Shown here piece by piece: positions 1-64,000 of a DNA stretch of 64,000 nt; the stretch's first letter is position 1; each line of letters begins with the position of its first letter. Position numbers and translations under genes: made by a program. The notes beneath the pieces are model-generated. The model had not been told where the DNA came from. It was given only the letters and a program-made list of their open reading frames with translations, and made no database searches. The stretch is from Flavobacteriales bacterium (GTDB lineage Bacteria > Bacteroidota > Bacteroidia > Flavobacteriales_D > Crocinitomicaceae), in the NCBI GenBank assembly GCA_022361195.1, contig JAKSBJ010000352.1, positions 1-64,000 of the forward strand. Direction: 5' to 3'.

Positions 1-117
1 TAAGCTTGATTCATTTAGATTGTCGATTTTAAGATCAGTCTTTTTGATACAAATTCTGGACTTTTTACAACTAAAAAAAGACATAGAGATTATTGCTAAG
101 ATTAAAATTCGCTTCAT
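1..117 (-). CDS. N-terminus of a lipoprotein, cut by the left edge
   Basis: The minus strand is open for 39 codons from an ATG at 117 to the edge. The protein starts with two basic residues, then a hydrophobic stretch and the lipobox-like SFFSC around residues 13-17, the pattern of a type II signal peptide with lipidation at Cys17. After it comes a Lys-rich, polar stretch. Nothing of the mature domain is visible, so no function can be named. It lies directly downstream of the recombinase gene on the same strand, with 67 bases between, so it may be cargo of the same element. The lipoprotein call is an inference from the signal peptide only. Confidence 0.6.
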   Translation of the reverse strand, partial: MKRILILAIISMSFFSCKKSRICIKKTDLKIDNLNESSL

Positions 118-184
118 TTGGTGAAATATTTTTTACAACGTTTGAATAAAGATACATCTTTATTTTTTTTATGTGTATCCCTTA

Positions 185-991
185 CTATAACTGCATTTCC
201 GCAATAGGACTTTTGACCGCCAGAACATTTTTAGTACTAACATGGGTATAAATTTCAGTGGTTTTAATTGAATTGTGGCCCAATAAATTTTGAATGTAAC
301 GAATATCAACACCGCTTTCCAAAACATGAGTGGCATAGCTATGTCTTAGCATATGAGGTGTTACATTTTTTCTAATACCTGCTTTTTTGGTAGATCGTTT
401 AAGTACATTTCTGACACTAATTGGAGAGTATTTAAGAGAGTCGCTACCATTAAACATATATTGTTTCGGTTTATATTCTTTATAGTATTTTCTGAGCAGT
501 TGCCTGACATTTTCTGGTAAAGGAACATATCTATCTTTTGTGCCTTTGCCAGATACAATTTTTATTAGCATTCGTTTACCATCAACAGATTCAATCTTAA
601 GATTTATTAATTCACTAATCCTAAGTCCGCATGCATAGAGTAAAGTAAGAGCAGCTTTATGTTTTAAATTTTGCGTATGCTGAATAATTGCATTGACTTC
701 TTGTTTGTCTAAAACATTTGGAAGCTTTTTATCTTTTCTTGGTCGTTCAATATAATAGGTCTGTCTTGGGCGTTTTAAAATATTTTCGTAGTAATATTTG
801 ATTGCATTAATATGCTGATTTTGTGTACTACGCGAGTAGCCTTTTTGGACCAAGTAATACTGATAATTCTCTATATCCTTTTTGGATAATTCGTCAACGG
901 ACTCATTGAAATAATTGTAAAAATGGTGAAGGCAAGACAGATAAACATCACGTTTACCGATCATGTGTCGTTTGATGCGTTTTAAATTCAT
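185..991 (-). CDS. Tyrosine recombinase / site-specific integrase
   Basis: A 268-residue phage-integrase-family protein that cuts and rejoins DNA through a covalent phosphotyrosine. An N-terminal SAM-like core-binding domain (about 1-75) precedes the catalytic domain. The catalytic set is complete: R124 (ACGLRISEL), K149 (SGKG), H213 and R216 (HMLRHS), H239 (LLGH) and Y248 (EIYTH). It resembles the stand-alone integron-like integrases common in Bacteroidota; from memory, many of those carry an extra N-terminal module, which is missing here. The upstream 400 bases show no continuation in frame. A tRNA-His gene lies 400 bases upstream with its 3' end facing this gene, as in tRNA-integrated islands. 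Whether the enzyme is active and what it acts on cannot be told. Confidence 0.9.
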   Translation of the reverse strand: MNLKRIKRHMIGKRDVYLSCLHHFYNYFNESVDELSKKDIENYQYYLVQKGYSRSTQNQHINAIKYYYENILKRPRQTYYIERPRKDKKLPNVLDKQEVNAIIQHTQNLKHKAALTLLYACGLRISELINLKIESVDGKRMLIKIVSGKGTKDRYVPLPENVRQLLRKYYKEYKPKQYMFNGSDSLKYSPISVRNVLKRSTKKAGIRKNVTPHMLRHSYATHVLESGVDIRYIQNLLGHNSIKTTEIYTHVSTKNVLAVKSPIAEMQL

Positions 992-1353
992 AATACATCA
1001 AACATCCGAAGAGAAGAAAAAATAATCGGTTAATAATTATTTGTAGTCGTTTGTAAGCGTATTTAAATGTATAGATATCGAAAAATAACGGATTCTTGGA
1101 AATGAAAAGTAGATAATCTTTAATCGGAAGAAGTAAAATAGCAAAGTCTGTCAGACTGAAATGTAACCATAGAGGTAACAAATGAAATAGGGGGAGGGGA
1201 CTATTAATTCTAAAAAGTGATAAGATGGATTACTAACGTGACCCCTATATCTTTTGTTGGGCCTTCAAAAGCAAAATCATTCACTTTGTTCATTATTCCT
1301 TTTTGTTTATCCTCATTCTTATGAGATGGATATCTCAACGAATTTGGTTAAAC
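992..1353. other. Intergenic stretch without a recognisable gene
   Basis: About 360 AT-rich bases between the recombinase start and the tRNA-His terminator. The open frames here are short, overlap the recombinase start in another frame, or have composition unlike the neighbouring proteins. I see no promoter, repeat or RNA gene that I can defend. If an attachment site of the recombinase exists, it would lie here or at the tRNA 3' end. Confidence 0.5.
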
Positions 1354-1383
1354 AAAAAAGGCTTCGCATTTGCGAAGCCTTTT
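1354..1383 (-). terminator. Intrinsic terminator after tRNA-His
   Basis: A 12-bp stem (AAAAGGCTTCGC with GCGAAGCCTTTT) around a four-base loop follows the tRNA 3' end by 7 bases on the minus strand. The minus-strand 3' arm continues into a run of six T. The placement fits termination of the tRNA transcript. Confidence 0.85.
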
Positions 1384-1390
1384 ACTTTTG

Positions 1391-1465
1391 GGTGGAAGAT
1401 GGGATTCGAACCCACGGCCCTCGGAACCACAAACCGATGCTCTAACCAACTGAGCTACAACCACC
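1391..1465 (-). tRNA. tRNA-His (anticodon GTG)
   Basis: The minus strand folds as a tRNA with D stem GCTC/GAGC, T arm GTGGG-TTCGAAT-CCCAT and a seven-base anticodon loop TTGTGGT carrying GTG, which reads His codons. The acceptor begins GG and ends CC, matching the extra G-1:C73 pair of tRNA-His. No CCA is encoded. Three positions are odd: apparent U-U oppositions at acceptor pairs 5:68 and 6:67 and at anticodon-stem pair 31:39. The gene has its own promoter and terminator, so it is probably expressed, but the mismatches leave open that the 3' half was replaced by integration or that the gene has decayed. Confidence 0.88.
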
Positions 1466-1504
1466 GTTTAAAGTCTTTTGCTACTACCGTTGAGTAGCGA
1501 GGCG

Positions 1505-1536
1505 CAAATATAATTCATTTTTAAAAAACAGGCAAA
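1505..1536 (-). promoter_or_regulatory. Bacteroidota-type promoter of tRNA-His
   Basis: On the minus strand a TTTG (-33 element, 1533-1536) is followed after 20 bases by TATATTTG (1505-1512), matching the TTTG-N19-23-TAnnTTTG layout used by the primary sigma factor of Bacteroidota. Transcription would start some 30 bases before the tRNA. Confidence 0.75.
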
Positions 1537-1548
1537 AAAGAGAAAAAA

Positions 1549-4500
1549 TTATTGTGACATTTTTTTTCTAAAACTCATTTTAGAGAAGAGTTTCCCCATG
1601 CCTTCGAGTATCTTTTTCAATACATCAAAGTAGAGCGTAATGGTTAAGAGTAAGCTCATTAACCAAATTACAATGATGTTTGCTGTGAAGGTTCCAACAT
1701 AGGTTCCAAAAACACGTTTACGAGGGGCATAAAAATGTGCACCAAAGAATCCTTTATCATAAGGGTCGAGGTAAATTGGATCGGCTTTTTGAATAAAGTG
1801 ACCATCTACTTCAACCAATTTAGTCAACTCAGTCTTGTTTTTGGCAAAATCCTCAAGGGCATCATTTGTTGTATTATCCATCAAGGCCAAATACCTGTCT
1901 TTACCGTATTTGTCGACAATTTCCTGTGTTTTCTCATCAATCTTACGACGATTGGTGTCCACTACTGACTTATAATGCGTTTTAAGAATACCAAAATAAG
2001 CTTTGGTGTTATTATACGTTTCCTCGTTGTAGTTATTCAATGTTAAGGTCTCAATACAATTTTGACACTTAACATTTTCAATGAAACCATGCTCTCGATC
2101 AATTTCATTTCTTAAAACCAAAAGGGCATCTTTTGTTTCGTCTTCCTTCTCAGCTTTAGAAATGTTGGTTTTAACAAAATCTAAGCGGGCATTGAGCTCT
2201 TGTAACCAATAGTCCTTCTTCCAGGTGGCGAAACTTTTGTTCTTTTCAAATTCAAAGTAAATACGGTTGTATTCATTCTCTTTAAACTGAGTAACTGCCA
2301 ATGCCTCATAAGCCCAACGAGAAGCCATGATGTTTCCTATGAATGGGACCGAACTTTCGTCTCCAAACAATGGGTTTAACTTATCAAACTTAACGATAAC
2401 TCCACTGAACAAAAGTTGTGGAATAATGAGAATAGGAATGAGGATATAAATTACCTTAACTGAATTGAAGCTGGCAGATACATTGAGTCCTAGTAAATTC
2501 GCAAAGCAAGACAGGGAGAACAAAATGAGCCAGTATTCAAACCACATGCCCTTTATTTCCAAAATAAAGTTTCCAACGGCTACAAACAACAGCATTTGAA
2601 TCGCTGAAATCAGGAACATGATGGATATTTTGGACATCAAATAAGAGCCTTTATTCAAGTTCAGGAAGGATTCCCGTTTTAATATTTTTTGATCCTTTAT
2701 AATCTCCTCCGCGGCGACTGTTAACCCAATAAATAAGGCTACGATTACTGCAATGAAGAGGAATTGTGGAATGTTTTGATTGTGTTTAAAAACATAACCT
2801 CCATCTGAATCTGTGTTGTAAAACTTAACAAAGAAGGCCAAAATAAAGGCTAGGGCAGGGGCTTCTAATAAGTTGATAAGGATGTATTGCTTATTTGTCA
2901 ACTTAGAGAGTAAATCCCTGACAAAATAAATCCGGAGCTGCTTAAAAGCACTCGGTTTTTTAAAGGTACTTTCTGGAATTTCATGAACGTCCGGAACTTT
3001 TGCCGGATCAGGTTCTAACAATTCCAAATAGTGATTATTCCACTCTTTAGGTGAAATTTTACGGTGTTGTGTTTGGTTCCCGTATTCGTCAACAACCTTT
3101 GATTCAATGATGTTGAAGATTTGTTCGGGATTTACATTACCACAGGTAATACATTCACTTTCATCACTCTTTACGTGGTCAATTCGCTTTTTGAAGTACA
3201 TGACTCCATCCACCGGATTTCCGTTATAGATGGTGTATCCTCCAACATCCAGAATCAACAACTTATCAAACATTTTAAAAATGTCCGACGACGGTTGGTG
3301 AATTACCACAAAGATCAATTTCCCTTTCAAAGCTAATTCCTTCAAAAGGTCCATGATATTTTCAGAATCTCTAGATGATAAACCAGAGGTTGGCTCATCA
3401 ACAAACAAAACAGACGGCTCACGAATTAACTCCAATGCAATATTGAGACGCTTTCGTTGCCCACCTGAAATAGTTTTTTCGAGTGGTGATCCTACTTTTA
3501 AGTCTTTTGTTTCATATAAACCAAGTGCCGACAGGGTCTTTAAAACCTTTTTGGCAATTTGTTTATCATTCATTCCACCAAAGCAAAGCTTGGCATTATA
3601 AAAGAGGTTTTGGAAAACTGTTAACTCTTCAATTAAAAGGTCATCTTGGGAGACATAACCAATTACTCCCTCAATTTCACCTCTATTTCTATGAATATCA
3701 ACACCATTAATGGTTACTGTCCCCTCAGAAGGTTGATAGTTTCCATTGAGAACATTTAAAAGAGTTGATTTACCAGCTCCTGATCCTCCCATAATTCCAA
3801 GGAGAGAACCTGATTCCTCAGCAAAATTGAAATTGTGCAATCCAATTTTTCCTCCTTTGAATTTATAAACCACATCATCTGTCTTGAAGACAATTTTTGA
3901 AGCAGCCTGATCCGAAAGAAATTTTCCAATAATATCGGAATAGTAGATGGGTTGAACTTTTGAAGAACGAATTGAGCTTCCCTGATTCAGGATAATGTGC
4001 CTGTATGGCATGAGCGGTTGACCGTTCAAATTCAATTCAGACTCTCCAAGGTATTTAAAGAAGTGGAAGTTTACACTGGCAATCTTTAATACCCGTATTT
4101 CGCCAGAAATACCTTCTGAGTAAATATGCTTGGCGTCCTTAAACTCTTCGCTTTTAAATGAAGTAACATATAAAAGGTCAGGATCATCCAAACGAACTTC
4201 CAAAGGTGACTCAACAAAACTTCTGATCTTGTTGTATTCATCCATGGAGATGTTAAAGGTATCTGCCACGGTTTGAGCAAATTCTAATTCTTGCTCTGCA
4301 ACAACCTCATTGGCATTGATAAACTCCAGAATACGAACAAGCACAATCATCTTTTGACGTTGTGCCAATTCCTCATTAATCTGCGTACAAATTCTTAAAA
4401 CCTTAACGGAGTGAACCGAGGTTTTTTTCCGTTTACCGTCTTTCTTTTTAGAAGATCCTTGATAAGCAATTAAGAATTCGTCAAATAGCTGAAGGTATTC

Positions 4501-4656
4501 TTCAACCATGGCCGAACCAAGTTCTTGATTAAGAAAAGCTTCAACAATATCGCGACCTTCCCCAGTCGTAATGGGTTGTTCGTTATCGATATCATCATCA
4601 ACCCTTGCAATAATTGCAAAGAGTTGCATTAAGGCTTTTAATATTCTTTCACTCAT
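1549..4656 (-). CDS. ABC-2 exporter with fused ATPase and permease (ABCG-like)
   Basis: A 1035-residue half-transporter fusion. Residues 1 to about 150 form an acidic helical region that resembles a TerB-like domain. The ATPase follows with Walker A GGSGAGKST near residue 290, signature SGGQRKR near 400 and Walker B SVLFVDEPTSG near 420. The C-terminal half, from about residue 600, holds the membrane helices of an ABC-2 permease, interrupted by a large soluble charged loop. Two CxxC motifs (CITC, CQNC) lie outside the ATPase and may bind metal or form disulphides. The domain order, ATPase first and then permease, is that of the ABCG/White family. The substrate is unknown. Two small exported proteins are encoded directly upstream on the same strand, likely as one operon. 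Confidence 0.88.
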   Translation of the reverse strand: MSERILKALMQLFAIIARVDDDIDNEQPITTGEGRDIVEAFLNQELGSAMVEEYLQLFDEFLIAYQGSSKKKDGKRKKTSVHSVKVLRICTQINEELAQRQKMIVLVRILEFINANEVVAEQELEFAQTVADTFNISMDEYNKIRSFVESPLEVRLDDPDLLYVTSFKSEEFKDAKHIYSEGISGEIRVLKIASVNFHFFKYLGESELNLNGQPLMPYRHIILNQGSSIRSSKVQPIYYSDIIGKFLSDQAASKIVFKTDDVVYKFKGGKIGLHNFNFAEESGSLLGIMGGSGAGKSTLLNVLNGNYQPSEGTVTINGVDIHRNRGEIEGVIGYVSQDDLLIEELTVFQNLFYNAKLCFGGMNDKQIAKKVLKTLSALGLYETKDLKVGSPLEKTISGGQRKRLNIALELIREPSVLFVDEPTSGLSSRDSENIMDLLKELALKGKLIFVVIHQPSSDIFKMFDKLLILDVGGYTIYNGNPVDGVMYFKKRIDHVKSDESECITCGNVNPEQIFNIIESKVVDEYGNQTQHRKISPKEWNNHYLELLEPDPAKVPDVHEIPESTFKKPSAFKQLRIYFVRDLLSKLTNKQYILINLLEAPALAFILAFFVKFYNTDSDGGYVFKHNQNIPQFLFIAVIVALFIGLTVAAEEIIKDQKILKRESFLNLNKGSYLMSKISIMFLISAIQMLLFVAVGNFILEIKGMWFEYWLILFSLSCFANLLGLNVSASFNSVKVIYILIPILIIPQLLFSGVIVKFDKLNPLFGDESSVPFIGNIMASRWAYEALAVTQFKENEYNRIYFEFEKNKSFATWKKDYWLQELNARLDFVKTNISKAEKEDETKDALLVLRNEIDREHGFIENVKCQNCIETLTLNNYNEETYNNTKAYFGILKTHYKSVVDTNRRKIDEKTQEIVDKYGKDRYLALMDNTTNDALEDFAKNKTELTKLVEVDGHFIQKADPIYLDPYDKGFFGAHFYAPRKRVFGTYVGTFTANIIVIWLMSLLLTITLYFDVLKKILEGMGKLFSKMSFRKKMSQ

Positions 4657-4681
4657 TTAACTTCCTGCCTAAAGTCAAAAA

Positions 4682-5113
4682 CTACTTATTGAAACCAATT
4701 AGAAGAACTAAACATCCCGATACTTTTTTGTCAATATCAAGATAGGCTTCTACGTAGCAATCAAGGGTATTATCAATTTTAAAGTCCCAATAGGGAGCAT
4801 TTTCAAAATCTTTGTTGGAAAATAACAGATTTCTTTCCTGATCATATACATTAAAGATCACATAGTTATCCTTTAGGCCTGCTGTGGTTGCAATCCGGTA
4901 TAATGACCCTCCATAAAAGGTCACTTTAAACTCTGCCGATTGCTCTGCATCAACAAAAGCCTGATAAACCTGGCCGTCTGAAATAAATGTTTTTCCCTTT
5001 TTCTGATCAGCTTTTAAATAACCGTAACACACATTCACTAACGAATCGCACTCTTGTGCTTTAGCGCCCAGGGATAGTAAAATAACGGTTATAATTCCCA
5101 ATAATTTTTTCAT
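4682..5113 (-). CDS. Small secreted protein of unknown function
   Basis: Starting at the internal ATG (MKKLLG), which leaves a 4-base gap after the upstream stop, this is a 143-residue protein with a Sec signal peptide ending near GAKAQ. An ATG four codons earlier would overlap the upstream gene and put MARI before the signal peptide. The mature part is a short beta-rich domain with several Cys and aromatic residues. I do not recognise the family. It sits between a lipoprotein gene and the ABC exporter gene, with 25 bases to the latter, so a role alongside the exporter is a guess from position only. Confidence 0.7.
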   Translation of the reverse strand: MKKLLGIITVILLSLGAKAQECDSLVNVCYGYLKADQKKGKTFISDGQVYQAFVDAEQSAEFKVTFYGGSLYRIATTAGLKDNYVIFNVYDQERNLLFSNKDFENAPYWDFKIDNTLDCYVEAYLDIDKKVSGCLVLLIGFNK

Positions 5114-5117
5114 AATC

Positions 5118-6032
5118 CTAGCCAATTAATCCGTTACGAATTGTTTTAACTTTTTCAATAATAGTAGTTAGTACGTCTCCTTCAATTTGAACCGATGATT
5201 TACTTTTGATACTAGTGGTTCTGTTTTTAGGATCATGTTGTGGTTCAATATATTGATAATTAAATTTGATTTTATCAAAATCAGTTTTTAAATCTTTCAA
5301 ATCCTGAATCAAATTGGTATAGTAATCTTCTGTGTTAAAGTCCTCTAAAAGCGAAATAATTGTCTTTAAAGCTGTTTTTTGCTCTCCAATACGGTTTGCA
5401 ACTTCTTGATCTTGGGTGTCCTCATAAGTTACTGAGGCAAAATAAAGTGATTCAATCCAACCACCAGTTAAAATCAAAGTAGCGACATCATGTTGTTCAT
5501 TGTCCTTTAAAAAACGATCTCCTTCTCGGTAACCGTCAGACATAATAACCAACATGGAATCTTGATTGTTACCATTTTCAATGAAGCGCTCTAATAAATT
5601 TTGATCAAATGCCCCTGCAATACCCAGTTCGTCAGATAACTTTTCGATAGAAGAAAGGTAAGAAACTGCCTTGGTATTACTCTCGTAAATGGTCGCATAT
5701 CCCAGGTCTGCTCCATAAATTCCCATGTTAATGGCACGCTTAAACTCGGTGGTATAATTTGCCACAGCTTCTGGGTCCGTTAAAATACTCTCGTTAAATA
5801 CCCCAACGTTTTCCTTAATTAAGGTAGCCATCTGAATAGGCGATGGGAGAGAGAACATTTTACCATTAATTGTAGTGCTTAACGACTGGGTCGAATCCAG
5901 TACTTGATCGGCAACAACAACCATTTCTTCTCCGTTAGGATCCTCAGTATCAACATCAATACCTTCTCCACCACAAGAGATCAGAAGAAATAAGGCTAAA
6001 AGAGAAAAAATAAACTTTGGGCCAAAATTCAT
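5118..6032 (-). CDS. Lipoprotein of unknown function
   Basis: The internal ATG at 6032 (MNFGPKF) gives a clean lipoprotein signal peptide with lipobox LLISC; an ATG 13 codons upstream would precede it with a polar Asn/Phe-rich tail. The mature protein is about 285 residues, acidic near its start and then largely helical, with long charged helices near the C-terminus. It resembles the uncharacterised lipoproteins of Bacteroidota that have a helical all-alpha fold, but I cannot name a family. It is the first gene of a leftward trio with the 143-residue secreted protein and the ABC exporter. Confidence 0.75.
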   Translation of the reverse strand: MNFGPKFIFSLLALFLLISCGGEGIDVDTEDPNGEEMVVVADQVLDSTQSLSTTINGKMFSLPSPIQMATLIKENVGVFNESILTDPEAVANYTTEFKRAINMGIYGADLGYATIYESNTKAVSYLSSIEKLSDELGIAGAFDQNLLERFIENGNNQDSMLVIMSDGYREGDRFLKDNEQHDVATLILTGGWIESLYFASVTYEDTQDQEVANRIGEQKTALKTIISLLEDFNTEDYYTNLIQDLKDLKTDFDKIKFNYQYIEPQHDPKNRTTSIKSKSSVQIEGDVLTTIIEKVKTIRNGLIG

Positions 6033-6091
6033 AGAGTTCAAGTTTGATTCAAAACTAAAAAAATTATTCAATTAATTAACATCAAAATGCA

Positions 6092-6117
6092 TTGGGAGGT
6101 AAGAATTATTAATTTTG
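6092..6117 (+). promoter_or_regulatory. Candidate hemB promoter
   Basis: TAATTTTG at 6110-6117 fits the TAnnTTTG -7 element and lies 12 bases before the hemB ATG; a TTG at 6092-6094 is 15 bases upstream, closer than usual for the -33 element. The predicted untranslated leader is very short. Confidence 0.45.
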
Positions 6118-6129
6118 TGAAAAAGCCAA

Positions 6130-7110
6130 ATGCTAAGCAGACCCAGACGAAATAGAAAAAATTCAGCCATACGCAAAATGGTCGAGGAAACAATCATTCG
6201 ACCTTCAGACTTGATTTATCCAATTTTTCTTAATCACCCGTCTATTCCTGGTTCAGAAATTCAATCATTGCCAGGTATTTACCGATTACAGTTGGAAGAG
6301 GTAATGAGAGAGATAGAAGAGTGTATCGAGCTTGGTATTTTAACTTTTGTGCTTTTTCCTGTCGTTCCGGAAGATTTAAAAGATAAAACGGCGACTTATT
6401 CTTATGCCGAGGAAAATTTTTACCTCACATCCATTCATGCGATTAAACGAAAGTTCCCCGGAATTGTCTTAATGAGTGACGTTGCAATGGATCCTTATAG
6501 TTCGGATGGACATGACGGATTGGTTGAAAATGGTGAAATTATCAATGATAAGACATTGGCTATTTTAGGTAAGATGGCTGTTGCTCAGGCTCAGGCTGGA
6601 ATTGATATTATTGGACCGTCAGATATGATGGATGGTAGAGTAGGTTTTTTACGAAATGAGTTGGATTCACACCATTTTGATCATGTATCCATTATGTCTT
6701 ATACGGCAAAATATGCCAGTGCTTTTTATGGCCCGTTTCGTGATGCGCTTGATTCAGCTCCAAGAGGAGGGGATAAGAAGACCTATCAAATGAATCCGGC
6801 CAATAAAAATGAAGCTTTACGTGAAGCTCGATTGGATGAAGCTGAAGGAGCAGACTTTTTAATGGTAAAACCAGCTTTGAATTATTTAGACGTTATTCAT
6901 TTGCTCAAACAAAATTCGGTTTTGCCTATTTCAGCTTACAACGTCAGTGGTGAATATGCCATGTTAATGGCTGCTTGCGAAAAAGGTTGGTTAGATTATA
7001 ATACCGCAATGCCTGAAATGCTACTGAGCATTAAACGTGCAGGAGCAGATATTATCCTGACTTATTTTGCCAAGTCTTTTGCTCGCTTATATAAAGAAGA
7101 GTTACGTTAA
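6130..7110 (+). CDS. hemB: Porphobilinogen synthase (delta-aminolevulinic acid dehydratase)
   Basis: A 326-residue cytoplasmic enzyme that joins two 5-aminolevulinate molecules to porphobilinogen in haem synthesis; the length is normal. The Schiff-base lysine is in FLMVKPALNYLD and the second active-site lysine lies in the APRGGDKKTYQM segment, with ISAYNVSGEYAM forming the C-terminal active-site signature. The metal loop reads DVAMDPYSSDGHDG: it has Asp where zinc-type enzymes have three Cys, so this is the non-zinc, magnesium-activated type by family rules. It stands alone, divergent from the lipoprotein operon and convergent with a small lipoprotein gene 6 bases away. Confidence 0.97.
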   Translation: MLSRPRRNRKNSAIRKMVEETIIRPSDLIYPIFLNHPSIPGSEIQSLPGIYRLQLEEVMREIEECIELGILTFVLFPVVPEDLKDKTATYSYAEENFYLTSIHAIKRKFPGIVLMSDVAMDPYSSDGHDGLVENGEIINDKTLAILGKMAVAQAQAGIDIIGPSDMMDGRVGFLRNELDSHHFDHVSIMSYTAKYASAFYGPFRDALDSAPRGGDKKTYQMNPANKNEALREARLDEAEGADFLMVKPALNYLDVIHLLKQNSVLPISAYNVSGEYAMLMAACEKGWLDYNTAMPEMLLSIKRAGADIILTYFAKSFARLYKEELR

Positions 7111-7116
7111 TAAGGC

Positions 7117-7566
7117 TTATTTCAAAAGCTTATACGAGATAGGGTGGTCATAACCATCAATCATCAAAACAACTTCTTGCTTTGCAATTCCAAGGTCTTT
7201 GATGTCAAATACTAAGATGTCTTCAACCAATTCCCGGCAACCATCACCTTTGTTATCGTGATAGAGTTTTACCCCACGCTTAACCGGCATGGTTTTTTCA
7301 ACATGTTTTGATCCCACTAATTTAAATTCGTGCTCCTCACATCCTCCGCTATACTGAACAGATAGTGTGAGCAGGTCTCCTTTTAAAAGAACGCTGTTAA
7401 TGGTAACTGAAGCCGATTTTTGATAAGGCTCCATATCTTCAACAACAATTGCTTTTGGAACTCCTTCGTTTTTTGCATCAGTAGCTTTTTTACTGTTACC
7501 ACAAGAGGTTAACCCAAACAAAGTAAGGGCAAAAAATAAGGTCAGATAATTTTTCAATGGCTTCAT
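7117..7566 (-). CDS. Small lipoprotein
   Basis: A 149-residue protein with a type II signal peptide, lipobox GLTSC, and a Lys/Asp-rich linker. The mature part is beta-rich and has three conserved-looking Cys (SGGCEEHEF and GDGCREL among them), which may form a disulphide in the periplasm. The pattern GGCEEHEF is reminiscent of small NigD-like or similar Bacteroidota lipoproteins, but I would not assign it. It follows the 345-residue membrane protein by 38 bases and may end the rsmE operon. Confidence 0.75.
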   Translation of the reverse strand: MKPLKNYLTLFFALTLFGLTSCGNSKKATDAKNEGVPKAIVVEDMEPYQKSASVTINSVLLKGDLLTLSVQYSGGCEEHEFKLVGSKHVEKTMPVKRGVKLYHDNKGDGCRELVEDILVFDIKDLGIAKQEVVLMIDGYDHPISYKLLK

Positions 7567-7604
7567 AGTAGTATCAAATAAACAAATTTTATTCCAAAGC
7601 TCTC

Positions 7605-8642
7605 TTATTTTTTCTTGCTACGAACAAAAAAGAGAATGATAAAAAACATCACTGCCAGTCCAATTGTAAAAATGTAATTGGATGGAATTTGAATAGGATC
7701 AGCTTCTTTTTTCTTAAGTAGTTTAGGCTTGGTTAAATTGGTCGTATCTTGTTGTGCGAGGATTTTTTCTTTTAAAACGGCATAGTCAAATCGGCGCGAT
7801 TCGGTTCGGGGAAAGTACTTTCGGAAATTAGGGATTTTATACATCCGCTCTAATAATAGAGCCTTAATACGTTTGATGTTTTCTAGAATCTCCTTGTCTC
7901 TTCGGTTATAATGGCGTGCAACAGAAAAAGCAATATAGGCTTGCGATAAACTAACATACTCTTCCAAAATCAAACCCACTTCAAAAAATGATCTGGAGAT
8001 TATTGGATCGTCAGCCGGGATGTAGCGAATAATGAATTTTAAAACAAAGTCAGCATTTTCAAGGGGATCCATAATGTACTCATGAAACGCTTCATCCTTG
8101 GAACTATAATTAGCTGTTGAATCTACTTGCCAACCTAAAATGCAGTTGTTCTTGTACCAGTTTTTAGGACCCTCAGCCTGTTTTACTTTTGCCATGAAAA
8201 TCCGTTGAATAAAGTAAATCTTTGAGTATTGTAATACCCCTGGACTTTCTTTTCTAATGAGGTTTAAACCTTCTTCATGTTCATTATTGAGCATGTGAAG
8301 CATTAAGTGATCCCACCAAAAATCTTCCTCGGTTTCAAAGTCAATTTGAATTCGGTTAAAGTAATATTCGGATAAAGAAATGTTCCCAATTCTTAATGTC
8401 GCTTGAGCAAAATCTAAACTATCTATATGGGTCCAACGATGTTTGTTTTTTTGATCCAGTACCTGAAGGTGAGCTTCCAGGGTATCATTATGAAAACCTC
8501 TTTCCAAAGTAGAAAATTGGAATAGGGGACTGGGTTCTGTCCGATAAGGTGAGCGGATGTAAGCAATGGTATCCTCTTGTGAAAAACCAATACTAGCAAA
8601 CAGCTGAATGAAAAGAAAACTAATGAAAAGCGGTAAACGCAT
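7605..8642 (-). CDS. Exported protein with C-terminal membrane anchor
   Basis: A 345-residue protein with a Sec signal peptide (residues 1 to about 21, ending SIGFSQ), a long helical periplasmic domain and a single C-terminal hydrophobic helix near 320-340 followed by RSKKK, which would leave the C-terminus in the cytoplasm. The helical region contains YYFNRI and AYIAFSVARHYNRRD segments that look like tetratricopeptide-like helices. I do not recognise a named family. Its start overlaps the DUF4159 gene by 23 bases, so the two are co-translated, and it may bind or position that protein. Confidence 0.75.
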   Translation of the reverse strand: MRLPLFISFLFIQLFASIGFSQEDTIAYIRSPYRTEPSPLFQFSTLERGFHNDTLEAHLQVLDQKNKHRWTHIDSLDFAQATLRIGNISLSEYYFNRIQIDFETEEDFWWDHLMLHMLNNEHEEGLNLIRKESPGVLQYSKIYFIQRIFMAKVKQAEGPKNWYKNNCILGWQVDSTANYSSKDEAFHEYIMDPLENADFVLKFIIRYIPADDPIISRSFFEVGLILEEYVSLSQAYIAFSVARHYNRRDKEILENIKRIKALLLERMYKIPNFRKYFPRTESRRFDYAVLKEKILAQQDTTNLTKPKLLKKKEADPIQIPSNYIFTIGLAVMFFIILFFVRSKKK

Positions 8643-9297
8643 ATTGAATAATGTTTGCTCCCATTTTTAATGCCAAGGCTCTTTGTTCGGGGGTGTCGCC
8701 ATGAACTTCTTCATCTTCCCAACCATCCCCAAGGTCAGTTTCATAGGTGTATAAACAAACTAACCTTCCTTCATGGAGAATACCAAAAGCTTGTGCTCTT
8801 TTGTCGTCGTGTTTATGGATTTTAGGTAAACCTTTAGGAAAGTTATAGGTTTGATGAAAAATTTCGTGCGTATAAGGTAGTTCCACTAATTCGTTATTCG
8901 GAAATATTTTTTTGATCTCTGATCGAACAAATTTATCCATTCCATAATTGTCATCAATATGCAAAAAACCTCCACCAAGCATATAATTTCGGAGGTTTTG
9001 AACATCTTCAGCCGAAAAGACTACGTTTCCGTGTCCAGTCATGTGAACAAATGGATAATTAAAAATGGCTGGATCTCCGGCGTCAACGGTTTCAATATCT
9101 GTTGAAATGGAAGTTCCTAAGTTTTTATTACAGAACTTAACCAAATTAGGCAGAGCTGTTGGATTCGCATACCAGTCACCTCCTCCATTGTATTTTAATA
9201 ATGCAATTTGATAGGAAGAAGCATCTTGGCCCTTTACCAATGTTCCGCAAAACAAGCTAAAAGCAATTAATATAATATGAGCTGTACGGTATGACAT
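8620..9297 (-). CDS. DUF4159 domain protein, exported
   Basis: A 225-residue protein with a signal peptide ending near LVKGQ, followed by a DUF4159 domain. The recognisable parts are LKYNGGGDWYANPTALPNL, the FVHMTGHGNVVFS segment, GGFLHIDDNYG and the C-terminal alpha/beta portion; the fold resembles glutamine-amidotransferase-like domains but no catalytic Cys-His pair is evident. The function of the family is not known to me beyond frequent co-occurrence with gliding or MoxR-type genes in Bacteroidota. The 5' end overlaps rsmE by 31 bases and the 3' end overlaps the next gene by 23, indicating one operon. Confidence 0.85.
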   Translation of the reverse strand: MSYRTAHIILIAFSLFCGTLVKGQDASSYQIALLKYNGGGDWYANPTALPNLVKFCNKNLGTSISTDIETVDAGDPAIFNYPFVHMTGHGNVVFSAEDVQNLRNYMLGGGFLHIDDNYGMDKFVRSEIKKIFPNNELVELPYTHEIFHQTYNFPKGLPKIHKHDDKRAQAFGILHEGRLVCLYTYETDLGDGWEDEEVHGDTPEQRALALKMGANIIQYAFTAFH

Positions 9298-9980
9298 GCT
9301 ATAATTCCGGCAGTTTCGGTTCGTAAAACGGACTCACTTAAGCTAACGCCTTTAAATCCTTTTTCTTTTGCTAAATTAATCTCTTCTGGTCTAAAATCAC
9401 CTTCCGGTCCGATTAAAATTAAGACATTTTTGTCTTTTTTCAGAACTTCTTTCAAAGCTACTTTTTGTGACTCATCTTCACAGTGTGCAATAAACGCATT
9501 TTCAGTTGTTTCTGCAGTTTTGATAAAGTCTGAAAATGTTTGTGGATCGTCTAATCGAGGTAAAAACAAGTTCCCGGACTGCTTTAACGCAGCCAATAAT
9601 TTCTTCCGTAGTTTCTCTACATTGAGGTTTTTTCGCTCCGAATTTTTACAAATCAAAGGAGTGATTTGGTGTATTCCCAATTCGGCTACCTTTTCCATAA
9701 AAAACGAAAAACGATCAATGTTTTTAGTAGGAGCAATGGCAATGTGAATGCGCTCTTTATTTTGAACAGCCTCTTCTGTACGATCAATTACCTCATAAAA
9801 AAGCCGCTTTTTTTCAGTCTGTGTCACTTCTGCAATCCCTTCAAATCCTTTTCCATTCACCAGTCTGAATCGATCTCCACTTTGTAATCGTAACACCCTT
9901 AAGGCATGGGCCGACTCTTCTTCAGATAAGAACCCGGATTCAATATCTTCACAAAAAAAAGTATGTTTTAGTTTATTCAT
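9267..9980 (-). CDS. rsmE: 16S rRNA (uracil-1498-N3)-methyltransferase
   Basis: A 237-residue RsmE/SPOUT-family enzyme that methylates U1498 of 16S rRNA with S-adenosylmethionine. An N-terminal PUA-like domain (HALRVLRLQSGDRF, residues about 25-45) precedes the knotted SPOUT domain with the typical motifs LILIGPEGDFRPEEI and VSLSESVLRTETAGI that form the cofactor knot. The length is normal. It is the first gene of a leftward operon with the DUF4159 protein and two exported proteins, and is divergent from the GT4 gene. Confidence 0.96.
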   Translation of the reverse strand: MNKLKHTFFCEDIESGFLSEEESAHALRVLRLQSGDRFRLVNGKGFEGIAEVTQTEKKRLFYEVIDRTEEAVQNKERIHIAIAPTKNIDRFSFFMEKVAELGIHQITPLICKNSERKNLNVEKLRKKLLAALKQSGNLFLPRLDDPQTFSDFIKTAETTENAFIAHCEDESQKVALKEVLKKDKNVLILIGPEGDFRPEEINLAKEKGFKGVSLSESVLRTETAGIIACHTVQLILY

Positions 9981-9992
9981 CTGTCAAAAGCC

Positions 9993-10000
9993 TATTTTTG
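9993..10000 (+). promoter_or_regulatory. -7 element before the GT4 gene
   Basis: TATTTTTG matches TAnnTTTG exactly and lies 30 bases before the ATG at 10031. It overlaps an in-frame TTG at 9998, so that TTG is promoter sequence rather than a start codon, which decides the start of the GT4 gene. Confidence 0.6.
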
Positions 10001-10030
10001 CGGAACGAGACATTCGCTTTTATTGACGAT

Positions 10031-11074
10031 ATGCAAAAGACAAAAATAGCATTTTTATACAGTGAAGTGGCAGGTTATTTTTTAGCTTGTGCAAAGGAGC
10101 TGGCTAAAAATGACGATGTTTTGATTGTACGCTGGCCTGTTAACAAGGAGGCTCCTTTTTTGTTGGATGAAGAAGCCAATTATCAAATGGTGGATAAAAG
10201 TGATTATTCACTTCCTCAATTGTCAAAACTGCTTCAGGATTTTGATCCCGATATTTTGGTGTGTAGTGGGTGGATGGACAAGGACTATTTGAAAGTTGCT
10301 AAGGGCTTTAATAAAAAGATTCCTATTGTTTTAACCTTAGATAATCATTGGACAGGAAGTGCGAAACAACGTTTGCTTTGTTTGCTGTCTAATTTTTACC
10401 TGAAGCGAATTTTTACGCACGCATGGGTACCAGGAGATGTCCAAAAAAAATATGCAGAGAAGCTAGGTTTTAAAGGCAAGGTAGTCAAGAACTTTTACTG
10501 TGCGGATGCTCCTCTTTTTCAAGAAATCTATAAACGCACTTTTGAGAACAAACAAAACAATGTTCCTAAGCGTTTTCTCTACGTAGCTCGTTATGTTGAG
10601 CACAAGGGAATCTTTGAAATGTGGGAGGCATTTGTTCAATTACAGAAAGAAAATCCATCCGAATGGGAATTGCTGTGTTTAGGAACCGGTGATGAATGGG
10701 ACAGTAGAGTAGAGCACGAAAAAATTAAGCACATTGGTTTTGTGCAGCCTACCGAATTGGAAAAATACATTGCAGAAAGCAGCGTTTATATTCTGCCTTC
10801 TAAATTTGAACCTTGGGGAGTAACAGTGCAGGAATTTGCCATTTGCGGATTGCCGTTGTTACTCAGCGATGCCATTGGAGCGAATGAAAAGTATTTAAAA
10901 GAAAATGGAATTGAATTTAAGTCGGGAAGTGTAGAAGAAATTAAAAAGGCCATGAAAGCCATCATGCAAATGACAGATGAAGACTTAATAGAGATGGGAA
11001 GAAAAAGTCATGAATTAGGTGTTTCATTTACACCAACCGATTGGGCAAACAACGCCCGTTCATTTAAACTTTGA
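10031..11074 (+). CDS. Family 4-type glycosyltransferase (GT-B fold)
   Basis: A 347-residue cytoplasmic or membrane-bound sugar transferase of the retaining GT4 type. The C-terminal donor domain shows the E-x7-E motif in SKFEPWGVTVQEFAICGLP (about residues 260-280) and the nucleotide-binding fold after RFLYVARYVEHKGIFEMWEAF. The ATG at 10031 is chosen because the upstream TTG lies in the promoter. It heads a rightward group with a thioesterase and a GT9 enzyme, so it may act on cell-surface glycan. Donor and acceptor are unknown. Confidence 0.88.
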   Translation: MQKTKIAFLYSEVAGYFLACAKELAKNDDVLIVRWPVNKEAPFLLDEEANYQMVDKSDYSLPQLSKLLQDFDPDILVCSGWMDKDYLKVAKGFNKKIPIVLTLDNHWTGSAKQRLLCLLSNFYLKRIFTHAWVPGDVQKKYAEKLGFKGKVVKNFYCADAPLFQEIYKRTFENKQNNVPKRFLYVARYVEHKGIFEMWEAFVQLQKENPSEWELLCLGTGDEWDSRVEHEKIKHIGFVQPTELEKYIAESSVYILPSKFEPWGVTVQEFAICGLPLLLSDAIGANEKYLKENGIEFKSGSVEEIKKAMKAIMQMTDEDLIEMGRKSHELGVSFTPTDWANNARSFKL

Positions 11075-11076
11075 GA

Positions 11077-11466
11077 ATGGAAAAATTAGCGATAAAACTA
11101 TGCATGACGAAAGATATTGGAGTGCATGGAAACTTATTTGGTGGAATTATGCTAGCCTGGTTAGACGAAGCTGCTGCAACCTGGGCATGTAGTGTTTGTC
11201 AAAATCCTAATATGGTAACGGTTAAAATTGATGAAACAGTTTTTGAAAAACCGGTCAAAACTGGTGAACAGGTGAACATTTACGGAGAAGTAAAGGGAAT
11301 GGGAACTAGTTCTGTAACCTTATACATCGAAGCCAGAAATAAGAACTTTTATACTCACAAAGAGGAGACGGTTTGTTCAACCCTTTTCACCTTTGTTCGT
11401 ATCGATGATAAGGGAAATGCAATTCCTATTGAAGAATCTATCCGAAAAAGATACGGATCTTGCTAG
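11077..11466 (+). CDS. Acyl-CoA thioesterase, hotdog fold (YciA/BACH-like)
   Basis: A 129-residue single-hotdog enzyme expected to hydrolyse acyl-CoA to free acid and CoA in the cytoplasm. The active-site helix reads HGNLFGGIMLAWLDEAAATWA (about residues 18-38), the acyl-CoA hydrolase signature with catalytic Asp. The ATG at 11077 follows the GT4 stop by 2 bases; a TTG six bases earlier would add two residues. The substrate chain length cannot be read from sequence. Its place between two glycosyltransferase genes may be accidental. Confidence 0.9.
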   Translation: MEKLAIKLCMTKDIGVHGNLFGGIMLAWLDEAAATWACSVCQNPNMVTVKIDETVFEKPVKTGEQVNIYGEVKGMGTSSVTLYIEARNKNFYTHKEETVCSTLFTFVRIDDKGNAIPIEESIRKRYGSC

Positions 11467-11474
11467 TTTAAATT

Positions 11475-12443
11475 TTGGAACAAATTCTCATTATACAAAC
11501 GGCCTACATTGGAGATGCTATTTTAGCAACTGCTCTGGTAGAATCTATTCGAGCAACTTTAAAAGATGCTGAGATTGATTTTGTGGTGCGAAAAGGAAAT
11601 GAAGGACTCCTAACAAATCATCCCGAAATTCGAAAAGTGTTTGTATGGGATAAGAAAAATGGGAAGTATAAAAATCTCAATAAGCTAATTCGCGAAATTC
11701 GACAAACCGAATATGACGCCCTGTTTAACCTTCAACGTTATGCATCATCGGGATATATAAGTTGGAGAGCTAAGGCAAGGTTTAAAGCTGGTTATGCTCA
11801 AAACCCACTTTCGTTTTGCTACTCCACTAAAGTTCAGCATGAAATGCAAAGTGGTCGACATGAGGTAGAACGAAACCTGGAAGTTCTAAATAGTTGGTCA
11901 AAAGCTGACTTTGATCTTAAAAAGCCAAAACTCTATCCATCAAAGGAAGATTATCAGCATGTTTCGGTTTATCAGGAAGAAGAGTATTATGTCATGGCAC
12001 CGTCGTCGGTATGGTTTACCAAACAGCTTCCAAAACATAAGTGGATTGAATTAATTCAAAAAAAATATTCCGACAAAAAAATTTATTTGATTGGAGGAGG
12101 AGGAGATCAGGAAAAATTAGAAGAAATCAGACTTGAATCTGAGTCAAATAAAGTTATAAATCTCGCCGGTCAACTCAACCTTTTACAGTCAACAGCCTTA
12201 ATTGATGGGGCTCAGCGGACTTTTGTGAATGATTCGGCTCCATTGCATTTAGCATCAGCCTGTAACGCTCCTGTTACGGCCTTTTTCTGCTCTACAATTC
12301 CTCAATTTGGCTTTGGTCCGCTATCAGATGATAACCAAATTAAAGAAGCAACCGTACAAGTCCATTGTCGTCCATGTGGTTTACACGGACAAAAGAGCTG
12401 TCCAAAGGGTCATTTTCGCTGCGCAAATGAAATTGATCTTTAG
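11475..12443 (+). CDS. Glycosyltransferase family 9 (heptosyltransferase-like)
   Basis: A 322-residue GT-B enzyme of the family that adds heptose to the lipopolysaccharide core. The start is TTG (TTG GAA CAA), with the N-terminal loop QTAYIGDAILATALVESI typical of GT9, and the C-terminal donor site NDSAPLHLASACNAPVTAFF near residues 250-270. The last 30 residues hold a Cys cluster (CRPCGLHGQKSCPKGHFRC) that is often seen at the end of these enzymes in Bacteroidota. No ATG is available near the start, so TTG is accepted. The sugar transferred is not known. Confidence 0.87.
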   Translation: MEQILIIQTAYIGDAILATALVESIRATLKDAEIDFVVRKGNEGLLTNHPEIRKVFVWDKKNGKYKNLNKLIREIRQTEYDALFNLQRYASSGYISWRAKARFKAGYAQNPLSFCYSTKVQHEMQSGRHEVERNLEVLNSWSKADFDLKKPKLYPSKEDYQHVSVYQEEEYYVMAPSSVWFTKQLPKHKWIELIQKKYSDKKIYLIGGGGDQEKLEEIRLESESNKVINLAGQLNLLQSTALIDGAQRTFVNDSAPLHLASACNAPVTAFFCSTIPQFGFGPLSDDNQIKEATVQVHCRPCGLHGQKSCPKGHFRCANEIDL

Positions 12444-12494
12444 GATTAATTTTTGCTTTTAAGTGAAAGTCAGCCGGTTATATGTAAAAAACAA

Positions 12495-12502
12495 TATATT
12501 TG
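12495..12502 (+). promoter_or_regulatory. -7 element before the polysaccharide operon
   Basis: TATATTTG matches TAnnTTTG and sits 15 bases before the ATG of the first gene at 12518. No clear TTTG -33 element is found at the usual spacing. The transcript leader would be only about ten bases. Confidence 0.5.
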
Positions 12503-12517
12503 CGCCGCTAAACTTGA

Positions 12518-14554
12518 ATGAAAAACCTTTTGCTAATACTAAGTGTGTTGGTTGTCAGTACTTTGTCCTACTGTCAGCACGATGAACTATTTTTCAAAAA
12601 AGTAGACACCTTATTACAATTATTTGACGAGTCCAATTACGACCCCATCAAGTTTGAAGATACTTCCCTGGCGGTTCTAGATCGTATTTCAAAGTCACAA
12701 CGAAAAATGAACTTTAGCGATCGTTCGGCTTATATAGAAGCTCAAAAAGAGCTGGTAGAGCGAGATTGGGGAGTGGATATTGTTGGTAGTTATCTGGAAA
12801 ATATCAATCCAACCATCGGAGATTTAGAGGAAAATCTAAACTATACCCGTCGTTTTCAGGCAGGAGTTCAATGGCAGGTTTTAAGAGGAGGATATCTCGA
12901 AAATAAAGTTAAAGCACAGATTCTTGACGATCGCTTAATGCGAGAGAAAATGCAAAGTGATGCAGCCAATGAAAATTTCCATTTCCTTAAACGATTCGAT
13001 CAAACCATCTACGTTTTTAATGAAATCAAAATTCATTTATTAAATAACCGAAGAACACAATTAGAAAAGCAGCTGCATCTCATTACCGAGTTGGTTTTAC
13101 TGAAAAAAATCAAAAAAGAAGAGCTTATTAACATTGAGACTCGTCTTTCAGAGGTAGAAAGTTTAATTGATGTTTATCAGAGTTATAACGATTACCTAAA
13201 TATTGACGATGCAGATTCTTTGGAATTAGACCCTACTAACTTGCCATTGATTGATTTGGATTATGAAAGCCTTTTCAATTTGGTTGATTTGCAGACCGAC
13301 AGTATTTTGGGAGGCCGATCGTATAAGGACTACTATTCCTGGTATCACGAAATTGGGTTAAGGCCTTTTTTCCGCTACAATTACTATGATTTAATTGGGG
13401 AAGGAAATCGTTCATTCTTTTCAACAGGGGTAAATGTTACCATTCCGGTTCCGTTTAACACCAAACTCAAAAATAAAGTGGAGAATGAAAAATGGTTGTT
13501 CGATAATGAGCGATTGGTGTCGGATAGAACAAATCTGCATGAGGAAATTCTCAATACAGGGTATGAATTCCGCTATAAACTAAAGCAGTTCATAGGTTTT
13601 TACCAAAAGCGAAAAATGTTCCAGGAGCGTTTGAGAATTGAAAAGGTAAAAGTACGTCTCGAGGACAATAATATCGACCCTTTAGCTGGTTTGGAACTTT
13701 ATGATGATTTATTGAGAATCGATGTGGAACTGGTTGATTTGCTTCAAAATCTTTATTTAAAAGCGCTTAAAGTACACTCTAAAGTACCGCATGCTAATAT
13801 TAGAGATGTAGTGGTTTATCATACGTCTGATGATTTTAATGAATATATAGACAACAAAGACAGAGCTATTTATGTATGGAGTAAGACTTTTGGAGATTAT
13901 TCTCCTGAATTCCTTGCAGAATATGCTATTTACAATGAATTTGAGAAAGTAGTGGTAGCAGTACAAAAAACCGACACATTAAAAGAAAAAGAAATCTTCA
14001 TGAATTATGCGGCTCAGAACGCGGAGGTGCATTTTATGCTAGGGAATAACAAGCTATTCTACGATAAGGATATTGAGGGCTATTTAGAGGGGGTGTTGCA
14101 AGAGTACCCTTCCGTTACACCAACAGGAATCCATTTGGACATTGAGCCACATACTTTTCCGGAGTGGAAAGACAATAAACAGCAGTTGCTGAATGATTAC
14201 TTGACTTTTGTAGGAAAGGTATCCACTTTTTGTGAAGAGAAAGAGATGGAGTTAGCCGTATCAATTCCTTTGCATTACAACAAAGAGGCTATTGATAGAT
14301 TATTTTTTATGTGTGATCACATTTACTTTATGTGCTATGAAAATGTCAATCCAGACTATATCATTAGAAAAGTGGTCCCGTTTATAGACAACGCTAAAGA
14401 AAAAATAACTCTGGCATTTAGAACCGAAGATTTTTCCAATCGGGTAGAGATGGAAGAAATAATGGATTTGATTGAAAGTAAAACCGAATTGAAGTCTTAT
14501 GCGTATCATGATTTACGTAGAATGATTTCTTTTGACCGAAAGAGCATTGAATAG
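12518..14554 (+). CDS. Outer-membrane-factor-like protein with TIM-barrel-like C-terminal domain
   Basis: A 678-residue exported protein. A signal peptide (about 1-20) is followed by about 400 residues that read like a TolC-type outer membrane factor: long coiled-coil helices (RRTQLEKQLHLITEL, EELINIETRLSEVESL), a beta segment RFQAGVQWQVLRGGYLENKVKAQ and a second one near FFSTGVNVTIPVPFN. From about residue 440 a different domain begins, with GIHLDIEPHTFPEWK near residue 540, a beta-strand motif like that of GH18-type barrels with acidic DxE, and later LAVSIP and IYFMCYENV strands. The combination suggests an export channel with a periplasmic hydrolase or binding domain. It is first in a four-gene operon with a membrane-fusion protein, a regulator and a GT2 synthase. 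The domain calls are by eye. Confidence 0.7.
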   Translation: MKNLLLILSVLVVSTLSYCQHDELFFKKVDTLLQLFDESNYDPIKFEDTSLAVLDRISKSQRKMNFSDRSAYIEAQKELVERDWGVDIVGSYLENINPTIGDLEENLNYTRRFQAGVQWQVLRGGYLENKVKAQILDDRLMREKMQSDAANENFHFLKRFDQTIYVFNEIKIHLLNNRRTQLEKQLHLITELVLLKKIKKEELINIETRLSEVESLIDVYQSYNDYLNIDDADSLELDPTNLPLIDLDYESLFNLVDLQTDSILGGRSYKDYYSWYHEIGLRPFFRYNYYDLIGEGNRSFFSTGVNVTIPVPFNTKLKNKVENEKWLFDNERLVSDRTNLHEEILNTGYEFRYKLKQFIGFYQKRKMFQERLRIEKVKVRLEDNNIDPLAGLELYDDLLRIDVELVDLLQNLYLKALKVHSKVPHANIRDVVVYHTSDDFNEYIDNKDRAIYVWSKTFGDYSPEFLAEYAIYNEFEKVVVAVQKTDTLKEKEIFMNYAAQNAEVHFMLGNNKLFYDKDIEGYLEGVLQEYPSVTPTGIHLDIEPHTFPEWKDNKQQLLNDYLTFVGKVSTFCEEKEMELAVSIPLHYNKEAIDRLFFMCDHIYFMCYENVNPDYIIRKVVPFIDNAKEKITLAFRTEDFSNRVEMEEIMDLIESKTELKSYAYHDLRRMISFDRKSIE

Positions 14555-14557
14555 AAG

Positions 14558-15709
14558 ATGAAAAGTCTCAACTTTAAACGAAAAGAGGATAGCTATTTAC
14601 GCTATTTTGACGAAAAGAATAAAAAGTCAAAGCGACCTTTTAACTGGGATAGATTTGTATATATCTGTCTGCTGTGTATTGCATTGTTCTTTTTATTTCG
14701 ATTTTTCATCAAAAACTATTTCTATATCGAAGGGAATGGGCAGGTTTTATTTGAAAATCTAGACATTCGCCATACAGACGATATCCGAATTTTAGAGTTT
14801 AAAAAGAATGAAGGTGATGCCGTTAAAGTAGGGGATACGCTTTTTACTTTTTTCCTTGACGAAGATGTCTTTGGAGGAGGAGGTGGTGGTGGAACCAACG
14901 GGGTAAGTATTGCCAACGGAGGTTCTAACAATTCCTGGATTGAGCGAGAAATCTATACGCTGAATAAGAATATTGATCTGAATCGAGTCCGAATTCATGA
15001 TAATACCAAATTGTTGGAGATTTATCAGGAAGATTTGGAGCGAGTGCGTAATGAGGTGATTTTGGATGCCGTTTCGCATACAAATCTTGAAAATCTGGAG
15101 TTCAAAATCTCTAAGTTAGAATCTGAAATTGCTTTGGATAAAGAGGAGAATCGAATTTTTGCGAAACAAATTGCTTATTTGAGAGAATTGGCAAAAGAGC
15201 AGGAAAAGCCTCAACGAATCGAAATTCAGCAAACAACCAATTCAACTGGAATTAATGCTGGGAACGGAGGTAATAATAATGGAGATGATGGCATCATGTT
15301 AACGGGCTATGATAAAGAGAGAGCTTACCAAATCTTCACTTGTCCTATTGAGGGAACCATTACCCGAATTCATAAACAGCCTTTTGAGGTGGCTTTAAAG
15401 ACAGAAACTATTTTGTCCATCCATCAACCTAATAAGGTTAGAATTAAGGGATTCTTTGATCAGGAGGATTTAGCTTATTTGAATGAGGGAGATTATGTAG
15501 ATATTGAATTTGCTGATGGAACGGAGAGTGTAGGTTTAATTAACCGTTTTTACTCAGCAACCTATATTTTGCCTGAAGAATTCCAAAAGAAATTTGAGCC
15601 TACCACCCGTACCTTGGCAGCAGACATTTTACCAGTAGGAGAAAATGATCTTCACATCTGGAAAAAATATTACAAACTGAGTGTAAAAATCTCAAAACGA
15701 ACTTTTTAA
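14558..15709 (+). CDS. Membrane-fusion (HlyD-like) protein
   Basis: A 383-residue periplasmic adaptor. One N-terminal transmembrane helix (about residues 33-52) leads into a barrel-sandwich segment (VLFENLDIRHTDDIRILEFKK and NEGDAVKVGDTLFTF), a glycine-rich loop, a coiled-coil hairpin with repeating Glu/Lys/Leu (ERVRNEV, LESEIALDKEENRI), the return barrel segment CPIEGTITRIHKQPFEVALKTETIL and a beta domain. This is the HlyD/RND-adaptor layout. Three bases separate it from the upstream gene and its stop abuts the next ATG. It probably connects the GT2 synthase in the inner membrane to the outer membrane factor. A Gly-rich loop near residue 105 (seven Gly in a row) and an Asn/Gly-rich loop near 245 are unusual linkers. 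Confidence 0.82.
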   Translation: MKSLNFKRKEDSYLRYFDEKNKKSKRPFNWDRFVYICLLCIALFFLFRFFIKNYFYIEGNGQVLFENLDIRHTDDIRILEFKKNEGDAVKVGDTLFTFFLDEDVFGGGGGGGTNGVSIANGGSNNSWIEREIYTLNKNIDLNRVRIHDNTKLLEIYQEDLERVRNEVILDAVSHTNLENLEFKISKLESEIALDKEENRIFAKQIAYLRELAKEQEKPQRIEIQQTTNSTGINAGNGGNNNGDDGIMLTGYDKERAYQIFTCPIEGTITRIHKQPFEVALKTETILSIHQPNKVRIKGFFDQEDLAYLNEGDYVDIEFADGTESVGLINRFYSATYILPEEFQKKFEPTTRTLAADILPVGENDLHIWKKYYKLSVKISKRTF

Positions 15710-17134
15710 ATGAAAGATCCTAATGGCATAGAACGCGTTGAAGAATCCGTGATTAAACATTCGGGCTTTACCTTTTTGATCATTGATCATATGGATAACC
15801 TTAGTGTTGAGAAAGTGCAATATCATAATGCACTTATCATTGACGGAAAAGACGTTGATTTTATTCGACAAATTGTACGGAGAGTACGTTCGCACAATAG
15901 CCCGGATATTTATTTGAAGCCAATTTTCATTTTAAAAGGAATCAATATTCATGATGCGTTGGTAAATAAGTTGATTGATGGAACCTTATTTAATCTGGAT
16001 CAAATTGAGTTCATTATTCCTGAGGTAGAACGAATTTTATCAAGGGTTTCAGATCTTAAGTTTACCAATTCTATTTCTTTTGAGGCTCAGATGATTGAGA
16101 AGCTTATTAGCTTCATGTATACCTGTGAAATTCAAGATTTAGATCCGATTCCATATGTTTATTCAGGAATCAACTATGCCTATCCTATTTTGTCGGTAAA
16201 CTTTCGTCAAAATGATGAACATACGGTATTAGAAATTCTCGATATTGCTGAGCAAGAGGGAATTTTTGAGTCGGAATATGTAGATAGAACCTATTTGTGT
16301 TCACAATGCTCTTCGGGGCATTTAAGTTACCGTGAGGTTTGTCCTAAATGTGGTAGTTCCAACTCTCAAACCGAGGATATTATTCACCACTTCCCATGTG
16401 GGTACGTTGGACCCATTCGTGATTTTAGAAACGAAATTGATGATCAGTTAGATTGTCCAAAGTGTAACAAGCGTCTAAGACACATTGGGGTGGATTATGA
16501 TAAACCATCTGTTTTACATGAGTGTAAGAATTGTTCACACAAATTCCAGGATTACAATGTAAAAGCCAAGTGTCTCTCATGTCAAACCGATAATTCTGTT
16601 GAGCAGCTAAACGGAAGGGAAATTAAGAAGTACTCATTGACGAAAAAAGGTGAGTTAGCGGCCATTAATGGCTTTGTTAGTACTTCTAAAGATATTGATG
16701 AAATTATTGGAACTGTGAAGTTTGAGACGTTCAAAACCATGTTAAAATATGAGATTGAGCGTTTAAGACAGACGGAAGGTTCTTCAAATGTTTGTGCAAT
16801 TCACATCATTAATCCTTCACAAGTTTATTCTAAAATTGGGTCTGAGGTTCAAAAAGGATTGTTGAAGGATATTGTAAAGGTAATTCGATCAAACATCCGT
16901 TCATCGGATGTTATTTCATTCCAAAGTTCGTCTACCATCGTGCTTTCAATGAACGAAATTCCATACAAAATCTCCATTCGTATTTTGAAGGAAATTATTG
17001 AGATTTTGAAAAAATTAATGGCTACGGCCTTTAACAATATGGAAGTGAACTTTGAGCACAAAGTGGTTCAATTGGATTATAAACTTTCTCCGGATTTACA
17101 TATTCACCAATTAACAAAGGACTTTAATCAGTGA
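15710..17134 (+). CDS. Receiver-like / zinc-ribbon / degenerate GGDEF regulator (TackOD1-like)
   Basis: A 474-residue cytoplasmic protein. The first 120 residues resemble a receiver domain without a clear phospho-acceptor set (ALIIDG, PIFILKG, NKLIDGTL). Residues about 195-300 hold six Cys pairs or singles (CSQC, CPKC, FPCGYVGPIRDF, CPKC, CKNC, CLSC), which fit tandem zinc ribbons and the FPCGYVGP core I associate with TackOD1, an output domain known from thaumarchaeal and bacterial signalling proteins. The C-terminus aligns with GGDEF domains (GLLKDIVKVIRSNIRSSDVISFQ) but the catalytic motif is replaced by SSSTI, so it should not make c-di-GMP. It may bind a nucleotide or a partner. It overlaps the GT2 gene by four bases, so a regulatory role in polysaccharide synthesis is inferred. 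Confidence 0.7.
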   Translation: MKDPNGIERVEESVIKHSGFTFLIIDHMDNLSVEKVQYHNALIIDGKDVDFIRQIVRRVRSHNSPDIYLKPIFILKGINIHDALVNKLIDGTLFNLDQIEFIIPEVERILSRVSDLKFTNSISFEAQMIEKLISFMYTCEIQDLDPIPYVYSGINYAYPILSVNFRQNDEHTVLEILDIAEQEGIFESEYVDRTYLCSQCSSGHLSYREVCPKCGSSNSQTEDIIHHFPCGYVGPIRDFRNEIDDQLDCPKCNKRLRHIGVDYDKPSVLHECKNCSHKFQDYNVKAKCLSCQTDNSVEQLNGREIKKYSLTKKGELAAINGFVSTSKDIDEIIGTVKFETFKTMLKYEIERLRQTEGSSNVCAIHIINPSQVYSKIGSEVQKGLLKDIVKVIRSNIRSSDVISFQSSSTIVLSMNEIPYKISIRILKEIIEILKKLMATAFNNMEVNFEHKVVQLDYKLSPDLHIHQLTKDFNQ

Positions 17135-18444
17135 TAGAGGAATTAATAGATAATTATGTCCGTTTCCTTTCGAGTTTAACGCTCGATCACTTTATTCGTC
17201 TTTTCTGGTTTTACATCTTTTTTGAGTTTGTTCGTTACTTCGCTTTGGAGTGGTTTGTACTCAATTTATGGAAAATCCGTAAGCATTATAACAAGGATAA
17301 ATATGCCATGGCACGAGAACAATTTTTGTTCGAGAACCCACTGGTATCTATTATTATTCCCGGAAAAAATGAGGGAAAACACATTTATAAGCTCATTAAG
17401 TCTCTCAACGAGCAAACTTATAAAAACACCGAAATCTTAGTCATTGATGACGGTTCTGATGATGATACACCAACTATTGGTAGGGATTTACAACGTGCTG
17501 GTTTAATTGACCTGTTTATCCGAAATGAAATTCGAGGAGGAAAGGCTTCTGCAGCCAATTTTGGACTCCGATTCACCAAAGGAAAATACATTGTCCACCT
17601 GGATGCAGATTGTTCTTACGATAGAGACGCTATTGAGAAAATCATCATTCCTTTTTACATGGAGAAGGATGTTGGAGGAGTTGGAGGAAATGTGAATGTT
17701 CGGAACTATGATACCGGATTGGTTACTTCTTTGCAGGCAATTGAATACTATGATACCATTAGTATTGGTAGGGTGGTAACTTCACATTTAGGGATTTACC
17801 GTATTATTTCAGGGGCTTTTGGAGCTTTTAGGGCTGATGTATTGGATAAAGTAAAAGGTTGGGATATTGGTCCCGGTTTGGATGGTGATATCACTGTGAA
17901 AATTCGTAAGCTGGGGTATAAAATCCGTTTTGCGCAGGATGCTATGTGCCTGACAAATGCTCCTGACACTTTTAAAAAGTTGACGAAGCAGCGTTTACGT
18001 TGGGATAAATCATTGATTCGTTTTAGGATTCGTAAGCATAAGGATGTTTTGTATCCGAATCAATCCTTCCGTTTTGCAAATTTTATCTCTTTTGTGGAGA
18101 ATATCACTTACAACTTAATTTTGAATGTTAAGTGGTACGTTTATTTAAGTGATATGTTGATCAATTATCCTTCTTTAATTGTCAATATTTTCATTACAAA
18201 TATCCTGCTTTACACTGTGACCAACTTCGTTAAGTTCACGATTTATTCGCTGTACAGAGAGCGTTCGCATGCACCAATGTCGTATTTCTTGTTATACATT
18301 CCGTGCATGGTATTCTATTTTGGGTTTTACCTGAGAATTGTACGTTCGATAGCCTATTTACAAGAAACCTTCTTTAAGTTGTCTTACAACGATCCTTGGA
18401 ATCCGAAAAAGACTTCGGTTCATGCCAAGAAGCTAAAAATTTGA
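17131..18444 (+). CDS. Processive family 2 glycosyltransferase (polysaccharide synthase)
   Basis: A 437-residue integral membrane synthase. A GTG start overlaps the preceding stop (GTGA). One N-terminal membrane helix precedes the GT-A domain with all processive-synthase motifs: IDDGSD, HLDADC, the acceptor-site loop ISGAFGAFRADVL with GLDGD in place of TED, and QRLRW (QxxRW). Several membrane helices follow from about residue 320 onward. Synthases of this group (BcsA, PgaC, Alg8, HasA) polymerise a sugar from a nucleotide donor while threading it through the inner membrane. The sugar cannot be read. Its 3' end overlaps the convergent histidine kinase gene by 12 bases. The neighbouring adaptor and outer membrane factor suggest export across both membranes. 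Confidence 0.92.
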   Translation: MIEELIDNYVRFLSSLTLDHFIRLFWFYIFFEFVRYFALEWFVLNLWKIRKHYNKDKYAMAREQFLFENPLVSIIIPGKNEGKHIYKLIKSLNEQTYKNTEILVIDDGSDDDTPTIGRDLQRAGLIDLFIRNEIRGGKASAANFGLRFTKGKYIVHLDADCSYDRDAIEKIIIPFYMEKDVGGVGGNVNVRNYDTGLVTSLQAIEYYDTISIGRVVTSHLGIYRIISGAFGAFRADVLDKVKGWDIGPGLDGDITVKIRKLGYKIRFAQDAMCLTNAPDTFKKLTKQRLRWDKSLIRFRIRKHKDVLYPNQSFRFANFISFVENITYNLILNVKWYVYLSDMLINYPSLIVNIFITNILLYTVTNFVKFTIYSLYRERSHAPMSYFLLYIPCMVFYFGFYLRIVRSIAYLQETFFKLSYNDPWNPKKTSVHAKKLKI

Positions 18445-19521
18445 GTTGAAGAGGAAACGATAGGTGGTTCCGTTTTCAGTAATTCGTTCAAAGGTTCCAT
18501 CCAACTGGTGAGTAAAGGTTTCAATTAACTCTAAACCAAAAGATGATTCATCTTTAGGCATCAACCATTCACCATCATCGGAATAATGAATAATTAGCCC
18601 TTTTTTATTGGTGTAACGAGCATCAATTCTAATTTGTCCTTTAGTTTTATTCTTAAAGGCATGTTCAATAGAATTGGAAACCAATTCATTAAAAATGAGT
18701 GCAAGAGGAACCAGATGTTTGGGGTTAATGGTTTTGATGTCAGATTGTATCTGACGCTCAATTTCTGTATTTCCTGAGTAAGAGATAATTAAATCATCTA
18801 CCAGAGTTTCCAGATATTGTTTAAGGCTAATTTGGTTCAAAAGTTCGGACTGATACATTTTTTCATGGATCATCGCCATGGCCGAAACGCGGTTAATGGA
18901 ATCGTGAAAATGACGTCGAGCTCCATCATCTTTCATTTCATGTGATTGTAAACGAAGTAAGCTGGTAATTACCTGCAGGTTATTTTTTACCCGATGATGA
19001 ATCTCTTTGAGCATTAGCGTTTTTTCTTCGTTGAGAACACTGAGTTCATCATTGGATTTGGTTAGTTTCTCTTCTGCCAGCTTAGTTTGTTTAATCATTT
19101 GATTGATTAAATAGCAAAAGATAAGGCAAGCAACAGAAGCATTAATAATAAAGTTGTATTTAGAAAATAGGGTTAGCTCTTTTGGGATGAGTTTCCATAA
19201 TCCTTGTGATTCCCCTACAAAAATAACCGTCAAACCAGCTATATTGAGGAACATGGTAAAGGCGCCCCATATTTTTCCTAATACAAAGTACACATAAAGT
19301 GTCATGATAATAATCCACATAAAATCCAGGAAATTGTGGAAGTTGGATTGAATGGTTAGGTTGGTTTGAATGATTCCAAAGGACAGAAATATGGACGAAA
19401 CTGCTGCGATGTGATACTTCTTACTGCGAATGAGAATAATAAGCACCACTAATGAAAATAGGGCTCCAATTCCAGTGGAAATTGCATTTAAATCCCACTG
19501 AATTAGGTTAGGAATAAACAA
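18433..19521 (-). CDS. Membrane sensor histidine kinase (HisKA_2 / HWE type)
   Basis: A protein of at least 362 residues with membrane helices in the first 150 residues and a coiled coil before the phospho-acceptor LKEIHHRVKNNLQVITSLL (HisKA_2 family, His near residue 175). The catalytic ATPase half shows ALIFNELVSNSIEHAFKN (N box), YSDDGEW and FGLELIETFTHQL. TTG is the first usual start (19519-19521), but the frame stays open and hydrophobic for 36 more codons, to a stop at 19630-19632, with no ATG, GTG or TTG. The gene therefore has either a rare start or a damaged 5' end. No response regulator gene is adjacent. It converges on the polysaccharide operon, so a sensory role for it is a guess. 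Confidence 0.85.
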   Translation of the reverse strand: MFIPNLIQWDLNAISTGIGALFSLVVLIILIRSKKYHIAAVSSIFLSFGIIQTNLTIQSNFHNFLDFMWIIIMTLYVYFVLGKIWGAFTMFLNIAGLTVIFVGESQGLWKLIPKELTLFSKYNFIINASVACLIFCYLINQMIKQTKLAEEKLTKSNDELSVLNEEKTLMLKEIHHRVKNNLQVITSLLRLQSHEMKDDGARRHFHDSINRVSAMAMIHEKMYQSELLNQISLKQYLETLVDDLIISYSGNTEIERQIQSDIKTINPKHLVPLALIFNELVSNSIEHAFKNKTKGQIRIDARYTNKKGLIIHYSDDGEWLMPKDESSFGLELIETFTHQLDGTFERITENGTTYRFLFNSNF

Positions 19522-19670
19522 GGCAAAGAGAATGAGGGTAAGTACAGTAAATAAATTACGACTTACGACATACTTAGCTTGTTCGTAATGTTTCTCTAGT
19601 GTCGGTGATTGCGTAGCCAGAGGGATTTTTTATAGGGTTGAACTACGAATATACAAAATTGTAATACAGC

Positions 19671-20903
19671 TTAAAACAGTTCCCAGAAATTAGGGAAACT
19701 TTTTCTAACAGCTTCTGATTCATTGACTTCTATTCCTGATTCGGTTAATGTAGCTGCAATTGCCCCCATCATGGCTATTCGATGGTCATTGTGAGAGTCA
19801 ATTGTTGTGCTCTTGAGTTTTGCCTTTCCAAAAATGAACATTTCATCTTCTTGTAACTCCACTTTTAAAGCCATTTTTGCTGCTTCGGACTGAATGACAG
19901 TTGCACGATTACTTTCTTTATGAACTAGTCGTTTACATCCTTTTATAATGCTTGTACCTTTAGCAGCAGCTGCCATTATCACCAAGGGAGGAAAGAGGTC
20001 TGGACAATCATTTGCATCAAATTCAAAGTAAGTTAATGTAGTGGGTAAAATGTGAAGTGTTTCACCTTCCCATTCGTATTTACCACCAGCCAAATGGAGT
20101 GCATCTAAAATGGCTTTATCACCTTGTACAGATTGGGGAGAAAGTCCTTGAATGGAAATCCCATTTTGAATAGCTCCCAAAACAACAAAGTTCGCCATTC
20201 CACTATAATCACCTTCTACTTTTATTCGTTTTGGGGTTTGGTAGACTTGCCCTCCTTTGATGTAAAAAGTTTGGTAATTATCATGACGAATTTGAATTCC
20301 GAATTGGTTCAACACATCCAATGTAATATCCACATAGGGACGGCTTTTGAGATTGGAAACTTCAATAACCGAATCTTCATTTAAAAGAGGAAGTCCCATT
20401 AATAATCCACTGAGATACTGCGAACTTTTTTGACCATCAAACAAAATTTCACCTCCTTTGGCTTTTCCTTTAATTTGAAGCGGAATAAAACCATTTTCAG
20501 ATTGAAAATTCACCTGTAATTGATTCATTATTCCTTCAAATTCAATCATTGAACGAGAAGCTAAACTCCCTTTTCCTTCAATGCGAAAATCACCACCAAT
20601 ACAAGCCAAAACATTCACTAAAAGTCGAATTCCAAGTCCTGATTCACCAATATTTAACTCAGCTGCTGCAGGAAAGTTACTGGGAATTACTTCCAGGGAT
20701 CCATTTCCCTTTTTATGACATTCTACACCTAAATCTCTTCCAATTTGAATAAGATGATTAATATCTTCATTCTCTCCAATGGCTTCAATAATCGTTGGTT
20801 CAGATGAAAGAACTGCGGCTAAAAAAATACGCTGAGCATAGCTTTTTGATGGAGGTGCGATGACCTGGTCTATTTGTGTTTGATTGGAAACGTGATGTAC
20901 CAT
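19671..20903 (-). CDS. aroA: 3-phosphoshikimate 1-carboxyvinyltransferase (EPSP synthase)
   Basis: A 410-residue enzyme of the shikimate pathway joining phosphoenolpyruvate to shikimate-3-phosphate. The N-terminal phosphate-binding loop PPSKSYAQRIFLAA (residues 17-30), the GESGLGIRLL motif, SSQYLSGLLMGLP, DYSGMANFVVLGA, ANDCPDLFPPLVIMAA, LVHKESNRA and DSHNDHRIAMMGAI are in family order. The stop of aroG overlaps its start by one base (TAATG), so the two are translated together. It is under the same attenuator as aroG. Confidence 0.97.
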   Translation of the reverse strand: MVHHVSNQTQIDQVIAPPSKSYAQRIFLAAVLSSEPTIIEAIGENEDINHLIQIGRDLGVECHKKGNGSLEVIPSNFPAAAELNIGESGLGIRLLVNVLACIGGDFRIEGKGSLASRSMIEFEGIMNQLQVNFQSENGFIPLQIKGKAKGGEILFDGQKSSQYLSGLLMGLPLLNEDSVIEVSNLKSRPYVDITLDVLNQFGIQIRHDNYQTFYIKGGQVYQTPKRIKVEGDYSGMANFVVLGAIQNGISIQGLSPQSVQGDKAILDALHLAGGKYEWEGETLHILPTTLTYFEFDANDCPDLFPPLVIMAAAAKGTSIIKGCKRLVHKESNRATVIQSEAAKMALKVELQEDEMFIFGKAKLKSTTIDSHNDHRIAMMGAIAATLTESGIEVNESEAVRKSFPNFWELF

Positions 20904-21961
20904 TAACCGTTCATGATTTTAGTTTGATGACGAATGGATTCCTGGTGAATGGCCGAAAGATATTTCTCTACAAATTTGTCTGATAAAGCAAACTCTTTGG
21001 ACATTTCTTGATGCAGATGTTTAATTTGAGCCCAACGTTCAGGTTGTAAAATAGTCATGTTATTCTTCTTTTTGAAACGTCCAACTTCATTGGTGATCTC
21101 CATTCGGGAGGCAATTAATTTCATCAAATCACGGTCAATCTCATCAATCTTCTGTCTCAATTCACTTAAATTCTTAGTAAAAACGGGATCATCAACCTGT
21201 TCATTTCTCAGAACCAATCTACTTACCAATTCGCCCAAGTCTGACGGTAAAATTTGTTGCTTGGCATCACTCCAGGCTTCATCAGGATTGAGATGAGATT
21301 CAATCATTAATCCATCATAAATAAGATCAATAGCCTTTTGGGAAACTTCCAGCAAAATGTCCCTTCTTCCGCAAATATGTGATGGGTCACAAATCAGTTT
21401 TACTTCAGGAAAAACACGTTTTAAGGCCAATGGAATTTCCCACATGGGTTCATTACGGTATTTGTCTGATTTGAAAGATGAAAATCCGCGGTGGATGGCA
21501 TGAACTTCATTAATTCCTGCCCGATAAAATCGTTCAATAGCACCTATCCATAAATTTACATCCGGGTTGATAGGGTTTTTAATCAAAACTTCAATGTTAT
21601 CAACTCCTTTCAATGAATCTGCAATTTCCTGAACTGTAAAGGGGTTAACAGAAGTACGAGCTCCAATCCATAATCGGTCAAATCCGGCTTTTAGTGCTTT
21701 CTCAACATGAGATGAGTTTGCAACTTCAGTAATAACAGGAAGATCAGTTTCTTTTCCAGCATTTACCAACCATTCCAATCCCACTTCACCAACTCCCTCA
21801 AAAGAATCAGGACGTGTTCTGGGCTTCCAAATTCCAGCCCTCAAAATATTAACCTTTCCGGTTGCTTTTAGCAATTTGGCTGTTTCAATAACCTGATCTT
21901 CGGTCTCTGCGCTGCAGGGGCCTGAAATAATGATCGGTCGTTGCATTTCTCTCAATTTCAT
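20903..21961 (-). CDS. Bifunctional 3-deoxy-7-phosphoheptulonate synthase / chorismate mutase
   Basis: A 352-residue fusion. The DAHP synthase domain (about 1-260) shows RPIIISGPCSAET, ILRAGIWKPRTRPDSF, LWIGARTSVNPF and CDPSHICGRRDILLEVS. The C-terminal AroQ-type chorismate mutase domain (about 265-350) has the helical pattern LRQKIDEIDRDLMKLIASRMEITNEVGRFKKKNNM. It condenses PEP and erythrose-4-phosphate, and also turns chorismate to prephenate. The start is ATG 21961; an upstream ATG at 21991 lies in the loop of a terminator hairpin and would add 10 residues. It heads the aroA operon and is preceded by an aromatic-rich leader ORF. Confidence 0.95.
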   Translation of the reverse strand: MKLREMQRPIIISGPCSAETEDQVIETAKLLKATGKVNILRAGIWKPRTRPDSFEGVGEVGLEWLVNAGKETDLPVITEVANSSHVEKALKAGFDRLWIGARTSVNPFTVQEIADSLKGVDNIEVLIKNPINPDVNLWIGAIERFYRAGINEVHAIHRGFSSFKSDKYRNEPMWEIPLALKRVFPEVKLICDPSHICGRRDILLEVSQKAIDLIYDGLMIESHLNPDEAWSDAKQQILPSDLGELVSRLVLRNEQVDDPVFTKNLSELRQKIDEIDRDLMKLIASRMEITNEVGRFKKKNNMTILQPERWAQIKHLHQEMSKEFALSDKFVEKYLSAIHQESIRHQTKIMNG

Positions 21962-21973
21962 AATTTCTTCTTC

Positions 21974-22000
21974 AAAAAAAAAGTCTCCCATTGGGAGACT
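21974..22000 (-). terminator. Attenuator terminator of the aroG-aroA operon
   Basis: On the minus strand AGTCTCCC pairs with GGGAGACT (8 bp, 3-base loop) and runs into 8-9 T, 13 bases before the aroG start codon. A terminator inside the 5' leader points to attenuation. The left arm CTCCC can also pair with GGGAG at 22028-22032, giving an antiterminator. Confidence 0.8.
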
Positions 22001-22034
22001 CTTCTAATGTATATTTTGATCACAAACCTCCCTG

Positions 22035-22054
22035 CTGATTATTAGAATAACCAG
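22035..22054 (-). promoter_or_regulatory. Leader hairpin overlapping the end of the aromatic leader ORF
   Basis: On the minus strand CTGGTTAT pairs with ATAATCAG (8 bp with one G-U, 4-base loop). It covers the last Trp, Leu and Phe codons and the stop of the leader ORF, so a ribosome stalled at those codons would disrupt it. This is the expected 1:2 hairpin of an attenuator. The pairing was read by eye. Confidence 0.55.
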
Positions 22055-22089
22055 TTCCAGTGAAATTTGTTTGTACTTAATCGTTGCAT
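22042..22089 (-). CDS. Aromatic leader peptide of the aroG-aroA operon
   Basis: A 15-codon ORF, MQRLSTNKFHWNWLF then TAA, within the leader of aroG. Four of its last seven residues are Phe or Trp (FHWNWLF), as in phe and trp leader peptides, and an intrinsic terminator lies 42 bases beyond its stop. Starvation for Phe or Trp would stall a ribosome here. The ATG is only about 8 bases after the -7 element, so the mRNA could be nearly leaderless. Confidence 0.7.
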   Translation of the reverse strand: MQRLSTNKFHWNWLF

Positions 22090-22096
22090 CGTGCTA

Positions 22097-22104
22097 CAAA
22101 TCTA
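22097..22104 (-). promoter_or_regulatory. -7 element of the aroG-aroA promoter
   Basis: The minus strand reads TAGATTTG here, an exact TAnnTTTG match, a few bases before the leader ORF ATG at 22089. No clear -33 TTTG is at the usual distance. Confidence 0.45.
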
Positions 22105-22215
22105 TGCAGAAAAGCTAAATAATTTTAAAAAGTTGAAATAAAACAAAAAAATCAATTCTTTTCTTATTGAAAAACAAGGTGTTATAGTGTTTGTCTGAAA
22201 AAAGTTTCAATTTTT

Positions 22216-22250
22216 TTTTTGGATAATTAAAAATAAATTCAAAAGATTTG
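22216..22250 (+). promoter_or_regulatory. Candidate trp operon promoter
   Basis: AAGATTTG at 22243-22250 has seven of eight bases of TAnnTTTG, and a T-rich -33 region ending TTTGG at about 22218-22222 lies about 20 bases upstream. A start near 22257 would give a leader of about 30 bases before the Trp-rich ORF. Confidence 0.45.
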
Positions 22251-22288
22251 TTGCGCAAAGACGGTTAGTTTTATTCCGTCCTTTTCAG

Positions 22289-22351
22289 ATGAAAACAAGA
22301 ATGTTAAATACAAATTGGTGGTGGTCTACTCGCAGTTGGTGGGTGGATTAG
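22289..22351 (+). CDS. trpL: Trp operon leader peptide
   Basis: A 20-codon ORF, MKTRMLNTNWWWSTRSWWVD followed by TAG, 91 bases before trpE. Five of 20 codons are TGG, in blocks of three and two. A second in-frame ATG at 22301 gives a 16-residue form. The following bases form an 11-bp hairpin that encloses the Trp codons and then an intrinsic terminator, the classic layout of ribosome-mediated attenuation: lack of charged tRNA-Trp stalls the ribosome, frees the 3' leader arm and lets trpE be transcribed. The sequence evidence is very strong; regulation itself is inferred. Confidence 0.9.
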   Translation: MKTRMLNTNWWWSTRSWWVD

Positions 22352-22362
22352 CAATTTGTATT
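22307..22362 (+). promoter_or_regulatory. Leader hairpin 1:2 of the trp attenuator
   Basis: AATACAAATTG at 22307-22317 pairs perfectly with CAATTTGTATT at 22352-22362 (11 bp), enclosing all five Trp codons. The 3' arm can instead pair weakly with ACAAA and GCT at 22375-22384, which lies in the terminator left arm and would act as antiterminator. Confidence 0.7.
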
Positions 22363-22376
22363 CCTAGATAATTAAC

Positions 22377-22415
22377 AAACGGCTTATCGTACTCACGGTA
22401 AGCCGTTTTTCTTTT
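22377..22415 (+). terminator. Attenuator terminator of the trp operon
   Basis: AAACGGCTTA pairs with TAAGCCGTTT (10 bp, extended by U-G and two C-G pairs to 13), six-base loop, followed by a T-rich run. It lies 28 bases before the trpE ATG, inside the operon leader. Confidence 0.9.
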
Positions 22416-22442
22416 CCCTTAACTCAAGTAAAATTTCAAAAA

Positions 22443-23819
22443 ATGAAAAAAATATACAGTAGACAAAAACACTTTTTAAGTGACACATTAACGCCAATAG
22501 CTGCTTTTCTCAACCTAAGAGATAAGTACATTTCAACTTCCTTATTTGAGAGTTCAGATTACCATAGTCGCAGTAACAGCAAGTCTTTCGTAGGTTGTGA
22601 CCCTCTTGTACGTTTAAAGGTCCATCAAGGTGAGGTAGAGATTATGGAAGAGAATCAATTGGTGGAGAATTTTAGTTTGGAGGGAGAAAGCCAATTGGAA
22701 AAACTCTTTTCTGATTATGAGTTTATTCATTCTGAATCAGCAGCCTTGAATGGTTTTTTTGGAGTTTTTGCTTATGACTCAGTAGGTTATTTTGAGGAGA
22801 TAAAACTAAACTCTAATGATGAGTTAGCTGAGGTATTTTTTGTGATCTATCGCTATTTATTGGTCTTTGACAATTTTAAAAATACAGCTACAGTTATTGA
22901 GAATTCATTGAATCCGGAGAGTTTTTTAGGAACTGAGGATTTCATCGCTCAAACCTTCAAACGTCAAAAACATCTAAATGCTTTTCAAACAATTGGAGAG
23001 AAGCAAAGTAATATGGAGGACGAAGAATTGGCCACTATTATTTCTCAGGCCAAGGAAAATGTAGCGAGGGGAGATGTTTTTCAATTGGTTGTTTCCCGAA
23101 AATTTAGCCAGCAGTTTAATGGAGACGAGTTTGAAGTCTACAGGCAGTTAAGAGCTTTAAATCCATCACCATATCTCTTTTTCTTTGATTTGGAAAAGGC
23201 CAAATTGTTTGGTGCTTCACCTGAGGCTCAGTTTAAAGTATTTGACGGAATGGCAGAGATTAATCCCATTGCCGGAACGGTGAAAAGAAGCGGTAAAGCA
23301 GAGGTAGATGCTGAATTATCCCGTCAATTGGCAGAAGATGTAAAAGAGAATGCTGAGCACACAATGCTGGTAGACCTGGCCCGAAATGATCTTAACAAAT
23401 TTTGTTCAGGAGTAAAGGCCGAAACTCTTAAAGAAATCCAGGAGTTCTCTCATGTCATTCACATGGTCTCTAAGGTGCGAGGTAAACTAGAAAATTTCTC
23501 ACCAATTACAGCTTTTGGAGGTTCTTTTCCAGCAGGAACCTTAAGTGGAGCTCCAAAGTTTAAAGCCATGGAACTCATTAATCAATACGAGAAAGATCCC
23601 AGAACCTATTACGGAGGAGCTATTGGACACATTGCAGCAAATGGAGATGTGAATATGGCCATTGTCATCCGTTCTTGTCTCAGCCGAAATGGACTATTGG
23701 AATATCAGGCTGGGGCCGGAATTGTAATGGATTCGGTGATTGAGAATGAAGTGGCCGAAGTGGAGAATAAAGTCAGAGTAATCAACAGAGCTATTGAGCT
23801 CGCAAACCACATAAAATGA
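22443..23819 (+). CDS. trpE: Anthranilate synthase component I
   Basis: A 458-residue enzyme making anthranilate from chorismate with ammonia supplied by TrpG. The N-terminal region has SLFESSD, matching the LLES feedback motif that binds tryptophan. The chorismate-binding C-terminal domain has GDVFQLVVSRKF, PIAGTVKRSG, HTMLVDLARNDL, FPAGTLSGAPKFKAMELI, RTYYGGAIGHIA and QAGAGIVMDS in order. Length is a little shorter than typical. It is first in a seven-gene operon and overlaps trpG by four bases (ATGA). It is regulated by the upstream attenuator and probably by direct tryptophan inhibition. Confidence 0.98.
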   Translation: MKKIYSRQKHFLSDTLTPIAAFLNLRDKYISTSLFESSDYHSRSNSKSFVGCDPLVRLKVHQGEVEIMEENQLVENFSLEGESQLEKLFSDYEFIHSESAALNGFFGVFAYDSVGYFEEIKLNSNDELAEVFFVIYRYLLVFDNFKNTATVIENSLNPESFLGTEDFIAQTFKRQKHLNAFQTIGEKQSNMEDEELATIISQAKENVARGDVFQLVVSRKFSQQFNGDEFEVYRQLRALNPSPYLFFFDLEKAKLFGASPEAQFKVFDGMAEINPIAGTVKRSGKAEVDAELSRQLAEDVKENAEHTMLVDLARNDLNKFCSGVKAETLKEIQEFSHVIHMVSKVRGKLENFSPITAFGGSFPAGTLSGAPKFKAMELINQYEKDPRTYYGGAIGHIAANGDVNMAIVIRSCLSRNGLLEYQAGAGIVMDSVIENEVAEVENKVRVINRAIELANHIK

Positions 23820-24418
23820 AAATCATCTTAATCGATAATTATGATTCGTTTACCTTTAATTTGAGGGAATTACTGAATCGTTTTGAAACAGACGTGACGG
23901 TTGTCAGGAATGATAAATTTGATCCTGCGGACCTTTACAGATACGACGCCATTATTATATCTCCAGGCCCAGGAAAACCTTCTGAGTCGGGTTTTATCAA
24001 AGAAGTTATTAGACGTTATCACAGTACTAAACCCATTTTAGGAATTTGTTTGGGAATGCAGGCAATTGCTGAAGAGTTAGGTGGAGAACTCAATTATTTA
24101 GATAAGCCCGTACACGGTTTGGCATCTGAAATAGAACACAATGGAGACGAAATTTTTAAAGGAGTTTCAAATCCTTTTGAGGTGGGAAGGTACCATTCTA
24201 TTGTAGTCAATGAAAATTCCTTACCGCTCAATATTAAACCTATTTCCATTGGTCCAAATAGCATCTTGATGGGGATTCGTTTACAAAACTTCCCGGTTTA
24301 TGGTCTTCAATTCCATCCCGAATCTATCCTAACTCCTCAAGGGGAGCAAATAATTGCCAATTTCTTAAACATCGCAAAAAACAGACTTCATGAAAAAGTT
24401 ATTAGACAAGCTGTTTAG
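23816..24418 (+). CDS. trpG: Anthranilate synthase component II (glutamine amidotransferase)
   Basis: A 200-residue class I glutamine amidotransferase supplying ammonia to TrpE. IDNYDSFTFNLRELL at the N-terminus, ISPGPGKPSESG, the nucleophile Cys in GICLGMQAIAEELGG and the His-Glu pair in LQFHPESILTPQG are all present. It overlaps trpE by four bases and trpD by 29. Some homologues also serve aminodeoxychorismate synthase; the operon context supports the Trp role. Confidence 0.97.
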   Translation: MKIILIDNYDSFTFNLRELLNRFETDVTVVRNDKFDPADLYRYDAIIISPGPGKPSESGFIKEVIRRYHSTKPILGICLGMQAIAEELGGELNYLDKPVHGLASEIEHNGDEIFKGVSNPFEVGRYHSIVVNENSLPLNIKPISIGPNSILMGIRLQNFPVYGLQFHPESILTPQGEQIIANFLNIAKNRLHEKVIRQAV

Positions 24419-25385
24419 GCATGAAAATCTCGAAGAGGAAGAAGCAGCTGAATTGTTATCGGCTATTGTGAATGAAGAAGCGAATGATGCTCAAATTGTG
24501 GCTGCTATTTCATGCATTTTAATGCGTTCGATTACCGAAAAAGAAGTCCAGGGATTTAGAAATGCACTTTTAGAGAGGGCCATTGTTCCATCTTCTTTGC
24601 CAAAGGAGGCCATTGATGTTTGTGGAACTGGTGGAGATGGAAAAAATACTTTCAATATTTCAACCTTAAGCGCAGTTGTTATTGCCGGAGCGGGATACCC
24701 AGTGATTAAGCATGGAAATTACGGCGCTTCTTCGCATTGTGGATCATCAAATTTGTTGGAGGCGATGGGGTATCGTTTTCATGATCAGGATCAGCAGTTG
24801 AATCGTCAGTTGGCAAAATCGAATTTGGTGTTTTTACATGCACCACTGAATCATCCTTGTCTCAAGCGTTTAGCGCCTATCCGAAAAGATCTGGGAATTA
24901 GAACCTTTTTCAACTTTCTTGGTCCACTGGTGAATCCGGTACAACCTCATTTTCAATTAACCGGAGTATTTGATTTGAAAGTAGCCCGTATTTATAAATC
25001 AGTGCTACAAAATCAGCGACAAAATTTTGCTATTGTCCATTCGCTAGATGGTTATGACGAAGTAAGTTTGACCTCTCCTTTTAAGTTTTTATCCCGTCAA
25101 TCTGAAGAATTAATTTATCCGGGAGAGTATGGGATTGAACCTTTAAATCCGGTTGATCTTCACGGAGGAACCACCATCTTGGAAGCTCAGGAAATCTTTG
25201 AAAAGGTGTTGAATGGATATGGAACTAAAGCCCAAAATGAAGTGGTTTTGACCAATGCTGCTATTGGAATTCAGTGTGTGAATGGGGAATTGAATTTTAA
25301 CAAAGCTCGAGAAGAAGCTCTTAAATCATTAATGGATGGGAAAGCACTAAAAAGTCTGCAATCTACCATCGAATTATCAAAATAA
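24390..25385 (+). CDS. trpD: Anthranilate phosphoribosyltransferase
   Basis: A 331-residue enzyme that moves phosphoribosyl from PRPP to anthranilate. The diagnostic CGTGGDGKNTFNIST (about residues 77-91), GNYGASSHCGSSNLLEAMG and RKDLGIRTFFNFLGPLVNP motifs are present and the helical N-terminal domain is complete. The 29-base overlap with trpG is real: the ATG at 24390 is within trpG and precedes LLDKLFRHENLEEEEA, the normal TrpD N-terminus. Confidence 0.97.
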   Translation: MKKLLDKLFRHENLEEEEAAELLSAIVNEEANDAQIVAAISCILMRSITEKEVQGFRNALLERAIVPSSLPKEAIDVCGTGGDGKNTFNISTLSAVVIAGAGYPVIKHGNYGASSHCGSSNLLEAMGYRFHDQDQQLNRQLAKSNLVFLHAPLNHPCLKRLAPIRKDLGIRTFFNFLGPLVNPVQPHFQLTGVFDLKVARIYKSVLQNQRQNFAIVHSLDGYDEVSLTSPFKFLSRQSEELIYPGEYGIEPLNPVDLHGGTTILEAQEIFEKVLNGYGTKAQNEVVLTNAAIGIQCVNGELNFNKAREEALKSLMDGKALKSLQSTIELSK

Positions 25386-25392
25386 GTTAGAC

Positions 25393-26169
25393 ATGAAACT
25401 GTTAAAACAAATTATTGCAGATAAAAAATTGGAAATAGAGCGGCAAAGAGAAAAAATGCCTGTCTCTCAACTGACCACGCTACCTACCTTTGACCGAAAG
25501 TGCCATTCTTTGGCGAGGTCAATTAAAGAAAACTCAGGAATCATTGCTGAATTCAAACGAAAGTCACCTTCGCATGGTGATTTTCAAAAAAGAGAGCTGA
25601 AAGAAGTGGTTGACTTTTACGAAAAAGCAGGAGTTTCGGGAATTTCTGTTCTGACCAACCAAACTTACTTTGGAGGATCAATGCTCGACCTTCAAACAGC
25701 TCGGTCAAAGACCAATTTACCCATTTTGCAAAAGGATTTTATTGTCGATGAATATCAATTGTTTCAAGCCAAGTCTGCTGGTGCAGACGCTATTTTACTC
25801 ATCGCAGCCATTTTGGACGATTATTATTCTGAACATTTGGCTTGTATTGCACAATCAATTGGTTTGGAGGTGCTAATGGAGTTTCACTCAGCAGAGGAGA
25901 TTGATCATTACAATGAGTATGTAGATATCGTTGGGATTAACAATCGGAATTTAGATAGTCTTAAAGTAGATGTAGAAATGTCTAAACAACTTTATGTCGA
26001 GTTACCGCGAAATGTGGTCAAAATCAGTGAAAGTGGAATAGGGGAGGTTGATCAAATTCAGGCCCTTTCTTCTTTAGGGTATGATGGTTTTTTAATTGGA
26101 GAATCTCTTTTAAAAAATCCCGAATTGCTGAATGATTTGGAGGCCTCGTTAATACCTAAACTGTTGTAA
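25393..26169 (+). CDS. trpC: Indole-3-glycerol-phosphate synthase
   Basis: A 258-residue TIM-barrel enzyme that closes the indole ring. Motifs in order: IIAEFKRKSPSHGDF (catalytic Lys), VLTNQTYFGG, LPILQKDFIVDEYQL, ADAILLIAAIL, EVLMEFHSAEEI, VGINNRNLDSLKVD, VVKISESGIGEVDQI and GFLIGESLLKNP. It is not fused to TrpF as in E. coli; trpF is a separate gene 1 base downstream. Confidence 0.98.
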   Translation: MKLLKQIIADKKLEIERQREKMPVSQLTTLPTFDRKCHSLARSIKENSGIIAEFKRKSPSHGDFQKRELKEVVDFYEKAGVSGISVLTNQTYFGGSMLDLQTARSKTNLPILQKDFIVDEYQLFQAKSAGADAILLIAAILDDYYSEHLACIAQSIGLEVLMEFHSAEEIDHYNEYVDIVGINNRNLDSLKVDVEMSKQLYVELPRNVVKISESGIGEVDQIQALSSLGYDGFLIGESLLKNPELLNDLEASLIPKLL

Positions 26170-26170
26170 G

Positions 26171-26800
26171 ATGAAAGTAAAAGTTTGCGGTTTAACCGAA
26201 AAACGGAATATCCACCAATTGCTGCAGCAAAGGATCGATATGATGGGGTTGATTTTTTATGAGCAATCAGCTCGGATGATTCACTCTAATTCCGAATTAC
26301 AAAATTGGATTGCGGGACTTCCAATTTCTAAAGTGGGTGTTTTTGTCAATGAAACCACGGAGGTCATTTTACAAAAGGTAAAAGATTTTCAGTTGGATTT
26401 TGCACAGTTGCATGGCAATGAATCGCCTGAACAGATAAAAGAATTATCCTCTAAAATAAAGATCATCAAGGCTTTTTCAGTTCATGATGATTTTGATTTT
26501 GAACAATGTTTGCAATATATGCATGCCAGTCTGTTTCTGTTTGATACAAAAGGAAAAATGGCAGGAGGAAATGGCATTAAATTCAATTGGGAAGTTTTAG
26601 AAAAATACAAAGGAAAAACACCTTTTCTGTTGAGCGGAGGAATTCATTTATCGGACGTAATTGAAATTAAAAAACTAGAACATCCAATGCTCTATGGAGT
26701 GGATTTAAACAGCGGATTTGAACTTCGTCCGGGAATTAAAAATGGACGGATTATTCAACAATTTATTCAAGAACTAAAACGAAAAGATTATGCTTATTGA
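26171..26800 (+). CDS. trpF: Phosphoribosylanthranilate isomerase
   Basis: A 209-residue TIM-barrel enzyme converting N-phosphoribosylanthranilate to the carboxyphenylamino-deoxyribulose form. The N-terminal [14 protein letters not shown] has the catalytic Cys, and the later strands [34 protein letters not shown] and [27 protein letters not shown] (catalytic Asp region) fit the family. It overlaps trpB by 11 bases. Confidence 0.97.
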
Positions 26801-27947
26801 TGAACATGGTTTTTATGGTGAATATGGAGGAGCTTATATTCCGGAAATGCTTCATCAACCAGTTGAAGAGCTTAAAAAGGCCTTTGATTCTTACAAAGAG
26901 GATAAAACATTTGAAGCAGAGTATTTGCAGTTGTTGAAAGACTACGTTGGGCGTCCAACTCCCTTGTATAAAGCCGAAAATCTGTCCACTAAATATGAGG
27001 CGGAGATTTATTTAAAGCGAGAAGATTTAAATCACACCGGAGCTCATAAAATCAACAACAGCATAGGTCAGGTCTTATTGGCTAAGCGAATGAACAAAAA
27101 ACGCATTATAGCTGAAACCGGAGCTGGTCAACATGGTGTTGCAACTGCTACAGCCTGTGCTTTGATGGGATTAGAATGCAAGGTATTTATGGGGGAAATG
27201 GATATCAAACGACAAGCACCAAACGTTAGTCGAATGAAAATGTTGGGAGCAGAGGTGATTCCAGCTTCATCGGGAAGTAAAACACTCAAAGATGCTACCA
27301 ATGAAGCCATTCGTTATTGGATTAATAATCCGGATACTTTTTACGTGATTGGCTCGGTAGTAGGCCCTCACCCTTATCCTCAAATTGTGGCTCATTTCCA
27401 GTCAATTATTAGTAAAGAAATGAAACAACAATTCAAGGCAATTCAAAGACAACCAGAGGTGATTATTGCTTGTGTAGGAGGAGGGTCGAATGCGGTTGGA
27501 GCATTTTATCATTACTTGAATGATCCTGTTAAATTACTGATTGCCGAAGGTGGAGGAAAGGGACTGGATAGTGGATTGTCTGCAGCTACTTCAGTTTTAG
27601 GTACAGATGGAATAATTCATGGTAGCAAGACGATTTTAATGCAAGACGAAAATGGCCAAATTACGGAGCCTTATTCCATTTCGGCCGGATTGGATTATCC
27701 TGGAATCGGACCTTTACATGCTCATTTGATTAAATATCAGAGGGTGGAGAGTTTTTCGATAACAGACGAGGAAGCTTTAACAGCAGCTCAACAATTAGCC
27801 AAAATGGAAGGGATTATTCCTGCTTTGGAATCGGCTCACGCATTGGCTACCCTCGAAAAAGTGGATTTAAAAAACAAATGTGTGGTCATTAACCTCTCCG
27901 GACGAGGAGATAAGGATTTGGAAACGTATATCTCAAACATCTCATGA
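26790..27947 (+). CDS. trpB: Tryptophan synthase beta chain
   Basis: A 385-residue PLP enzyme joining indole and serine. The PLP lysine is in [15 protein letters not shown], and [62 protein letters not shown] and [14 protein letters not shown] follow. This is the TrpB1 type that pairs with TrpA. It overlaps trpF by 11 bases and trpA by four (ATGA). Confidence 0.98.
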
Positions 27948-28705
27948 AAAAGCGTATAAAACAGTTATTTGATCAAAAGGAAAAAGGGATTTGTTCCATT
28001 TTTATAACAGCCGGTTTTCCTGAAAAGGAGTCACTTTTAAATCTGGTTCCACTTTTAGATAAAAATGGAGTAGACTTAATTGAAATTGGAATCCCTTTTT
28101 CAGACCCTTTGGCTGATGGAACTACAATTCAGCAATCTTCAGAAGTGGCCTTGAAAAACGGAATGAACCTCTTGCTGTTGTTTGAGCAATTGAAAGAGTT
28201 GAGAAAGAGTACTGAAGTTCCTATTGTTTTAATGGGCTATTTTAACCCTATTTTTCAATTTGGACTGGAAGCTTTTTTGGAACGATGTCAGCAAGTTGGA
28301 GTGGATGGGGTAATCATCCCGGATGTTTCTTTTGAACTCTATCATTCGCACTATGAGGTTTTGTTTGAACAATTTGAAGTTCCGTTAATCTTTTTAGCTT
28401 CAGCGAATAATCCTGAACGAATTGTACAAATTGATCAAAAGAGTAAAGCCTTCATTTATTTACTTTCTTCAGCCTCAATTACAGGAAAACAAAATACATT
28501 TTCAGCGGAGCAGTTGGATGCTTTTAAGGATGTTAGAGAATTAAACCTAAAATCCCCTGTTTTGCTTGGATTTGGAATTCATAATAGAGAGACAGTTAAG
28601 ATTGCTCATCATTATTTTGAGGGATCAATTATTGGTTCTGCTTTTATTCGGGCTTTAGAAAATAAGAAGCCTGTTCAGGAATTTTTACAGCAAGTAGGAT
28701 ACTAA
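27944..28705 (+). CDS. trpA: Tryptophan synthase alpha chain
   Basis: A 253-residue TIM-barrel enzyme releasing indole from indole-3-glycerol phosphate. The catalytic Glu is in [16 protein letters not shown] and the catalytic Asp in [22 protein letters not shown] and GFGIHNRE phosphate-site motifs follow. It is the last gene of the operon, followed after 4 bases by a strong terminator. Confidence 0.98.
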
Positions 28706-28709
28706 ATAA

Positions 28710-28741
28710 AAAGCCGGATATGAATACACATATCCGGCTTT
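28710..28741. terminator. Bidirectional intrinsic terminator after trpA
   Basis: AAAGCCGGATATG pairs with CATATCCGGCTTT (13 bp, six-base loop). On the plus strand it follows trpA by 4 bases; on the minus strand the A-rich left side gives a T tail that could serve the convergent DUF2807 gene. Confidence 0.85.
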
Positions 28742-28761
28742 AGAATAAAAAAGGAAAGTTT

Positions 28762-29499
28762 TTATCGTTCAATAAGATCTCCTGATCCCATTACACTGTG
28801 AGATATTTTGGGATTTCCGTGGTAGATAACATCTCCACTCCCCATAATAGTTACATCCATTGCCGAAGTAGCGTGAACCTCTACATCTCCTGATCCTGCA
28901 ATACTCACTGCTACAGCGCTTGTTGGAAGTTCAGAAATAACATCTCCAGATCCGTTGATGTTAATGTCAGCTGTTTTAGAGGATGATCCATCCAAAATAA
29001 CATCTCCTGAACCATTTACGTCTACCGAATAATGTTCTACATTCAATTCCTTCATGACAACATCGCCACTTCCGTTAATGGAGCAACTTAGTTTGTCACT
29101 TTCAATGTTTCCTTTAGAAATAATATCTCCACTGCCGTTAATGCTAATATCATGAATAACAGGAGTCGTAACATAAACTTTAATTCCATCAGAAGAATTG
29201 ATGCAATTACAGTCTTTTGTTGAAATCATTAAAGTATTATTACTCACATTAGTTTTAATGTATGGAAGAAGATCTGCATTACTCTCTACAGCAACGGAAG
29301 TTTCAGCTCCTTGCTTTAAAATTACACTGGCTGAGATATCAAGGTCTACTGCCTCGAAATTTTCAACTCTTCGATTTTCTTTAGTAACAGGGCCTTTTCC
29401 TTTTTTGCAGTTACCACCAAAAAAGGTATTGCTATTATAAGTCCAGGCATAAATACCCAGGCATAGCATTAATACAATAATAGAACTCAGAAATTTCAT
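28762..29499 (-). CDS. DUF2807 beta-helix protein (head-GIN domain)
   Basis: A 245-residue protein with a signal peptide (about 1-20) and a DUF2807 domain. From the middle on, the motif GSGD recurs seven times at spacings near 20 residues (INGSGDIIS, INGSGDVVM, VNGSGDVIL, INGSGDVIS, IAGSGDVEV, IMGSGDVIY, VMGSGDLIE), which fits rungs of a right-handed beta helix. FEAVDLDISASVILKQG near residue 50 is the family's N-terminal strand pair. Members are annotated as putative autotransporter adhesins of Bacteroidota; the role is unknown. A decayed copy of its 5' region lies 3.74 kb downstream at 33100-33240. Confidence 0.92.
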   Translation of the reverse strand: MKFLSSIIVLMLCLGIYAWTYNSNTFFGGNCKKGKGPVTKENRRVENFEAVDLDISASVILKQGAETSVAVESNADLLPYIKTNVSNNTLMISTKDCNCINSSDGIKVYVTTPVIHDISINGSGDIISKGNIESDKLSCSINGSGDVVMKELNVEHYSVDVNGSGDVILDGSSSKTADININGSGDVISELPTSAVAVSIAGSGDVEVHATSAMDVTIMGSGDVIYHGNPKISHSVMGSGDLIER

Positions 29500-29644
29500 A
29501 GCTAGTTTGTTATCTTTTATACTCGTATGACACTTTAACTTAAAATAAGTTACACCAAAATTACTTTTTTTTATCCTATTGAGAAAAAAGGTCCTTAAGG
29601 TGAATAACTTTCTGTTCAGGGCCTAATAAAAAGCGTTTCTTTTT
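29330..29644. repeat. Direct repeat, left copy (DUF2807 head plus ogt tail remnant)
   Basis: This stretch is similar, over roughly 300 bases, to 33100-33384 at a constant offset of 3741-3744. Perfect shared words include CATTAATACAATAATAG (29467 and 33211), ATCTTTTATACTC (29512 and 33255) and a 19-mer AATAAAAAGCGTTTCTTTT (29625 and 33366). It includes the intact DUF2807 5' end and its promoter region on the left part. The outer limits are approximate. Confidence 0.8.
29576..29644 (-). pseudogene. Remnant of an ogt 3' end
   Basis: The minus strand reads KKKRFLLGPEQKVIHLKDLFSQ then stop, against KKRFLLNLEREVAGPKDLFSK then stop at the end of the intact ogt at 33317. Upstream the frame meets a stop at once. 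No catalytic part is left, so this is a tail fragment from an older duplication. Confidence 0.8.
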
Positions 29645-29647
29645 TAT

Positions 29648-29655
29648 ACTTTTGA
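29648..29655 (+). promoter_or_regulatory. -7 element before the AraC-type gene
   Basis: TACTTTTG matches TAnnTTTG and lies 153 bases before the ATG of the regulator, in the unique sequence just after the repeat. No convincing -33 element is found. The long leader makes this uncertain. Confidence 0.3.
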
Positions 29656-29808
29656 ATGGTTATAAATCTTTTGCATTCAACACCATGGAAGAAATCGGGA
29701 TGTAAAAGAAGCGCTATCGTTGTCATCAACGGTATACCGTGGTAGGTTTAATGAAATTTAAATTTACGATGGGCTTGCTAAAAAAATCAATTAAAACTTC
29801 TGGGAAAT

Positions 29809-30921
29809 ATGGACTTGACGTTTAGTCTCATGACGACTATTGAGGTGTTGGGCTTTTTACAAGGGGTAATTCTAGGAACGGTGCTCTTGATTGCGAATTT
29901 CGATCGATCAAAATCAAAACTGTTTTTGGCCATTTTCATTTTGACTTATGCTTTGGGATTATTTCCAGGCATTGTCACTGAATTAGGTTTTATGACTTCT
30001 TATTTTGACGGAGCTTTTGAGATTGTAAATATGAGTTGGCTCTTTTTTCCTTTGTTTTATGGGTATGTCCAAAACGTATCTATTTTATCTGAAAAAATAG
30101 AATGGTGGCCCTTGAGGTTGGGAATTGGACTAATGCTTCTAGAAATGATTTCATTCTTTGTACTAAAAGATTATTCCTATCAACTGACAGCCTATATTTT
30201 AAATCTGATTTTTTATGTGATTTTTGATTTGATTATTGCCTTTAAAATTATTTGGTTTGTGCGTCGACATGTCAAAGAGTTAAAAAATCAATATTCTTCT
30301 ATTGAAAACAGGGAGTTATTATGGGCCAGAAATTTTGCACTGATCGGAATCGGTTACACTTTTGTAGCTAGTTTGGTAACGATCTTTTTTACCGAAGACA
30401 TCTTTTATTTTACATTATCCGTTATAAATATTCTTCTTCTTTATTGGGTTTCATTAAGGGGGATATTCCAGCAAAAGGTCATTCCGGTAATTGCGGAAAA
30501 GGCCTTGAAAAAAAATCTTTCGACTGAGAGTAGAAACGAAAAGGAAATAGGCTCCTCAACTACAATTCTGGAATCAGAGATGAACTCCGTCATTAGCGGA
30601 GCCAAAAATTATCTTATCCAAACAGAAGTTTATACAAAGCCTGACTTGACAATTAGAGATGTTTCAACGGCCCTTGATATTCATTCGAGACATTTGTCTT
30701 CCTGCATTAATCAATGCCTAAAAATCAATTTCAATGCATTCATAAATAATTTCAGAATAGAAAAAGCGAAAGCAATGTTGAAAGAAAAGAAATTTTCACA
30801 CCTATCCGTGGAAGGAATTGGGTTGGAAGTTGGGTTTAAATCGAGAAGTACATTTTATGCTGCTTTTAAAAGGGAAACGGGTACCACACCAAGTGAATAC
30901 AGGAGAAAGAACTCAAATTAA
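29809..30921 (+). CDS. Membrane-bound AraC-type transcription regulator
   Basis: A 370-residue protein with seven apparent membrane helices in the first 225 residues, an acidic linker and a C-terminal AraC-type helix-turn-helix (about 265-370: LTIRDVSTALDIHSRHLSSCINQCLKINFNAFINNFRIEKAK and VGFKSRSTFYAAFKRETGTTPSEYRR). This is a common Bacteroidota class in which a 7TM sensor is fused to a DNA-binding domain that acts from the membrane. It probably controls the two genes that follow, an outer membrane protein and a peptidase; the gap of 112 bases holds a possible promoter for these. Confidence 0.9.
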   Translation: MDLTFSLMTTIEVLGFLQGVILGTVLLIANFDRSKSKLFLAIFILTYALGLFPGIVTELGFMTSYFDGAFEIVNMSWLFFPLFYGYVQNVSILSEKIEWWPLRLGIGLMLLEMISFFVLKDYSYQLTAYILNLIFYVIFDLIIAFKIIWFVRRHVKELKNQYSSIENRELLWARNFALIGIGYTFVASLVTIFFTEDIFYFTLSVINILLLYWVSLRGIFQQKVIPVIAEKALKKNLSTESRNEKEIGSSTTILESEMNSVISGAKNYLIQTEVYTKPDLTIRDVSTALDIHSRHLSSCINQCLKINFNAFINNFRIEKAKAMLKEKKFSHLSVEGIGLEVGFKSRSTFYAAFKRETGTTPSEYRRKNSN

Positions 30922-31033
30922 AGTTGTTCGGATTTCAGAAATTCAAACACCTTTCCATGATTTTTCAATTTACCGAATAAGGTAATTGACTTTTATTTGC
31001 GCTGTAATAAAAAATCATTGACAAAGTTGAAAT

Positions 31034-31870
31034 ATGAATAAAATAATAAGCTTTTTGGTAATATGTTTTACCGCAAATTTTGCTTTTTCTCAAATCAAAG
31101 AGGAAAGCGAAAACATCCGAAGGAAAGTTCAAAAGAAGACCTATGTAGGGGTAGGAGGGGGAATGGGAGCATACCAGGATGCCAAGTTTTCAAATGTAGC
31201 TTATAACGGAATAAGTGGAAGCTTTAATTTGGGGACAGGTCGTGAAAGTGATCATTATGTTTGGAACACTGACTTTTGGACGAGATATTCCGCATTGAGA
31301 ACAGGTTCGCATGTAGGTAAAGGGTTCTATTTGGATGCTGGTTATTCTTTTGACTATACGAGAAAATTAACCGAAAACTATCAGCTTGGAGGAAAGTGGA
31401 CATTGGCAAATGGAAACTTCAGAAGATTTGCCGATCTGGGGAATAATAGTACAGGAATAGTTCTTAGCTCTACCGTTTCTGCATTGGGACGTTATACAAG
31501 ACCGATCAATAAGGATCTGAAGATTAATTTTGAATTGGCCTTGGGGTTGTTTTCAGTTGCCCGGGAGGGTACTAGCTTTGCCTATAGTGCCGTTCAAAAA
31601 GTACTAGAGGAAGGTGTCTTTAATTTTCAAGACGAAGCAACAACAAGTCCGCTTCATCTTAAGTATGCTTCTTTCGAAACCATTGGAAGCTTAAACAAAA
31701 TTGAAACAACGTTATCATTGGATTTCAGAAAAAGATGGCGTTTAACCTATTCGTGGGATTTGTTTAATTACAGAACCATTAAAGGGTATCCTCTAACAAT
31801 TGCTGCGCATACTCTTAGCGTTAGATTCAACTATATAAACAAAATTAAAACACGAACTAATAAAAAGTAA
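31034..31870 (+). CDS. Probable outer-membrane beta-barrel protein
   Basis: A 278-residue protein with a Sec signal peptide (ending NFAFSQ) and alternating aromatic/polar strands: YVGVGGGMGAYQDAKF, GISGSFNLGTGRESDHYVWNTDFWTRYSA, GFYLDAGYSFDYTRKL and IETTLSLDFRKRWRLTYSWDLF. The pattern of short amphipathic strands and Gly/Asn turns fits a beta barrel; no family is recognised. It has 2 bases to the S41 peptidase gene, so the two are one transcription unit and could act together in the envelope. Confidence 0.7.
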   Translation: MNKIISFLVICFTANFAFSQIKEESENIRRKVQKKTYVGVGGGMGAYQDAKFSNVAYNGISGSFNLGTGRESDHYVWNTDFWTRYSALRTGSHVGKGFYLDAGYSFDYTRKLTENYQLGGKWTLANGNFRRFADLGNNSTGIVLSSTVSALGRYTRPINKDLKINFELALGLFSVAREGTSFAYSAVQKVLEEGVFNFQDEATTSPLHLKYASFETIGSLNKIETTLSLDFRKRWRLTYSWDLFNYRTIKGYPLTIAAHTLSVRFNYINKIKTRTNKK

Positions 31871-31872
31871 AA

Positions 31873-32970
31873 ATGATGAGTTACTCTAAAGGATTAATAA
31901 GGGTGAAGGGGATCAAAATTATAGGACTCTTAATTCTATTTTTAAGCATATATAGTTGTGAAAAAGTCTTTATAAAACCCAAATCGGGAACCTCCAATAC
32001 GGAAATTTTCGAGGAATACACCCAGCTTGTAGCTGAGAAGTATGGGATGTTAGAATTTAAGAAAGTTGATATGACTCACCTTTCTGACTCTCTTCGTCCA
32101 TTTGTAACCGAAGAAATGACCACAGACTCCTTGTTTGGAGTGTTAAACGTTATTGTACAACGGTTAAAGGATGGGCATTCAGCCTTGTTTACTAAAGACT
32201 TAAATGGAGAAAGTACAAACTTCAGTGGTTATGATTTTATTAGCGGTTATCCAATATCACTTCATGGAGGAATTCTGGTTGATAACTATGTTGGGGCCAC
32301 GGTAGCTCCAGAAATGAACTCCCTCGGAACAATAGGTGAAACGGATTTACGAATGATCTATGGCCTTCTTCCTCAGGACAATGAAATAGCCTATATCCGT
32401 ATTCCATCTTTTAATGTTTCAATATCGACGGAAGAGTTAGAGACTGTTTTTCAATCATTGAATTCAGCCAAAGGAATGATTGTGGACATTAGAGGAAACA
32501 CTGGAGGAGACCCAATTTTAGCAACCAATATTGCCGCTTATTTTACTGATCAGGAAGTTTATATCGGTTATGAGAATTTTAAGATTGGTCCTGGTGAGGA
32601 TGATTTTTCAAAAAGTCCTGCAAACCTTAAACCGGCGAGTTCTGATTATCGATTTTTAAAACCTGTGGCTGTTTTAACGGATCGCTTTGTCTATAGTGCC
32701 GCAACAACCTTTTGCTATTCTGTCAATCCGTTGGATAATGTAACATTTATCGGCCAGCGTACAGGAGGAGGAAGTGGTTCCGTTGCTGCGGGATATTTGG
32801 CAAATGGTTGGATATGGAACCTATCGGTAAGTGAGTTTGTTGGAGTGGATGATGATGGTTCGGAACAACACCTTGACAATGGTTTTGAGCCAGATATAAA
32901 TGTTCTTCTCGATACATTGGATAAAACACAAGACGAAATTATTGAAAGGGCAATTCTAGAATTGCAATAA
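31873..32970 (+). CDS. S41-family peptidase lipoprotein
   Basis: A 365-residue lipoprotein: positive N-terminus, hydrophobic segment and lipobox LSIYSC. The S41 (C-terminal processing peptidase-like) domain spans about residues 85-355 with IAYIRIPSFNVS, KGMIVDIRGNTGGDP, and VAVLTDRFVYSAATTFCYSV, in which the catalytic Ser sits in YSAATTF. TFIGQRTGGGSGS and LDNGFEPDINVLLD are family end motifs. No PDZ domain is evident between the two. A substrate cannot be named. It follows the outer membrane protein by 2 bases and ends the segment bracketed by the decayed repeats. Confidence 0.9.
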   Translation: MMSYSKGLIRVKGIKIIGLLILFLSIYSCEKVFIKPKSGTSNTEIFEEYTQLVAEKYGMLEFKKVDMTHLSDSLRPFVTEEMTTDSLFGVLNVIVQRLKDGHSALFTKDLNGESTNFSGYDFISGYPISLHGGILVDNYVGATVAPEMNSLGTIGETDLRMIYGLLPQDNEIAYIRIPSFNVSISTEELETVFQSLNSAKGMIVDIRGNTGGDPILATNIAAYFTDQEVYIGYENFKIGPGEDDFSKSPANLKPASSDYRFLKPVAVLTDRFVYSAATTFCYSVNPLDNVTFIGQRTGGGSGSVAAGYLANGWIWNLSVSEFVGVDDDGSEQHLDNGFEPDINVLLDTLDKTQDEIIERAILELQ

Positions 32971-33099
32971 ACCATTACGGATTCTTATAGAAAAGAGGAG
33001 GTTAAGGAGATTTTTTAATCCGGTCATGCAGCGAGCTGACAGGAAGCACATTTGGTCAAAATGAACAAGGTGAACGGAGTCAGGAAAGAGTATTCATAA

Positions 33100-33240
33100 G
33101 TTAAAATTGATCATATAAAACTCTGAACTTTTAGTTTTTCATTACTAAGCGGGTGGGCTTTTTTCTTTTTACCATTTAAAAAGGAGTCGTTACTATAAGT
33201 TCAGAGGTAACATTAATACAATAATAGGACCAAGAGGGGG
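33100..33240 (-). pseudogene. Remnant of a DUF2807 gene 5' end
   Basis: The sequence follows the minus-strand coding start of the intact DUF2807 gene (28762-29499): ACCAnnnnAAAAAGG then a run matching TATAAGTcCAG and the shared 17-mer CATTAATACAATAATAG. The start codon of the intact copy is replaced by GAT here and the reading frame does not continue. It is adjacent to ogt, where the intact DUF2807 gene would sit in an undisturbed copy. Confidence 0.7.
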
Positions 33241-33384
33241 ATAGTTTGTTTACGATCTTTTATACTCAGATAAAACTTTAACTGAAAATAAGTTGAATCA
33301 CAACTACTATTTTGATTTATTTAGAGAAAAGGTCTTTGGGGCCAGCAACTTCCCGCTCTAGGTTCAATAAAAAGCGTTTCTTTT
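33100..33384. repeat. Direct repeat, right copy (DUF2807 remnant plus intact ogt tail)
   Basis: Partner of 29330-29644. It holds the DUF2807 remnant, the old promoter region (including ATCTTTTATACTC) and then the 3' coding end of the intact ogt. The two copies bracket the regulator/outer-membrane/peptidase segment. The rest of the 345-base gap 32971-33316 shows nothing else I can name. Confidence 0.75.
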
Positions 33385-33847
33385 CAAGCCCGCCCGCATA
33401 ACCAGTCAAAGAACCATCCGAACCTATAATACGATGACAAGGAACCAAAATGGCAATTTTGTTCTTTCCATTGGCAGAGGCCATAGCTCGTATGGCTTTT
33501 TCATCACCAAATGATTTTGCCTGCTCCAAATAGGTTCTGGTTTCACCATAAGGAACGAGTAATAACTCACTCCAAACTTTTAGTTGAAAATCAGTTCCAT
33601 CTAGTTTTAACGGAAGGGTGAATTTTTGACGCTTCTGATTAAAATACTCTTTCAGTTGAGTTTTGAGCATTTTGGTGTATTTATTATCTCCCTTTTCAAT
33701 TGTCGCATCAAACTTCTTTTTCAAAGCCTCAATTTCTTTTTTAAGCTCTTTTCGGCTTTTGAATTCGAGTAAATAAATTCCCTCATCTGTTGCCAGACAA
33801 GTCATTTGCCCCAGGGGAGTTTTAAAGGAACTTTGATAAAAAGTCAT
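33317..33847 (-). CDS. ogt: Methylated-DNA--[protein]-cysteine S-methyltransferase
   Basis: A 176-residue repair protein that removes alkyl groups from O6-alkylguanine onto its own Cys. The active-site PCHR is in ILVPCHRIIGSDGSLTGYAGGLEKK (about residues 137-160), with the preceding FQLKVWSELLLVPYGETRTY helix-turn-helix region. The N-terminal half is the usual variable domain. Its start overlaps the end of the SDR gene (ATGA). A tail fragment of a second copy lies at 29576. Confidence 0.95.
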   Translation of the reverse strand: MTFYQSSFKTPLGQMTCLATDEGIYLLEFKSRKELKKEIEALKKKFDATIEKGDNKYTKMLKTQLKEYFNQKRQKFTLPLKLDGTDFQLKVWSELLLVPYGETRTYLEQAKSFGDEKAIRAMASANGKNKIAILVPCHRIIGSDGSLTGYAGGLEKKRFLLNLEREVAGPKDLFSK

Positions 33848-34608
33848 TATCCTTCTTTATGAAAAACATAACTATTAGCTTGGGCTACAGCTGTCACTAC
33901 TAAATCATTAATACACAAATGAGCAGGCAAAGTGGCACTGTAATAAACCAATTCGGCAATATCATCTGCGGTCATCGGTTGGTAACCCTGGTAAACGGAA
34001 TCAGCCTTTTCTTTGTCACCATGAAAACGAACAGTTGAGAATTCAGTATCTGCCGCACCTGGTGCAATTTGAGTGACTTTAATTCCTAATGGAAGTAAGT
34101 CAATTCGCATTCCTTTAGTCAACGCATCAACGGCATGTTTACTGGCGCAATAAACATTTCCTCTTGGGTACACTTCCTTACCAGCTGTAGAGCCAATATT
34201 AATGATGTGTCCGCTTTTACGCTCCTTCATATAAGGTAAAATAGCTTCGGTTACGTACAAAAGACCTTTTACATTGGTATCAATCATTCGTTCCCAATCA
34301 TCTCTCAAACCATCTTGAATCGGATCCAATCCGCTGGCTAATCCTGCATTGTTAACCAATATATCAATGGCTTGCCATTCTTTTGGCAGAGATTGTAAGT
34401 GCGATTCAACTGCCTTTTGGTCTCTGACATCAAAATTGAGGGTTAAAACTTCCTGCTGATGCTCTTCCTTAATTATTTTTTGTAGCTCATCCAAACGTTC
34501 TTTTCTTCGTCCGGTGATAATAACTTTGTGCCCTTCAGCAGCAAAACGAAGTGCGGTTGCACGACCAAATCCAGCCGTTGCTCCGGTGATTAAGACAATT
34601 TTACCCAT
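33847..34608 (-). CDS. Short-chain dehydrogenase (YdfG-like)
   Basis: A 253-residue SDR enzyme. The NAD(P)-binding GATAGFGRATA, the arginine-containing ITGRRKERL (favouring NADP), NNAGLASG, catalytic Ser in NIGSTAGKEVYP and YCASKHAV (Tyr and Lys) are in the normal places. It matches the YdfG group of 3-hydroxy acid / NADP-dependent L-serine or malonic semialdehyde reductases, but the natural substrate is not decided. It is transcribed together with ogt and divergently from the paaG-like gene. Confidence 0.9.
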   Translation of the reverse strand: MGKIVLITGATAGFGRATALRFAAEGHKVIITGRRKERLDELQKIIKEEHQQEVLTLNFDVRDQKAVESHLQSLPKEWQAIDILVNNAGLASGLDPIQDGLRDDWERMIDTNVKGLLYVTEAILPYMKERKSGHIINIGSTAGKEVYPRGNVYCASKHAVDALTKGMRIDLLPLGIKVTQIAPGAADTEFSTVRFHGDKEKADSVYQGYQPMTADDIAELVYYSATLPAHLCINDLVVTAVAQANSYVFHKEG

Positions 34609-34702
34609 ACCATTTTTTTGAAGGGGATAAATCTACAAATAATATGAATTTGGTGTTGAGAGATTGTTTATTTTAGTGCGCACAATTTTAAAGTCAAAAG
34701 GT

Positions 34703-35479
34703 ATGAGTTCTATTCTCTTCGAAATTCAAGGCGGAGTTGCCATTATCAAATTAAACCGACCAAAGGTTTTTAACAGTTTTAACCGTGAAATGGCCCTGGC
34801 TTTGCAGGATCGTTTGGATGAATGTGAAGAGAATAAGGAGGTGAGAGCTATTTATATAATTGGTGAAGGAAAAGCTTTTTGTGCTGGTCAGGATTTAGGT
34901 GAGGCGATTGATCCTGAAGGACCAGAACTAACTTCAATTGTAAAGGAGCACTATAATCCAATTATTGAACGATTGAGAAACATTGAAAAACCAATTGTTG
35001 CTGCTGTAAATGGTGTTGCTGCTGGGGCTGGAGCGAACATTGCTCTTGCTTGCGACATTTGTGTCGCTACTGAATCGGCAAGTTTCATTCAGGCTTTTAG
35101 TAAAATTGGTTTGGTACCTGATTCGGGAGGAACGTTTACTCTTCCCCGTTTGGTGGGAATGCAAAAAGCGGCTGCTTTAACCATGTTGGGAGATAAAGTA
35201 AGTGCCAAAGATGCAGAACGAATGGGTATGATTTATCAATATTTCGCGGATGAGACTTTTGCTGAAGAGTCGATGAAAATTGCCGTGAAATTGTCTAAAA
35301 TGCCAACAAAAGGAATTGGTTTAACAAAAAGAGCATTGAATCTTTCAATGATTTCAGATTTGGAGACACAGTTAAAGACAGAAGAGGAGTTACAAACCAT
35401 TGCAGGACAAACGTACGATTACAATGAAGGTGTTAATGCTTTTTTAGAGAAAAGAAAGCCAGAATTTAAAGGAGAATAA
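34703..35479 (+). CDS. Enoyl-CoA hydratase/isomerase, PaaG-like
   Basis: A 258-residue crotonase-family enzyme. The ATG at 34703 (MSSILFEIQGG) is preferred over an upstream TTG. Oxyanion-hole motifs GEGKAFCAGQDL and AVNGVAAGAGANIALACDICVAT are present, as is DSGGTFTLPRLVG. The AGQDL loop is shared with PaaG, the ring 1,2-epoxyphenylacetyl-CoA isomerase of phenylacetate degradation; other crotonases are possible. It is followed after 19 bases by a PaaH-like dehydrogenase, so beta-oxidation of an aromatic-derived or fatty acyl-CoA is likely. No other paa genes are in the window. Confidence 0.88.
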   Translation: MSSILFEIQGGVAIIKLNRPKVFNSFNREMALALQDRLDECEENKEVRAIYIIGEGKAFCAGQDLGEAIDPEGPELTSIVKEHYNPIIERLRNIEKPIVAAVNGVAAGAGANIALACDICVATESASFIQAFSKIGLVPDSGGTFTLPRLVGMQKAAALTMLGDKVSAKDAERMGMIYQYFADETFAEESMKIAVKLSKMPTKGIGLTKRALNLSMISDLETQLKTEEELQTIAGQTYDYNEGVNAFLEKRKPEFKGE

Positions 35480-35498
35480 TAAAAGATTTATAGATAAG

Positions 35499-36659
35499 AT
35501 GATTAAGGTAGGAATATTGGGTGCCGGTTCAATGGGATCCGGAATTGCACAAGTTGCGTCTCAGTCGGGACATGAAGTCGTTTTGTGTGATACGAACCAA
35601 GAACAATTAGAGAAAGCAAAGGCGAAATTAGCCAAAATTATGGCTCGTTTAGTAGAGAAAGGAAAAGTAGATTCAGCTGAAGCCGAGGCAATTCAAAATA
35701 GAATCCAGTATAGTAATTCGATGCAAGATTTTGCCGGATGCGGAATTGTAATTGAAGCAATTATTGAAAATCTTGATATAAAGAAAAAAGTATTTGCTGA
35801 TTTGGAGACAATTTGTGGAGATGACGCTGTTTTAGCAACCAATACTTCTTCTCTTTCTGTAGCATCTATCGCAGCAGCTTGTCAAAAGGCAGAACGGGTT
35901 TTGGGGGTGCATTTCTTTAATCCAGCTCCATTAATGCCTTTAGTTGAAATTATTCCAGCGGTTCAAACAGCTCAGGAGATTGTATCTTCTACCAGAGATT
36001 TGATTGACTCATGGAAAAAGGTAACTGTATTGGCAAAAGATACTCCCGGTTTTATTGTGAACAGAGTGGCTCGCCCATTTTACGGAGAAGCACTTCGCAT
36101 TTATGAAGAAGGTGTGGCTGATTTTGCTACTATTGACTGTGCTATGACTGAGCTTGGTGGATTTAGAATGGGGCCTTTTACCCTAATGGATTATATAGGG
36201 AATGATGTTAACTATACGGTAACCGAAACTGTATTTGCTGCATTCTATTACGATCCTCGTTATAAACCGTCATTTACTCAAAAACGCCATTCAGAAGCAG
36301 GTTGGTACGGTCGTAAATCAGGTAGAGGGTATTATGATTATGCTGAAGGTGCAGAAATGCCTGAAGCGAATAAAGATGAGGCTTTAGGGAAACAAATATT
36401 AGAACGAATTTTGGTGATGTTAATCAATGAAGCAGTTGATGCTGTCTTCTTAAACATTGCTTCTCCAAAGGATGTGGATTTGGCAATGACAAAAGGAGTG
36501 AATTATCCTAAAGGCTTATTGCAATGGGGGAATGAAATAGGATTAGAAACAGTTTTAAATAAACTTGACGGTCTCCAAAAAGAATATGGCGAAGATCGTT
36601 ATAGAGCTAGTGTTTTATTGAGAAGAATGGTTGCTGAAGGAAAGCAATTTGAATTTTAA
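35499..36659 (+). CDS. 3-hydroxyacyl-CoA dehydrogenase, PaaH-like
   Basis: A 386-residue NAD-dependent dehydrogenase. The Rossmann motif GAGSMGSGIAQVASQSG, the substrate motif VLGVHFFNPAPLMPLVEIIPA and DTPGFIVNRVARPFYGEALRI are complete; the C-terminal half duplicates the helical dimerisation domain (LVMLINEAVDAVF, VDLAMTKGVNYPKGLLQWG). It oxidises 3-hydroxyacyl-CoA to the keto form. It lies 19 bases after the PaaG-like gene and is followed by a terminator. Confidence 0.93.
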   Translation: MIKVGILGAGSMGSGIAQVASQSGHEVVLCDTNQEQLEKAKAKLAKIMARLVEKGKVDSAEAEAIQNRIQYSNSMQDFAGCGIVIEAIIENLDIKKKVFADLETICGDDAVLATNTSSLSVASIAAACQKAERVLGVHFFNPAPLMPLVEIIPAVQTAQEIVSSTRDLIDSWKKVTVLAKDTPGFIVNRVARPFYGEALRIYEEGVADFATIDCAMTELGGFRMGPFTLMDYIGNDVNYTVTETVFAAFYYDPRYKPSFTQKRHSEAGWYGRKSGRGYYDYAEGAEMPEANKDEALGKQILERILVMLINEAVDAVFLNIASPKDVDLAMTKGVNYPKGLLQWGNEIGLETVLNKLDGLQKEYGEDRYRASVLLRRMVAEGKQFEF

Positions 36660-36687
36660 TAAAATCTTAGTAAACGAAATAAAAATG

Positions 36688-36717
36688 ACAAGCAAGTTTA
36701 CGAACTTGCTTGTTTTG
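36688..36717. terminator. Intrinsic terminator after the PaaH-like gene
   Basis: ACAAGCAAGTT pairs with AACTTGCTTGT (11 bp, TACG loop) 28 bases after the stop and is followed by TTTTGTTT. The A-rich other side could serve the convergent phosphoribosyltransferase gene too. Confidence 0.85.
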
Positions 36718-36739
36718 TTTAGGATGAGAATCTTACTTA

Positions 36740-37240
36740 TTAGTCTAAATAAGCAACTTCTTCTCCGTCTAACTGAACAACGATATTATCTTTTAGGGTC
36801 GTGGCAATGTTTAGCCCAACAAAATCAGCATGAACCGGGAAACGACGGTGAGTACGATTGACTAAGGTGGCAATTTTTAACACCTTTAGTTTATTTTCCA
36901 ATACCTTTCTTACAGCATAACTCATTGTTCGGCCCGAATTGATTACATCATCTACCAAAATCATGGTTGATCCCTGCAATTCTTCATTACTTACCGATAA
37001 GTTAATTTCATGCTCTAAAGGTGCATCTTTGTCAATACTTAGTTCAAACAAACGAACTGATTGATCCGAAATTTCAGATAACTTAGCCACTAATCGCTCG
37101 GCAAAAAGAAAACCGTTACCGCTGATTCCCCCTAAATAGATGACATTTTCCTCAAAACTGTTTTCGTAAATCTCAAAAGCAATTCGATCAATTTTTTGAT
37201 CAATTTGTGAGCGGGTTAAAACGATAGATTTATCTCTCAT
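36740..37240 (-). CDS. Phosphoribosyltransferase, PyrR-like
   Basis: A 166-residue type I phosphoribosyltransferase with the PRPP signature MILVDDVINSGRTM (about residues 93-106) and the ISGNGFLFAERL loop. The overall pattern resembles the PyrR/uracil group; PyrR proteins regulate pyrimidine genes or convert uracil to UMP. It is divergent from carB, which begins 127 bases away, and both concern pyrimidine synthesis, which fits. Whether it binds RNA cannot be told from the sequence. Confidence 0.8.
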   Translation of the reverse strand: MRDKSIVLTRSQIDQKIDRIAFEIYENSFEENVIYLGGISGNGFLFAERLVAKLSEISDQSVRLFELSIDKDAPLEHEINLSVSNEELQGSTMILVDDVINSGRTMSYAVRKVLENKLKVLKIATLVNRTHRRFPVHADFVGLNIATTLKDNIVVQLDGEEVAYLD

Positions 37241-37298
37241 GATTCAAAGATAGGATTCTATCAACAAAAGCTGAAAAAACTGTGAATAACATTCATGA

Positions 37299-37336
37299 TT
37301 TGTTGATGAGAAACAAAATTATTCTACATAAATTTG
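37299..37336 (+). promoter_or_regulatory. carB promoter
   Basis: TTTG at 37299-37302 (or TTG at 37303-37305), then after 23-26 bases TAAATTTG at 37329-37336, an exact TAnnTTTG match. The ATG of carB follows 31 bases after, with no other start in between; an in-frame TTG at 37334 is inside this element and cannot be the start. Confidence 0.6.
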
Positions 37337-37366
37337 CACGCAATTTGTACTGCAAAAATTCTATCT

Positions 37367-40183
37367 ATGCCTAAAGATAATTCCATCAAATCAATTCTTA
37401 TTATCGGTAGTGGACCAATTGTTATTGGACAAGCTTGTGAGTTTGACTATTCTGGATCTCAAGCATCCAGATCACTTCGAGAAGAAGGAATTGAGGTTAC
37501 GTTGATCAACAGTAACCCAGCAACAATTATGACTGATTCGGTTGTTGCCGACAATATTTATCTTAAACCTCTAGAGGTTGAGTCGATCAGAGAGATTCTT
37601 GAAAAACATCAAATTGATGCTGTGCTTCCTACTATGGGAGGACAAACAGCATTAAATCTTGCCATTAAATGTGACGAAGTTGGACTATGGGAAGAGTTTG
37701 GGGTTCGTATTATTGGTGTGGATATTGATGCCATCGAAATCACTGAAAATCGTGAGGAGTTTAAAAACCTCATGCATAAAATTGGTATTCCAATGGCTCC
37801 TCAATCCAGAGCTACCTCTTTCTTAGAAGGAAAGAAAATTGCTCAGGAATACGGTTTGCCACTTTGTATTCGTGCTTCTTACACCCTTGGTGGAACTGGA
37901 GCTGCTATTGTTTATGAAGAAGAGGAGTTTGACAAATTGTTAACGCGAGGATTGCATTTATCACCGATTCATGAGGTGATGATTGACAAAGCCTTAATGG
38001 GATGGAAAGAATACGAGTTGGAGTTGTTGAGAGATAACAACGATAATGTCGTTATTATTTGTTCTATTGAGAACTTTGATCCAATGGGAATTCACACGGG
38101 AGATTCTATCACTGTGGCACCAGCTATGACCTTATCGGATACTACTTTCCAAAAGATGAGAGACATGGCCATCCAAATGATGCGCGAGATTGGAAATTTC
38201 GCCGGAGGATGTAATGTACAGTTCGCTGTAAGTCCGGATGAGAATGAAGATATCATTGCCATTGAGATTAACCCTAGGGTATCGCGTTCATCGGCTTTAG
38301 CTTCTAAAGCTACGGGATATCCAATTGCAAAAATTGCTGCTAAGTTGGCAATTGGATACAATTTGGATGAATTGAGTAACCAGATTACCAAAACGACTTC
38401 GGCTTTATTTGAACCAACATTGGATTATGTAATCGTAAAAATTCCACGATGGAACTTTGCGAAATTTGAAGGGGCTGACGATAAATTAGGTCTTCAAATG
38501 AAGTCCGTTGGAGAGGTAATGGGAATTGGAAGGAGTTTCCAGGAAGCCCTTCAAAAAGCATGTCAATCATTAGAGATTGGTAGAAATGGGCTAGGAGCTG
38601 ATAACAAAGAATTGGTGAATCAGGACAAAATTTTGCACAGTCTTGAAAATCCAAGTTGGGACAGACTATTCCACGTTTATGATGCCATTAAATTAGGAAT
38701 TCCATTCAAGACCATTAAGAATAAAACAAAGATTGATGATTGGTTTTTAAGACAAATTGAGGAGTTGATCAATCTTGAAAAAGAAATAGAAAAACATCAC
38801 ATTGATAGTATTCCAAAAGATCTCATTTTTGAGGCAAAACAAAAGGGATACGCCGATCGCCAAATTGCTCACTTGTTGAGATGTTTGGAGTCGGAAGTTT
38901 ATAACAAGCGAAATGAATTTGGAATTAAACGAGTTTATAAGCTTGTAGATACTTGTGCTGCAGAGTTTGAAGCACAAACACCTTACTACTACTCAACTTT
39001 TGAGTACGAAAATGAATCCATCGTATCTGATCGTAAAAAGATTGTTGTTTTAGGGTCGGGACCAAACCGAATTGGACAAGGAATTGAGTTTGATTACTCT
39101 TGCGTTCATGGTGTATTGGCGGCAAAAGAATGCGGGTATGAAACGGTAATGATCAACTGTAATCCAGAGACAGTTTCTACTGACTTTGATACGGCAGATA
39201 AACTTTACTTTGAGCCAGTTTTCTGGGAGCATATCTACGATATTATTCAGCACGAAAAACCTGAAGGGGTTATCGTTCAGTTAGGTGGACAAACTGCACT
39301 TAAGTTAGCAGAGAAATTAGAGCGTTACGGAATTAAGATTCTTGGAACTTCTTACGATGCGCTTGATTTAGCTGAGGATAGAGGACGATTCTCTAACTTG
39401 TTAAAAGAAAATAACATTCCTTATCCAAAATTTGGGGTTGTTGAAAACGCCGAACAAGCTTTGGATTTAGCGGAAGAACTTGGGTTCCCTCTTTTGGTAA
39501 GACCTTCTTATGTATTAGGAGGACAAAAGATGAAGATTGTAATCAACAAAGAAGATTTAGAGCATCACGTAGTGGACATCCTCAACGAAATGCCTGATAA
39601 TCAAATTTTGTTGGATCACTTCTTAGGTGGAGCCATTGAGGCTGAGGCTGATGCCATTTGTGATGGTGAAAACGTTTACATCATCGGAATTATGCAGCAC
39701 ATTGAGCCGGCTGGAATTCACTCAGGAGATTCTTATGCTGTTCTTCCTCCATACAACTTGGGAGATATGGTACTTGGGCAAATTGAGGAAATCACCAAGA
39801 AGATTGCTGTAGCATTAAAGACTGTTGGTTTATTGAACATTCAGTTTGCGATTAAAGACGATAAAGTTTACGTGATCGAAGCCAACCCACGTGCTTCCAG
39901 AACCGTACCTTTCATTGCAAAGGCATATCAGGAACCTTATGTGAATTATGCAACTAAGGTGATGCTAGGTGACAAAAAAGTAACCGACTTTAACTTTACT
40001 CCTAAAAAAGAGGGGTATGCAATCAAAGTTCCGGTATTCTCATTTAGTAAATTCCCGAATGTGAATAAGGAATTAGGGCCTGAGATGAAATCGACAGGAG
40101 AAGGAATCCGTTTTATTGAAAACTTAAAGGATCCTTACTTCCAAAAGATTTACAGCGAACGTAACTTGTACTTAAGTAAATAA
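37367..40183 (+). CDS. carB: Carbamoyl-phosphate synthase large subunit, without C-terminal allosteric domain
   Basis: A 938-residue enzyme (ATG 37367, MPKDNSIKSILIIGSGP) making carbamoyl phosphate for pyrimidines and arginine. Two homologous ATP-grasp halves are visible: SGPIVIGQACEFDYSGSQA and later GSGPNRIGQGIEFDYSCVHG; IEINPRVSRSSALASKATGYPIAKI and VIEANPRASRTVPFIAKA. The well-known E. coli enzyme is about 1073 residues; this one ends about where the C-terminal MGS-like regulatory domain would start (PEMKSTGEG...NLYLSK). It therefore lacks the domain that responds to UMP and ornithine. From memory other Flavobacteriia have the same form. No carA is in the window. It is divergent from a PyrR-like gene. 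Confidence 0.95.
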   Translation: MPKDNSIKSILIIGSGPIVIGQACEFDYSGSQASRSLREEGIEVTLINSNPATIMTDSVVADNIYLKPLEVESIREILEKHQIDAVLPTMGGQTALNLAIKCDEVGLWEEFGVRIIGVDIDAIEITENREEFKNLMHKIGIPMAPQSRATSFLEGKKIAQEYGLPLCIRASYTLGGTGAAIVYEEEEFDKLLTRGLHLSPIHEVMIDKALMGWKEYELELLRDNNDNVVIICSIENFDPMGIHTGDSITVAPAMTLSDTTFQKMRDMAIQMMREIGNFAGGCNVQFAVSPDENEDIIAIEINPRVSRSSALASKATGYPIAKIAAKLAIGYNLDELSNQITKTTSALFEPTLDYVIVKIPRWNFAKFEGADDKLGLQMKSVGEVMGIGRSFQEALQKACQSLEIGRNGLGADNKELVNQDKILHSLENPSWDRLFHVYDAIKLGIPFKTIKNKTKIDDWFLRQIEELINLEKEIEKHHIDSIPKDLIFEAKQKGYADRQIAHLLRCLESEVYNKRNEFGIKRVYKLVDTCAAEFEAQTPYYYSTFEYENESIVSDRKKIVVLGSGPNRIGQGIEFDYSCVHGVLAAKECGYETVMINCNPETVSTDFDTADKLYFEPVFWEHIYDIIQHEKPEGVIVQLGGQTALKLAEKLERYGIKILGTSYDALDLAEDRGRFSNLLKENNIPYPKFGVVENAEQALDLAEELGFPLLVRPSYVLGGQKMKIVINKEDLEHHVVDILNEMPDNQILLDHFLGGAIEAEADAICDGENVYIIGIMQHIEPAGIHSGDSYAVLPPYNLGDMVLGQIEEITKKIAVALKTVGLLNIQFAIKDDKVYVIEANPRASRTVPFIAKAYQEPYVNYATKVMLGDKKVTDFNFTPKKEGYAIKVPVFSFSKFPNVNKELGPEMKSTGEGIRFIENLKDPYFQKIYSERNLYLSK

Positions 40184-40184
40184 A

Positions 40185-40442
40185 ATGGTTTTACTGAGCA
40201 TAACGGGACTTTTCAGAACGGTTTTAATCATTCTGGGGGTGATCGTATTGCTCAGGTCCATTGGCAAGCTAATGATTGCCAAACGAAATGTGGATGAGCA
40301 AGAGCGAATGAATCGTGAATTGAATGCTCAAAGAAGGTCAATGGAAGAATCGAGGAAGAATTTCGGAAAAACTACAGTTTCCAAGATCAGCAAGGCTGAT
40401 CAACAAGGAGATTTTGTTGAATTTGAAGAAGTTGAAGATTGA
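40185..40442 (+). CDS. DUF4834-family small membrane protein
   Basis: An 85-residue protein one base after the carB stop. The first 28 residues form one hydrophobic helix (FRTVLIILGVIVLLRSI), followed by a charged, Arg/Glu-rich cytoplasmic tail with the pattern ERMNRELNAQRRSMEESRKNFGKTTVSKI and an acidic end. I match this with DUF4834 proteins of Bacteroidota, whose function is unknown. Close spacing suggests translation with carB. Confidence 0.8.
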   Translation: MVLLSITGLFRTVLIILGVIVLLRSIGKLMIAKRNVDEQERMNRELNAQRRSMEESRKNFGKTTVSKISKADQQGDFVEFEEVED

Positions 40443-41221
40443 AATTGATTCGAAAAATACTAGTCAAAATTCTGGGACTTAAAGGTTACCTTAAAATGAT
40501 TAGTGGAATCTATATCCGTTTAATGCGGATGGGATTTTTTAAATCAAAGTACGCTGAGCTTCACTTTACTTCAAAATTGGTCAAAAAAGGGGATGTGGTT
40601 TTGGATATTGGAGCCAATTTGGCTTACTATTCCTATTTCCTAAAACGTCACATTGGTGAATCTGGAAAATTATTGGCTGTTGAACCCATTCCGCTTTTTG
40701 CGGAGGTATGGAGCCGTAATATGAAAGGGGCCAAGGGAGTTGAGCTTTTCAATTGTGCCCTTGGTGGAGAAGCGAAACAAAAGGTTAAAATGTCCATTCC
40801 TATTGTAAATGGAGTGGTAAGGCATGGTTTAACCAAAGTGGTGGAAGAAGGCACTGAGGAGAATGAAGCTATTCTTTCTTTTGAGGGGCCGATGAAGGTA
40901 GGGGACGAACTTGTTTCTGAACAAAACCTGGAAAAACTAAACTTCATAAAATGTGACGTAGAAGGCTTTGAGCAATACGTTATTCCATCACTCGACAAAA
41001 CCATTGATACTCATTTCCCTCTCTTACAAATTGAATTGTCAGGAAAAGAAAATCGTCAACGTGTAGTAGACTTTCTTCTTAAAAAAGCTTATCAGCTCTT
41101 TATTTTGAAAAATGAATTCCTGACACCTATTCAAAAAAATGATATTTTTACCGTTGATCAGGATTTTTACTTCATTCATGAAACCAAACTGGAAGAGAAA
41201 TCAGCCCTGATCCGAAAATAA
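40439..41221 (+). CDS. FkbM-family methyltransferase
   Basis: A 260-residue S-adenosylmethionine-dependent methyltransferase. The binding motifs DVVLDIGANLAYYSYFLKRHIG and LLAVEPIP, and the later NFIKCDVEGFEQYVIPSL, are of the FkbM family, which methylates sugars or polyketides. The start is a TTG overlapping the preceding TGA (TTGA); the next ATG in frame is M20. It leads the following surface-glycan genes, so O-methylation of a surface sugar is a reasonable guess. The start is uncertain. Confidence 0.85.
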   Translation: MKLIRKILVKILGLKGYLKMISGIYIRLMRMGFFKSKYAELHFTSKLVKKGDVVLDIGANLAYYSYFLKRHIGESGKLLAVEPIPLFAEVWSRNMKGAKGVELFNCALGGEAKQKVKMSIPIVNGVVRHGLTKVVEEGTEENEAILSFEGPMKVGDELVSEQNLEKLNFIKCDVEGFEQYVIPSLDKTIDTHFPLLQIELSGKENRQRVVDFLLKKAYQLFILKNEFLTPIQKNDIFTVDQDFYFIHETKLEEKSALIRK

Positions 41222-41227
41222 TTTCCT

Positions 41228-44200
41228 ATGAATATTAAAGAAAGGATTCTACAACCAAAAAATCTATGGCATCTTGGTGCTGTAGCGCTATTCTTACTCA
41301 TCAGTTGTATTTACTTTTTTCCCGCTTTAAAGGGCTACTCTGTAAAACAGGGCGATGTCACGCAATGGTTAGGAGCTTCGCAGGAAATTGTTGATTATCG
41401 AAATAATGACGGAGAACAAATTTTATGGACTAATTCGATGTTCTCAGGAATGCCATCTACACAAATTAGTATGGCTTACAATGGACGGGAAATTCCTATT
41501 TTCTTAAGAAACATGATGTCTTTGTGGTTACCTAGACCAATTTCTATTTTGTTTCTTTATTTGGTAGGATTTTACATTCTGGCCATGAGCTTTAGGGTGA
41601 AACCGCTAATAGGGATAGTGGGCTCCATAGCCTTCGCTCTATCATCTTATTTCATTGTTATTATTGAAGCAGGTCACGTCACAAAGGCTTATGCAATTGC
41701 TTTTGCACCAATGCTTATTGCAGGAATGATATTTGCCTATCGACGCAAAAATTGGTGGCTTGGAGTGGGACTGTCGGCTCTTTTTATGTGTTTAGAGCTT
41801 CTGGCAAATCACTTACAAATTACCTACTATATGGCCATGATTATGGTGGTTATTGGTATTGTTGAGTTGATTCGATACATCAAAAAAGGCCAGCTTGCTA
41901 AATTCTTTATTATTACCGGAGGTTTGGTTGTTGCTTACACCCTGGCGCTTTTGGTTAATATTGGAAATATCCGTGGAACGGCAGAATATGCTGAGCATAC
42001 TATTCGTGGAGGATCAGAATTGACTCCACCAGCTAAAGAAGAAACTGCTACAACTAAAGAAGCAGCAATGATCGAATTTGCTACTTCTCTTGATGGAAAG
42101 AAGAATAAAGGGCTAGACTTTGAGTATATCACTCATTGGAGTTATGGAAAAGGAGAAACTTTTACGTTCCTGGTTCCTAATTATAAAGGAGGAGAGTCTG
42201 GATACCTTCAAAACTATGATAAAATTGACGATCACATCAAGGAGGCAGATGCTCAATGGAGACCTTATGTAAAGCAATCTAATCAATATTGGGGAGATCA
42301 GCCCGGAACATCAGGACCGGTTTATATTGGGATCATTGTGATCTTATTAGCTCTATTAGGCTTAGTCTTTATAAAAGATAAAATTAAGTGGGCTCTTTTG
42401 GCAATAACCGTTTTGTGTATTCTTTTAAGTTGGGGGAAAAACCTTCCAGGATTCACACAGTTTTTCATTGATTACATGCCAGGTTATGACAAGTTCCGTA
42501 CAGTAACCATGATTTTGGTGATTGCTGAACTTTGCTTGCCTGTATTGGCCATTTTATACTTGCACCGTTTGTACAAAGCCAGAGAGGAAATGCTTAAAAA
42601 CATTAAAGGTTTTTACATCGTTTCGGGAATCTTATTGTTCTTCTTATTGTTGATGACAATGATTCCAGGAACATTTAATACTTTCTTGAGTGCAGGTGAA
42701 TTAAATTCATTGGAATCAATTACTGATCCGGCACAATATGAAACAATGTCTCAGTATTATGAGAATATTGAGTTGGTTCGTTCATCTATTTTTACAGCTG
42801 ATGTCTGGCGTTCAATTCTCTTCCTGGTATTAGGGATCGCAGTTATTTTTGCTTACATCAAAAAATTCATCAACATCATTCCTCTTACAGGGATTTTAGC
42901 TTTGTTGATTTTAGCTGATTTAGCATCTGTTAACAGACGTTATTTAGGAGTTGAATCAAAAGGAAAAGGCTATAAACAATGGGCCGAAAATTATAAGTAT
43001 AAGTATCCTTTTGCTGCAGGAGACGGAGAAACAGCCATCTATAATATGGAAACGGCTGCTAATCCAGCAATCATGGCTTCATGTGATTCAGCGATGAATG
43101 TCATGAAATCTACATTCGACAAAGACCTGAAGGGGAAAGAGAAAACCAGAATGTTAGATTGGGCAAAGTACAGAACCTTTAACCGATTAACGAACTTTAG
43201 AGTTTTGGAAGAAGGGAATCCATTTAATAGTAGTTATGCTTCTTATTTCTTTAAATCGCTTGGAGGATATCATGGAGCTAAACTTGGACGTTATCAGGAA
43301 TTGATTGAGTATCATTTAGGATTCAGAAACCCATCTGTTTTGGATATGTTGAATATGAAGTATTCTGTTATTCCAAAAAGAGATAAAGCAGGTGAGATTA
43401 TTGGATCACAACTTGGTTCAGTAAACCCAAATGCAATGGGTAATGTTTGGTTTGCTAAAGACATTAAAGTTGTTGAAAATGCAGATGAAGAAATTGCAGC
43501 AATGGATGCTTTCAGAGCCTATGAAATAGATGCTATTGGAAACTACCCGGTTGTAATTGATGGTCAAATTTCGCAAGGAACAAAAGTTGTTAGAGGGCAG
43601 GAGTCTATCGGGTTTATTGATGTAAATCTTAACTCTGGTTTCCCTCCTAAGTTGGATACTTTTGCAATTCAGGTTCCTTTTCAGGCTATTGAAGGAGATA
43701 TGGAGCTTTGTTTAATTAAGGATAGTGTTCAGGGATTGAATTGGGCATATAATAATATGATCGATTCTACATTTGACAGAGTTTTGGTGGTAAGTGGAAC
43801 TGGAATTCAAGGTTGGGATGTTCATACAACGACAGTCGTTGATAAGCGTTATAAAGAGAATATTTCTAAGGATTCATATAGTGGTGAGGGTAGTATTAAT
43901 CAGGTTTCATACCATCCAGATCATTTAGTGTATCGTTCTTCTTCTTCTGAGGATCAATTAGCAGTTTTCTCCGAAATTCACTATCCAATTGGTTGGACAG
44001 CTTATTTAGATGGAAGTGAAGTTCCAATTAGCCGAGTTAACTATGTGTTGAGAGCAATTGAAGTTCCAGCCGGAGATCATAAAATTGAATTTGTTTTTGA
44101 ATCTGAAACCTATAACTCTTCTGGTGTAATGGCCTGGAGTGCTACTATTCTGATTCTTGTACTTATCGCCTTTGGTGTTTACAAAGAAAAAGATCATAAG

Positions 44201-44260
44201 GAAGAAGAGGAGAGTTTGGAAAAAGAAATAGAAGGTGAGCAGTCCGTTTCGGTAGAATAA
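41228..44260 (+). CDS. YfhO-family membrane glycosyl-transferring protein
   Basis: A 1010-residue polytopic membrane protein of the YfhO family (GT-C-like), with about 12 helices in the first half (e.g. WHLGAVALFLLISCIYFFPAL at the N-terminus), several periplasmic loops and a large soluble C-terminal domain followed by a last helix near residue 970. LTPPAKEE, PGYDKFRTVTMI and a DLASVNRRYL motif are typical. YfhO proteins help add sugars to envelope polymers using undecaprenyl-linked donors, but the exact reaction is not fixed. It follows the FkbM gene by 6 bases and precedes a GT2 gene. Confidence 0.88.
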   Translation: MNIKERILQPKNLWHLGAVALFLLISCIYFFPALKGYSVKQGDVTQWLGASQEIVDYRNNDGEQILWTNSMFSGMPSTQISMAYNGREIPIFLRNMMSLWLPRPISILFLYLVGFYILAMSFRVKPLIGIVGSIAFALSSYFIVIIEAGHVTKAYAIAFAPMLIAGMIFAYRRKNWWLGVGLSALFMCLELLANHLQITYYMAMIMVVIGIVELIRYIKKGQLAKFFIITGGLVVAYTLALLVNIGNIRGTAEYAEHTIRGGSELTPPAKEETATTKEAAMIEFATSLDGKKNKGLDFEYITHWSYGKGETFTFLVPNYKGGESGYLQNYDKIDDHIKEADAQWRPYVKQSNQYWGDQPGTSGPVYIGIIVILLALLGLVFIKDKIKWALLAITVLCILLSWGKNLPGFTQFFIDYMPGYDKFRTVTMILVIAELCLPVLAILYLHRLYKAREEMLKNIKGFYIVSGILLFFLLLMTMIPGTFNTFLSAGELNSLESITDPAQYETMSQYYENIELVRSSIFTADVWRSILFLVLGIAVIFAYIKKFINIIPLTGILALLILADLASVNRRYLGVESKGKGYKQWAENYKYKYPFAAGDGETAIYNMETAANPAIMASCDSAMNVMKSTFDKDLKGKEKTRMLDWAKYRTFNRLTNFRVLEEGNPFNSSYASYFFKSLGGYHGAKLGRYQELIEYHLGFRNPSVLDMLNMKYSVIPKRDKAGEIIGSQLGSVNPNAMGNVWFAKDIKVVENADEEIAAMDAFRAYEIDAIGNYPVVIDGQISQGTKVVRGQESIGFIDVNLNSGFPPKLDTFAIQVPFQAIEGDMELCLIKDSVQGLNWAYNNMIDSTFDRVLVVSGTGIQGWDVHTTTVVDKRYKENISKDSYSGEGSINQVSYHPDHLVYRSSSSEDQLAVFSEIHYPIGWTAYLDGSEVPISRVNYVLRAIEVPAGDHKIEFVFESETYNSSGVMAWSATILILVLIAFGVYKEKDHKEEEESLEKEIEGEQSVSVE

Positions 44261-44285
44261 TGCCGTAAGGGTTTGTGTTGAGACC

Positions 44286-45194
44286 ATGATCAGTGCAACA
44301 ATTAGTACATACAATCGTGAAAAATATTTACCTGGAGTTCTTAAATCATTGAAAGAACAAACCTTGAGTAATGATTTGTATGAAATTGTACTGGTAAACA
44401 ATAATTCTCCTGGTAATACAAAAGAAATTGCAGAGCAATTTATTGCTGAAAATCCACAGCTAAAAATATCGTATCACCTCGAAACCAAGCAAGGACTTTC
44501 GCATGGAAGGAATCGTGGAATTGAGGAATCATCTGGAAAATATATCACTTTCATTGATGATGACGCCTTTTTAGCTGATGACTTTTTGGAAAAGACCTAT
44601 CAGTTTTTTGAAGAAAATCAGGATGTTTCAGCGATTGGAGGTCCTATCTTTTTGCATTACGAAGACATTGTTCCTTCATGGGAAAATAAGTATCTGAATT
44701 CCTTATTGGGGTATTTTAATTTGGGAACAGAACAAAAGGTATTTCCTAAATCCGACTATCCAAGAGGATCAAATATGTCTTTTAGAATGGACCTTTTTGA
44801 GAAGGTGGGAATGTTTAATGTAGACTTAGGGCGAAAAGGGAATAATTTGATGGGAAGTGAAGAAAAAGACATTTTTCAACGAGTTTACGCCCACGATTTA
44901 AAGGTGGTTTACGTTCCTACAGCAAAGGTTTATCATTGTGTTCCTATTGAGCGTACCACTTCAGAGTTTATCAAGAGACAGGCTTTGGGAACTGGAAAAG
45001 GGGAGTGGATAAGGGTAAAAGACGAAGGAGGAATATCTCCACTGCGAAGAGTATTCCAGGAAATATTCAGGTGGGGAGCTTCATTTATTTTGTTTTTCCT
45101 GTTCACCCTAAAAGGGCAAGTTGCGAAGGGAAGCATGATTGTTAGGTTCCGCTATTGGGTAACTAGTGGGATGTTTAAATACAAAAGAATATGA
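44286..45194 (+). CDS. Family 2 glycosyltransferase
   Basis: A 302-residue GT-A enzyme with the N-terminal SATISTYNREKYLPGVLKSL, donor-binding NNNSPG and the metal motif ITFIDDDAFL, followed by the acceptor half KSDYPRGSNMSFRMDLFEKVGMF and one hydrophobic segment near residue 260. The gene overlaps the next by 4 bases (ATGA). It lies in a group of surface-glycan genes. Donor and linkage are unknown. Confidence 0.9.
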   Translation: MISATISTYNREKYLPGVLKSLKEQTLSNDLYEIVLVNNNSPGNTKEIAEQFIAENPQLKISYHLETKQGLSHGRNRGIEESSGKYITFIDDDAFLADDFLEKTYQFFEENQDVSAIGGPIFLHYEDIVPSWENKYLNSLLGYFNLGTEQKVFPKSDYPRGSNMSFRMDLFEKVGMFNVDLGRKGNNLMGSEEKDIFQRVYAHDLKVVYVPTAKVYHCVPIERTTSEFIKRQALGTGKGEWIRVKDEGGISPLRRVFQEIFRWGASFILFFLFTLKGQVAKGSMIVRFRYWVTSGMFKYKRI

Positions 45195-46594
45195 GTAATC
45201 AGGCAAAGACCAAAGTGCTTTGTTACGTAGATAATTACGAAGGAAGAGATGTAGAAATCGTTCTTCCCCTGATTATCTTCATGAAAAAACATTTGAACTG
45301 TGAGGTGGAGTATGTTTTGATCTATGACATCCATGCTATTTACAGAAAAAAGCCCGACTTTGTTCTTATTGCCAGTATTTATGGTTCCCTGTTCAATTAT
45401 CGAATTACGAAATATGCCTACGATCAAAATATTAAGGTGTTTTCTCTATTCTCTGAGGGAAATATAAAAACGGATGGGGTAGCCAATTACTTTGGAAATA
45501 ATCCAATTAGAGAGTTTTTTCAGGAATATGTTTGCTGTTGGAATCAAAGAGTCAGAGACTATTTACGAGAGCGACACCCAGAGGATAAAGAGCGCATTTT
45601 TGTAACTGGGGCAACAGGCTTTGATCGGTATTCTATTTTACCAAAGAATAGAGATCAGGCTTTATTGGATGAATTAGGAGTTGGGCAGTTTAAAAAGGTT
45701 ATTACCTATGCCGGATGGGGATTTGCTAAGTTGGTGAACCCTACGCGAAGTAAAGAACTCTTAAAAGCTTTGGGAGGAGATCAAGCTAAGTTTGAGCAAA
45801 TCAGAGAACATCGTGATGCGGTTGAACAAGCTTTGAGAGATGCTATTGAAAAAAATCCGGACACCTTATTTTTATTGAAGAAACATCCTCAGGAAACCAT
45901 GCCAAGTGATCCTATCGATGAACGAAATGAGATGAGTGAATTGGCAAATTATCCTAATGTTGTTTACATCAAGAAAACAGTTCACATTAGTCGTTTGTTA
46001 TCAGTTTCGGATTTATGGTTAGCTTATGATTCAACCACTGCATTAGAGGCCTGGTTAACGAATAAGCAAATGCCAACCATTTTCATTCAGCCCGAGGATT
46101 TGATCATTTACCAAAGTGGTTTAGGGAAAGGATGTTTATTGGCTCAAAACTCTAATGAACTTCTCAATTATATCGATACTTATTTTGAAAAAGGAAAATT
46201 AGAAGGCTTTTTTGATAATGCCTTACTTGAAGCAAGAAAAGAAAGAATTAGCGATTTTATTGGTTTTGATGATGGGGCAAATCACCTGAGAACAGCTTCC
46301 TATTTTAAAAAGGCTTTGGATGAATTTAAAGCCACTCCAAAAGATCATAAGTACCAGCGTAATACTAAGTATTTCATCATGTATATCGCCATGAAATACG
46401 GAAAAATCTTTTATAGTCGCCGCTTGTTCTCAAAATTGCCTAAATTCAAAAAAACATTGTGGATTTTTGAGCGAAATAAGCTGTGGAAAATCGACGAATT
46501 GGAGAAAAAATATCTACCTCATTTTGAAGCGTATTACCAGCAAGACGATAAGCTGAGTAAATTTGAAAATGGGGAGTATTTAAATAAAGATTAG
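45191..46594 (+). CDS. GT-B-type surface-carbohydrate protein
   Basis: A 467-residue protein whose C-terminal half (ITYAGWGFAKLVNP, FLLKKHPQETMPSD, LLSVSDLWLAYDSTTALEAWL, LAQNSNEL) resembles the GT-B donor domain of CDP-glycerol glycerophosphotransferases and surface-carbohydrate enzymes of nonulosonic-acid clusters. It has no membrane segment. From memory the closest class is the surface carbohydrate biosynthesis family found next to neuB. A nonulosonate transferase is plausible but unproven. Both ends overlap or abut the neighbouring glycan genes. Confidence 0.75.
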   Translation: MSNQAKTKVLCYVDNYEGRDVEIVLPLIIFMKKHLNCEVEYVLIYDIHAIYRKKPDFVLIASIYGSLFNYRITKYAYDQNIKVFSLFSEGNIKTDGVANYFGNNPIREFFQEYVCCWNQRVRDYLRERHPEDKERIFVTGATGFDRYSILPKNRDQALLDELGVGQFKKVITYAGWGFAKLVNPTRSKELLKALGGDQAKFEQIREHRDAVEQALRDAIEKNPDTLFLLKKHPQETMPSDPIDERNEMSELANYPNVVYIKKTVHISRLLSVSDLWLAYDSTTALEAWLTNKQMPTIFIQPEDLIIYQSGLGKGCLLAQNSNELLNYIDTYFEKGKLEGFFDNALLEARKERISDFIGFDDGANHLRTASYFKKALDEFKATPKDHKYQRNTKYFIMYIAMKYGKIFYSRRLFSKLPKFKKTLWIFERNKLWKIDELEKKYLPHFEAYYQQDDKLSKFENGEYLNKD

Positions 46595-46600
46595 ATCCGT

Positions 46601-47152
46601 ATGGAGGAAAGTCAACTCAGAAAACATTTAAAATACACCTTCCGGCATAAAGTTCGTTGGAAGAAGGCGCGCCGAAAATTAGGACGCTGTGGAGAAGGTG
46701 TGTTTATTGATAAAAATGTAGAGTTCATGCGCTTTCCCAAACAAATCCATATTGATGCCAATGTGGTGGTAAAAGAGGGAGCTCGTATTTGTGCTTGTAA
46801 TGAAAAAGCAACCGTCTCAATTGGAAAGAATACAACCTTCGGTTATCACTCTTTTCTCTTTGCTTCAGAAAAAGTAGAAATTGGCGACAATTGTCTCATC
46901 GCTCCATTTGTTTACATTGTGGATAGTGATCATAATATTGAAAAAGGAGAGTTAATTAACCGTCAGGGAAATTCAACAGCTGCGGTTAAAATAGGGAATG
47001 ATGTTTGGATTGGGACTGGGGCTAAAATTCTTAAAGGAGTGACAATTGGAGATGGAGCTGTAATTGCAGCAGGTGCCATTGTAAAAGACGATGTCCCTGA
47101 GTATAAAATTGTGGGAGGAATTCCAGCTAAAATTATTAGTGAGAGACAATGA
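46601..47152 (+). CDS. Hexapeptide-repeat acyltransferase
   Basis: A 183-residue left-handed beta-helix enzyme with several turns of [LIV]-G-x4 repeats ([44 protein letters not shown]) and the catalytic His in [10 protein letters not shown]. This is the WcaF/maltose acetyltransferase type, which acetylates sugars of surface glycans. The 4-base overlap with the next gene (ATGA) and the neighbours support this. The acceptor is not known. Confidence 0.9.
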
Positions 47153-47847
47153 AAATAGGCTACGTTATTCTTTGTCGATACAACTCCAGTCGCTTACCAG
47201 GAAAAATCCTAAAATCTTTGAAAGGACTTCCACCTTTGCAACATACTTTTAATCGTATCAATCAATTTGCCTCAAAAGATCAAATTGTCATTGCTACTTC
47301 AGTAGAGGAATCAGATAATGCCATTTGTGATTATTGCGAAGCGAATCAAATCAATTATTTCCGTGGAAGTTTGGACAATGTAGCTCGTCGTTTTTTAGAT
47401 GTGGCTGAACAGCATGATTTTGATTATGTTGTACGGATTAATGGAGATAACATCTTTATTGACCTGGAAACGGTTGAATTGATGGAAAAAGAGGCCGTAA
47501 CAGCTCAATATGACTTTTTAACTAATGTAAAAGATCGCACCTTCCCAAAAGGGATGAGCATTGAATTTATACGAACAGCTTTTTATAAAGAGAAAATTTT
47601 GTGGATCGAAAGTGAGGAAGCTTATAAAGAGCATGTTACCTTTGCGTTTTATGATAACCCTCCGGCCGAGATGAAGGTGAAATTTTTTTACAACGAAAAA
47701 TTCCCCAAACTATCTGGCTCCGATTTGGCTTTGGATTCGCCGGAAGATTTTAAATTTATCGAACGGATGATAGAGGAGTTGGGAACTAAAATGAAAAATT
47801 ACACCTTAAAAGAGATTGAAGACGCTTATGTCAAATTGGAAAGGTAA
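47149..47847 (+). CDS. Cytidylyltransferase-like sugar activator (SpsF-like)
   Basis: A 232-residue nucleotidyltransferase. The N-terminal [19 protein letters not shown] matches the RxxSxRLPGK motif of CMP-sugar synthetases and SpsF, and [24 protein letters not shown] carries the metal-binding Asp pattern. [20 protein letters not shown] is the family's C-terminal motif. It probably activates a nonulosonic acid made by NeuB (next gene, overlap 20 bases) to the CMP form, although SpsF-type proteins are not well characterised. Confidence 0.85.
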
Positions 47848-48835
47848 GCACGGACCGTTACTTATTGCAGAGATTGGAGGAAATCATGAAGGTGATTTTG
47901 AATATGCCAAAAAACTTACGCAACTGGCTATTGAGTCGGATGTGGATTATGTGAAATTTCAACTTTACTCGGGAGATACCTTGGTGAGTAGCCACGAAAA
48001 TCCTGATCGTAATAAACACTTTAAGAAGTTTGAGCTTTCGCACGAGCGATACATTGAGTTGGCACAAATGTGCCAGGCAGGAGGAACAAAATTTATGGCA
48101 TCTGTTTGGGATCCAGAATATTTTGATTGGATTGATCCTTATATGGATATCTATAAAATCGGATCTGGTGATTTAACGGCTTATCCAGTACTCAAAAAAA
48201 CAGCTCAGCTTGGAAAACCCATCATCATTTCAACTGGCTTGGCCGAATTGGCTGAGGTGAAAGAGGCAGTTGAGTACATTCAGCAATGCAATTCTTTATA
48301 TAAAGATCCTGAGTATTTGTCAGTATTGCAGTGTACTTCAATGTATCCTATACCGTTTTCAGATGCTAATCTCAACGTCATGGAGAGCTTTAAGGCTGAA
48401 ACAGGTTTGGTAGTTGGTTATTCAGATCATACCGAAGGGAGCTATGCTTTGGAAATTGCGGTGGCAATGGGGGCGCAAATTTTGGAATTTCATTTTACCG
48501 ATTCGCGTGAAGGAAAATCATTTAGAGATCATAAAGTTTCTTTGACCAAAGATGAAGTGATTGCTCTGACTCAACGAATCAAAGAGATTCAGGAGTTACA
48601 GGGAGATGCAAACAAACGACCTTTAGAAGTAGAAGGAGATCATGTACGTACTTTCCGTCGTGCTGTGTATCCAAAGCAGGATTTAGCGGCTGGAACCGTT
48701 TTAAAAGAAGAACATCTTATTACTTTGCGGCCTAATCATGGAATAGATGCTCGTCATTTTGATGATGTAATAGGAAAAGAATTAACTGAAAATGTAGTTG
48801 CCCATCAAAAACTTGATTGGGCTATTTTAAGATAG
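47828..48835 (+). CDS. neuB: N-acetylneuraminate (nonulosonic acid) synthase
   Basis: A 335-residue NeuB/SpsE-family enzyme that joins phosphoenolpyruvate to an N-acetylated hexosamine to give a nine-carbon sugar. The TIM barrel shows AEIGGNHEGDFEYAKKL, DYVKFQLYSG, DIYKIGSGDLTAYPVLKKTA, VLQCTSMYPIPFSDANL, VVGYSDHTEGSYALEIAVAMGA and DHKVSLTKDE; the C-terminal SAF-like domain starts near RRAVYPKQDLAAGTVL. Start ATG 47828 lies within the preceding gene, an overlap of 20 bases. Whether the product is sialic, legionaminic or pseudaminic acid cannot be told. No NeuC-type epimerase gene is in the window. Confidence 0.95.
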   Translation: MSNWKGKHGPLLIAEIGGNHEGDFEYAKKLTQLAIESDVDYVKFQLYSGDTLVSSHENPDRNKHFKKFELSHERYIELAQMCQAGGTKFMASVWDPEYFDWIDPYMDIYKIGSGDLTAYPVLKKTAQLGKPIIISTGLAELAEVKEAVEYIQQCNSLYKDPEYLSVLQCTSMYPIPFSDANLNVMESFKAETGLVVGYSDHTEGSYALEIAVAMGAQILEFHFTDSREGKSFRDHKVSLTKDEVIALTQRIKEIQELQGDANKRPLEVEGDHVRTFRRAVYPKQDLAAGTVLKEEHLITLRPNHGIDARHFDDVIGKELTENVVAHQKLDWAILR

Positions 48836-48840
48836 AAAAA

Positions 48841-49971
48841 ATGAAGTGGAATAAACTTACTTCCCTCAATCAGCAGGGCGAAAAAGATCAGGAAACCTGG
48901 ATTAGAAACACCGAAAATGGTACTGAATCATACGAGGTTGATATTTATATGGGAAAGAAAACCGATTTACTCGGTTTAAAAAAGAACATCGTTGAAACCA
49001 TTAAAAAACAACTCGATTATTATTCCGAAAGTAGAAAAAAACTCTACGCTGGAAGCGAGGAAGATAAAGAGTATGTAGAGGTTTGTCCGGTAAGTGGAAT
49101 TTCTACCGAAAAAGCTGAAACTGTAGCTAATATTTATGGTGCTGAGTATGTTCAAACTCCTGATACAGGTCACGTTTATGTTAAACATCGTCCATCTAAA
49201 TCGGCAATTCATGATTTTTATTTGAATGATGTTACGTATGCCGCTACATATACGGATAAAAAAGCAGCAGAAAGTCGTTTAAACGCTATTGCAGTTCCGT
49301 GGGTTGAATGGACTAAGGAGGTGTATAAGAAGCAATATGGAGAGTATCCTAAACGAATTTTGGATGTAGGTTCTGGAGCAGGACACTTTGTAGAAGCTTG
49401 CCGTAGAGCAGGAATTGAGGCAGATGGAATTGAATTGAGTGAGTCGAGTCGTGAATTTGCACGTGAGATTTGGGGATTTGAAATGGATGGTAGAGATTTT
49501 ACCAAGGTAGTTGACGATTACAAAGGATATGACATTGTTACTTTTTGGGGATTATTAGAACATACACCAAATCCAGGTAAAATTTTGGATTGTGCTTATG
49601 ATATCGTTTCAGAAAGTGAGGTAGGAGGGATGGTAATTTCTAAATTACCAAGATGGTTATGCTTGAGTTCTGCTTCTCAACGTTTAAATCCAGAGACGAT
49701 TATTCGTCACATTGACCCTATGGGACATATTATGTTGTTTACAGATGCTTCAGCGGCAGAACTATATGTTCGTCACGGATTTGCTCCAGCAGCGGCATGG
49801 TACTACGGAATGGATGTTTATGAGACATTGATGCAGGTAGGAAACTCAACAGGTGATTATGTTCCTTTACAGGAAACGGGAAAAATGCAGGTAGATTTGC
49901 AACAATTTGTTGATGAGGCTCGTTTCTCTGATGGATTAACAATAGTTGGAGTTCCGCTTAAAGATAAATAG
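48841..49971 (+). CDS. Class I SAM-dependent methyltransferase
   Basis: A 376-residue enzyme with start ATG 48841 (the upstream TTG lies in neuB). An N-terminal 120-residue region with two Cys-free beta strands and conserved VCPVSGIS precedes the methyltransferase domain (about 165-300): RILDVGSGAGHFVEACRRAGIEADGIELS and DIVTFWGLLEHTPNPGKILDCAYDIV. It is a Methyltransf_23-type protein often found with glycan genes. It stands between neuB and the GT2-fusion gene. The acceptor is likely a surface sugar, which is inferred. Confidence 0.88.
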   Translation: MKWNKLTSLNQQGEKDQETWIRNTENGTESYEVDIYMGKKTDLLGLKKNIVETIKKQLDYYSESRKKLYAGSEEDKEYVEVCPVSGISTEKAETVANIYGAEYVQTPDTGHVYVKHRPSKSAIHDFYLNDVTYAATYTDKKAAESRLNAIAVPWVEWTKEVYKKQYGEYPKRILDVGSGAGHFVEACRRAGIEADGIELSESSREFAREIWGFEMDGRDFTKVVDDYKGYDIVTFWGLLEHTPNPGKILDCAYDIVSESEVGGMVISKLPRWLCLSSASQRLNPETIIRHIDPMGHIMLFTDASAAELYVRHGFAPAAAWYYGMDVYETLMQVGNSTGDYVPLQETGKMQVDLQQFVDEARFSDGLTIVGVPLKDK

Positions 49972-49976
49972 ACAAT

Positions 49977-51341
49977 ATGCTACCTCCCCCGCTGGTTACC
50001 GTATACATCACAAATTACAATTACGGAGCGTATCTGGAAAAGGCCGTAGAGTCGGTTTTAAACCAGAGCATGAAAGATTTTGAATTGATCATCATTGATG
50101 ATGGTTCAACGGATAATTCTCGTGAAATTATTGAGAAATATAAGAATCGGGATGGTATCCGAATTATCTATCAAAAAAATAAAGGTCTTAATGTGACCAA
50201 TAACATTGCTTTACGAACGGCTGATGGAAAGTATATCATGCGTTTGGATGCTGATGATTATTTGGAATCGACTGCTTTAGAAAAGCTTTCGGGACGTTTA
50301 GAGGCTGATCCTGAATTGGGATTGGTTTTTCCAGACTATTATTTAGTGGATAAAGATGATAATGTTCTTTCTGAAGAAAGAAGGCATAATTTTGACGAGG
50401 AGGTAAAATTACTTGATCAGGCTGCGCATGGTGCGTGTACCATGATCAGGGTAGACTTTTTGAAGGATGTTGGTGGATACAATGAATCTTACAATTGTCA
50501 GGATGGTTATGAACTTTGGGTGAAGTTTACACAAAAGTATAAGGTCACTAACATTAACGAACCACTCTTTTATTATCGCCAACACGGAGGTAATTTAACC
50601 TCTAATGAAAACCGTATTCTGGATACACGGGCGCAAATCAATGCAAACTACATTACCGAAAAAAACAAAGATACTTCTACTTTAATTGTTATTCCTGTTA
50701 GAGGGAATGGACAGGATATTGCGTATGAAGAGTTGTTGGGAGGTAATTTTGTTACTCTAAAAATTCAACAAGCTCTAAAAGCTAAAAATGCAGTAAAAAT
50801 CGTGATTTCCTCTCCGGATGAGAAAATCAAAGATTTAATTGGAGAAGAACTATTGGCTAACGATAAAGTTCTATTTCACTTAAGAAGTAAAGAAACGGCC
50901 CGTTTAAATGAAGATTTATCTGGAACCATCAGAGAAGTATTGGATTTGGATGTTGTGCAAAAAGAAATCTTTACCACAATTTGTGTTTTAACGATTGAAT
51001 ATCCTTTCTTAAAACCGCATAAAATTGATGATGCTATTAATACAATGCATTTGTTTGGATCGGATTCATTATTGAGTGTACGAAGCGATAATTCATTGTT
51101 TTATGCACACCATGGCGATGGCTTACATCCTATTGCTGAGAGAGATCGCTTTACACGTTTAGAACGTGAGGCTGTTTTTACTCATGTGGGTGGAATATCT
51201 GTTGTTCGTAAAGATCGTTTTTTATCTTCTGCCAAGTTGATTAATGGGGTTATTGGACACATGGTAATTGATCAGGAATCTGCATACGGGGTTTTCAGTC
51301 AATATGACTACGAATTGGCAAAAAAAATCGTTTCTTTGTAG
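49977..51341 (+). CDS. GT2 glycosyltransferase fused to a degenerate CMP-sugar synthetase-like domain
   Basis: A 454-residue two-domain protein. Residues 1 to about 220 form a GT2 enzyme: YITNYNYGAYLEKAVESVL, IIDDGSTDNSREII, MRLDADDYLE and DVGGYNESYNCQDGYELWVKF. The second half begins STLIVIPVRGNGQDI, which parallels the IPARGGSK motif of CMP-NeuAc synthetases but with the key Gly-Ser-Lys altered, followed by VVISSPDEKI and CVLTIEYPFLKPHKIDDAINTMHLFGSDSLLSV (parallel to QPTSPLR) and GHMVIDQESAYGV. This domain looks inactive or changed in specificity. The fusion could couple nonulosonate activation to transfer. No such fusion is known to me. Confidence 0.8.
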   Translation: MLPPPLVTVYITNYNYGAYLEKAVESVLNQSMKDFELIIIDDGSTDNSREIIEKYKNRDGIRIIYQKNKGLNVTNNIALRTADGKYIMRLDADDYLESTALEKLSGRLEADPELGLVFPDYYLVDKDDNVLSEERRHNFDEEVKLLDQAAHGACTMIRVDFLKDVGGYNESYNCQDGYELWVKFTQKYKVTNINEPLFYYRQHGGNLTSNENRILDTRAQINANYITEKNKDTSTLIVIPVRGNGQDIAYEELLGGNFVTLKIQQALKAKNAVKIVISSPDEKIKDLIGEELLANDKVLFHLRSKETARLNEDLSGTIREVLDLDVVQKEIFTTICVLTIEYPFLKPHKIDDAINTMHLFGSDSLLSVRSDNSLFYAHHGDGLHPIAERDRFTRLEREAVFTHVGGISVVRKDRFLSSAKLINGVIGHMVIDQESAYGVFSQYDYELAKKIVSL

Positions 51342-51346
51342 GTGAA

Positions 51347-52327
51347 ATGATTACTACGGAAATTCGAAATTTTTTAAAGGAATCTTCAATCCTTGTAACC
51401 GGAGGTGCTGGTTTCATTGGTTCCAATATTGTTCACAATCTTGCAGGGATTGGAGTGAAACGTTTGGTGGTCCTGGATGACCTTTCAACTGGGTTTAAAG
51501 AAAATTTACAAGGAATAGAGGAGGGGAAGGACTTTGAGTTTATTCAAGGGTCTATTACAGATTATCAAACTTGCCTTAAAGCAACCGAAGGAATTGAGGT
51601 TGTTTTTCAATTGGCCGCTTTGGGTAGTGTACCACGAAGTATTGATAATCCGTTGGCATCAAACGAGGTAAATGTTACCGGTTTTTTAAATGTGTTGAAT
51701 GCCGCCAGAGAAAATAAGGTGAAGAGAATTGTGTATTCATCATCATCTTCTGTTTACGGAGATGATACCAACTTACCAAAAGTGGAAAGTAAAACAGGTA
51801 ATCCACTTTCTCCTTATGCAGTAACTAAAGTTTCTAATGAGCTTTACGCTCGAACTTTTTCGGATTTATTCGACATTGATATTGTCGGCTTAAGATATTT
51901 TAACGTTTTTGGTCCTCGTCAAAATATTAAAGGACCTTACGCAGCCGTTATTCCTATATTCATTAGCAATCTTTTAAACGGAGAGCAATGTTATATCAAC
52001 GGAGATGGAAACATTTCGCGAGACTTTACTTTTGTTCAAAATGTTGTAGAGGCTAACTTTTGTGCGGCTTATGCGAAAGTGGATATTCCAGATAAGATAT
52101 TTAATATCGCCATGGGGAATCAGCTCTCATTAAACGAATTGTATGACGCTTTAGAAAGTGAAATTCAATCGGGACTAGAGCCTATCCACAGAGAGCAACG
52201 AAAAGGTGATATTTTATCCAGTCTTGCTGATATTTCAAGAGCTCAGGAGTATCTTAAATACAAGCCTACTCATCCCTTAAAAGAAGGTTTGTTGAAAACG
52301 ATCAACTGGTACAGAGAGAAAAAATAA
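51347..52327 (+). CDS. NAD-dependent sugar epimerase/dehydratase
   Basis: A 326-residue extended SDR enzyme: GGAGFIGSNIVHNLAG (NAD loop), VFQLAALGSVPRS, YSSSSSVYGDDTNLPK, Tyr-Lys pair in SPYAVTKVSNELYA, and RYFNVFGPRQNIKGPYAAVIPIFI. The last motif set is that of UDP-GlcNAc/UDP-glucose 4-epimerases such as WbpP. It likely supplies a UDP-hexosamine or hexuronate for the surface glycan. A terminator follows. Confidence 0.92.
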   Translation: MITTEIRNFLKESSILVTGGAGFIGSNIVHNLAGIGVKRLVVLDDLSTGFKENLQGIEEGKDFEFIQGSITDYQTCLKATEGIEVVFQLAALGSVPRSIDNPLASNEVNVTGFLNVLNAARENKVKRIVYSSSSSVYGDDTNLPKVESKTGNPLSPYAVTKVSNELYARTFSDLFDIDIVGLRYFNVFGPRQNIKGPYAAVIPIFISNLLNGEQCYINGDGNISRDFTFVQNVVEANFCAAYAKVDIPDKIFNIAMGNQLSLNELYDALESEIQSGLEPIHREQRKGDILSSLADISRAQEYLKYKPTHPLKEGLLKTINWYREKK

Positions 52328-52330
52328 ATC

Positions 52331-52365
52331 ATCATTCCTCAATAAGATAACCGGAATGATTTTTC
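52331..52365 (+). terminator. Candidate terminator between the epimerase and flippase genes
   Basis: ATCATTCC pairs with GGAATGAT (8 bp, 14-base loop), followed by TTTTTCT. The loop is long, so the strength is uncertain. The 66-base gap is too small for more. Confidence 0.6.
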
Positions 52366-52393
52366 TAACGTACCATTAATTAAATTAATTGTC

Positions 52394-53857
52394 TTGGGAA
52401 TCATTCAAAAACAGGCTTTACGCTCAACAATTGCCAATTACGTAGGAGTTGGCTTTGGTGCTTTTACGCGCTTGTTTCTGGCCTTGTTTGCAACTAATCT
52501 CCAAATTGGGGTTATTGACCTCATCGAAGCTGTTTCCGGGAGTTTTGCAGCCATTCTCAACTTTGGGTATAATCAGGTTTTATTAAGACTTTTTCCTAAA
52601 TATAGAGATGAGAAAAATGGCCATCATGGTTTTTTACTCTTTGGAATCTTTCTTTCTATTTTTGGAGCTTCTCTAGGAGTTGGAATTTACTTTTTGTTTT
52701 TCGATTTCTTTACGCCTGGAGAGGAAGGGGAGCAGTACATTCACATTTTTACACTCTTTCTCCCATTTTTAATTTTAGCACGATTGCTCTATCGAAATCT
52801 GGATGGTTATGCACGTATGTTGTTTGCCACGGTTTTGGGGACGGTTTTAGAAAGTGTTGTTTTAAAGGGAGTTGTGATGTCAGGAGTACTGTTAACCTTT
52901 TACGGTGTTTTTGTCTTTGAGCAGCTTTTGTTGATCTATATTTTAGCCTTTTCCATTCCAGGAATTGTGGTTATGCTCTTTGTCTTCTTTAAGACGAAAA
53001 AGGTGATTTTACCTAAAAAAGAGATCTTTTCCGAAAATAAAAAGCAGCTTCCATCACTCATGTTATTTGGGGTATTGGTTGGAGCCTCAGGGTCCATTAT
53101 CATGTATGTAGATAAGTTCATGATTAACGAAATGGTCGGGACAGATGCAGTGGGAGTTTATGGACAAATGTTCTTTGCTGCTTTGTTAGTGAGTATGGTT
53201 TCCAGAGGGATAAAGCGGATATCAGGAACAGTATTAGCTGAAGCATGGAATAAGAACGATTTAGATAATATTCAAAGCATTTACCGTAAAAGTTGTTTGA
53301 ATCAAATGGTCATTGCCTTTTTCTTTTTGTTGGTAGGATGGGCATGTATTGTTCCTGCGACAGATTTATTGGGGAAATATCAGGAAGGAGTTTATGTTTT
53401 CCTCTTTCTGGGATTGGGACAGCTGTTTGACATGATGACAGGAGTGAATACTGAAATTATCAGTACCTCAAAAAACTATAAGTTCAATACGTATTTCAAT
53501 TTGGTATTAGCAGCTTTGGTGATTGCCTTAAATGCTCTTTTTATAAACTGGTGGAACATTAACGGAGCTGCTTTTGCTTCCTTTTGCGCTATAGTAATAG
53601 TGAATACGAGTAGATGGTATTTCCTAAAAAGAAAATACAACTTTCAACCTTTTGATAAACGATTTTTTGGAGCAATGATTCCAGGAGTTTTACTCATGCT
53701 TCTTATCTCCTTTGCAGATTACGACTTGCCTAACCTTTACAAGATTTTAATCAATGGTGTAGTGGTAAGTGTAGTATATTGGTTTATTGTTCTAAAATTT
53801 AACCTATCAGAAGAAATAACTGCTTGGTTAATCAAAGTAGGACTCAGAAAAGGCTAG
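52394..53857 (+). CDS. Wzx-type oligosaccharide flippase
   Basis: A 487-residue polytopic membrane protein of the polysaccharide transporter (MOP) family with about 14 helices. It starts at TTG (MGIIQKQALRSTIANYVGVGFG, the usual N-terminus of Bacteroidota flippases); no ATG is nearby. It has NFGYNQVLLRLFPKYRDEKNGHHGFLL and the later long helical core. It would flip lipid-linked glycan units across the inner membrane for surface assembly. It ends the surface-glycan cluster on this strand; the next gene is on the other strand, 8 bases away. Confidence 0.9.
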   Translation: MGIIQKQALRSTIANYVGVGFGAFTRLFLALFATNLQIGVIDLIEAVSGSFAAILNFGYNQVLLRLFPKYRDEKNGHHGFLLFGIFLSIFGASLGVGIYFLFFDFFTPGEEGEQYIHIFTLFLPFLILARLLYRNLDGYARMLFATVLGTVLESVVLKGVVMSGVLLTFYGVFVFEQLLLIYILAFSIPGIVVMLFVFFKTKKVILPKKEIFSENKKQLPSLMLFGVLVGASGSIIMYVDKFMINEMVGTDAVGVYGQMFFAALLVSMVSRGIKRISGTVLAEAWNKNDLDNIQSIYRKSCLNQMVIAFFFLLVGWACIVPATDLLGKYQEGVYVFLFLGLGQLFDMMTGVNTEIISTSKNYKFNTYFNLVLAALVIALNALFINWWNINGAAFASFCAIVIVNTSRWYFLKRKYNFQPFDKRFFGAMIPGVLLMLLISFADYDLPNLYKILINGVVVSVVYWFIVLKFNLSEEITAWLIKVGLRKG

Positions 53858-53865
53858 GATAAGAA

Positions 53866-54900
53866 TTATTCTCCCTCTCCTTTTTTACCTTTCTTTTTTT
53901 TCTTCTTTTTTCCACCTTCTTCACTTTCCCCATCAGCGTTATTTTCTTTTTTTTCTGGCGGAAGAATTTCATCTTCAAATTCGTCAAAGTAATGCTCTTC
54001 CTGAACTACTCCTTTTTTGTAAATAGCGGTGTATTTTATGGTGTTTTTTTCGTTGTCGTAGAACTCTTCAAATTCACCATGTCTCATATCATTTTTGTAA
54101 TTCTCAATCGTGAATTTTTTACCGCTTCTGTACATTTTCTTAAATGTTCCTTCCTTTTTCCCATTCACGTGGTTTTCGGTATATGAGATGTTCCCCGATT
54201 CGTAATAATAAGTTGAAGGTCCTTCTTTTTTGTCATTGGAATAAACTTGTTCTGATTCTACCTTTCCATCTTCAAAGTAGGTGATGTAAGTTCCGTTCCA
54301 TTTACCATTTTTATAGTTCACTTCTTTCTTTAGCTGGCCACCACGATAAAATTCTTGTTTCTTACCATTGAGTTGATCCATTTTCCAAACCTCAATCTTG
54401 TGTAAAGTAGAATCTTCAAAATAGTGACGTTGTTCACCATCGGCCATTCCGTTAACGTAGTTTTTTTCCCATTTCAAACTGCCGTTTTCCCGGTAAAATT
54501 TCCACATTCCATGCTCTGTCCCCAGTCCGGTGGTATCATGAGCTCTAATGAGGTTTATGTTACCGTTTTCATACCAAACAGTGTCAATTCCTTTAGATCG
54601 TCCATTGTTGTAGCTTAAAAACATCCATAAATTTCCATTGTTATGACACACTTTACATTGACCGGTGTATGGTTTTCCTGAGCGCGAATGAAAAACAATA
54701 TCTTCCTCTCTTCCGTTAACGTTTATTTTTTCAGAATAAACAGTTCCGTCACAGTCTGCAATCATACGATATTGTGGTGCCCGACATACAGGTGCTGCAT
54801 TTTTTTTCTTTTCGGGTTGCGATTCTGTTAGCGGACCGTCAAATTGTGCGTAAAGCAAAGAGGTGAAGAGGATAAACGAAATAGAAAGTAAAGTTTTCAT
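53866..54900 (-). CDS. YwqK/MORN-repeat secreted protein
   Basis: A 344-residue protein with the ATG at 54900 (MKTLLSISF) and a Sec signal peptide ending LLYAQ; an earlier ATG would put a polar stretch before it. From residue 90 onward, repeats of about 23 residues such as NGSLKWEKNYVNGMADGEQRHYFED and SGNISYTENHVNGKKEGTFKKMY follow, i.e. MORN/YwqK antitoxin-like repeats with the pattern YxxGxxxG. The C-terminus is Lys-rich (KKKKKKGKKGEGE). These proteins are common in Bacteroidota and their role is not known; the antitoxin name comes from B. subtilis only. Confidence 0.85.
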   Translation of the reverse strand: MKTLLSISFILFTSLLYAQFDGPLTESQPEKKKNAAPVCRAPQYRMIADCDGTVYSEKINVNGREEDIVFHSRSGKPYTGQCKVCHNNGNLWMFLSYNNGRSKGIDTVWYENGNINLIRAHDTTGLGTEHGMWKFYRENGSLKWEKNYVNGMADGEQRHYFEDSTLHKIEVWKMDQLNGKKQEFYRGGQLKKEVNYKNGKWNGTYITYFEDGKVESEQVYSNDKKEGPSTYYYESGNISYTENHVNGKKEGTFKKMYRSGKKFTIENYKNDMRHGEFEEFYDNEKNTIKYTAIYKKGVVQEEHYFDEFEDEILPPEKKENNADGESEEGGKKKKKKKGKKGEGE

Positions 54901-54970
54901 ACACATAAATGGTTTGTAGCTTCTAAAATAGCGAACTTCTTTCAAGAAACAAACCAATTATTGTGCCTGT

Positions 54971-55369
54971 CTATTTAGAGAGATGTTTTTCCAGTACCGA
55001 TTTCATTTGGGCAGGAATGGGAATGGGTTTATTGATCAGATAGTTAAAACAAACCAATACGGATTCACCATATGTTTTTTCATTTCCATCTTGATCGATA
55101 ATACGATAGGAGAGGGTAAAGCTTGTGTTTCCAATATGGGAAGTCCAAACGTCTACCGCTATTTTATCCTGAAGCAGTGTAGGAATTTTGTACTCGACAG
55201 TATTTTTTTTAAGGATAAGTCCATTGGCTTTCCAGTCCCAGTCTTTACCTAGCTGCTGAACAAAAAAGTTCATTCGGGCCAATTCAAAATAATGAAGGTA
55301 AACACCATTGTGAACGTGACCAGCCATGTCACAGTCTCCAAATCTGATTTGAATGGGAGTTTGGATCAT
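54971..55369 (-). CDS. Acyl-CoA thioesterase (4HBT, YbgC/FadM-like)
   Basis: A 132-residue hotdog-fold enzyme. The IRFGDCDMAGHVHNGVYLHYFELAR motif near the N-terminus carries the Asp-containing loop (DxDxxGHVxN) of the YbgC family. A normal length for one hotdog domain. Its start overlaps the CapD gene stop by 4 bases (ATGA). A role in acyl-CoA release is expected; the substrate is open. Confidence 0.92.
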   Translation of the reverse strand: MIQTPIQIRFGDCDMAGHVHNGVYLHYFELARMNFFVQQLGKDWDWKANGLILKKNTVEYKIPTLLQDKIAVDVWTSHIGNTSFTLSYRIIDQDGNEKTYGESVLVCFNYLINKPIPIPAQMKSVLEKHLSK

Positions 55370-57246
55370 TTGTCCAGTTTTTCAAAAACGGAATTGTTAC
55401 TCTTAAATTCAGGAACGATTGATTTCATGTGTTGAACAATCATTTCATTATTCTGCGTTTCAAACAATTCTGTCAATTGACAAATGGTAGATGAAATTTC
55501 CTGGAAATCGTACTTTCTCACCTTGGCAATTAGGATTTGCGGATGGTGAGTAGGGATCGTATTTTCTTCGTTAGTCAGAAGCTCTTCGTACAGTTTTTCC
55601 CCCGGACGAAGTCCAGTAATCTTAATTTCAATGTCTTTACCAAGCTCCAGTCCACTCAGTTTAATCATCTTTTTAGCGAGATCGTAGATTTTAACTGACT
55701 CTCCCATATCAAAGACAAAAATCTCTCCACCTTTACCCATCGATGCAGCTTCCAATACCAATTGACAAGCTTCTGGAATGGTCATGAAGAAACGGGTAAT
55801 GTTACGATCAGTCACGGTAACAGGTCCTCCCTTTTCAATTTGCTTTTTGAAAAGAGGAATAACCGAACCATTTGATCCCAGTACATTACCAAATCGAGTG
55901 GTAATAAACTTGGTTTGCTCAGCTTGATTGGCCGATTGAGCGTAAATCTCAGCAATTCGCTTAGAGCATCCCATTACGTTGGTTGGATTCACTGCCTTGT
56001 CTGTCGAAATCAATACAAACTTCTCAACTCCGTACTTTAACGAAAGGTCAACCAGATTTTTACTTCCCAAAACATTGGTCAAAATAGCTTCGGACGGATT
56101 TTCTTCCATCAAAGGAACATGCTTGTAAGCTGCAGCATGGAATACTACATGTGGTTTAAAAGCTTCAAAAACTCGTTCTAAACGATCCAGATTTCGGATA
56201 TCTCCAATTACCGTTTCAGTTAATTGAAGGGCCTTTTTCTCCTTTAACTCAACTCCTAAATTATAAATGGCTGTCTCTGCCTGATCCAAAATAATAACCT
56301 TGGTAGGATTGTATTCAACCAATTGTCGAACAATTTCACTACCAATACTACCAGCAGCTCCGGTTACCAAAATGGTTTTATTATCAAATTCCTCCGACAA
56401 ACGCTCCGGATCCAATTTAATGGATTCACGACCCAATAAGTCTTCAATGATAATGGGCTTAATTTGGCGAGAAGAGAACTCTCCATCTATCCACTGTGCA
56501 GGCGAAGGAACATTAAGAATTTCAACATCATTGGCCAGACAAATCTCTACAACTGCCCGTTGTTTTGTTTTATCCGGGTTTTTAATAGCAACAATCAGTT
56601 TTTTTACCTTTTTGGATTTGATGATTTGTTGCAAAGAGCTGGTATGGAATATTTTAAGCCCCTCAAGTGATTTACCTAATTTCTTTTTATTATCGTCGAT
56701 GAAACAAACTACTTTTCCATCAAAAGAAGCTTCTTTTTCAAGTGTATGTTTAGTAATTACACCATAAATCCCTGCTCCGTAAATCACAGTTGGAGTCAAC
56801 TCCTTGTCTCGTTTAAGTCCTTCTAAATAAACCAATTTAATGGTGAAACGGAATACGAGTAAAAAGAATAAACTTGCGAAATATTCTACAACGAAAATGG
56901 AAGTAGGGAATAGGAAATATCCATCAACCCAAAAATACTTTACAAAAGAGCCTACTACCATGAACAACGTTCCGGAAGTAACGGCCAGCATAACCCGCTT
57001 AATGTCCTCTGTACTGGTATGTCTTAAGATTCCCTGATAGGTTTTAAAGAAATAATAACTCAATCCACGAGCAATTAAAAAGAATGGTAATCCGGTTTTG
57101 AAAATTTCAATTTCTTCTTCAAACGGAATGTTGGTGGAGTCAAATCGAACTAAATAAGCTACAATCAATGCAAAAATTGAGATGCAAAGATCGGCCAGGA
57201 AAACAATCCAGCGTGGTGTGTTATGTTTGGGTAATTGCATTACCAT
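55366..57246 (-). CDS. CapD/WbpM-type UDP-sugar 4,6-dehydratase with membrane domain
   Basis: A 626-residue protein. Four or five membrane helices (about 10-150, e.g. WIVFLADLCISIFALIVAYLVRFD) are followed by an unclear alpha/beta domain (about 150-290) and then the dehydratase domain from about 300: VTGAAGSIGSEIVRQLVEYNP, VFHAAAYKHVPLMEENPSEAI, STDKAVNPTNVMGCSKRIAEIYA. It is expected to convert UDP-GlcNAc to the 4-keto-6-deoxy sugar for surface glycan. This is the usual membrane form of WbpM. It is on the minus strand, opposite the glycan cluster, and ends at the thioesterase gene start. Confidence 0.93.
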   Translation of the reverse strand: MVMQLPKHNTPRWIVFLADLCISIFALIVAYLVRFDSTNIPFEEEIEIFKTGLPFFLIARGLSYYFFKTYQGILRHTSTEDIKRVMLAVTSGTLFMVVGSFVKYFWVDGYFLFPTSIFVVEYFASLFFLLVFRFTIKLVYLEGLKRDKELTPTVIYGAGIYGVITKHTLEKEASFDGKVVCFIDDNKKKLGKSLEGLKIFHTSSLQQIIKSKKVKKLIVAIKNPDKTKQRAVVEICLANDVEILNVPSPAQWIDGEFSSRQIKPIIIEDLLGRESIKLDPERLSEEFDNKTILVTGAAGSIGSEIVRQLVEYNPTKVIILDQAETAIYNLGVELKEKKALQLTETVIGDIRNLDRLERVFEAFKPHVVFHAAAYKHVPLMEENPSEAILTNVLGSKNLVDLSLKYGVEKFVLISTDKAVNPTNVMGCSKRIAEIYAQSANQAEQTKFITTRFGNVLGSNGSVIPLFKKQIEKGGPVTVTDRNITRFFMTIPEACQLVLEAASMGKGGEIFVFDMGESVKIYDLAKKMIKLSGLELGKDIEIKITGLRPGEKLYEELLTNEENTIPTHHPQILIAKVRKYDFQEISSTICQLTELFETQNNEMIVQHMKSIVPEFKSNNSVFEKLDK

Positions 57247-57298
57247 TAGTAATAGGACTCCAAAGGTAATACGTAGAATTTGATAAAAAGATAGGCTT

Positions 57299-58228
57299 TT
57301 AGCTTACTTTTTGAACTTTAACCGTCTCTGTATGGCCCGCTGAACTCACTTTTAGTATGAAAACACTTGAAGAATAAGGGCTTAAGTCAATGTTGAAAGC
57401 TTTTTGAGATGGTGATAACTTTCCAGAATAAATTTCACTTAAAAAGCGTCCCGACAAGTCAAATAGTTGTATGGTGAAATAATCCTCTTCAGGAATGTTT
57501 AAAACCACATTTCCAATTTCAGCAGTTGGGTTAGGGAAAACACTAAGACTAAAGTTTTTAGAGAAGATAGAGCCTTTTAAATTCTCCATTTCTTCACTTG
57601 ATGGGGAAGGAACTACTGTGGAAGAATCAATTTCTTCACTTTCGAGAGCAAATGGATCTTCATAAAACCCTTTTTCCTCCTCAGGTATATAATCGACATC
57701 TCCCATTTCAAAAAGTTCGATATCGGGAAGTTCATTTATAGGATCGAGATGTTGGACTTTAGGAGGAATAGTTTCAAAAGGATAATAGATGGTATCGCCC
57801 ATTAAATGAGTTTCGGCTTTAATGTCGCCTTTTATATGAATTGTATTTTCTGTTTCACTTGAGTCAAGATGTTCTTCTATGGGAGCAATATCACCCATTA
57901 TTTCTTCATCTTCAATACAACTCGTAAAAAGCGTTAATCCAAATACGACTAAACAAGCGTATAAAAACTTGGATTGAAAGGTACGGTAGGATTGATTTCT
58001 CCAAGTCGAATAATCTGTGTTTAACTCAACCAATTGTGTTTTTTTAAACCTTCCGCACATCGATTTACCTGCATTTAAATTGAGGATCTCTTTGATTTCC
58101 TCATTGCTTTTCTGGCTAAAATCAACAACATCAACCTGACATTTTGAGCAAAAGGCCCCTTTTTGAGTTGGATTCATTTTTGACCAATCCTCATGACAAG
58201 GTTTTTCGATGGAAACTGTTTTTCTCAT
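57299..58228 (-). CDS. Four-Cys zinc-ribbon-like / membrane / type IX sorting-domain protein (paralogue 1)
   Basis: A 309-residue protein of a four-member paralogous set. The first 60 residues carry C11, C27, C30 and C58 (C-x15-C-x2-C-x27-C) in PCHEDWSKMNPTQKGAFCSKC, the common start of a Bacteroidota family of unknown function. A hydrophobic segment (88-103, ending at C104 in TLFTSC, like an internal lipobox) follows. After an acidic region of 110 residues, the last 80 residues match a type IX secretion sorting domain: VFPNPTAEIGNVVLNI, IQLFDLSGRFLSEIYSG and FILKVSSAGHTETVKVQKV. A cytoplasmic zinc domain before a sorting domain is unexpected. The start overlaps the upstream gene (ATGA). Confidence 0.8.
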   Translation of the reverse strand: MRKTVSIEKPCHEDWSKMNPTQKGAFCSKCQVDVVDFSQKSNEEIKEILNLNAGKSMCGRFKKTQLVELNTDYSTWRNQSYRTFQSKFLYACLVVFGLTLFTSCIEDEEIMGDIAPIEEHLDSSETENTIHIKGDIKAETHLMGDTIYYPFETIPPKVQHLDPINELPDIELFEMGDVDYIPEEEKGFYEDPFALESEEIDSSTVVPSPSSEEMENLKGSIFSKNFSLSVFPNPTAEIGNVVLNIPEEDYFTIQLFDLSGRFLSEIYSGKLSPSQKAFNIDLSPYSSSVFILKVSSAGHTETVKVQKVS

Positions 58229-58809
58229 GGTTGTATGGTATCATTTAAAAAATCAATAAAATCCTCTTCCATCATAATATCTCCCTCCAGTTCCATTTCA
58301 CAATCAGGCTCAATAGGTGGATGTATATCTATTGCCATGTTACCGTTTAAAACCTCATCTGGATTAGTTGTAGGTATTACACTACAATCTTTAGTGGGAA
58401 GGGTGTCTTTGGTTTGTTCTATTGAAATTTCTTCGGTATATCTTAGCGTATCTTCAGCCAATTCTATCTTTCCCATTTCATGAATTTCTTCTTGTTCATT
58501 TGGCTCACAAGAAGTGAAAAGTGTCAAGCCAAAAACAATTAAACAAGCCCATAAAAATTTGGATTGAAAGGCCTGAGTAGATTGTCCCTTCCAATTTTGA
58601 TACTCTTGGTTTAGCTCATTTATTTGTGATTGTCTAATATGACCACAGAGGTGATTACCACTGTTTTTAAGTAGAGTTTCCTTGATTTGATTAGGAGATT
58701 GATGGGTAAAATCAATAACATCAATTTGGCACTTTTGACAAAAGGCACCTCTTTGAGTAGGTGTCATTTGGTTCCAATCTTCCTGACATGGATTAGGGAT
58801 GTTGAACAT
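58225..58809 (-). CDS. Four-Cys zinc-ribbon-like membrane protein (paralogue 2, no sorting domain)
   Basis: A 194-residue paralogue: C8, C24, C27 and C55 with the same spacing (PCQEDWNQMTPTQRGAFCQKC), then QAFQSKFLWACLIVFGLTLFTSC (hydrophobic segment with final Cys at about 102) and a short acidic tail of 90 residues rich in Glu and Thr, with no sorting domain. The N-terminal 100 residues are very like those of its neighbours; the exported part is not. It overlaps the downstream gene by 4 bases and is the shortest member. Confidence 0.8.
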   Translation of the reverse strand: MFNIPNPCQEDWNQMTPTQRGAFCQKCQIDVIDFTHQSPNQIKETLLKNSGNHLCGHIRQSQINELNQEYQNWKGQSTQAFQSKFLWACLIVFGLTLFTSCEPNEQEEIHEMGKIELAEDTLRYTEEISIEQTKDTLPTKDCSVIPTTNPDEVLNGNMAIDIHPPIEPDCEMELEGDIMMEEDFIDFLNDTIQP

Positions 58810-58876
58810 AGCAATGAAGTTTTGTATGCTTGACTACACACAAAACTTCAAAAGGTTCATAATTTCTTTTGAAGCC

Positions 58877-59734
58877 TTAGGGTAATAGGAAATATTTGTC
58901 GGTTAAAATGCTGTCAACTACTTCGCCATTTGTAATTTGATATTTTACCTGTGCAATTTTGCCTAAGCCCATGGTATCACCTAAAAACTCTCCAGGAACC
59001 ATAAAGTTTAAGGTGTCGTTTGAAAAGAAGTAGGATTCACCAATTGCTTCCATTGATCTTATTTTTTCTTCTTTATCAAGATCATAAATGTGTAAATAGG
59101 CGAGAGCACTTTCATCCATAGTTTGTACAACCATGTAGCGTTCTCCTAAAATTTCTTCGGTGGTAAGAATGATCATTTCTTCTTCCCTCTCAGGAATATC
59201 ATTGGAAGTTAAGTTGTTGATCTGTTTTAATTCTCCCTTTTCAGTAACAATGAAATAAGCATAGCTCAAATTAGGTTCTCCAATTGTGTACATGCTTAAA
59301 ATATAACCGAGAGCCATTTCTCTCAACTCAAAATCCATATCCCTAATTGCATCTTCATAAAGTAATTCAGAAGTGATTAGCTGCGGTTCATTATGTGTGT
59401 CATAGATCGCTAAATAATGACTTGCAATATTTGTAAAGCGGTATCCGGTTATGCCTGGATGGAATTCAATTTTTTGATCAGCTTCTGCATCTGATATGAA
59501 AGCATGTTCGGGAAATAACTCCTGTACTACATCAATTGGGATGGATGAATCTTCTTCATTTACGAAAGCGGCATCAAACAGCTCAAAGGTTGAAGGTATT
59601 GTTGTCTCAGCCACGGCTTCGGCTGATGATTCTTGTTGGGAATTTTTTTCGGTAGATTCTTCTTGATTTTCATCAGAGCAACCAACAGCAATAAAAGCAA
59701 ATAAGAGAAAATAAAAAGGAGCTTTCACAGTCAC
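58877..59734 (-). CDS. Lipoprotein between the paralogues
   Basis: A 285-residue lipoprotein with lipobox AVGCS, a polar Glu/Gln/Ser-rich linker and a beta-rich mature domain (GITGYRFTNIASHYLAIYDTHNEPQLITSELL, YAYFIVTEKGELKQINN, AYLHIYDLDKEEKIRSM). The domain looks like a propeller-like or beta-sandwich fold, unassigned. It lacks the four-Cys head. Position inside the paralogue group suggests shared function, which is only an inference. Confidence 0.75.
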   Translation of the reverse strand: MTVKAPFYFLLFAFIAVGCSDENQEESTEKNSQQESSAEAVAETTIPSTFELFDAAFVNEEDSSIPIDVVQELFPEHAFISDAEADQKIEFHPGITGYRFTNIASHYLAIYDTHNEPQLITSELLYEDAIRDMDFELREMALGYILSMYTIGEPNLSYAYFIVTEKGELKQINNLTSNDIPEREEEMIILTTEEILGERYMVVQTMDESALAYLHIYDLDKEEKIRSMEAIGESYFFSNDTLNFMVPGEFLGDTMGLGKIAQVKYQITNGEVVDSILTDKYFLLP

Positions 59735-59784
59735 AGTTTTGATTTGAATACTAAAGTATCAAATTTTTGAAAGTGTCTGACAGC

Positions 59785-60705
59785 CTAGAGTTTTTGAACT
59801 TTGTGAGTCTCTCTTTTTTCTTCACTAATGACCGTGATTAAATACATTCCTGATGGTTGATCATAAAGTTCCAGCTCAAAACGTTGTTCTCCCTCCATTA
59901 ACTCTCCAGAATGAATTTGGCGAATTAATTGACCAGACATGGTGTAAAGCTGAATCTCAAATTGAGCTTCTTTTTGAACAGAAACAACCAATGTTGAAAT
60001 GTCTCGTGTTGGGTTAGGAAATAACTGCGTTTCAAAAGGGTTAACTTCATTTAAGATTTCTTCTGGAAGTAAATCTTGTTCAGCTGTATCAACTTCCTCA
60101 GCGATAACTTCAGCAATGCTTGTATAGCAAATAGAACCTATGGTCACGAGAGTTCTTTCAACAGTGGGTAAAGCAAGCTCTCCTGATTCCTCATAATAAT
60201 CATGAGTTTCAAGTCCTCCTAATATGATATCCTCCGGTGGTAATACAAACTCTTCAATTTTAGGAGCTTTTTCAACAAAAACACTATTCTCTGCCTGAAT
60301 AGTTTGAGCAATTTGATCAGCAACAGTGTTTGGCTCTTCAGAAAGAAGTTCGTTTTTTTGACGATCCAAATCGGCTAATAATTCCGATTCTTGCCTATCA
60401 CAACTAAAAAGACTCATTCCAAATACCAACATGAGTGCATAAACAAACCTAGATTGAAAAATTCGATAACTACGTTTATTCCATTGCCGTGCAGCAATAT
60501 TTAATGATTTGAGCTGTTCTGTTTCGAAGCGACCACACATATGTTTTCCTTGGTTTTGTTCCAGTATAGATCTGACTTGCTCAGGTGTTTTTTTACTGAA
60601 ATCAATAACATCAATCTCGCACTTTTGACAAAAGGCTCCTTGTTGAGTTGGTGACATTTTTGCCCAATCTTCTTTACAAGGGGAATCAATGGAAATGTAC
60701 TTCAT
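59785..60705 (-). CDS. Four-Cys zinc-ribbon-like / membrane / type IX sorting-domain protein (paralogue 3)
   Basis: A 306-residue paralogue with C10, C26, C29 and C57 (PCKEDWAKMSPTQQGAFCQKC), a hydrophobic segment FQSRFVYALMLVFGMSLFSC, an acidic middle with many Glu and Gln, and a C-terminal sorting domain (LFPNPTRDISTLVVSVQ, IQLYTMSGQLIRQIHSGELM and ITVISEEKRETHKVQKL). It has the same design as the gene at 57299. The middle regions share little, so only head, membrane segment and sorting end are conserved. Confidence 0.8.
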   Translation of the reverse strand: MKYISIDSPCKEDWAKMSPTQQGAFCQKCEIDVIDFSKKTPEQVRSILEQNQGKHMCGRFETEQLKSLNIAARQWNKRSYRIFQSRFVYALMLVFGMSLFSCDRQESELLADLDRQKNELLSEEPNTVADQIAQTIQAENSVFVEKAPKIEEFVLPPEDIILGGLETHDYYEESGELALPTVERTLVTIGSICYTSIAEVIAEEVDTAEQDLLPEEILNEVNPFETQLFPNPTRDISTLVVSVQKEAQFEIQLYTMSGQLIRQIHSGELMEGEQRFELELYDQPSGMYLITVISEEKRETHKVQKL

Positions 60706-60813
60706 AGCATGGCTTTTAGGTTAATCAAATTACAATATTCAATTCATTTTGTTGGTCGAATTGAAGTTAAGCTTTGGTTAATTTGATGCAAGAATCATTC
60801 CTAATCCACAAAA

Positions 60814-61689
60814 TCAAAAGAGAATATTACTCACTCCATTACCTCGTGTTGTTTTTAAGTGAATGCAATAATTGCCTTTTTCAAATTTGTCAAGAGGTAA
60901 CCGAATCACTTTTTCTCCCTCATTAATAAATAAAGGTGGAAAGTAAAATTTATCAGTTTCAACACGCTCATCATCTTCTGATGGAGCGGATTCAACATGT
61001 AGTTTTACCTTATGCGAATGAGCCGCTTTAATAGTAAAAACCAATTCATCTTCCTCAATTAAAAAATGATATTCATTACCATGAATAGCGAGTAAAGCTT
61101 CATGTGGTTTATCTTCAGGATATACAACAAGAGTTTCCCATGTGTGAGTATCAGTTGTTATCCAAACAATATCATCCCAATCAATTATTTCAATGGGGTA
61201 TATTGGTGGAGGCATACCTCCTTGAATATCTTCTATTATAATGGGATAACCAATATGATAAAAGGAAGAATCTGGTATGTTCGGTGTTGCACAAGAATCT
61301 GGTACTTCCCATTTATAGGAGATTTGACCACCTTGTTTGACTGTATCAACTAACATGGTGTCAGGATTAAAAATGGATGTATCCTCAGTTTGCGCTATGG
61401 CTGTACCAAAGTTTAGTACTAATGCAAAAACGAAAGCATATCTCAACTGCCTAATTAGATTGAGAGATTTTACCCAATGTCTGAAATTTAATTCTGATAA
61501 AGTATCCTTCGAAATGCGAACACATGGATTCGCAGATCGAAGGACGCTATTTTCAACGATCGGTATGGGTAAATTTCTTAGGTCTAATACTTCTTTAGAA
61601 CATTTTTGGCAAAATGCCCCCTTTTCGGTGGGCGTCATGTCCGTCCATTTTTCGTGGCAAGGTTCAGGTATGTGAAAGAGATTTTTCAT
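60814..61689 (-). CDS. Four-Cys zinc-ribbon-like membrane protein (paralogue 4)
   Basis: A 291-residue paralogue with the head PCHEKWTDMTPTEKGAFCQKC (C11, C27, C30) and a fourth Cys at C56 (spacing 25). The hydrophobic segment LRYAFVFALVLNFGTAIAQ looks like a Sec segment with an AxA-like cleavage site instead of a lipobox Cys. The exported part is a 180-residue beta-rich domain ending FEKGNYCIHLKTTRGNG with no sorting domain. It is separated by 8 bases from the gene at 61698, so both are co-transcribed. Confidence 0.78.
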   Translation of the reverse strand: MKNLFHIPEPCHEKWTDMTPTEKGAFCQKCSKEVLDLRNLPIPIVENSVLRSANPCVRISKDTLSELNFRHWVKSLNLIRQLRYAFVFALVLNFGTAIAQTEDTSIFNPDTMLVDTVKQGGQISYKWEVPDSCATPNIPDSSFYHIGYPIIIEDIQGGMPPPIYPIEIIDWDDIVWITTDTHTWETLVVYPEDKPHEALLAIHGNEYHFLIEEDELVFTIKAAHSHKVKLHVESAPSEDDERVETDKFYFPPLFINEGEKVIRLPLDKFEKGNYCIHLKTTRGNGVSNILF

Positions 61690-61697
61690 AGTTAGGA

Positions 61698-62435
61698 TTA
61701 GAGGTAATTAATACTAATGCTTTGATAGTTGAATTCGTTTTCCAGATTAAAGACATACAAACCTTTTAAATGGCCTTTAACAGGAATGTTTAAGGTTTTG
61801 TGTCCGGGATGAACGATCCATTTTGTTTGGAATAGAATTTCATCCGCTAATGTTGGTTTGATGTATGGAAAGATGTAAGTAGCAGAGAAATTCAATTGTT
61901 GTTTTTCCAGGGCATTAATCTCAATCCTTAGTATATCATCTTTGAGTAGAAAAGTGAATTGGTTCTTTGAAATAGAGATAATCGAATCATATGGAGGAAT
62001 TTGCCATTGAAAAGGAGGGGGGATAAAATGGCCCCAGTCATAATCAATGAGCCTTTTGGGAAAAGAATGGGCTGATGAGGCCACTTTCAGAATGTAAACT
62101 CCCTTTTCTTTCTGTTCAGTCTTTTCAGGAATAAGAGTTGGATGCTCTAAAATGGGAAAATCGATATCAGGATTTTCAAAGATCCAATGTATCATTATTT
62201 CACCTCTTCGTACTTGTTCCCAAAAGTAGAATGAGTCAATCTCAGAAATAGTTATGTTATTCGGAAATTGATACCCTTCAATGTCCAGTTCTTCCAGAAT
62301 TGAAAGAAGGTCTTGTTGATCACAGGAGTCTATTCGAATGTCCTCATCCGAGGAGTCATTCAGCGAAAAGGAGGAAAAAAGAAGTAGTGCTAAAAGAGGA
62401 GCAAAACTGCTTATATAAAAGGACTTGGGCGGCAT
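61698..62435 (-). CDS. Exported protein of unknown function
   Basis: A 245-residue protein with a signal-like segment in MPPKSFYISSFAPLLALLLFSSF and a mature region of beta strands and many aromatic residues (FYFWEQVRRGEIMIHWIFE, FIPPPFQWQIPPYDS, YVFNLENEFNYQSISI). It has no four-Cys head, but its C-terminal end (PGHKTLNIPVKGHLKGLYVFNL) resembles in pattern the ends of the next gene's product (ERVIRLPLDKFEKGNYCIHL). Its start codon lies within a 19-bp inverted repeat. It leads the leftward run of six genes. Confidence 0.7.
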   Translation of the reverse strand: MPPKSFYISSFAPLLALLLFSSFSLNDSSDEDIRIDSCDQQDLLSILEELDIEGYQFPNNITISEIDSFYFWEQVRRGEIMIHWIFENPDIDFPILEHPTLIPEKTEQKEKGVYILKVASSAHSFPKRLIDYDWGHFIPPPFQWQIPPYDSIISISKNQFTFLLKDDILRIEINALEKQQLNFSATYIFPYIKPTLADEILFQTKWIVHPGHKTLNIPVKGHLKGLYVFNLENEFNYQSISINYL

Positions 62436-62478
62436 TTCTTTTCGTTTTTTGGGAAGTTACGAAAAGACAATGCCGCCC
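62427..62478 (-). promoter_or_regulatory. Long inverted repeat over the start codon of the 61698-62435 gene
   Basis: On the plus strand GGGCGGCATT with TCTTTTCGT pairs with ACGAAAAGA, one unpaired C and AATGCCGCCC: 19 pairs around a 13-base loop. On the minus strand the ATG of the gene is inside the 3' arm, so the mRNA would bury its own start codon. No T run follows, so it is not a normal terminator. Confidence 0.7.
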
Positions 62479-62535
62479 GAATTAGTTTAGGATTTCTTTA
62501 ACAGCTCTTTAGCTAAAATTTAACAAATTAGCCGA

Positions 62536-63183
62536 TTAGAGGTTCTTTAAATCCTGAATAGTTGCTGTTGGATTATCTGATTTAAAAACAAAGCTACCGG
62601 CTACTAAAGCATCTGCTCCGGCTGCCAATAAATCTGCTCCGGTTTGTGTATTTACACCACCATCTACTTCAATTAAAGTAGAGGCTCCTTTATCAGTAAT
62701 CAATTTTTTAAGGTTACGAACTTTCTCTACAGCCGCTTTAATGAAGGTTTGTCCTCCAAAACCTGGATTAACCGACATAATTAAAACCAAGTCTAACTCA
62801 CTAATCACTTCAGTTAAAACCGAAACAGGTGTATGTGGATTTAAAGCTACTCCCGCTTTCATTCCTGCATCTTTAATGGCCTGAATAGTACGGTGTAGGT
62901 GATTACATGCTTCATAATGAACTGTTAAATAAGCCGCTCCTGCATCTTTAAAGTGAGAAATATAGCGATCCGGATCGGTGATCATCAAATGAACATCCAA
63001 TGGCTTATTAGCATGCTTAGCTACAGCTTTTACAGTTGGTAGTCCAAACGAAATGTTTGGAACAAAAACACCATCCATAACGTCAATGTGAAACCAATCT
63101 GCGGAAGATTGATTAATCATTTCGGTATCTTTTTGAAGGTTGGCAAAATCACTGGCCAACATTGAAGGAGAGATAATAGGCAT
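62536..63183 (-). CDS. rpe: Ribulose-phosphate 3-epimerase
   Basis: A 215-residue TIM-barrel enzyme interconverting ribulose-5-phosphate and xylulose-5-phosphate. Motifs: SPSMLASDFANLQKD, WFHIDVMDGVFVPNISFG, LDVHLMITDPDRYI, LTVHYEACNHLH, LIMSVNPGFGGQTFI and VDGGVNTQTGADLLAAGADALVAGS, with His and Asp metal ligands in HIDVMD, DVHLM and VDGGV. Normal length. 7 bases from the dehydrogenase gene. Confidence 0.97.
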   Translation of the reverse strand: MPIISPSMLASDFANLQKDTEMINQSSADWFHIDVMDGVFVPNISFGLPTVKAVAKHANKPLDVHLMITDPDRYISHFKDAGAAYLTVHYEACNHLHRTIQAIKDAGMKAGVALNPHTPVSVLTEVISELDLVLIMSVNPGFGGQTFIKAAVEKVRNLKKLITDKGASTLIEVDGGVNTQTGADLLAAGADALVAGSFVFKSDNPTATIQDLKNL

Positions 63184-63190
63184 AAAATGA

Positions 63191-64000
63191 TTATTTGAGG
63201 AGTTTTACAATTTGTTCGGCCAATTCAAGACCAATTCTATCCTGCGCTTCTTGTGTTGCAGCACCAATGTGTGGTGTAGATGCAATTTTTTCATTTTCAA
63301 GAAGAGCTTTATTTGGGGTAGGTTCGTTTTCAAATACGTCAAGGGCAGCTGCTTTAACTTTTCCACTTTCTAAAGCAGCAATTAGTGCATCTTCGTCCAC
63401 AACTCCACCACGAGCAGCGTTTACAATTACTACTCCGTCTTTCATGGCATTGAGTTCATTAGCTCCGATTACGGCCGAACCATCAGCTTGTTTAGGAACG
63501 TGAAGTGAAATGTAATCCAATTCTCCAATTACAGAAGAAAGGTTTTTCGTCGCAGAAATAGTCACGTTTACAGTTCCGTGTCCATGAATTTCAACTGGAA
63601 TGTCAGCCGATTCTGTAAATAAATCAACTGCAATTACTTTCATTCCACATCCAAGACAATAAGAAGCTAAGGATTGACCAATTCGTCCAAAACCAACAAT
63701 TCCAATGGCCTTGCCTCTCAATTCCTGACCTTTTCCGTATCGTTTTTTTAAGGTTTTAAATTCTGTATCACCATTTTCTGGCATCATACGGTTAGAGTGG
63801 AAGGTAGATCGGGAAGCCGAAAATAAATGACCCATTACCAATTCTGCAACGGATTGTGAAGAAGCTCCGGGAGTGTTAATTACGTGTCTTCCAATTGATC
63901 GGGCGTATTCAACATCAATATTATCCATTCCAACACCACCTCTTCCAATTAACTTTAAATTCGGACAAGCATCAATTAAATCTTTACGAACAGTAGTAGC
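63191..64000 (-). CDS. D-3-phosphoglycerate dehydrogenase-type enzyme (cut by the right edge)
   Basis: At least 270 residues; the frame continues upstream without a start (ATTVRKDLIDACPNLKLIGR then GGVGMDNIDVEYARSIG). The NAD motif GIVGFGRIGQSLASY, catalytic Arg in NAARGGVVDEDAL, Glu in LDVFENEPTP and His in TPHIGAATQEAQDR are present. No ACT domain is seen at the C-terminus, so it is the short serA type, or a related 2-hydroxyacid dehydrogenase. The first step of serine synthesis is likely. It is upstream of rpe with 7 bases between. Confidence 0.92.
   Translation of the reverse strand, partial: ATTVRKDLIDACPNLKLIGRGGVGMDNIDVEYARSIGRHVINTPGASSQSVAELVMGHLFSASRSTFHSNRMMPENGDTEFKTLKKRYGKGQELRGKAIGIVGFGRIGQSLASYCLGCGMKVIAVDLFTESADIPVEIHGHGTVNVTISATKNLSSVIGELDYISLHVPKQADGSAVIGANELNAMKDGVVIVNAARGGVVDEDALIAALESGKVKAAALDVFENEPTPNKALLENEKIASTPHIGAATQEAQDRIGLELAEQIVKLLK

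Follow-up and report, generated by a model that had tools for sequence, protein, structure and literature searches.

Does the short, tryptophan-rich open reading frame (ORF) ahead of trpE in this Flavobacteriales genome control the trp operon through a translating ribosome, as in the trp attenuator of E. coli? A first-pass annotation of the window (the whole stretch of 64,000 nucleotides analysed here; features lie on its forward strand unless stated otherwise) had noted the ORF, an 11-bp hairpin and a T-tailed terminator, all before trpE, and this observation as a whole is confirmed. On the basis of its anatomy, its phylum-wide conservation, its spacing and a switch model, we consider it highly probable that the element is an attenuator of the trp operon worked by the translating ribosome, which would turn the operon on when tryptophan is scarce.

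The operon downstream of the leader is a complete trpEGDCFBA. Its first gene, trpE (22443-23819), has its best NCBIfam match to TIGR00564 (anthranilate synthase component I), below the curated cut-off, and it is followed by trpG, trpD, trpC, trpF, trpB and trpA (23816-28705), each with an NCBIfam match. Next to the trp operon and divergent from it lie aroA and a gene for a fusion of DAHP synthase with chorismate mutase (19671-21991, reverse strand), so that genes for chorismate and for tryptophan form a cluster. A single tRNA gene was found in the window, for tRNA-His (anticodon GTG; 1390-1464, reverse strand).

The leader ORF MKTRMLNTNWWWSTRSWWVD (22289-22351) has, as first noted, 20 codons of which five specify Trp, and a Trp-rich ORF is kept in relatives. 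The true start is either 22289 or an alternative in-frame start at 22301. Three Trp codons (TGGTGGTGG, 22316-22324) form the predicted main stall site and two more follow at 22334-22339; the stop codon occupies 22349-22351, with 91 nt from its end to trpE. As a bare word, TGGTGGTGG is common everywhere in a pattern search of 296 genomes, and is uninformative. Upstream, at 22266-22273, we find a candidate -7 promoter box, TAGTTTTA, with one mismatch to the Bacteroidota consensus TAnnTTTG and located 50 nt ahead of the first Trp codon. The consensus itself occurs upstream of the leader at 98 of 154 loci, against an expectation of 10.8; most of these copies lie 30-54 nt ahead of the first Trp codon. 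A hairpin at 22260-22280 was considered as part of the element and dropped, as the likely promoter box places most of it outside the transcript.

RNA folding, which the first-pass annotation had proposed as a check, gave -54.2 kcal/mol for the leader RNA (22257-22480), far better than shuffled sequences (z = -3.67; as good in 0 of 200 shuffles). The hairpin that encloses the Trp codons (1:2) has exactly the 11 pairs claimed for it, between segment 1 (22307-22317) and 22352-22362, plus an inner extension; across 152 leaders, the 1:2 region has a mean z of -2.45. Segment 2 (22339-22362) comprises both the 3' arm of this hairpin (22352-22362) and the 5' arm of the predicted antiterminator (22339-22359). 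Segment 3 (22375-22396) provides the 3' arm of the antiterminator, and part of it (22377-22388) doubles as the 5' arm of the intrinsic terminator 3:4 (22377-22415), which consists of a stem at 22377-22408 and a T tract at 22406-22415. This is the single terminator-like site found within 22000-22500, where 0.2 would be expected. The earlier placement of the T-tailed terminator 28 bases before trpE holds for the end of the tail (about 28 bases); the stem ends 34 bases before the gene.

The terminator helix is supported by covariation: in an alignment of 12 sequences, changes on both sides are seen in 8 of 12 pairs and 93% of the cells are paired, with all slid controls under 60%. The terminator including its loop (AACGGCTTATCGTACTCACGGTAAGCCGTT, 22378-22407) is identical in one relative (L004), whose TrpE is only 52% identical. 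The motif GGCTTrTC recurs in many leaders across the phylum, probably due to a need to pair in two folds.

The antiterminator had initially been described as weak, a description that does not stand. With a ribosome on any codon of the WWW run and the RNA folded up to the terminator loop, we predict 18 pairs (22339-22359 with 22375-22396) of about -15.6 kcal/mol, which would leave almost none of the terminator's 5' arm free; the TTTGT/ACAAA and AGC/GCT pairings recognized earlier are the lower part of this helix. A ribosome at the second pair of Trp codons (22334-22339) is predicted to leave only this short lower part, with eight pairs (-4.4 to -4.0 kcal/mol), and a ribosome at the stop codon to cover those eight pairs too. 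Once segment 4 has been made, the terminator is predicted to be the more stable fold, and antitermination would therefore have to be kinetic.

These features suggest the following course of events, in which we infer the translation of the leader ORF, the stalling and the change in transcription. RNA polymerase would start just upstream and make the leader, with a ribosome following through the short ORF. If charged tRNA-Trp is ample, the ribosome would reach the stop codon (22349) and cover segment 2, leaving segment 3 free to form the terminator (22377-22408), which would halt transcription before trpE. If Trp-tRNA is scarce, the ribosome would stall on the Trp run (22316-22324), segment 3 (22375-22396) would pair with segment 2 (22339-22359) as it emerges, the terminator would come too late and trpEGDCFBA would be transcribed.

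The first-pass annotation had suggested looking for a conserved Trp-rich ORF before trpE in related genomes, and we identified it nearly everywhere. We collected trpE loci from three sets: relatives, named GTDB genomes and a phylum-wide draw. A Trp-clustered ORF precedes trpE at 13/13 loci of family and order relatives, at 78/79 named Bacteroidota loci (77 if L079, which is doubtful, is left out) and, among phylum-sample genomes with a TrpE match at E <= 1e-80, to which this count applies, at 63/65 loci. One of the two exceptions in the latter set is L163, where trpE follows the apparent end of trpB; as trpE is not the first gene of its operon there, a leader would be expected elsewhere. Nearly all of the Trp leaders in the three sets also carry a terminator, and almost every trp operon sampled from Bacteroidota has such a leader. 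The peptides themselves differ (NTNWWWNSL, NNTWWWNNLRQTS, NKYWWWHTNSKRGL, KSIWLWWGNTFLC, FTWAWFWFNK) with the Trp cluster constant. One group of loci (L037, L045, L056, L060, L070, L077, L078, L080 and L081) encodes a near-invariant peptide, SIWLWWGNTFLC, at a far greater distance from trpE than other loci (about 280-360 nt), and L070 has a second terminator between leader and trpE.

Spacing within the element is conserved as well. Terminators were searched 40-170 nt past the first Trp codon and retained at 45-95 nt; within these limits, the distance from the first Trp codon to the terminator, which is the distance that a stalled ribosome would measure, is 67.5 +/- 6.1 nt in 152 leaders (61 nt in the window and 60 nt in E. 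coli trpL). In the same leaders the stop codon lies 31.5 +/- 7.0 nt from the terminator, and the distance from terminator to trpE varies widely (61 +/- 48 nt). Sequence and comparison together show the ORF, the two hairpins and the alternative helix, as well as conservation of the spacing and of the element across the phylum.

In the switch model, the RNA under a ribosome waiting either at the first Trp codon (Trp position) or at the stop codon (stop position) is masked, the remainder is folded up to the terminator loop, and the readout is how unpaired the 5' arm of the terminator is. With the approximations of this model (simple fold energies, and masks that reach 13 nt past the beginning of the codon at which the ribosome waits), the arm is on average 39% unpaired for the Trp position versus 73% for the stop position, compared to 50% versus 59% for shuffled spacers. 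The difference between stop and Trp positions is larger than the mean of the shuffles for 138 of the 152 leaders (Wilcoxon p = 4e-24); in a non-redundant set, analysed because related leaders are not independent, this is true of 57 of 63 (p = 2e-11). E. coli trpL, the positive control, gives 38% versus 99% and the leader of the window 27% versus 60%. Ranked against shuffles, the leader of the window reaches 0.88-0.95, a moderate switch score, and for some leaders from Lutibacter the model predicts little switching.

What kind of element is this? The features of a trp attenuator can be recognized in the window: a short ORF in which Trp codons cluster, located ahead of a trp gene, an intrinsic terminator between this ORF and the first gene and, in silico, a mutually exclusive antiterminator that a ribosome stalled at the Trp codons would free and one at the stop codon would hide. 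The element is not new, but the Bacteroidota form of the E. coli trp attenuator, already described as the Bacteroidete tryptophan peptide leader RNA (Rfam RF01692, 'Bacteroid-trp'; Weinberg et al., 2010; PMC2864571). That coupling is not a given in this phylum had been raised at the outset; the novelty which this implied was only partly right, as the Bacteroidetes leader RNA has been described since 2010. A Bacteroid-trp element has been cited upstream of the trp operon of Flavobacterium psychrophilum (PMC6414381), and leader-peptide attenuation has been inferred before amino-acid operons of that organism (PMC9723704). In the literature that we searched, we came across no experiments that test attenuation in Bacteroidota.

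The window aligns to RF01692 over its full length (1-131) with 33.6 bits (E 0.017-0.027), which is under the curated cut-off of 49 bits. Like RF01692, it comes from this phylum, is located before the trp operon, has a leader with Trp codons inside a hairpin and carries the conserved GGCUUrUC that starts the terminator; unlike in RF01692, its Trp codons form two clusters, WWW and WW, and its spacer is shorter. Judged by anatomy and position in the sequence, it is the same kind of element as Bacteroid-trp, though by the Rfam cut-off not a listed member. The trpE leaders of some relatives do pass the cut-off, that of L006 from the same family just (49.9 bits) and others with 73-88 bits. Overall, few genomes have a match that reaches the cut-off (6 of the 99 from the phylum and 1 of the 59 relatives), a much smaller number than that of the leaders recognized by ORF plus terminator. 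The enteric model RF00513 (Trp_leader) did not detect the window (17.6 bits against a 41-bit cut-off). The window shares with E. coli trpL a leader peptide with adjacent Trp codons, the terminator and antiterminator folds and the behavior in the model. It differs in its five Trp codons (two in E. coli), its Bacteroidota-type promoter box and the distance from stop codon to terminator (42 nt, versus 25 nt in E. coli). Matches to the mir-299, RUF1 and L20_leader families in the window, mostly on the terminator hairpin, are below their cut-offs and were rejected.

Other readings of the locus have to be weighed against the conservation and spacing described above. AT-rich spacers can yield short ORFs at random, and the hairpin might then be a plain terminator behind Trp codons that occur by chance. 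Yet 75 of the 79 named loci, all read in the correct orientation, have a WWW-type ORF upstream of trpE, shuffles of those regions have none, and the spacing between Trp run and terminator is nearly constant; we regard this explanation, to which we would give almost no credence, as already refuted by the conservation of the sequence across the phylum. A related matter is what would sense tryptophan, since a terminator and an antiterminator alone do not tell the sensor. Selection of the fold by a Trp-binding RNA or protein instead of the ribosome seems extremely unlikely: such a sensor has no need of a conserved run of Trp codons at a fixed distance from the terminator, and Bacteroid-trp was listed as cis-regulatory and not as a switch (Weinberg et al., 2010; PMC2864571).

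It is also conceivable that the peptide itself matters, either acting in trans, as reported for a Trp leader peptide of Sinorhizobium meliloti (PMC7298713), or by boosting trpE translation through reinitiation, which has been proposed for leader peptides of many phyla including Bacteroidetes (PMC4833913), with attenuation being secondary. Within groups, the residues that follow the WWW are conserved (HTNSxRGL and NNLRQTS, for example), as might be expected if the peptide has a function, but their codons overlap the antiterminator segment and RNA pairing can explain the conservation. Moreover, the terminator sits between leader and trpE, and in the window the leader ORF ends 91 nt before that gene. 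We consider this explanation very unlikely. Ribosome-mediated attenuation in response to Trp, the reading proposed initially, is by far the best supported by the anatomy, conservation, spacing and switch model.

A similar leader is found before another operon of this genome. Its hisG (L178, G000:C219, reverse strand of the locus) is preceded by a His leader, MRNRQLHHHHLHTGPQASRR, followed by a T-tailed terminator. The layout is the same as that of the Trp leader, with His as the predicted amino acid sensed; the first His codon lies 67 nt before the terminator and the model predicts a switch as in the trp leaders. A His-rich leader ORF precedes hisG at all 19 loci examined (this genome and 18 related ones from the family and order), and the six loci that were scanned gave no Rfam match at gathering score. 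For a leader of ilvB, we obtained a weak match only, with no gene over the cut-off.

A more speculative extension, that we think has only a small chance of being right, is that the WWW and WW clusters may give a graded response (a stall at WWW freeing the 18-pair antiterminator, and one at WW only its short lower part) and that the phylum may use leader-peptide attenuation generally, at least for its trp and his operons. If true, Bacteroidota ribosomes would have to follow RNA polymerase closely.

What is new here is modest: a divergent member missed by Rfam, the near-universality in the phylum, the fixed spacing and the His counterpart. A known but little-studied element appears to be far more common before Bacteroidota trpE than the Rfam model detects, with a distance from first Trp codon to terminator near that of E. 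coli. Bacteroidota lack Shine-Dalgarno sequences (PMC6847099). As these leaders are nearly universal before trpE and have an E. coli-like distance from first Trp codon to terminator, they may serve as natural reporters of whether ribosomes in Bacteroidota trail RNA polymerase at a distance short enough to govern termination.
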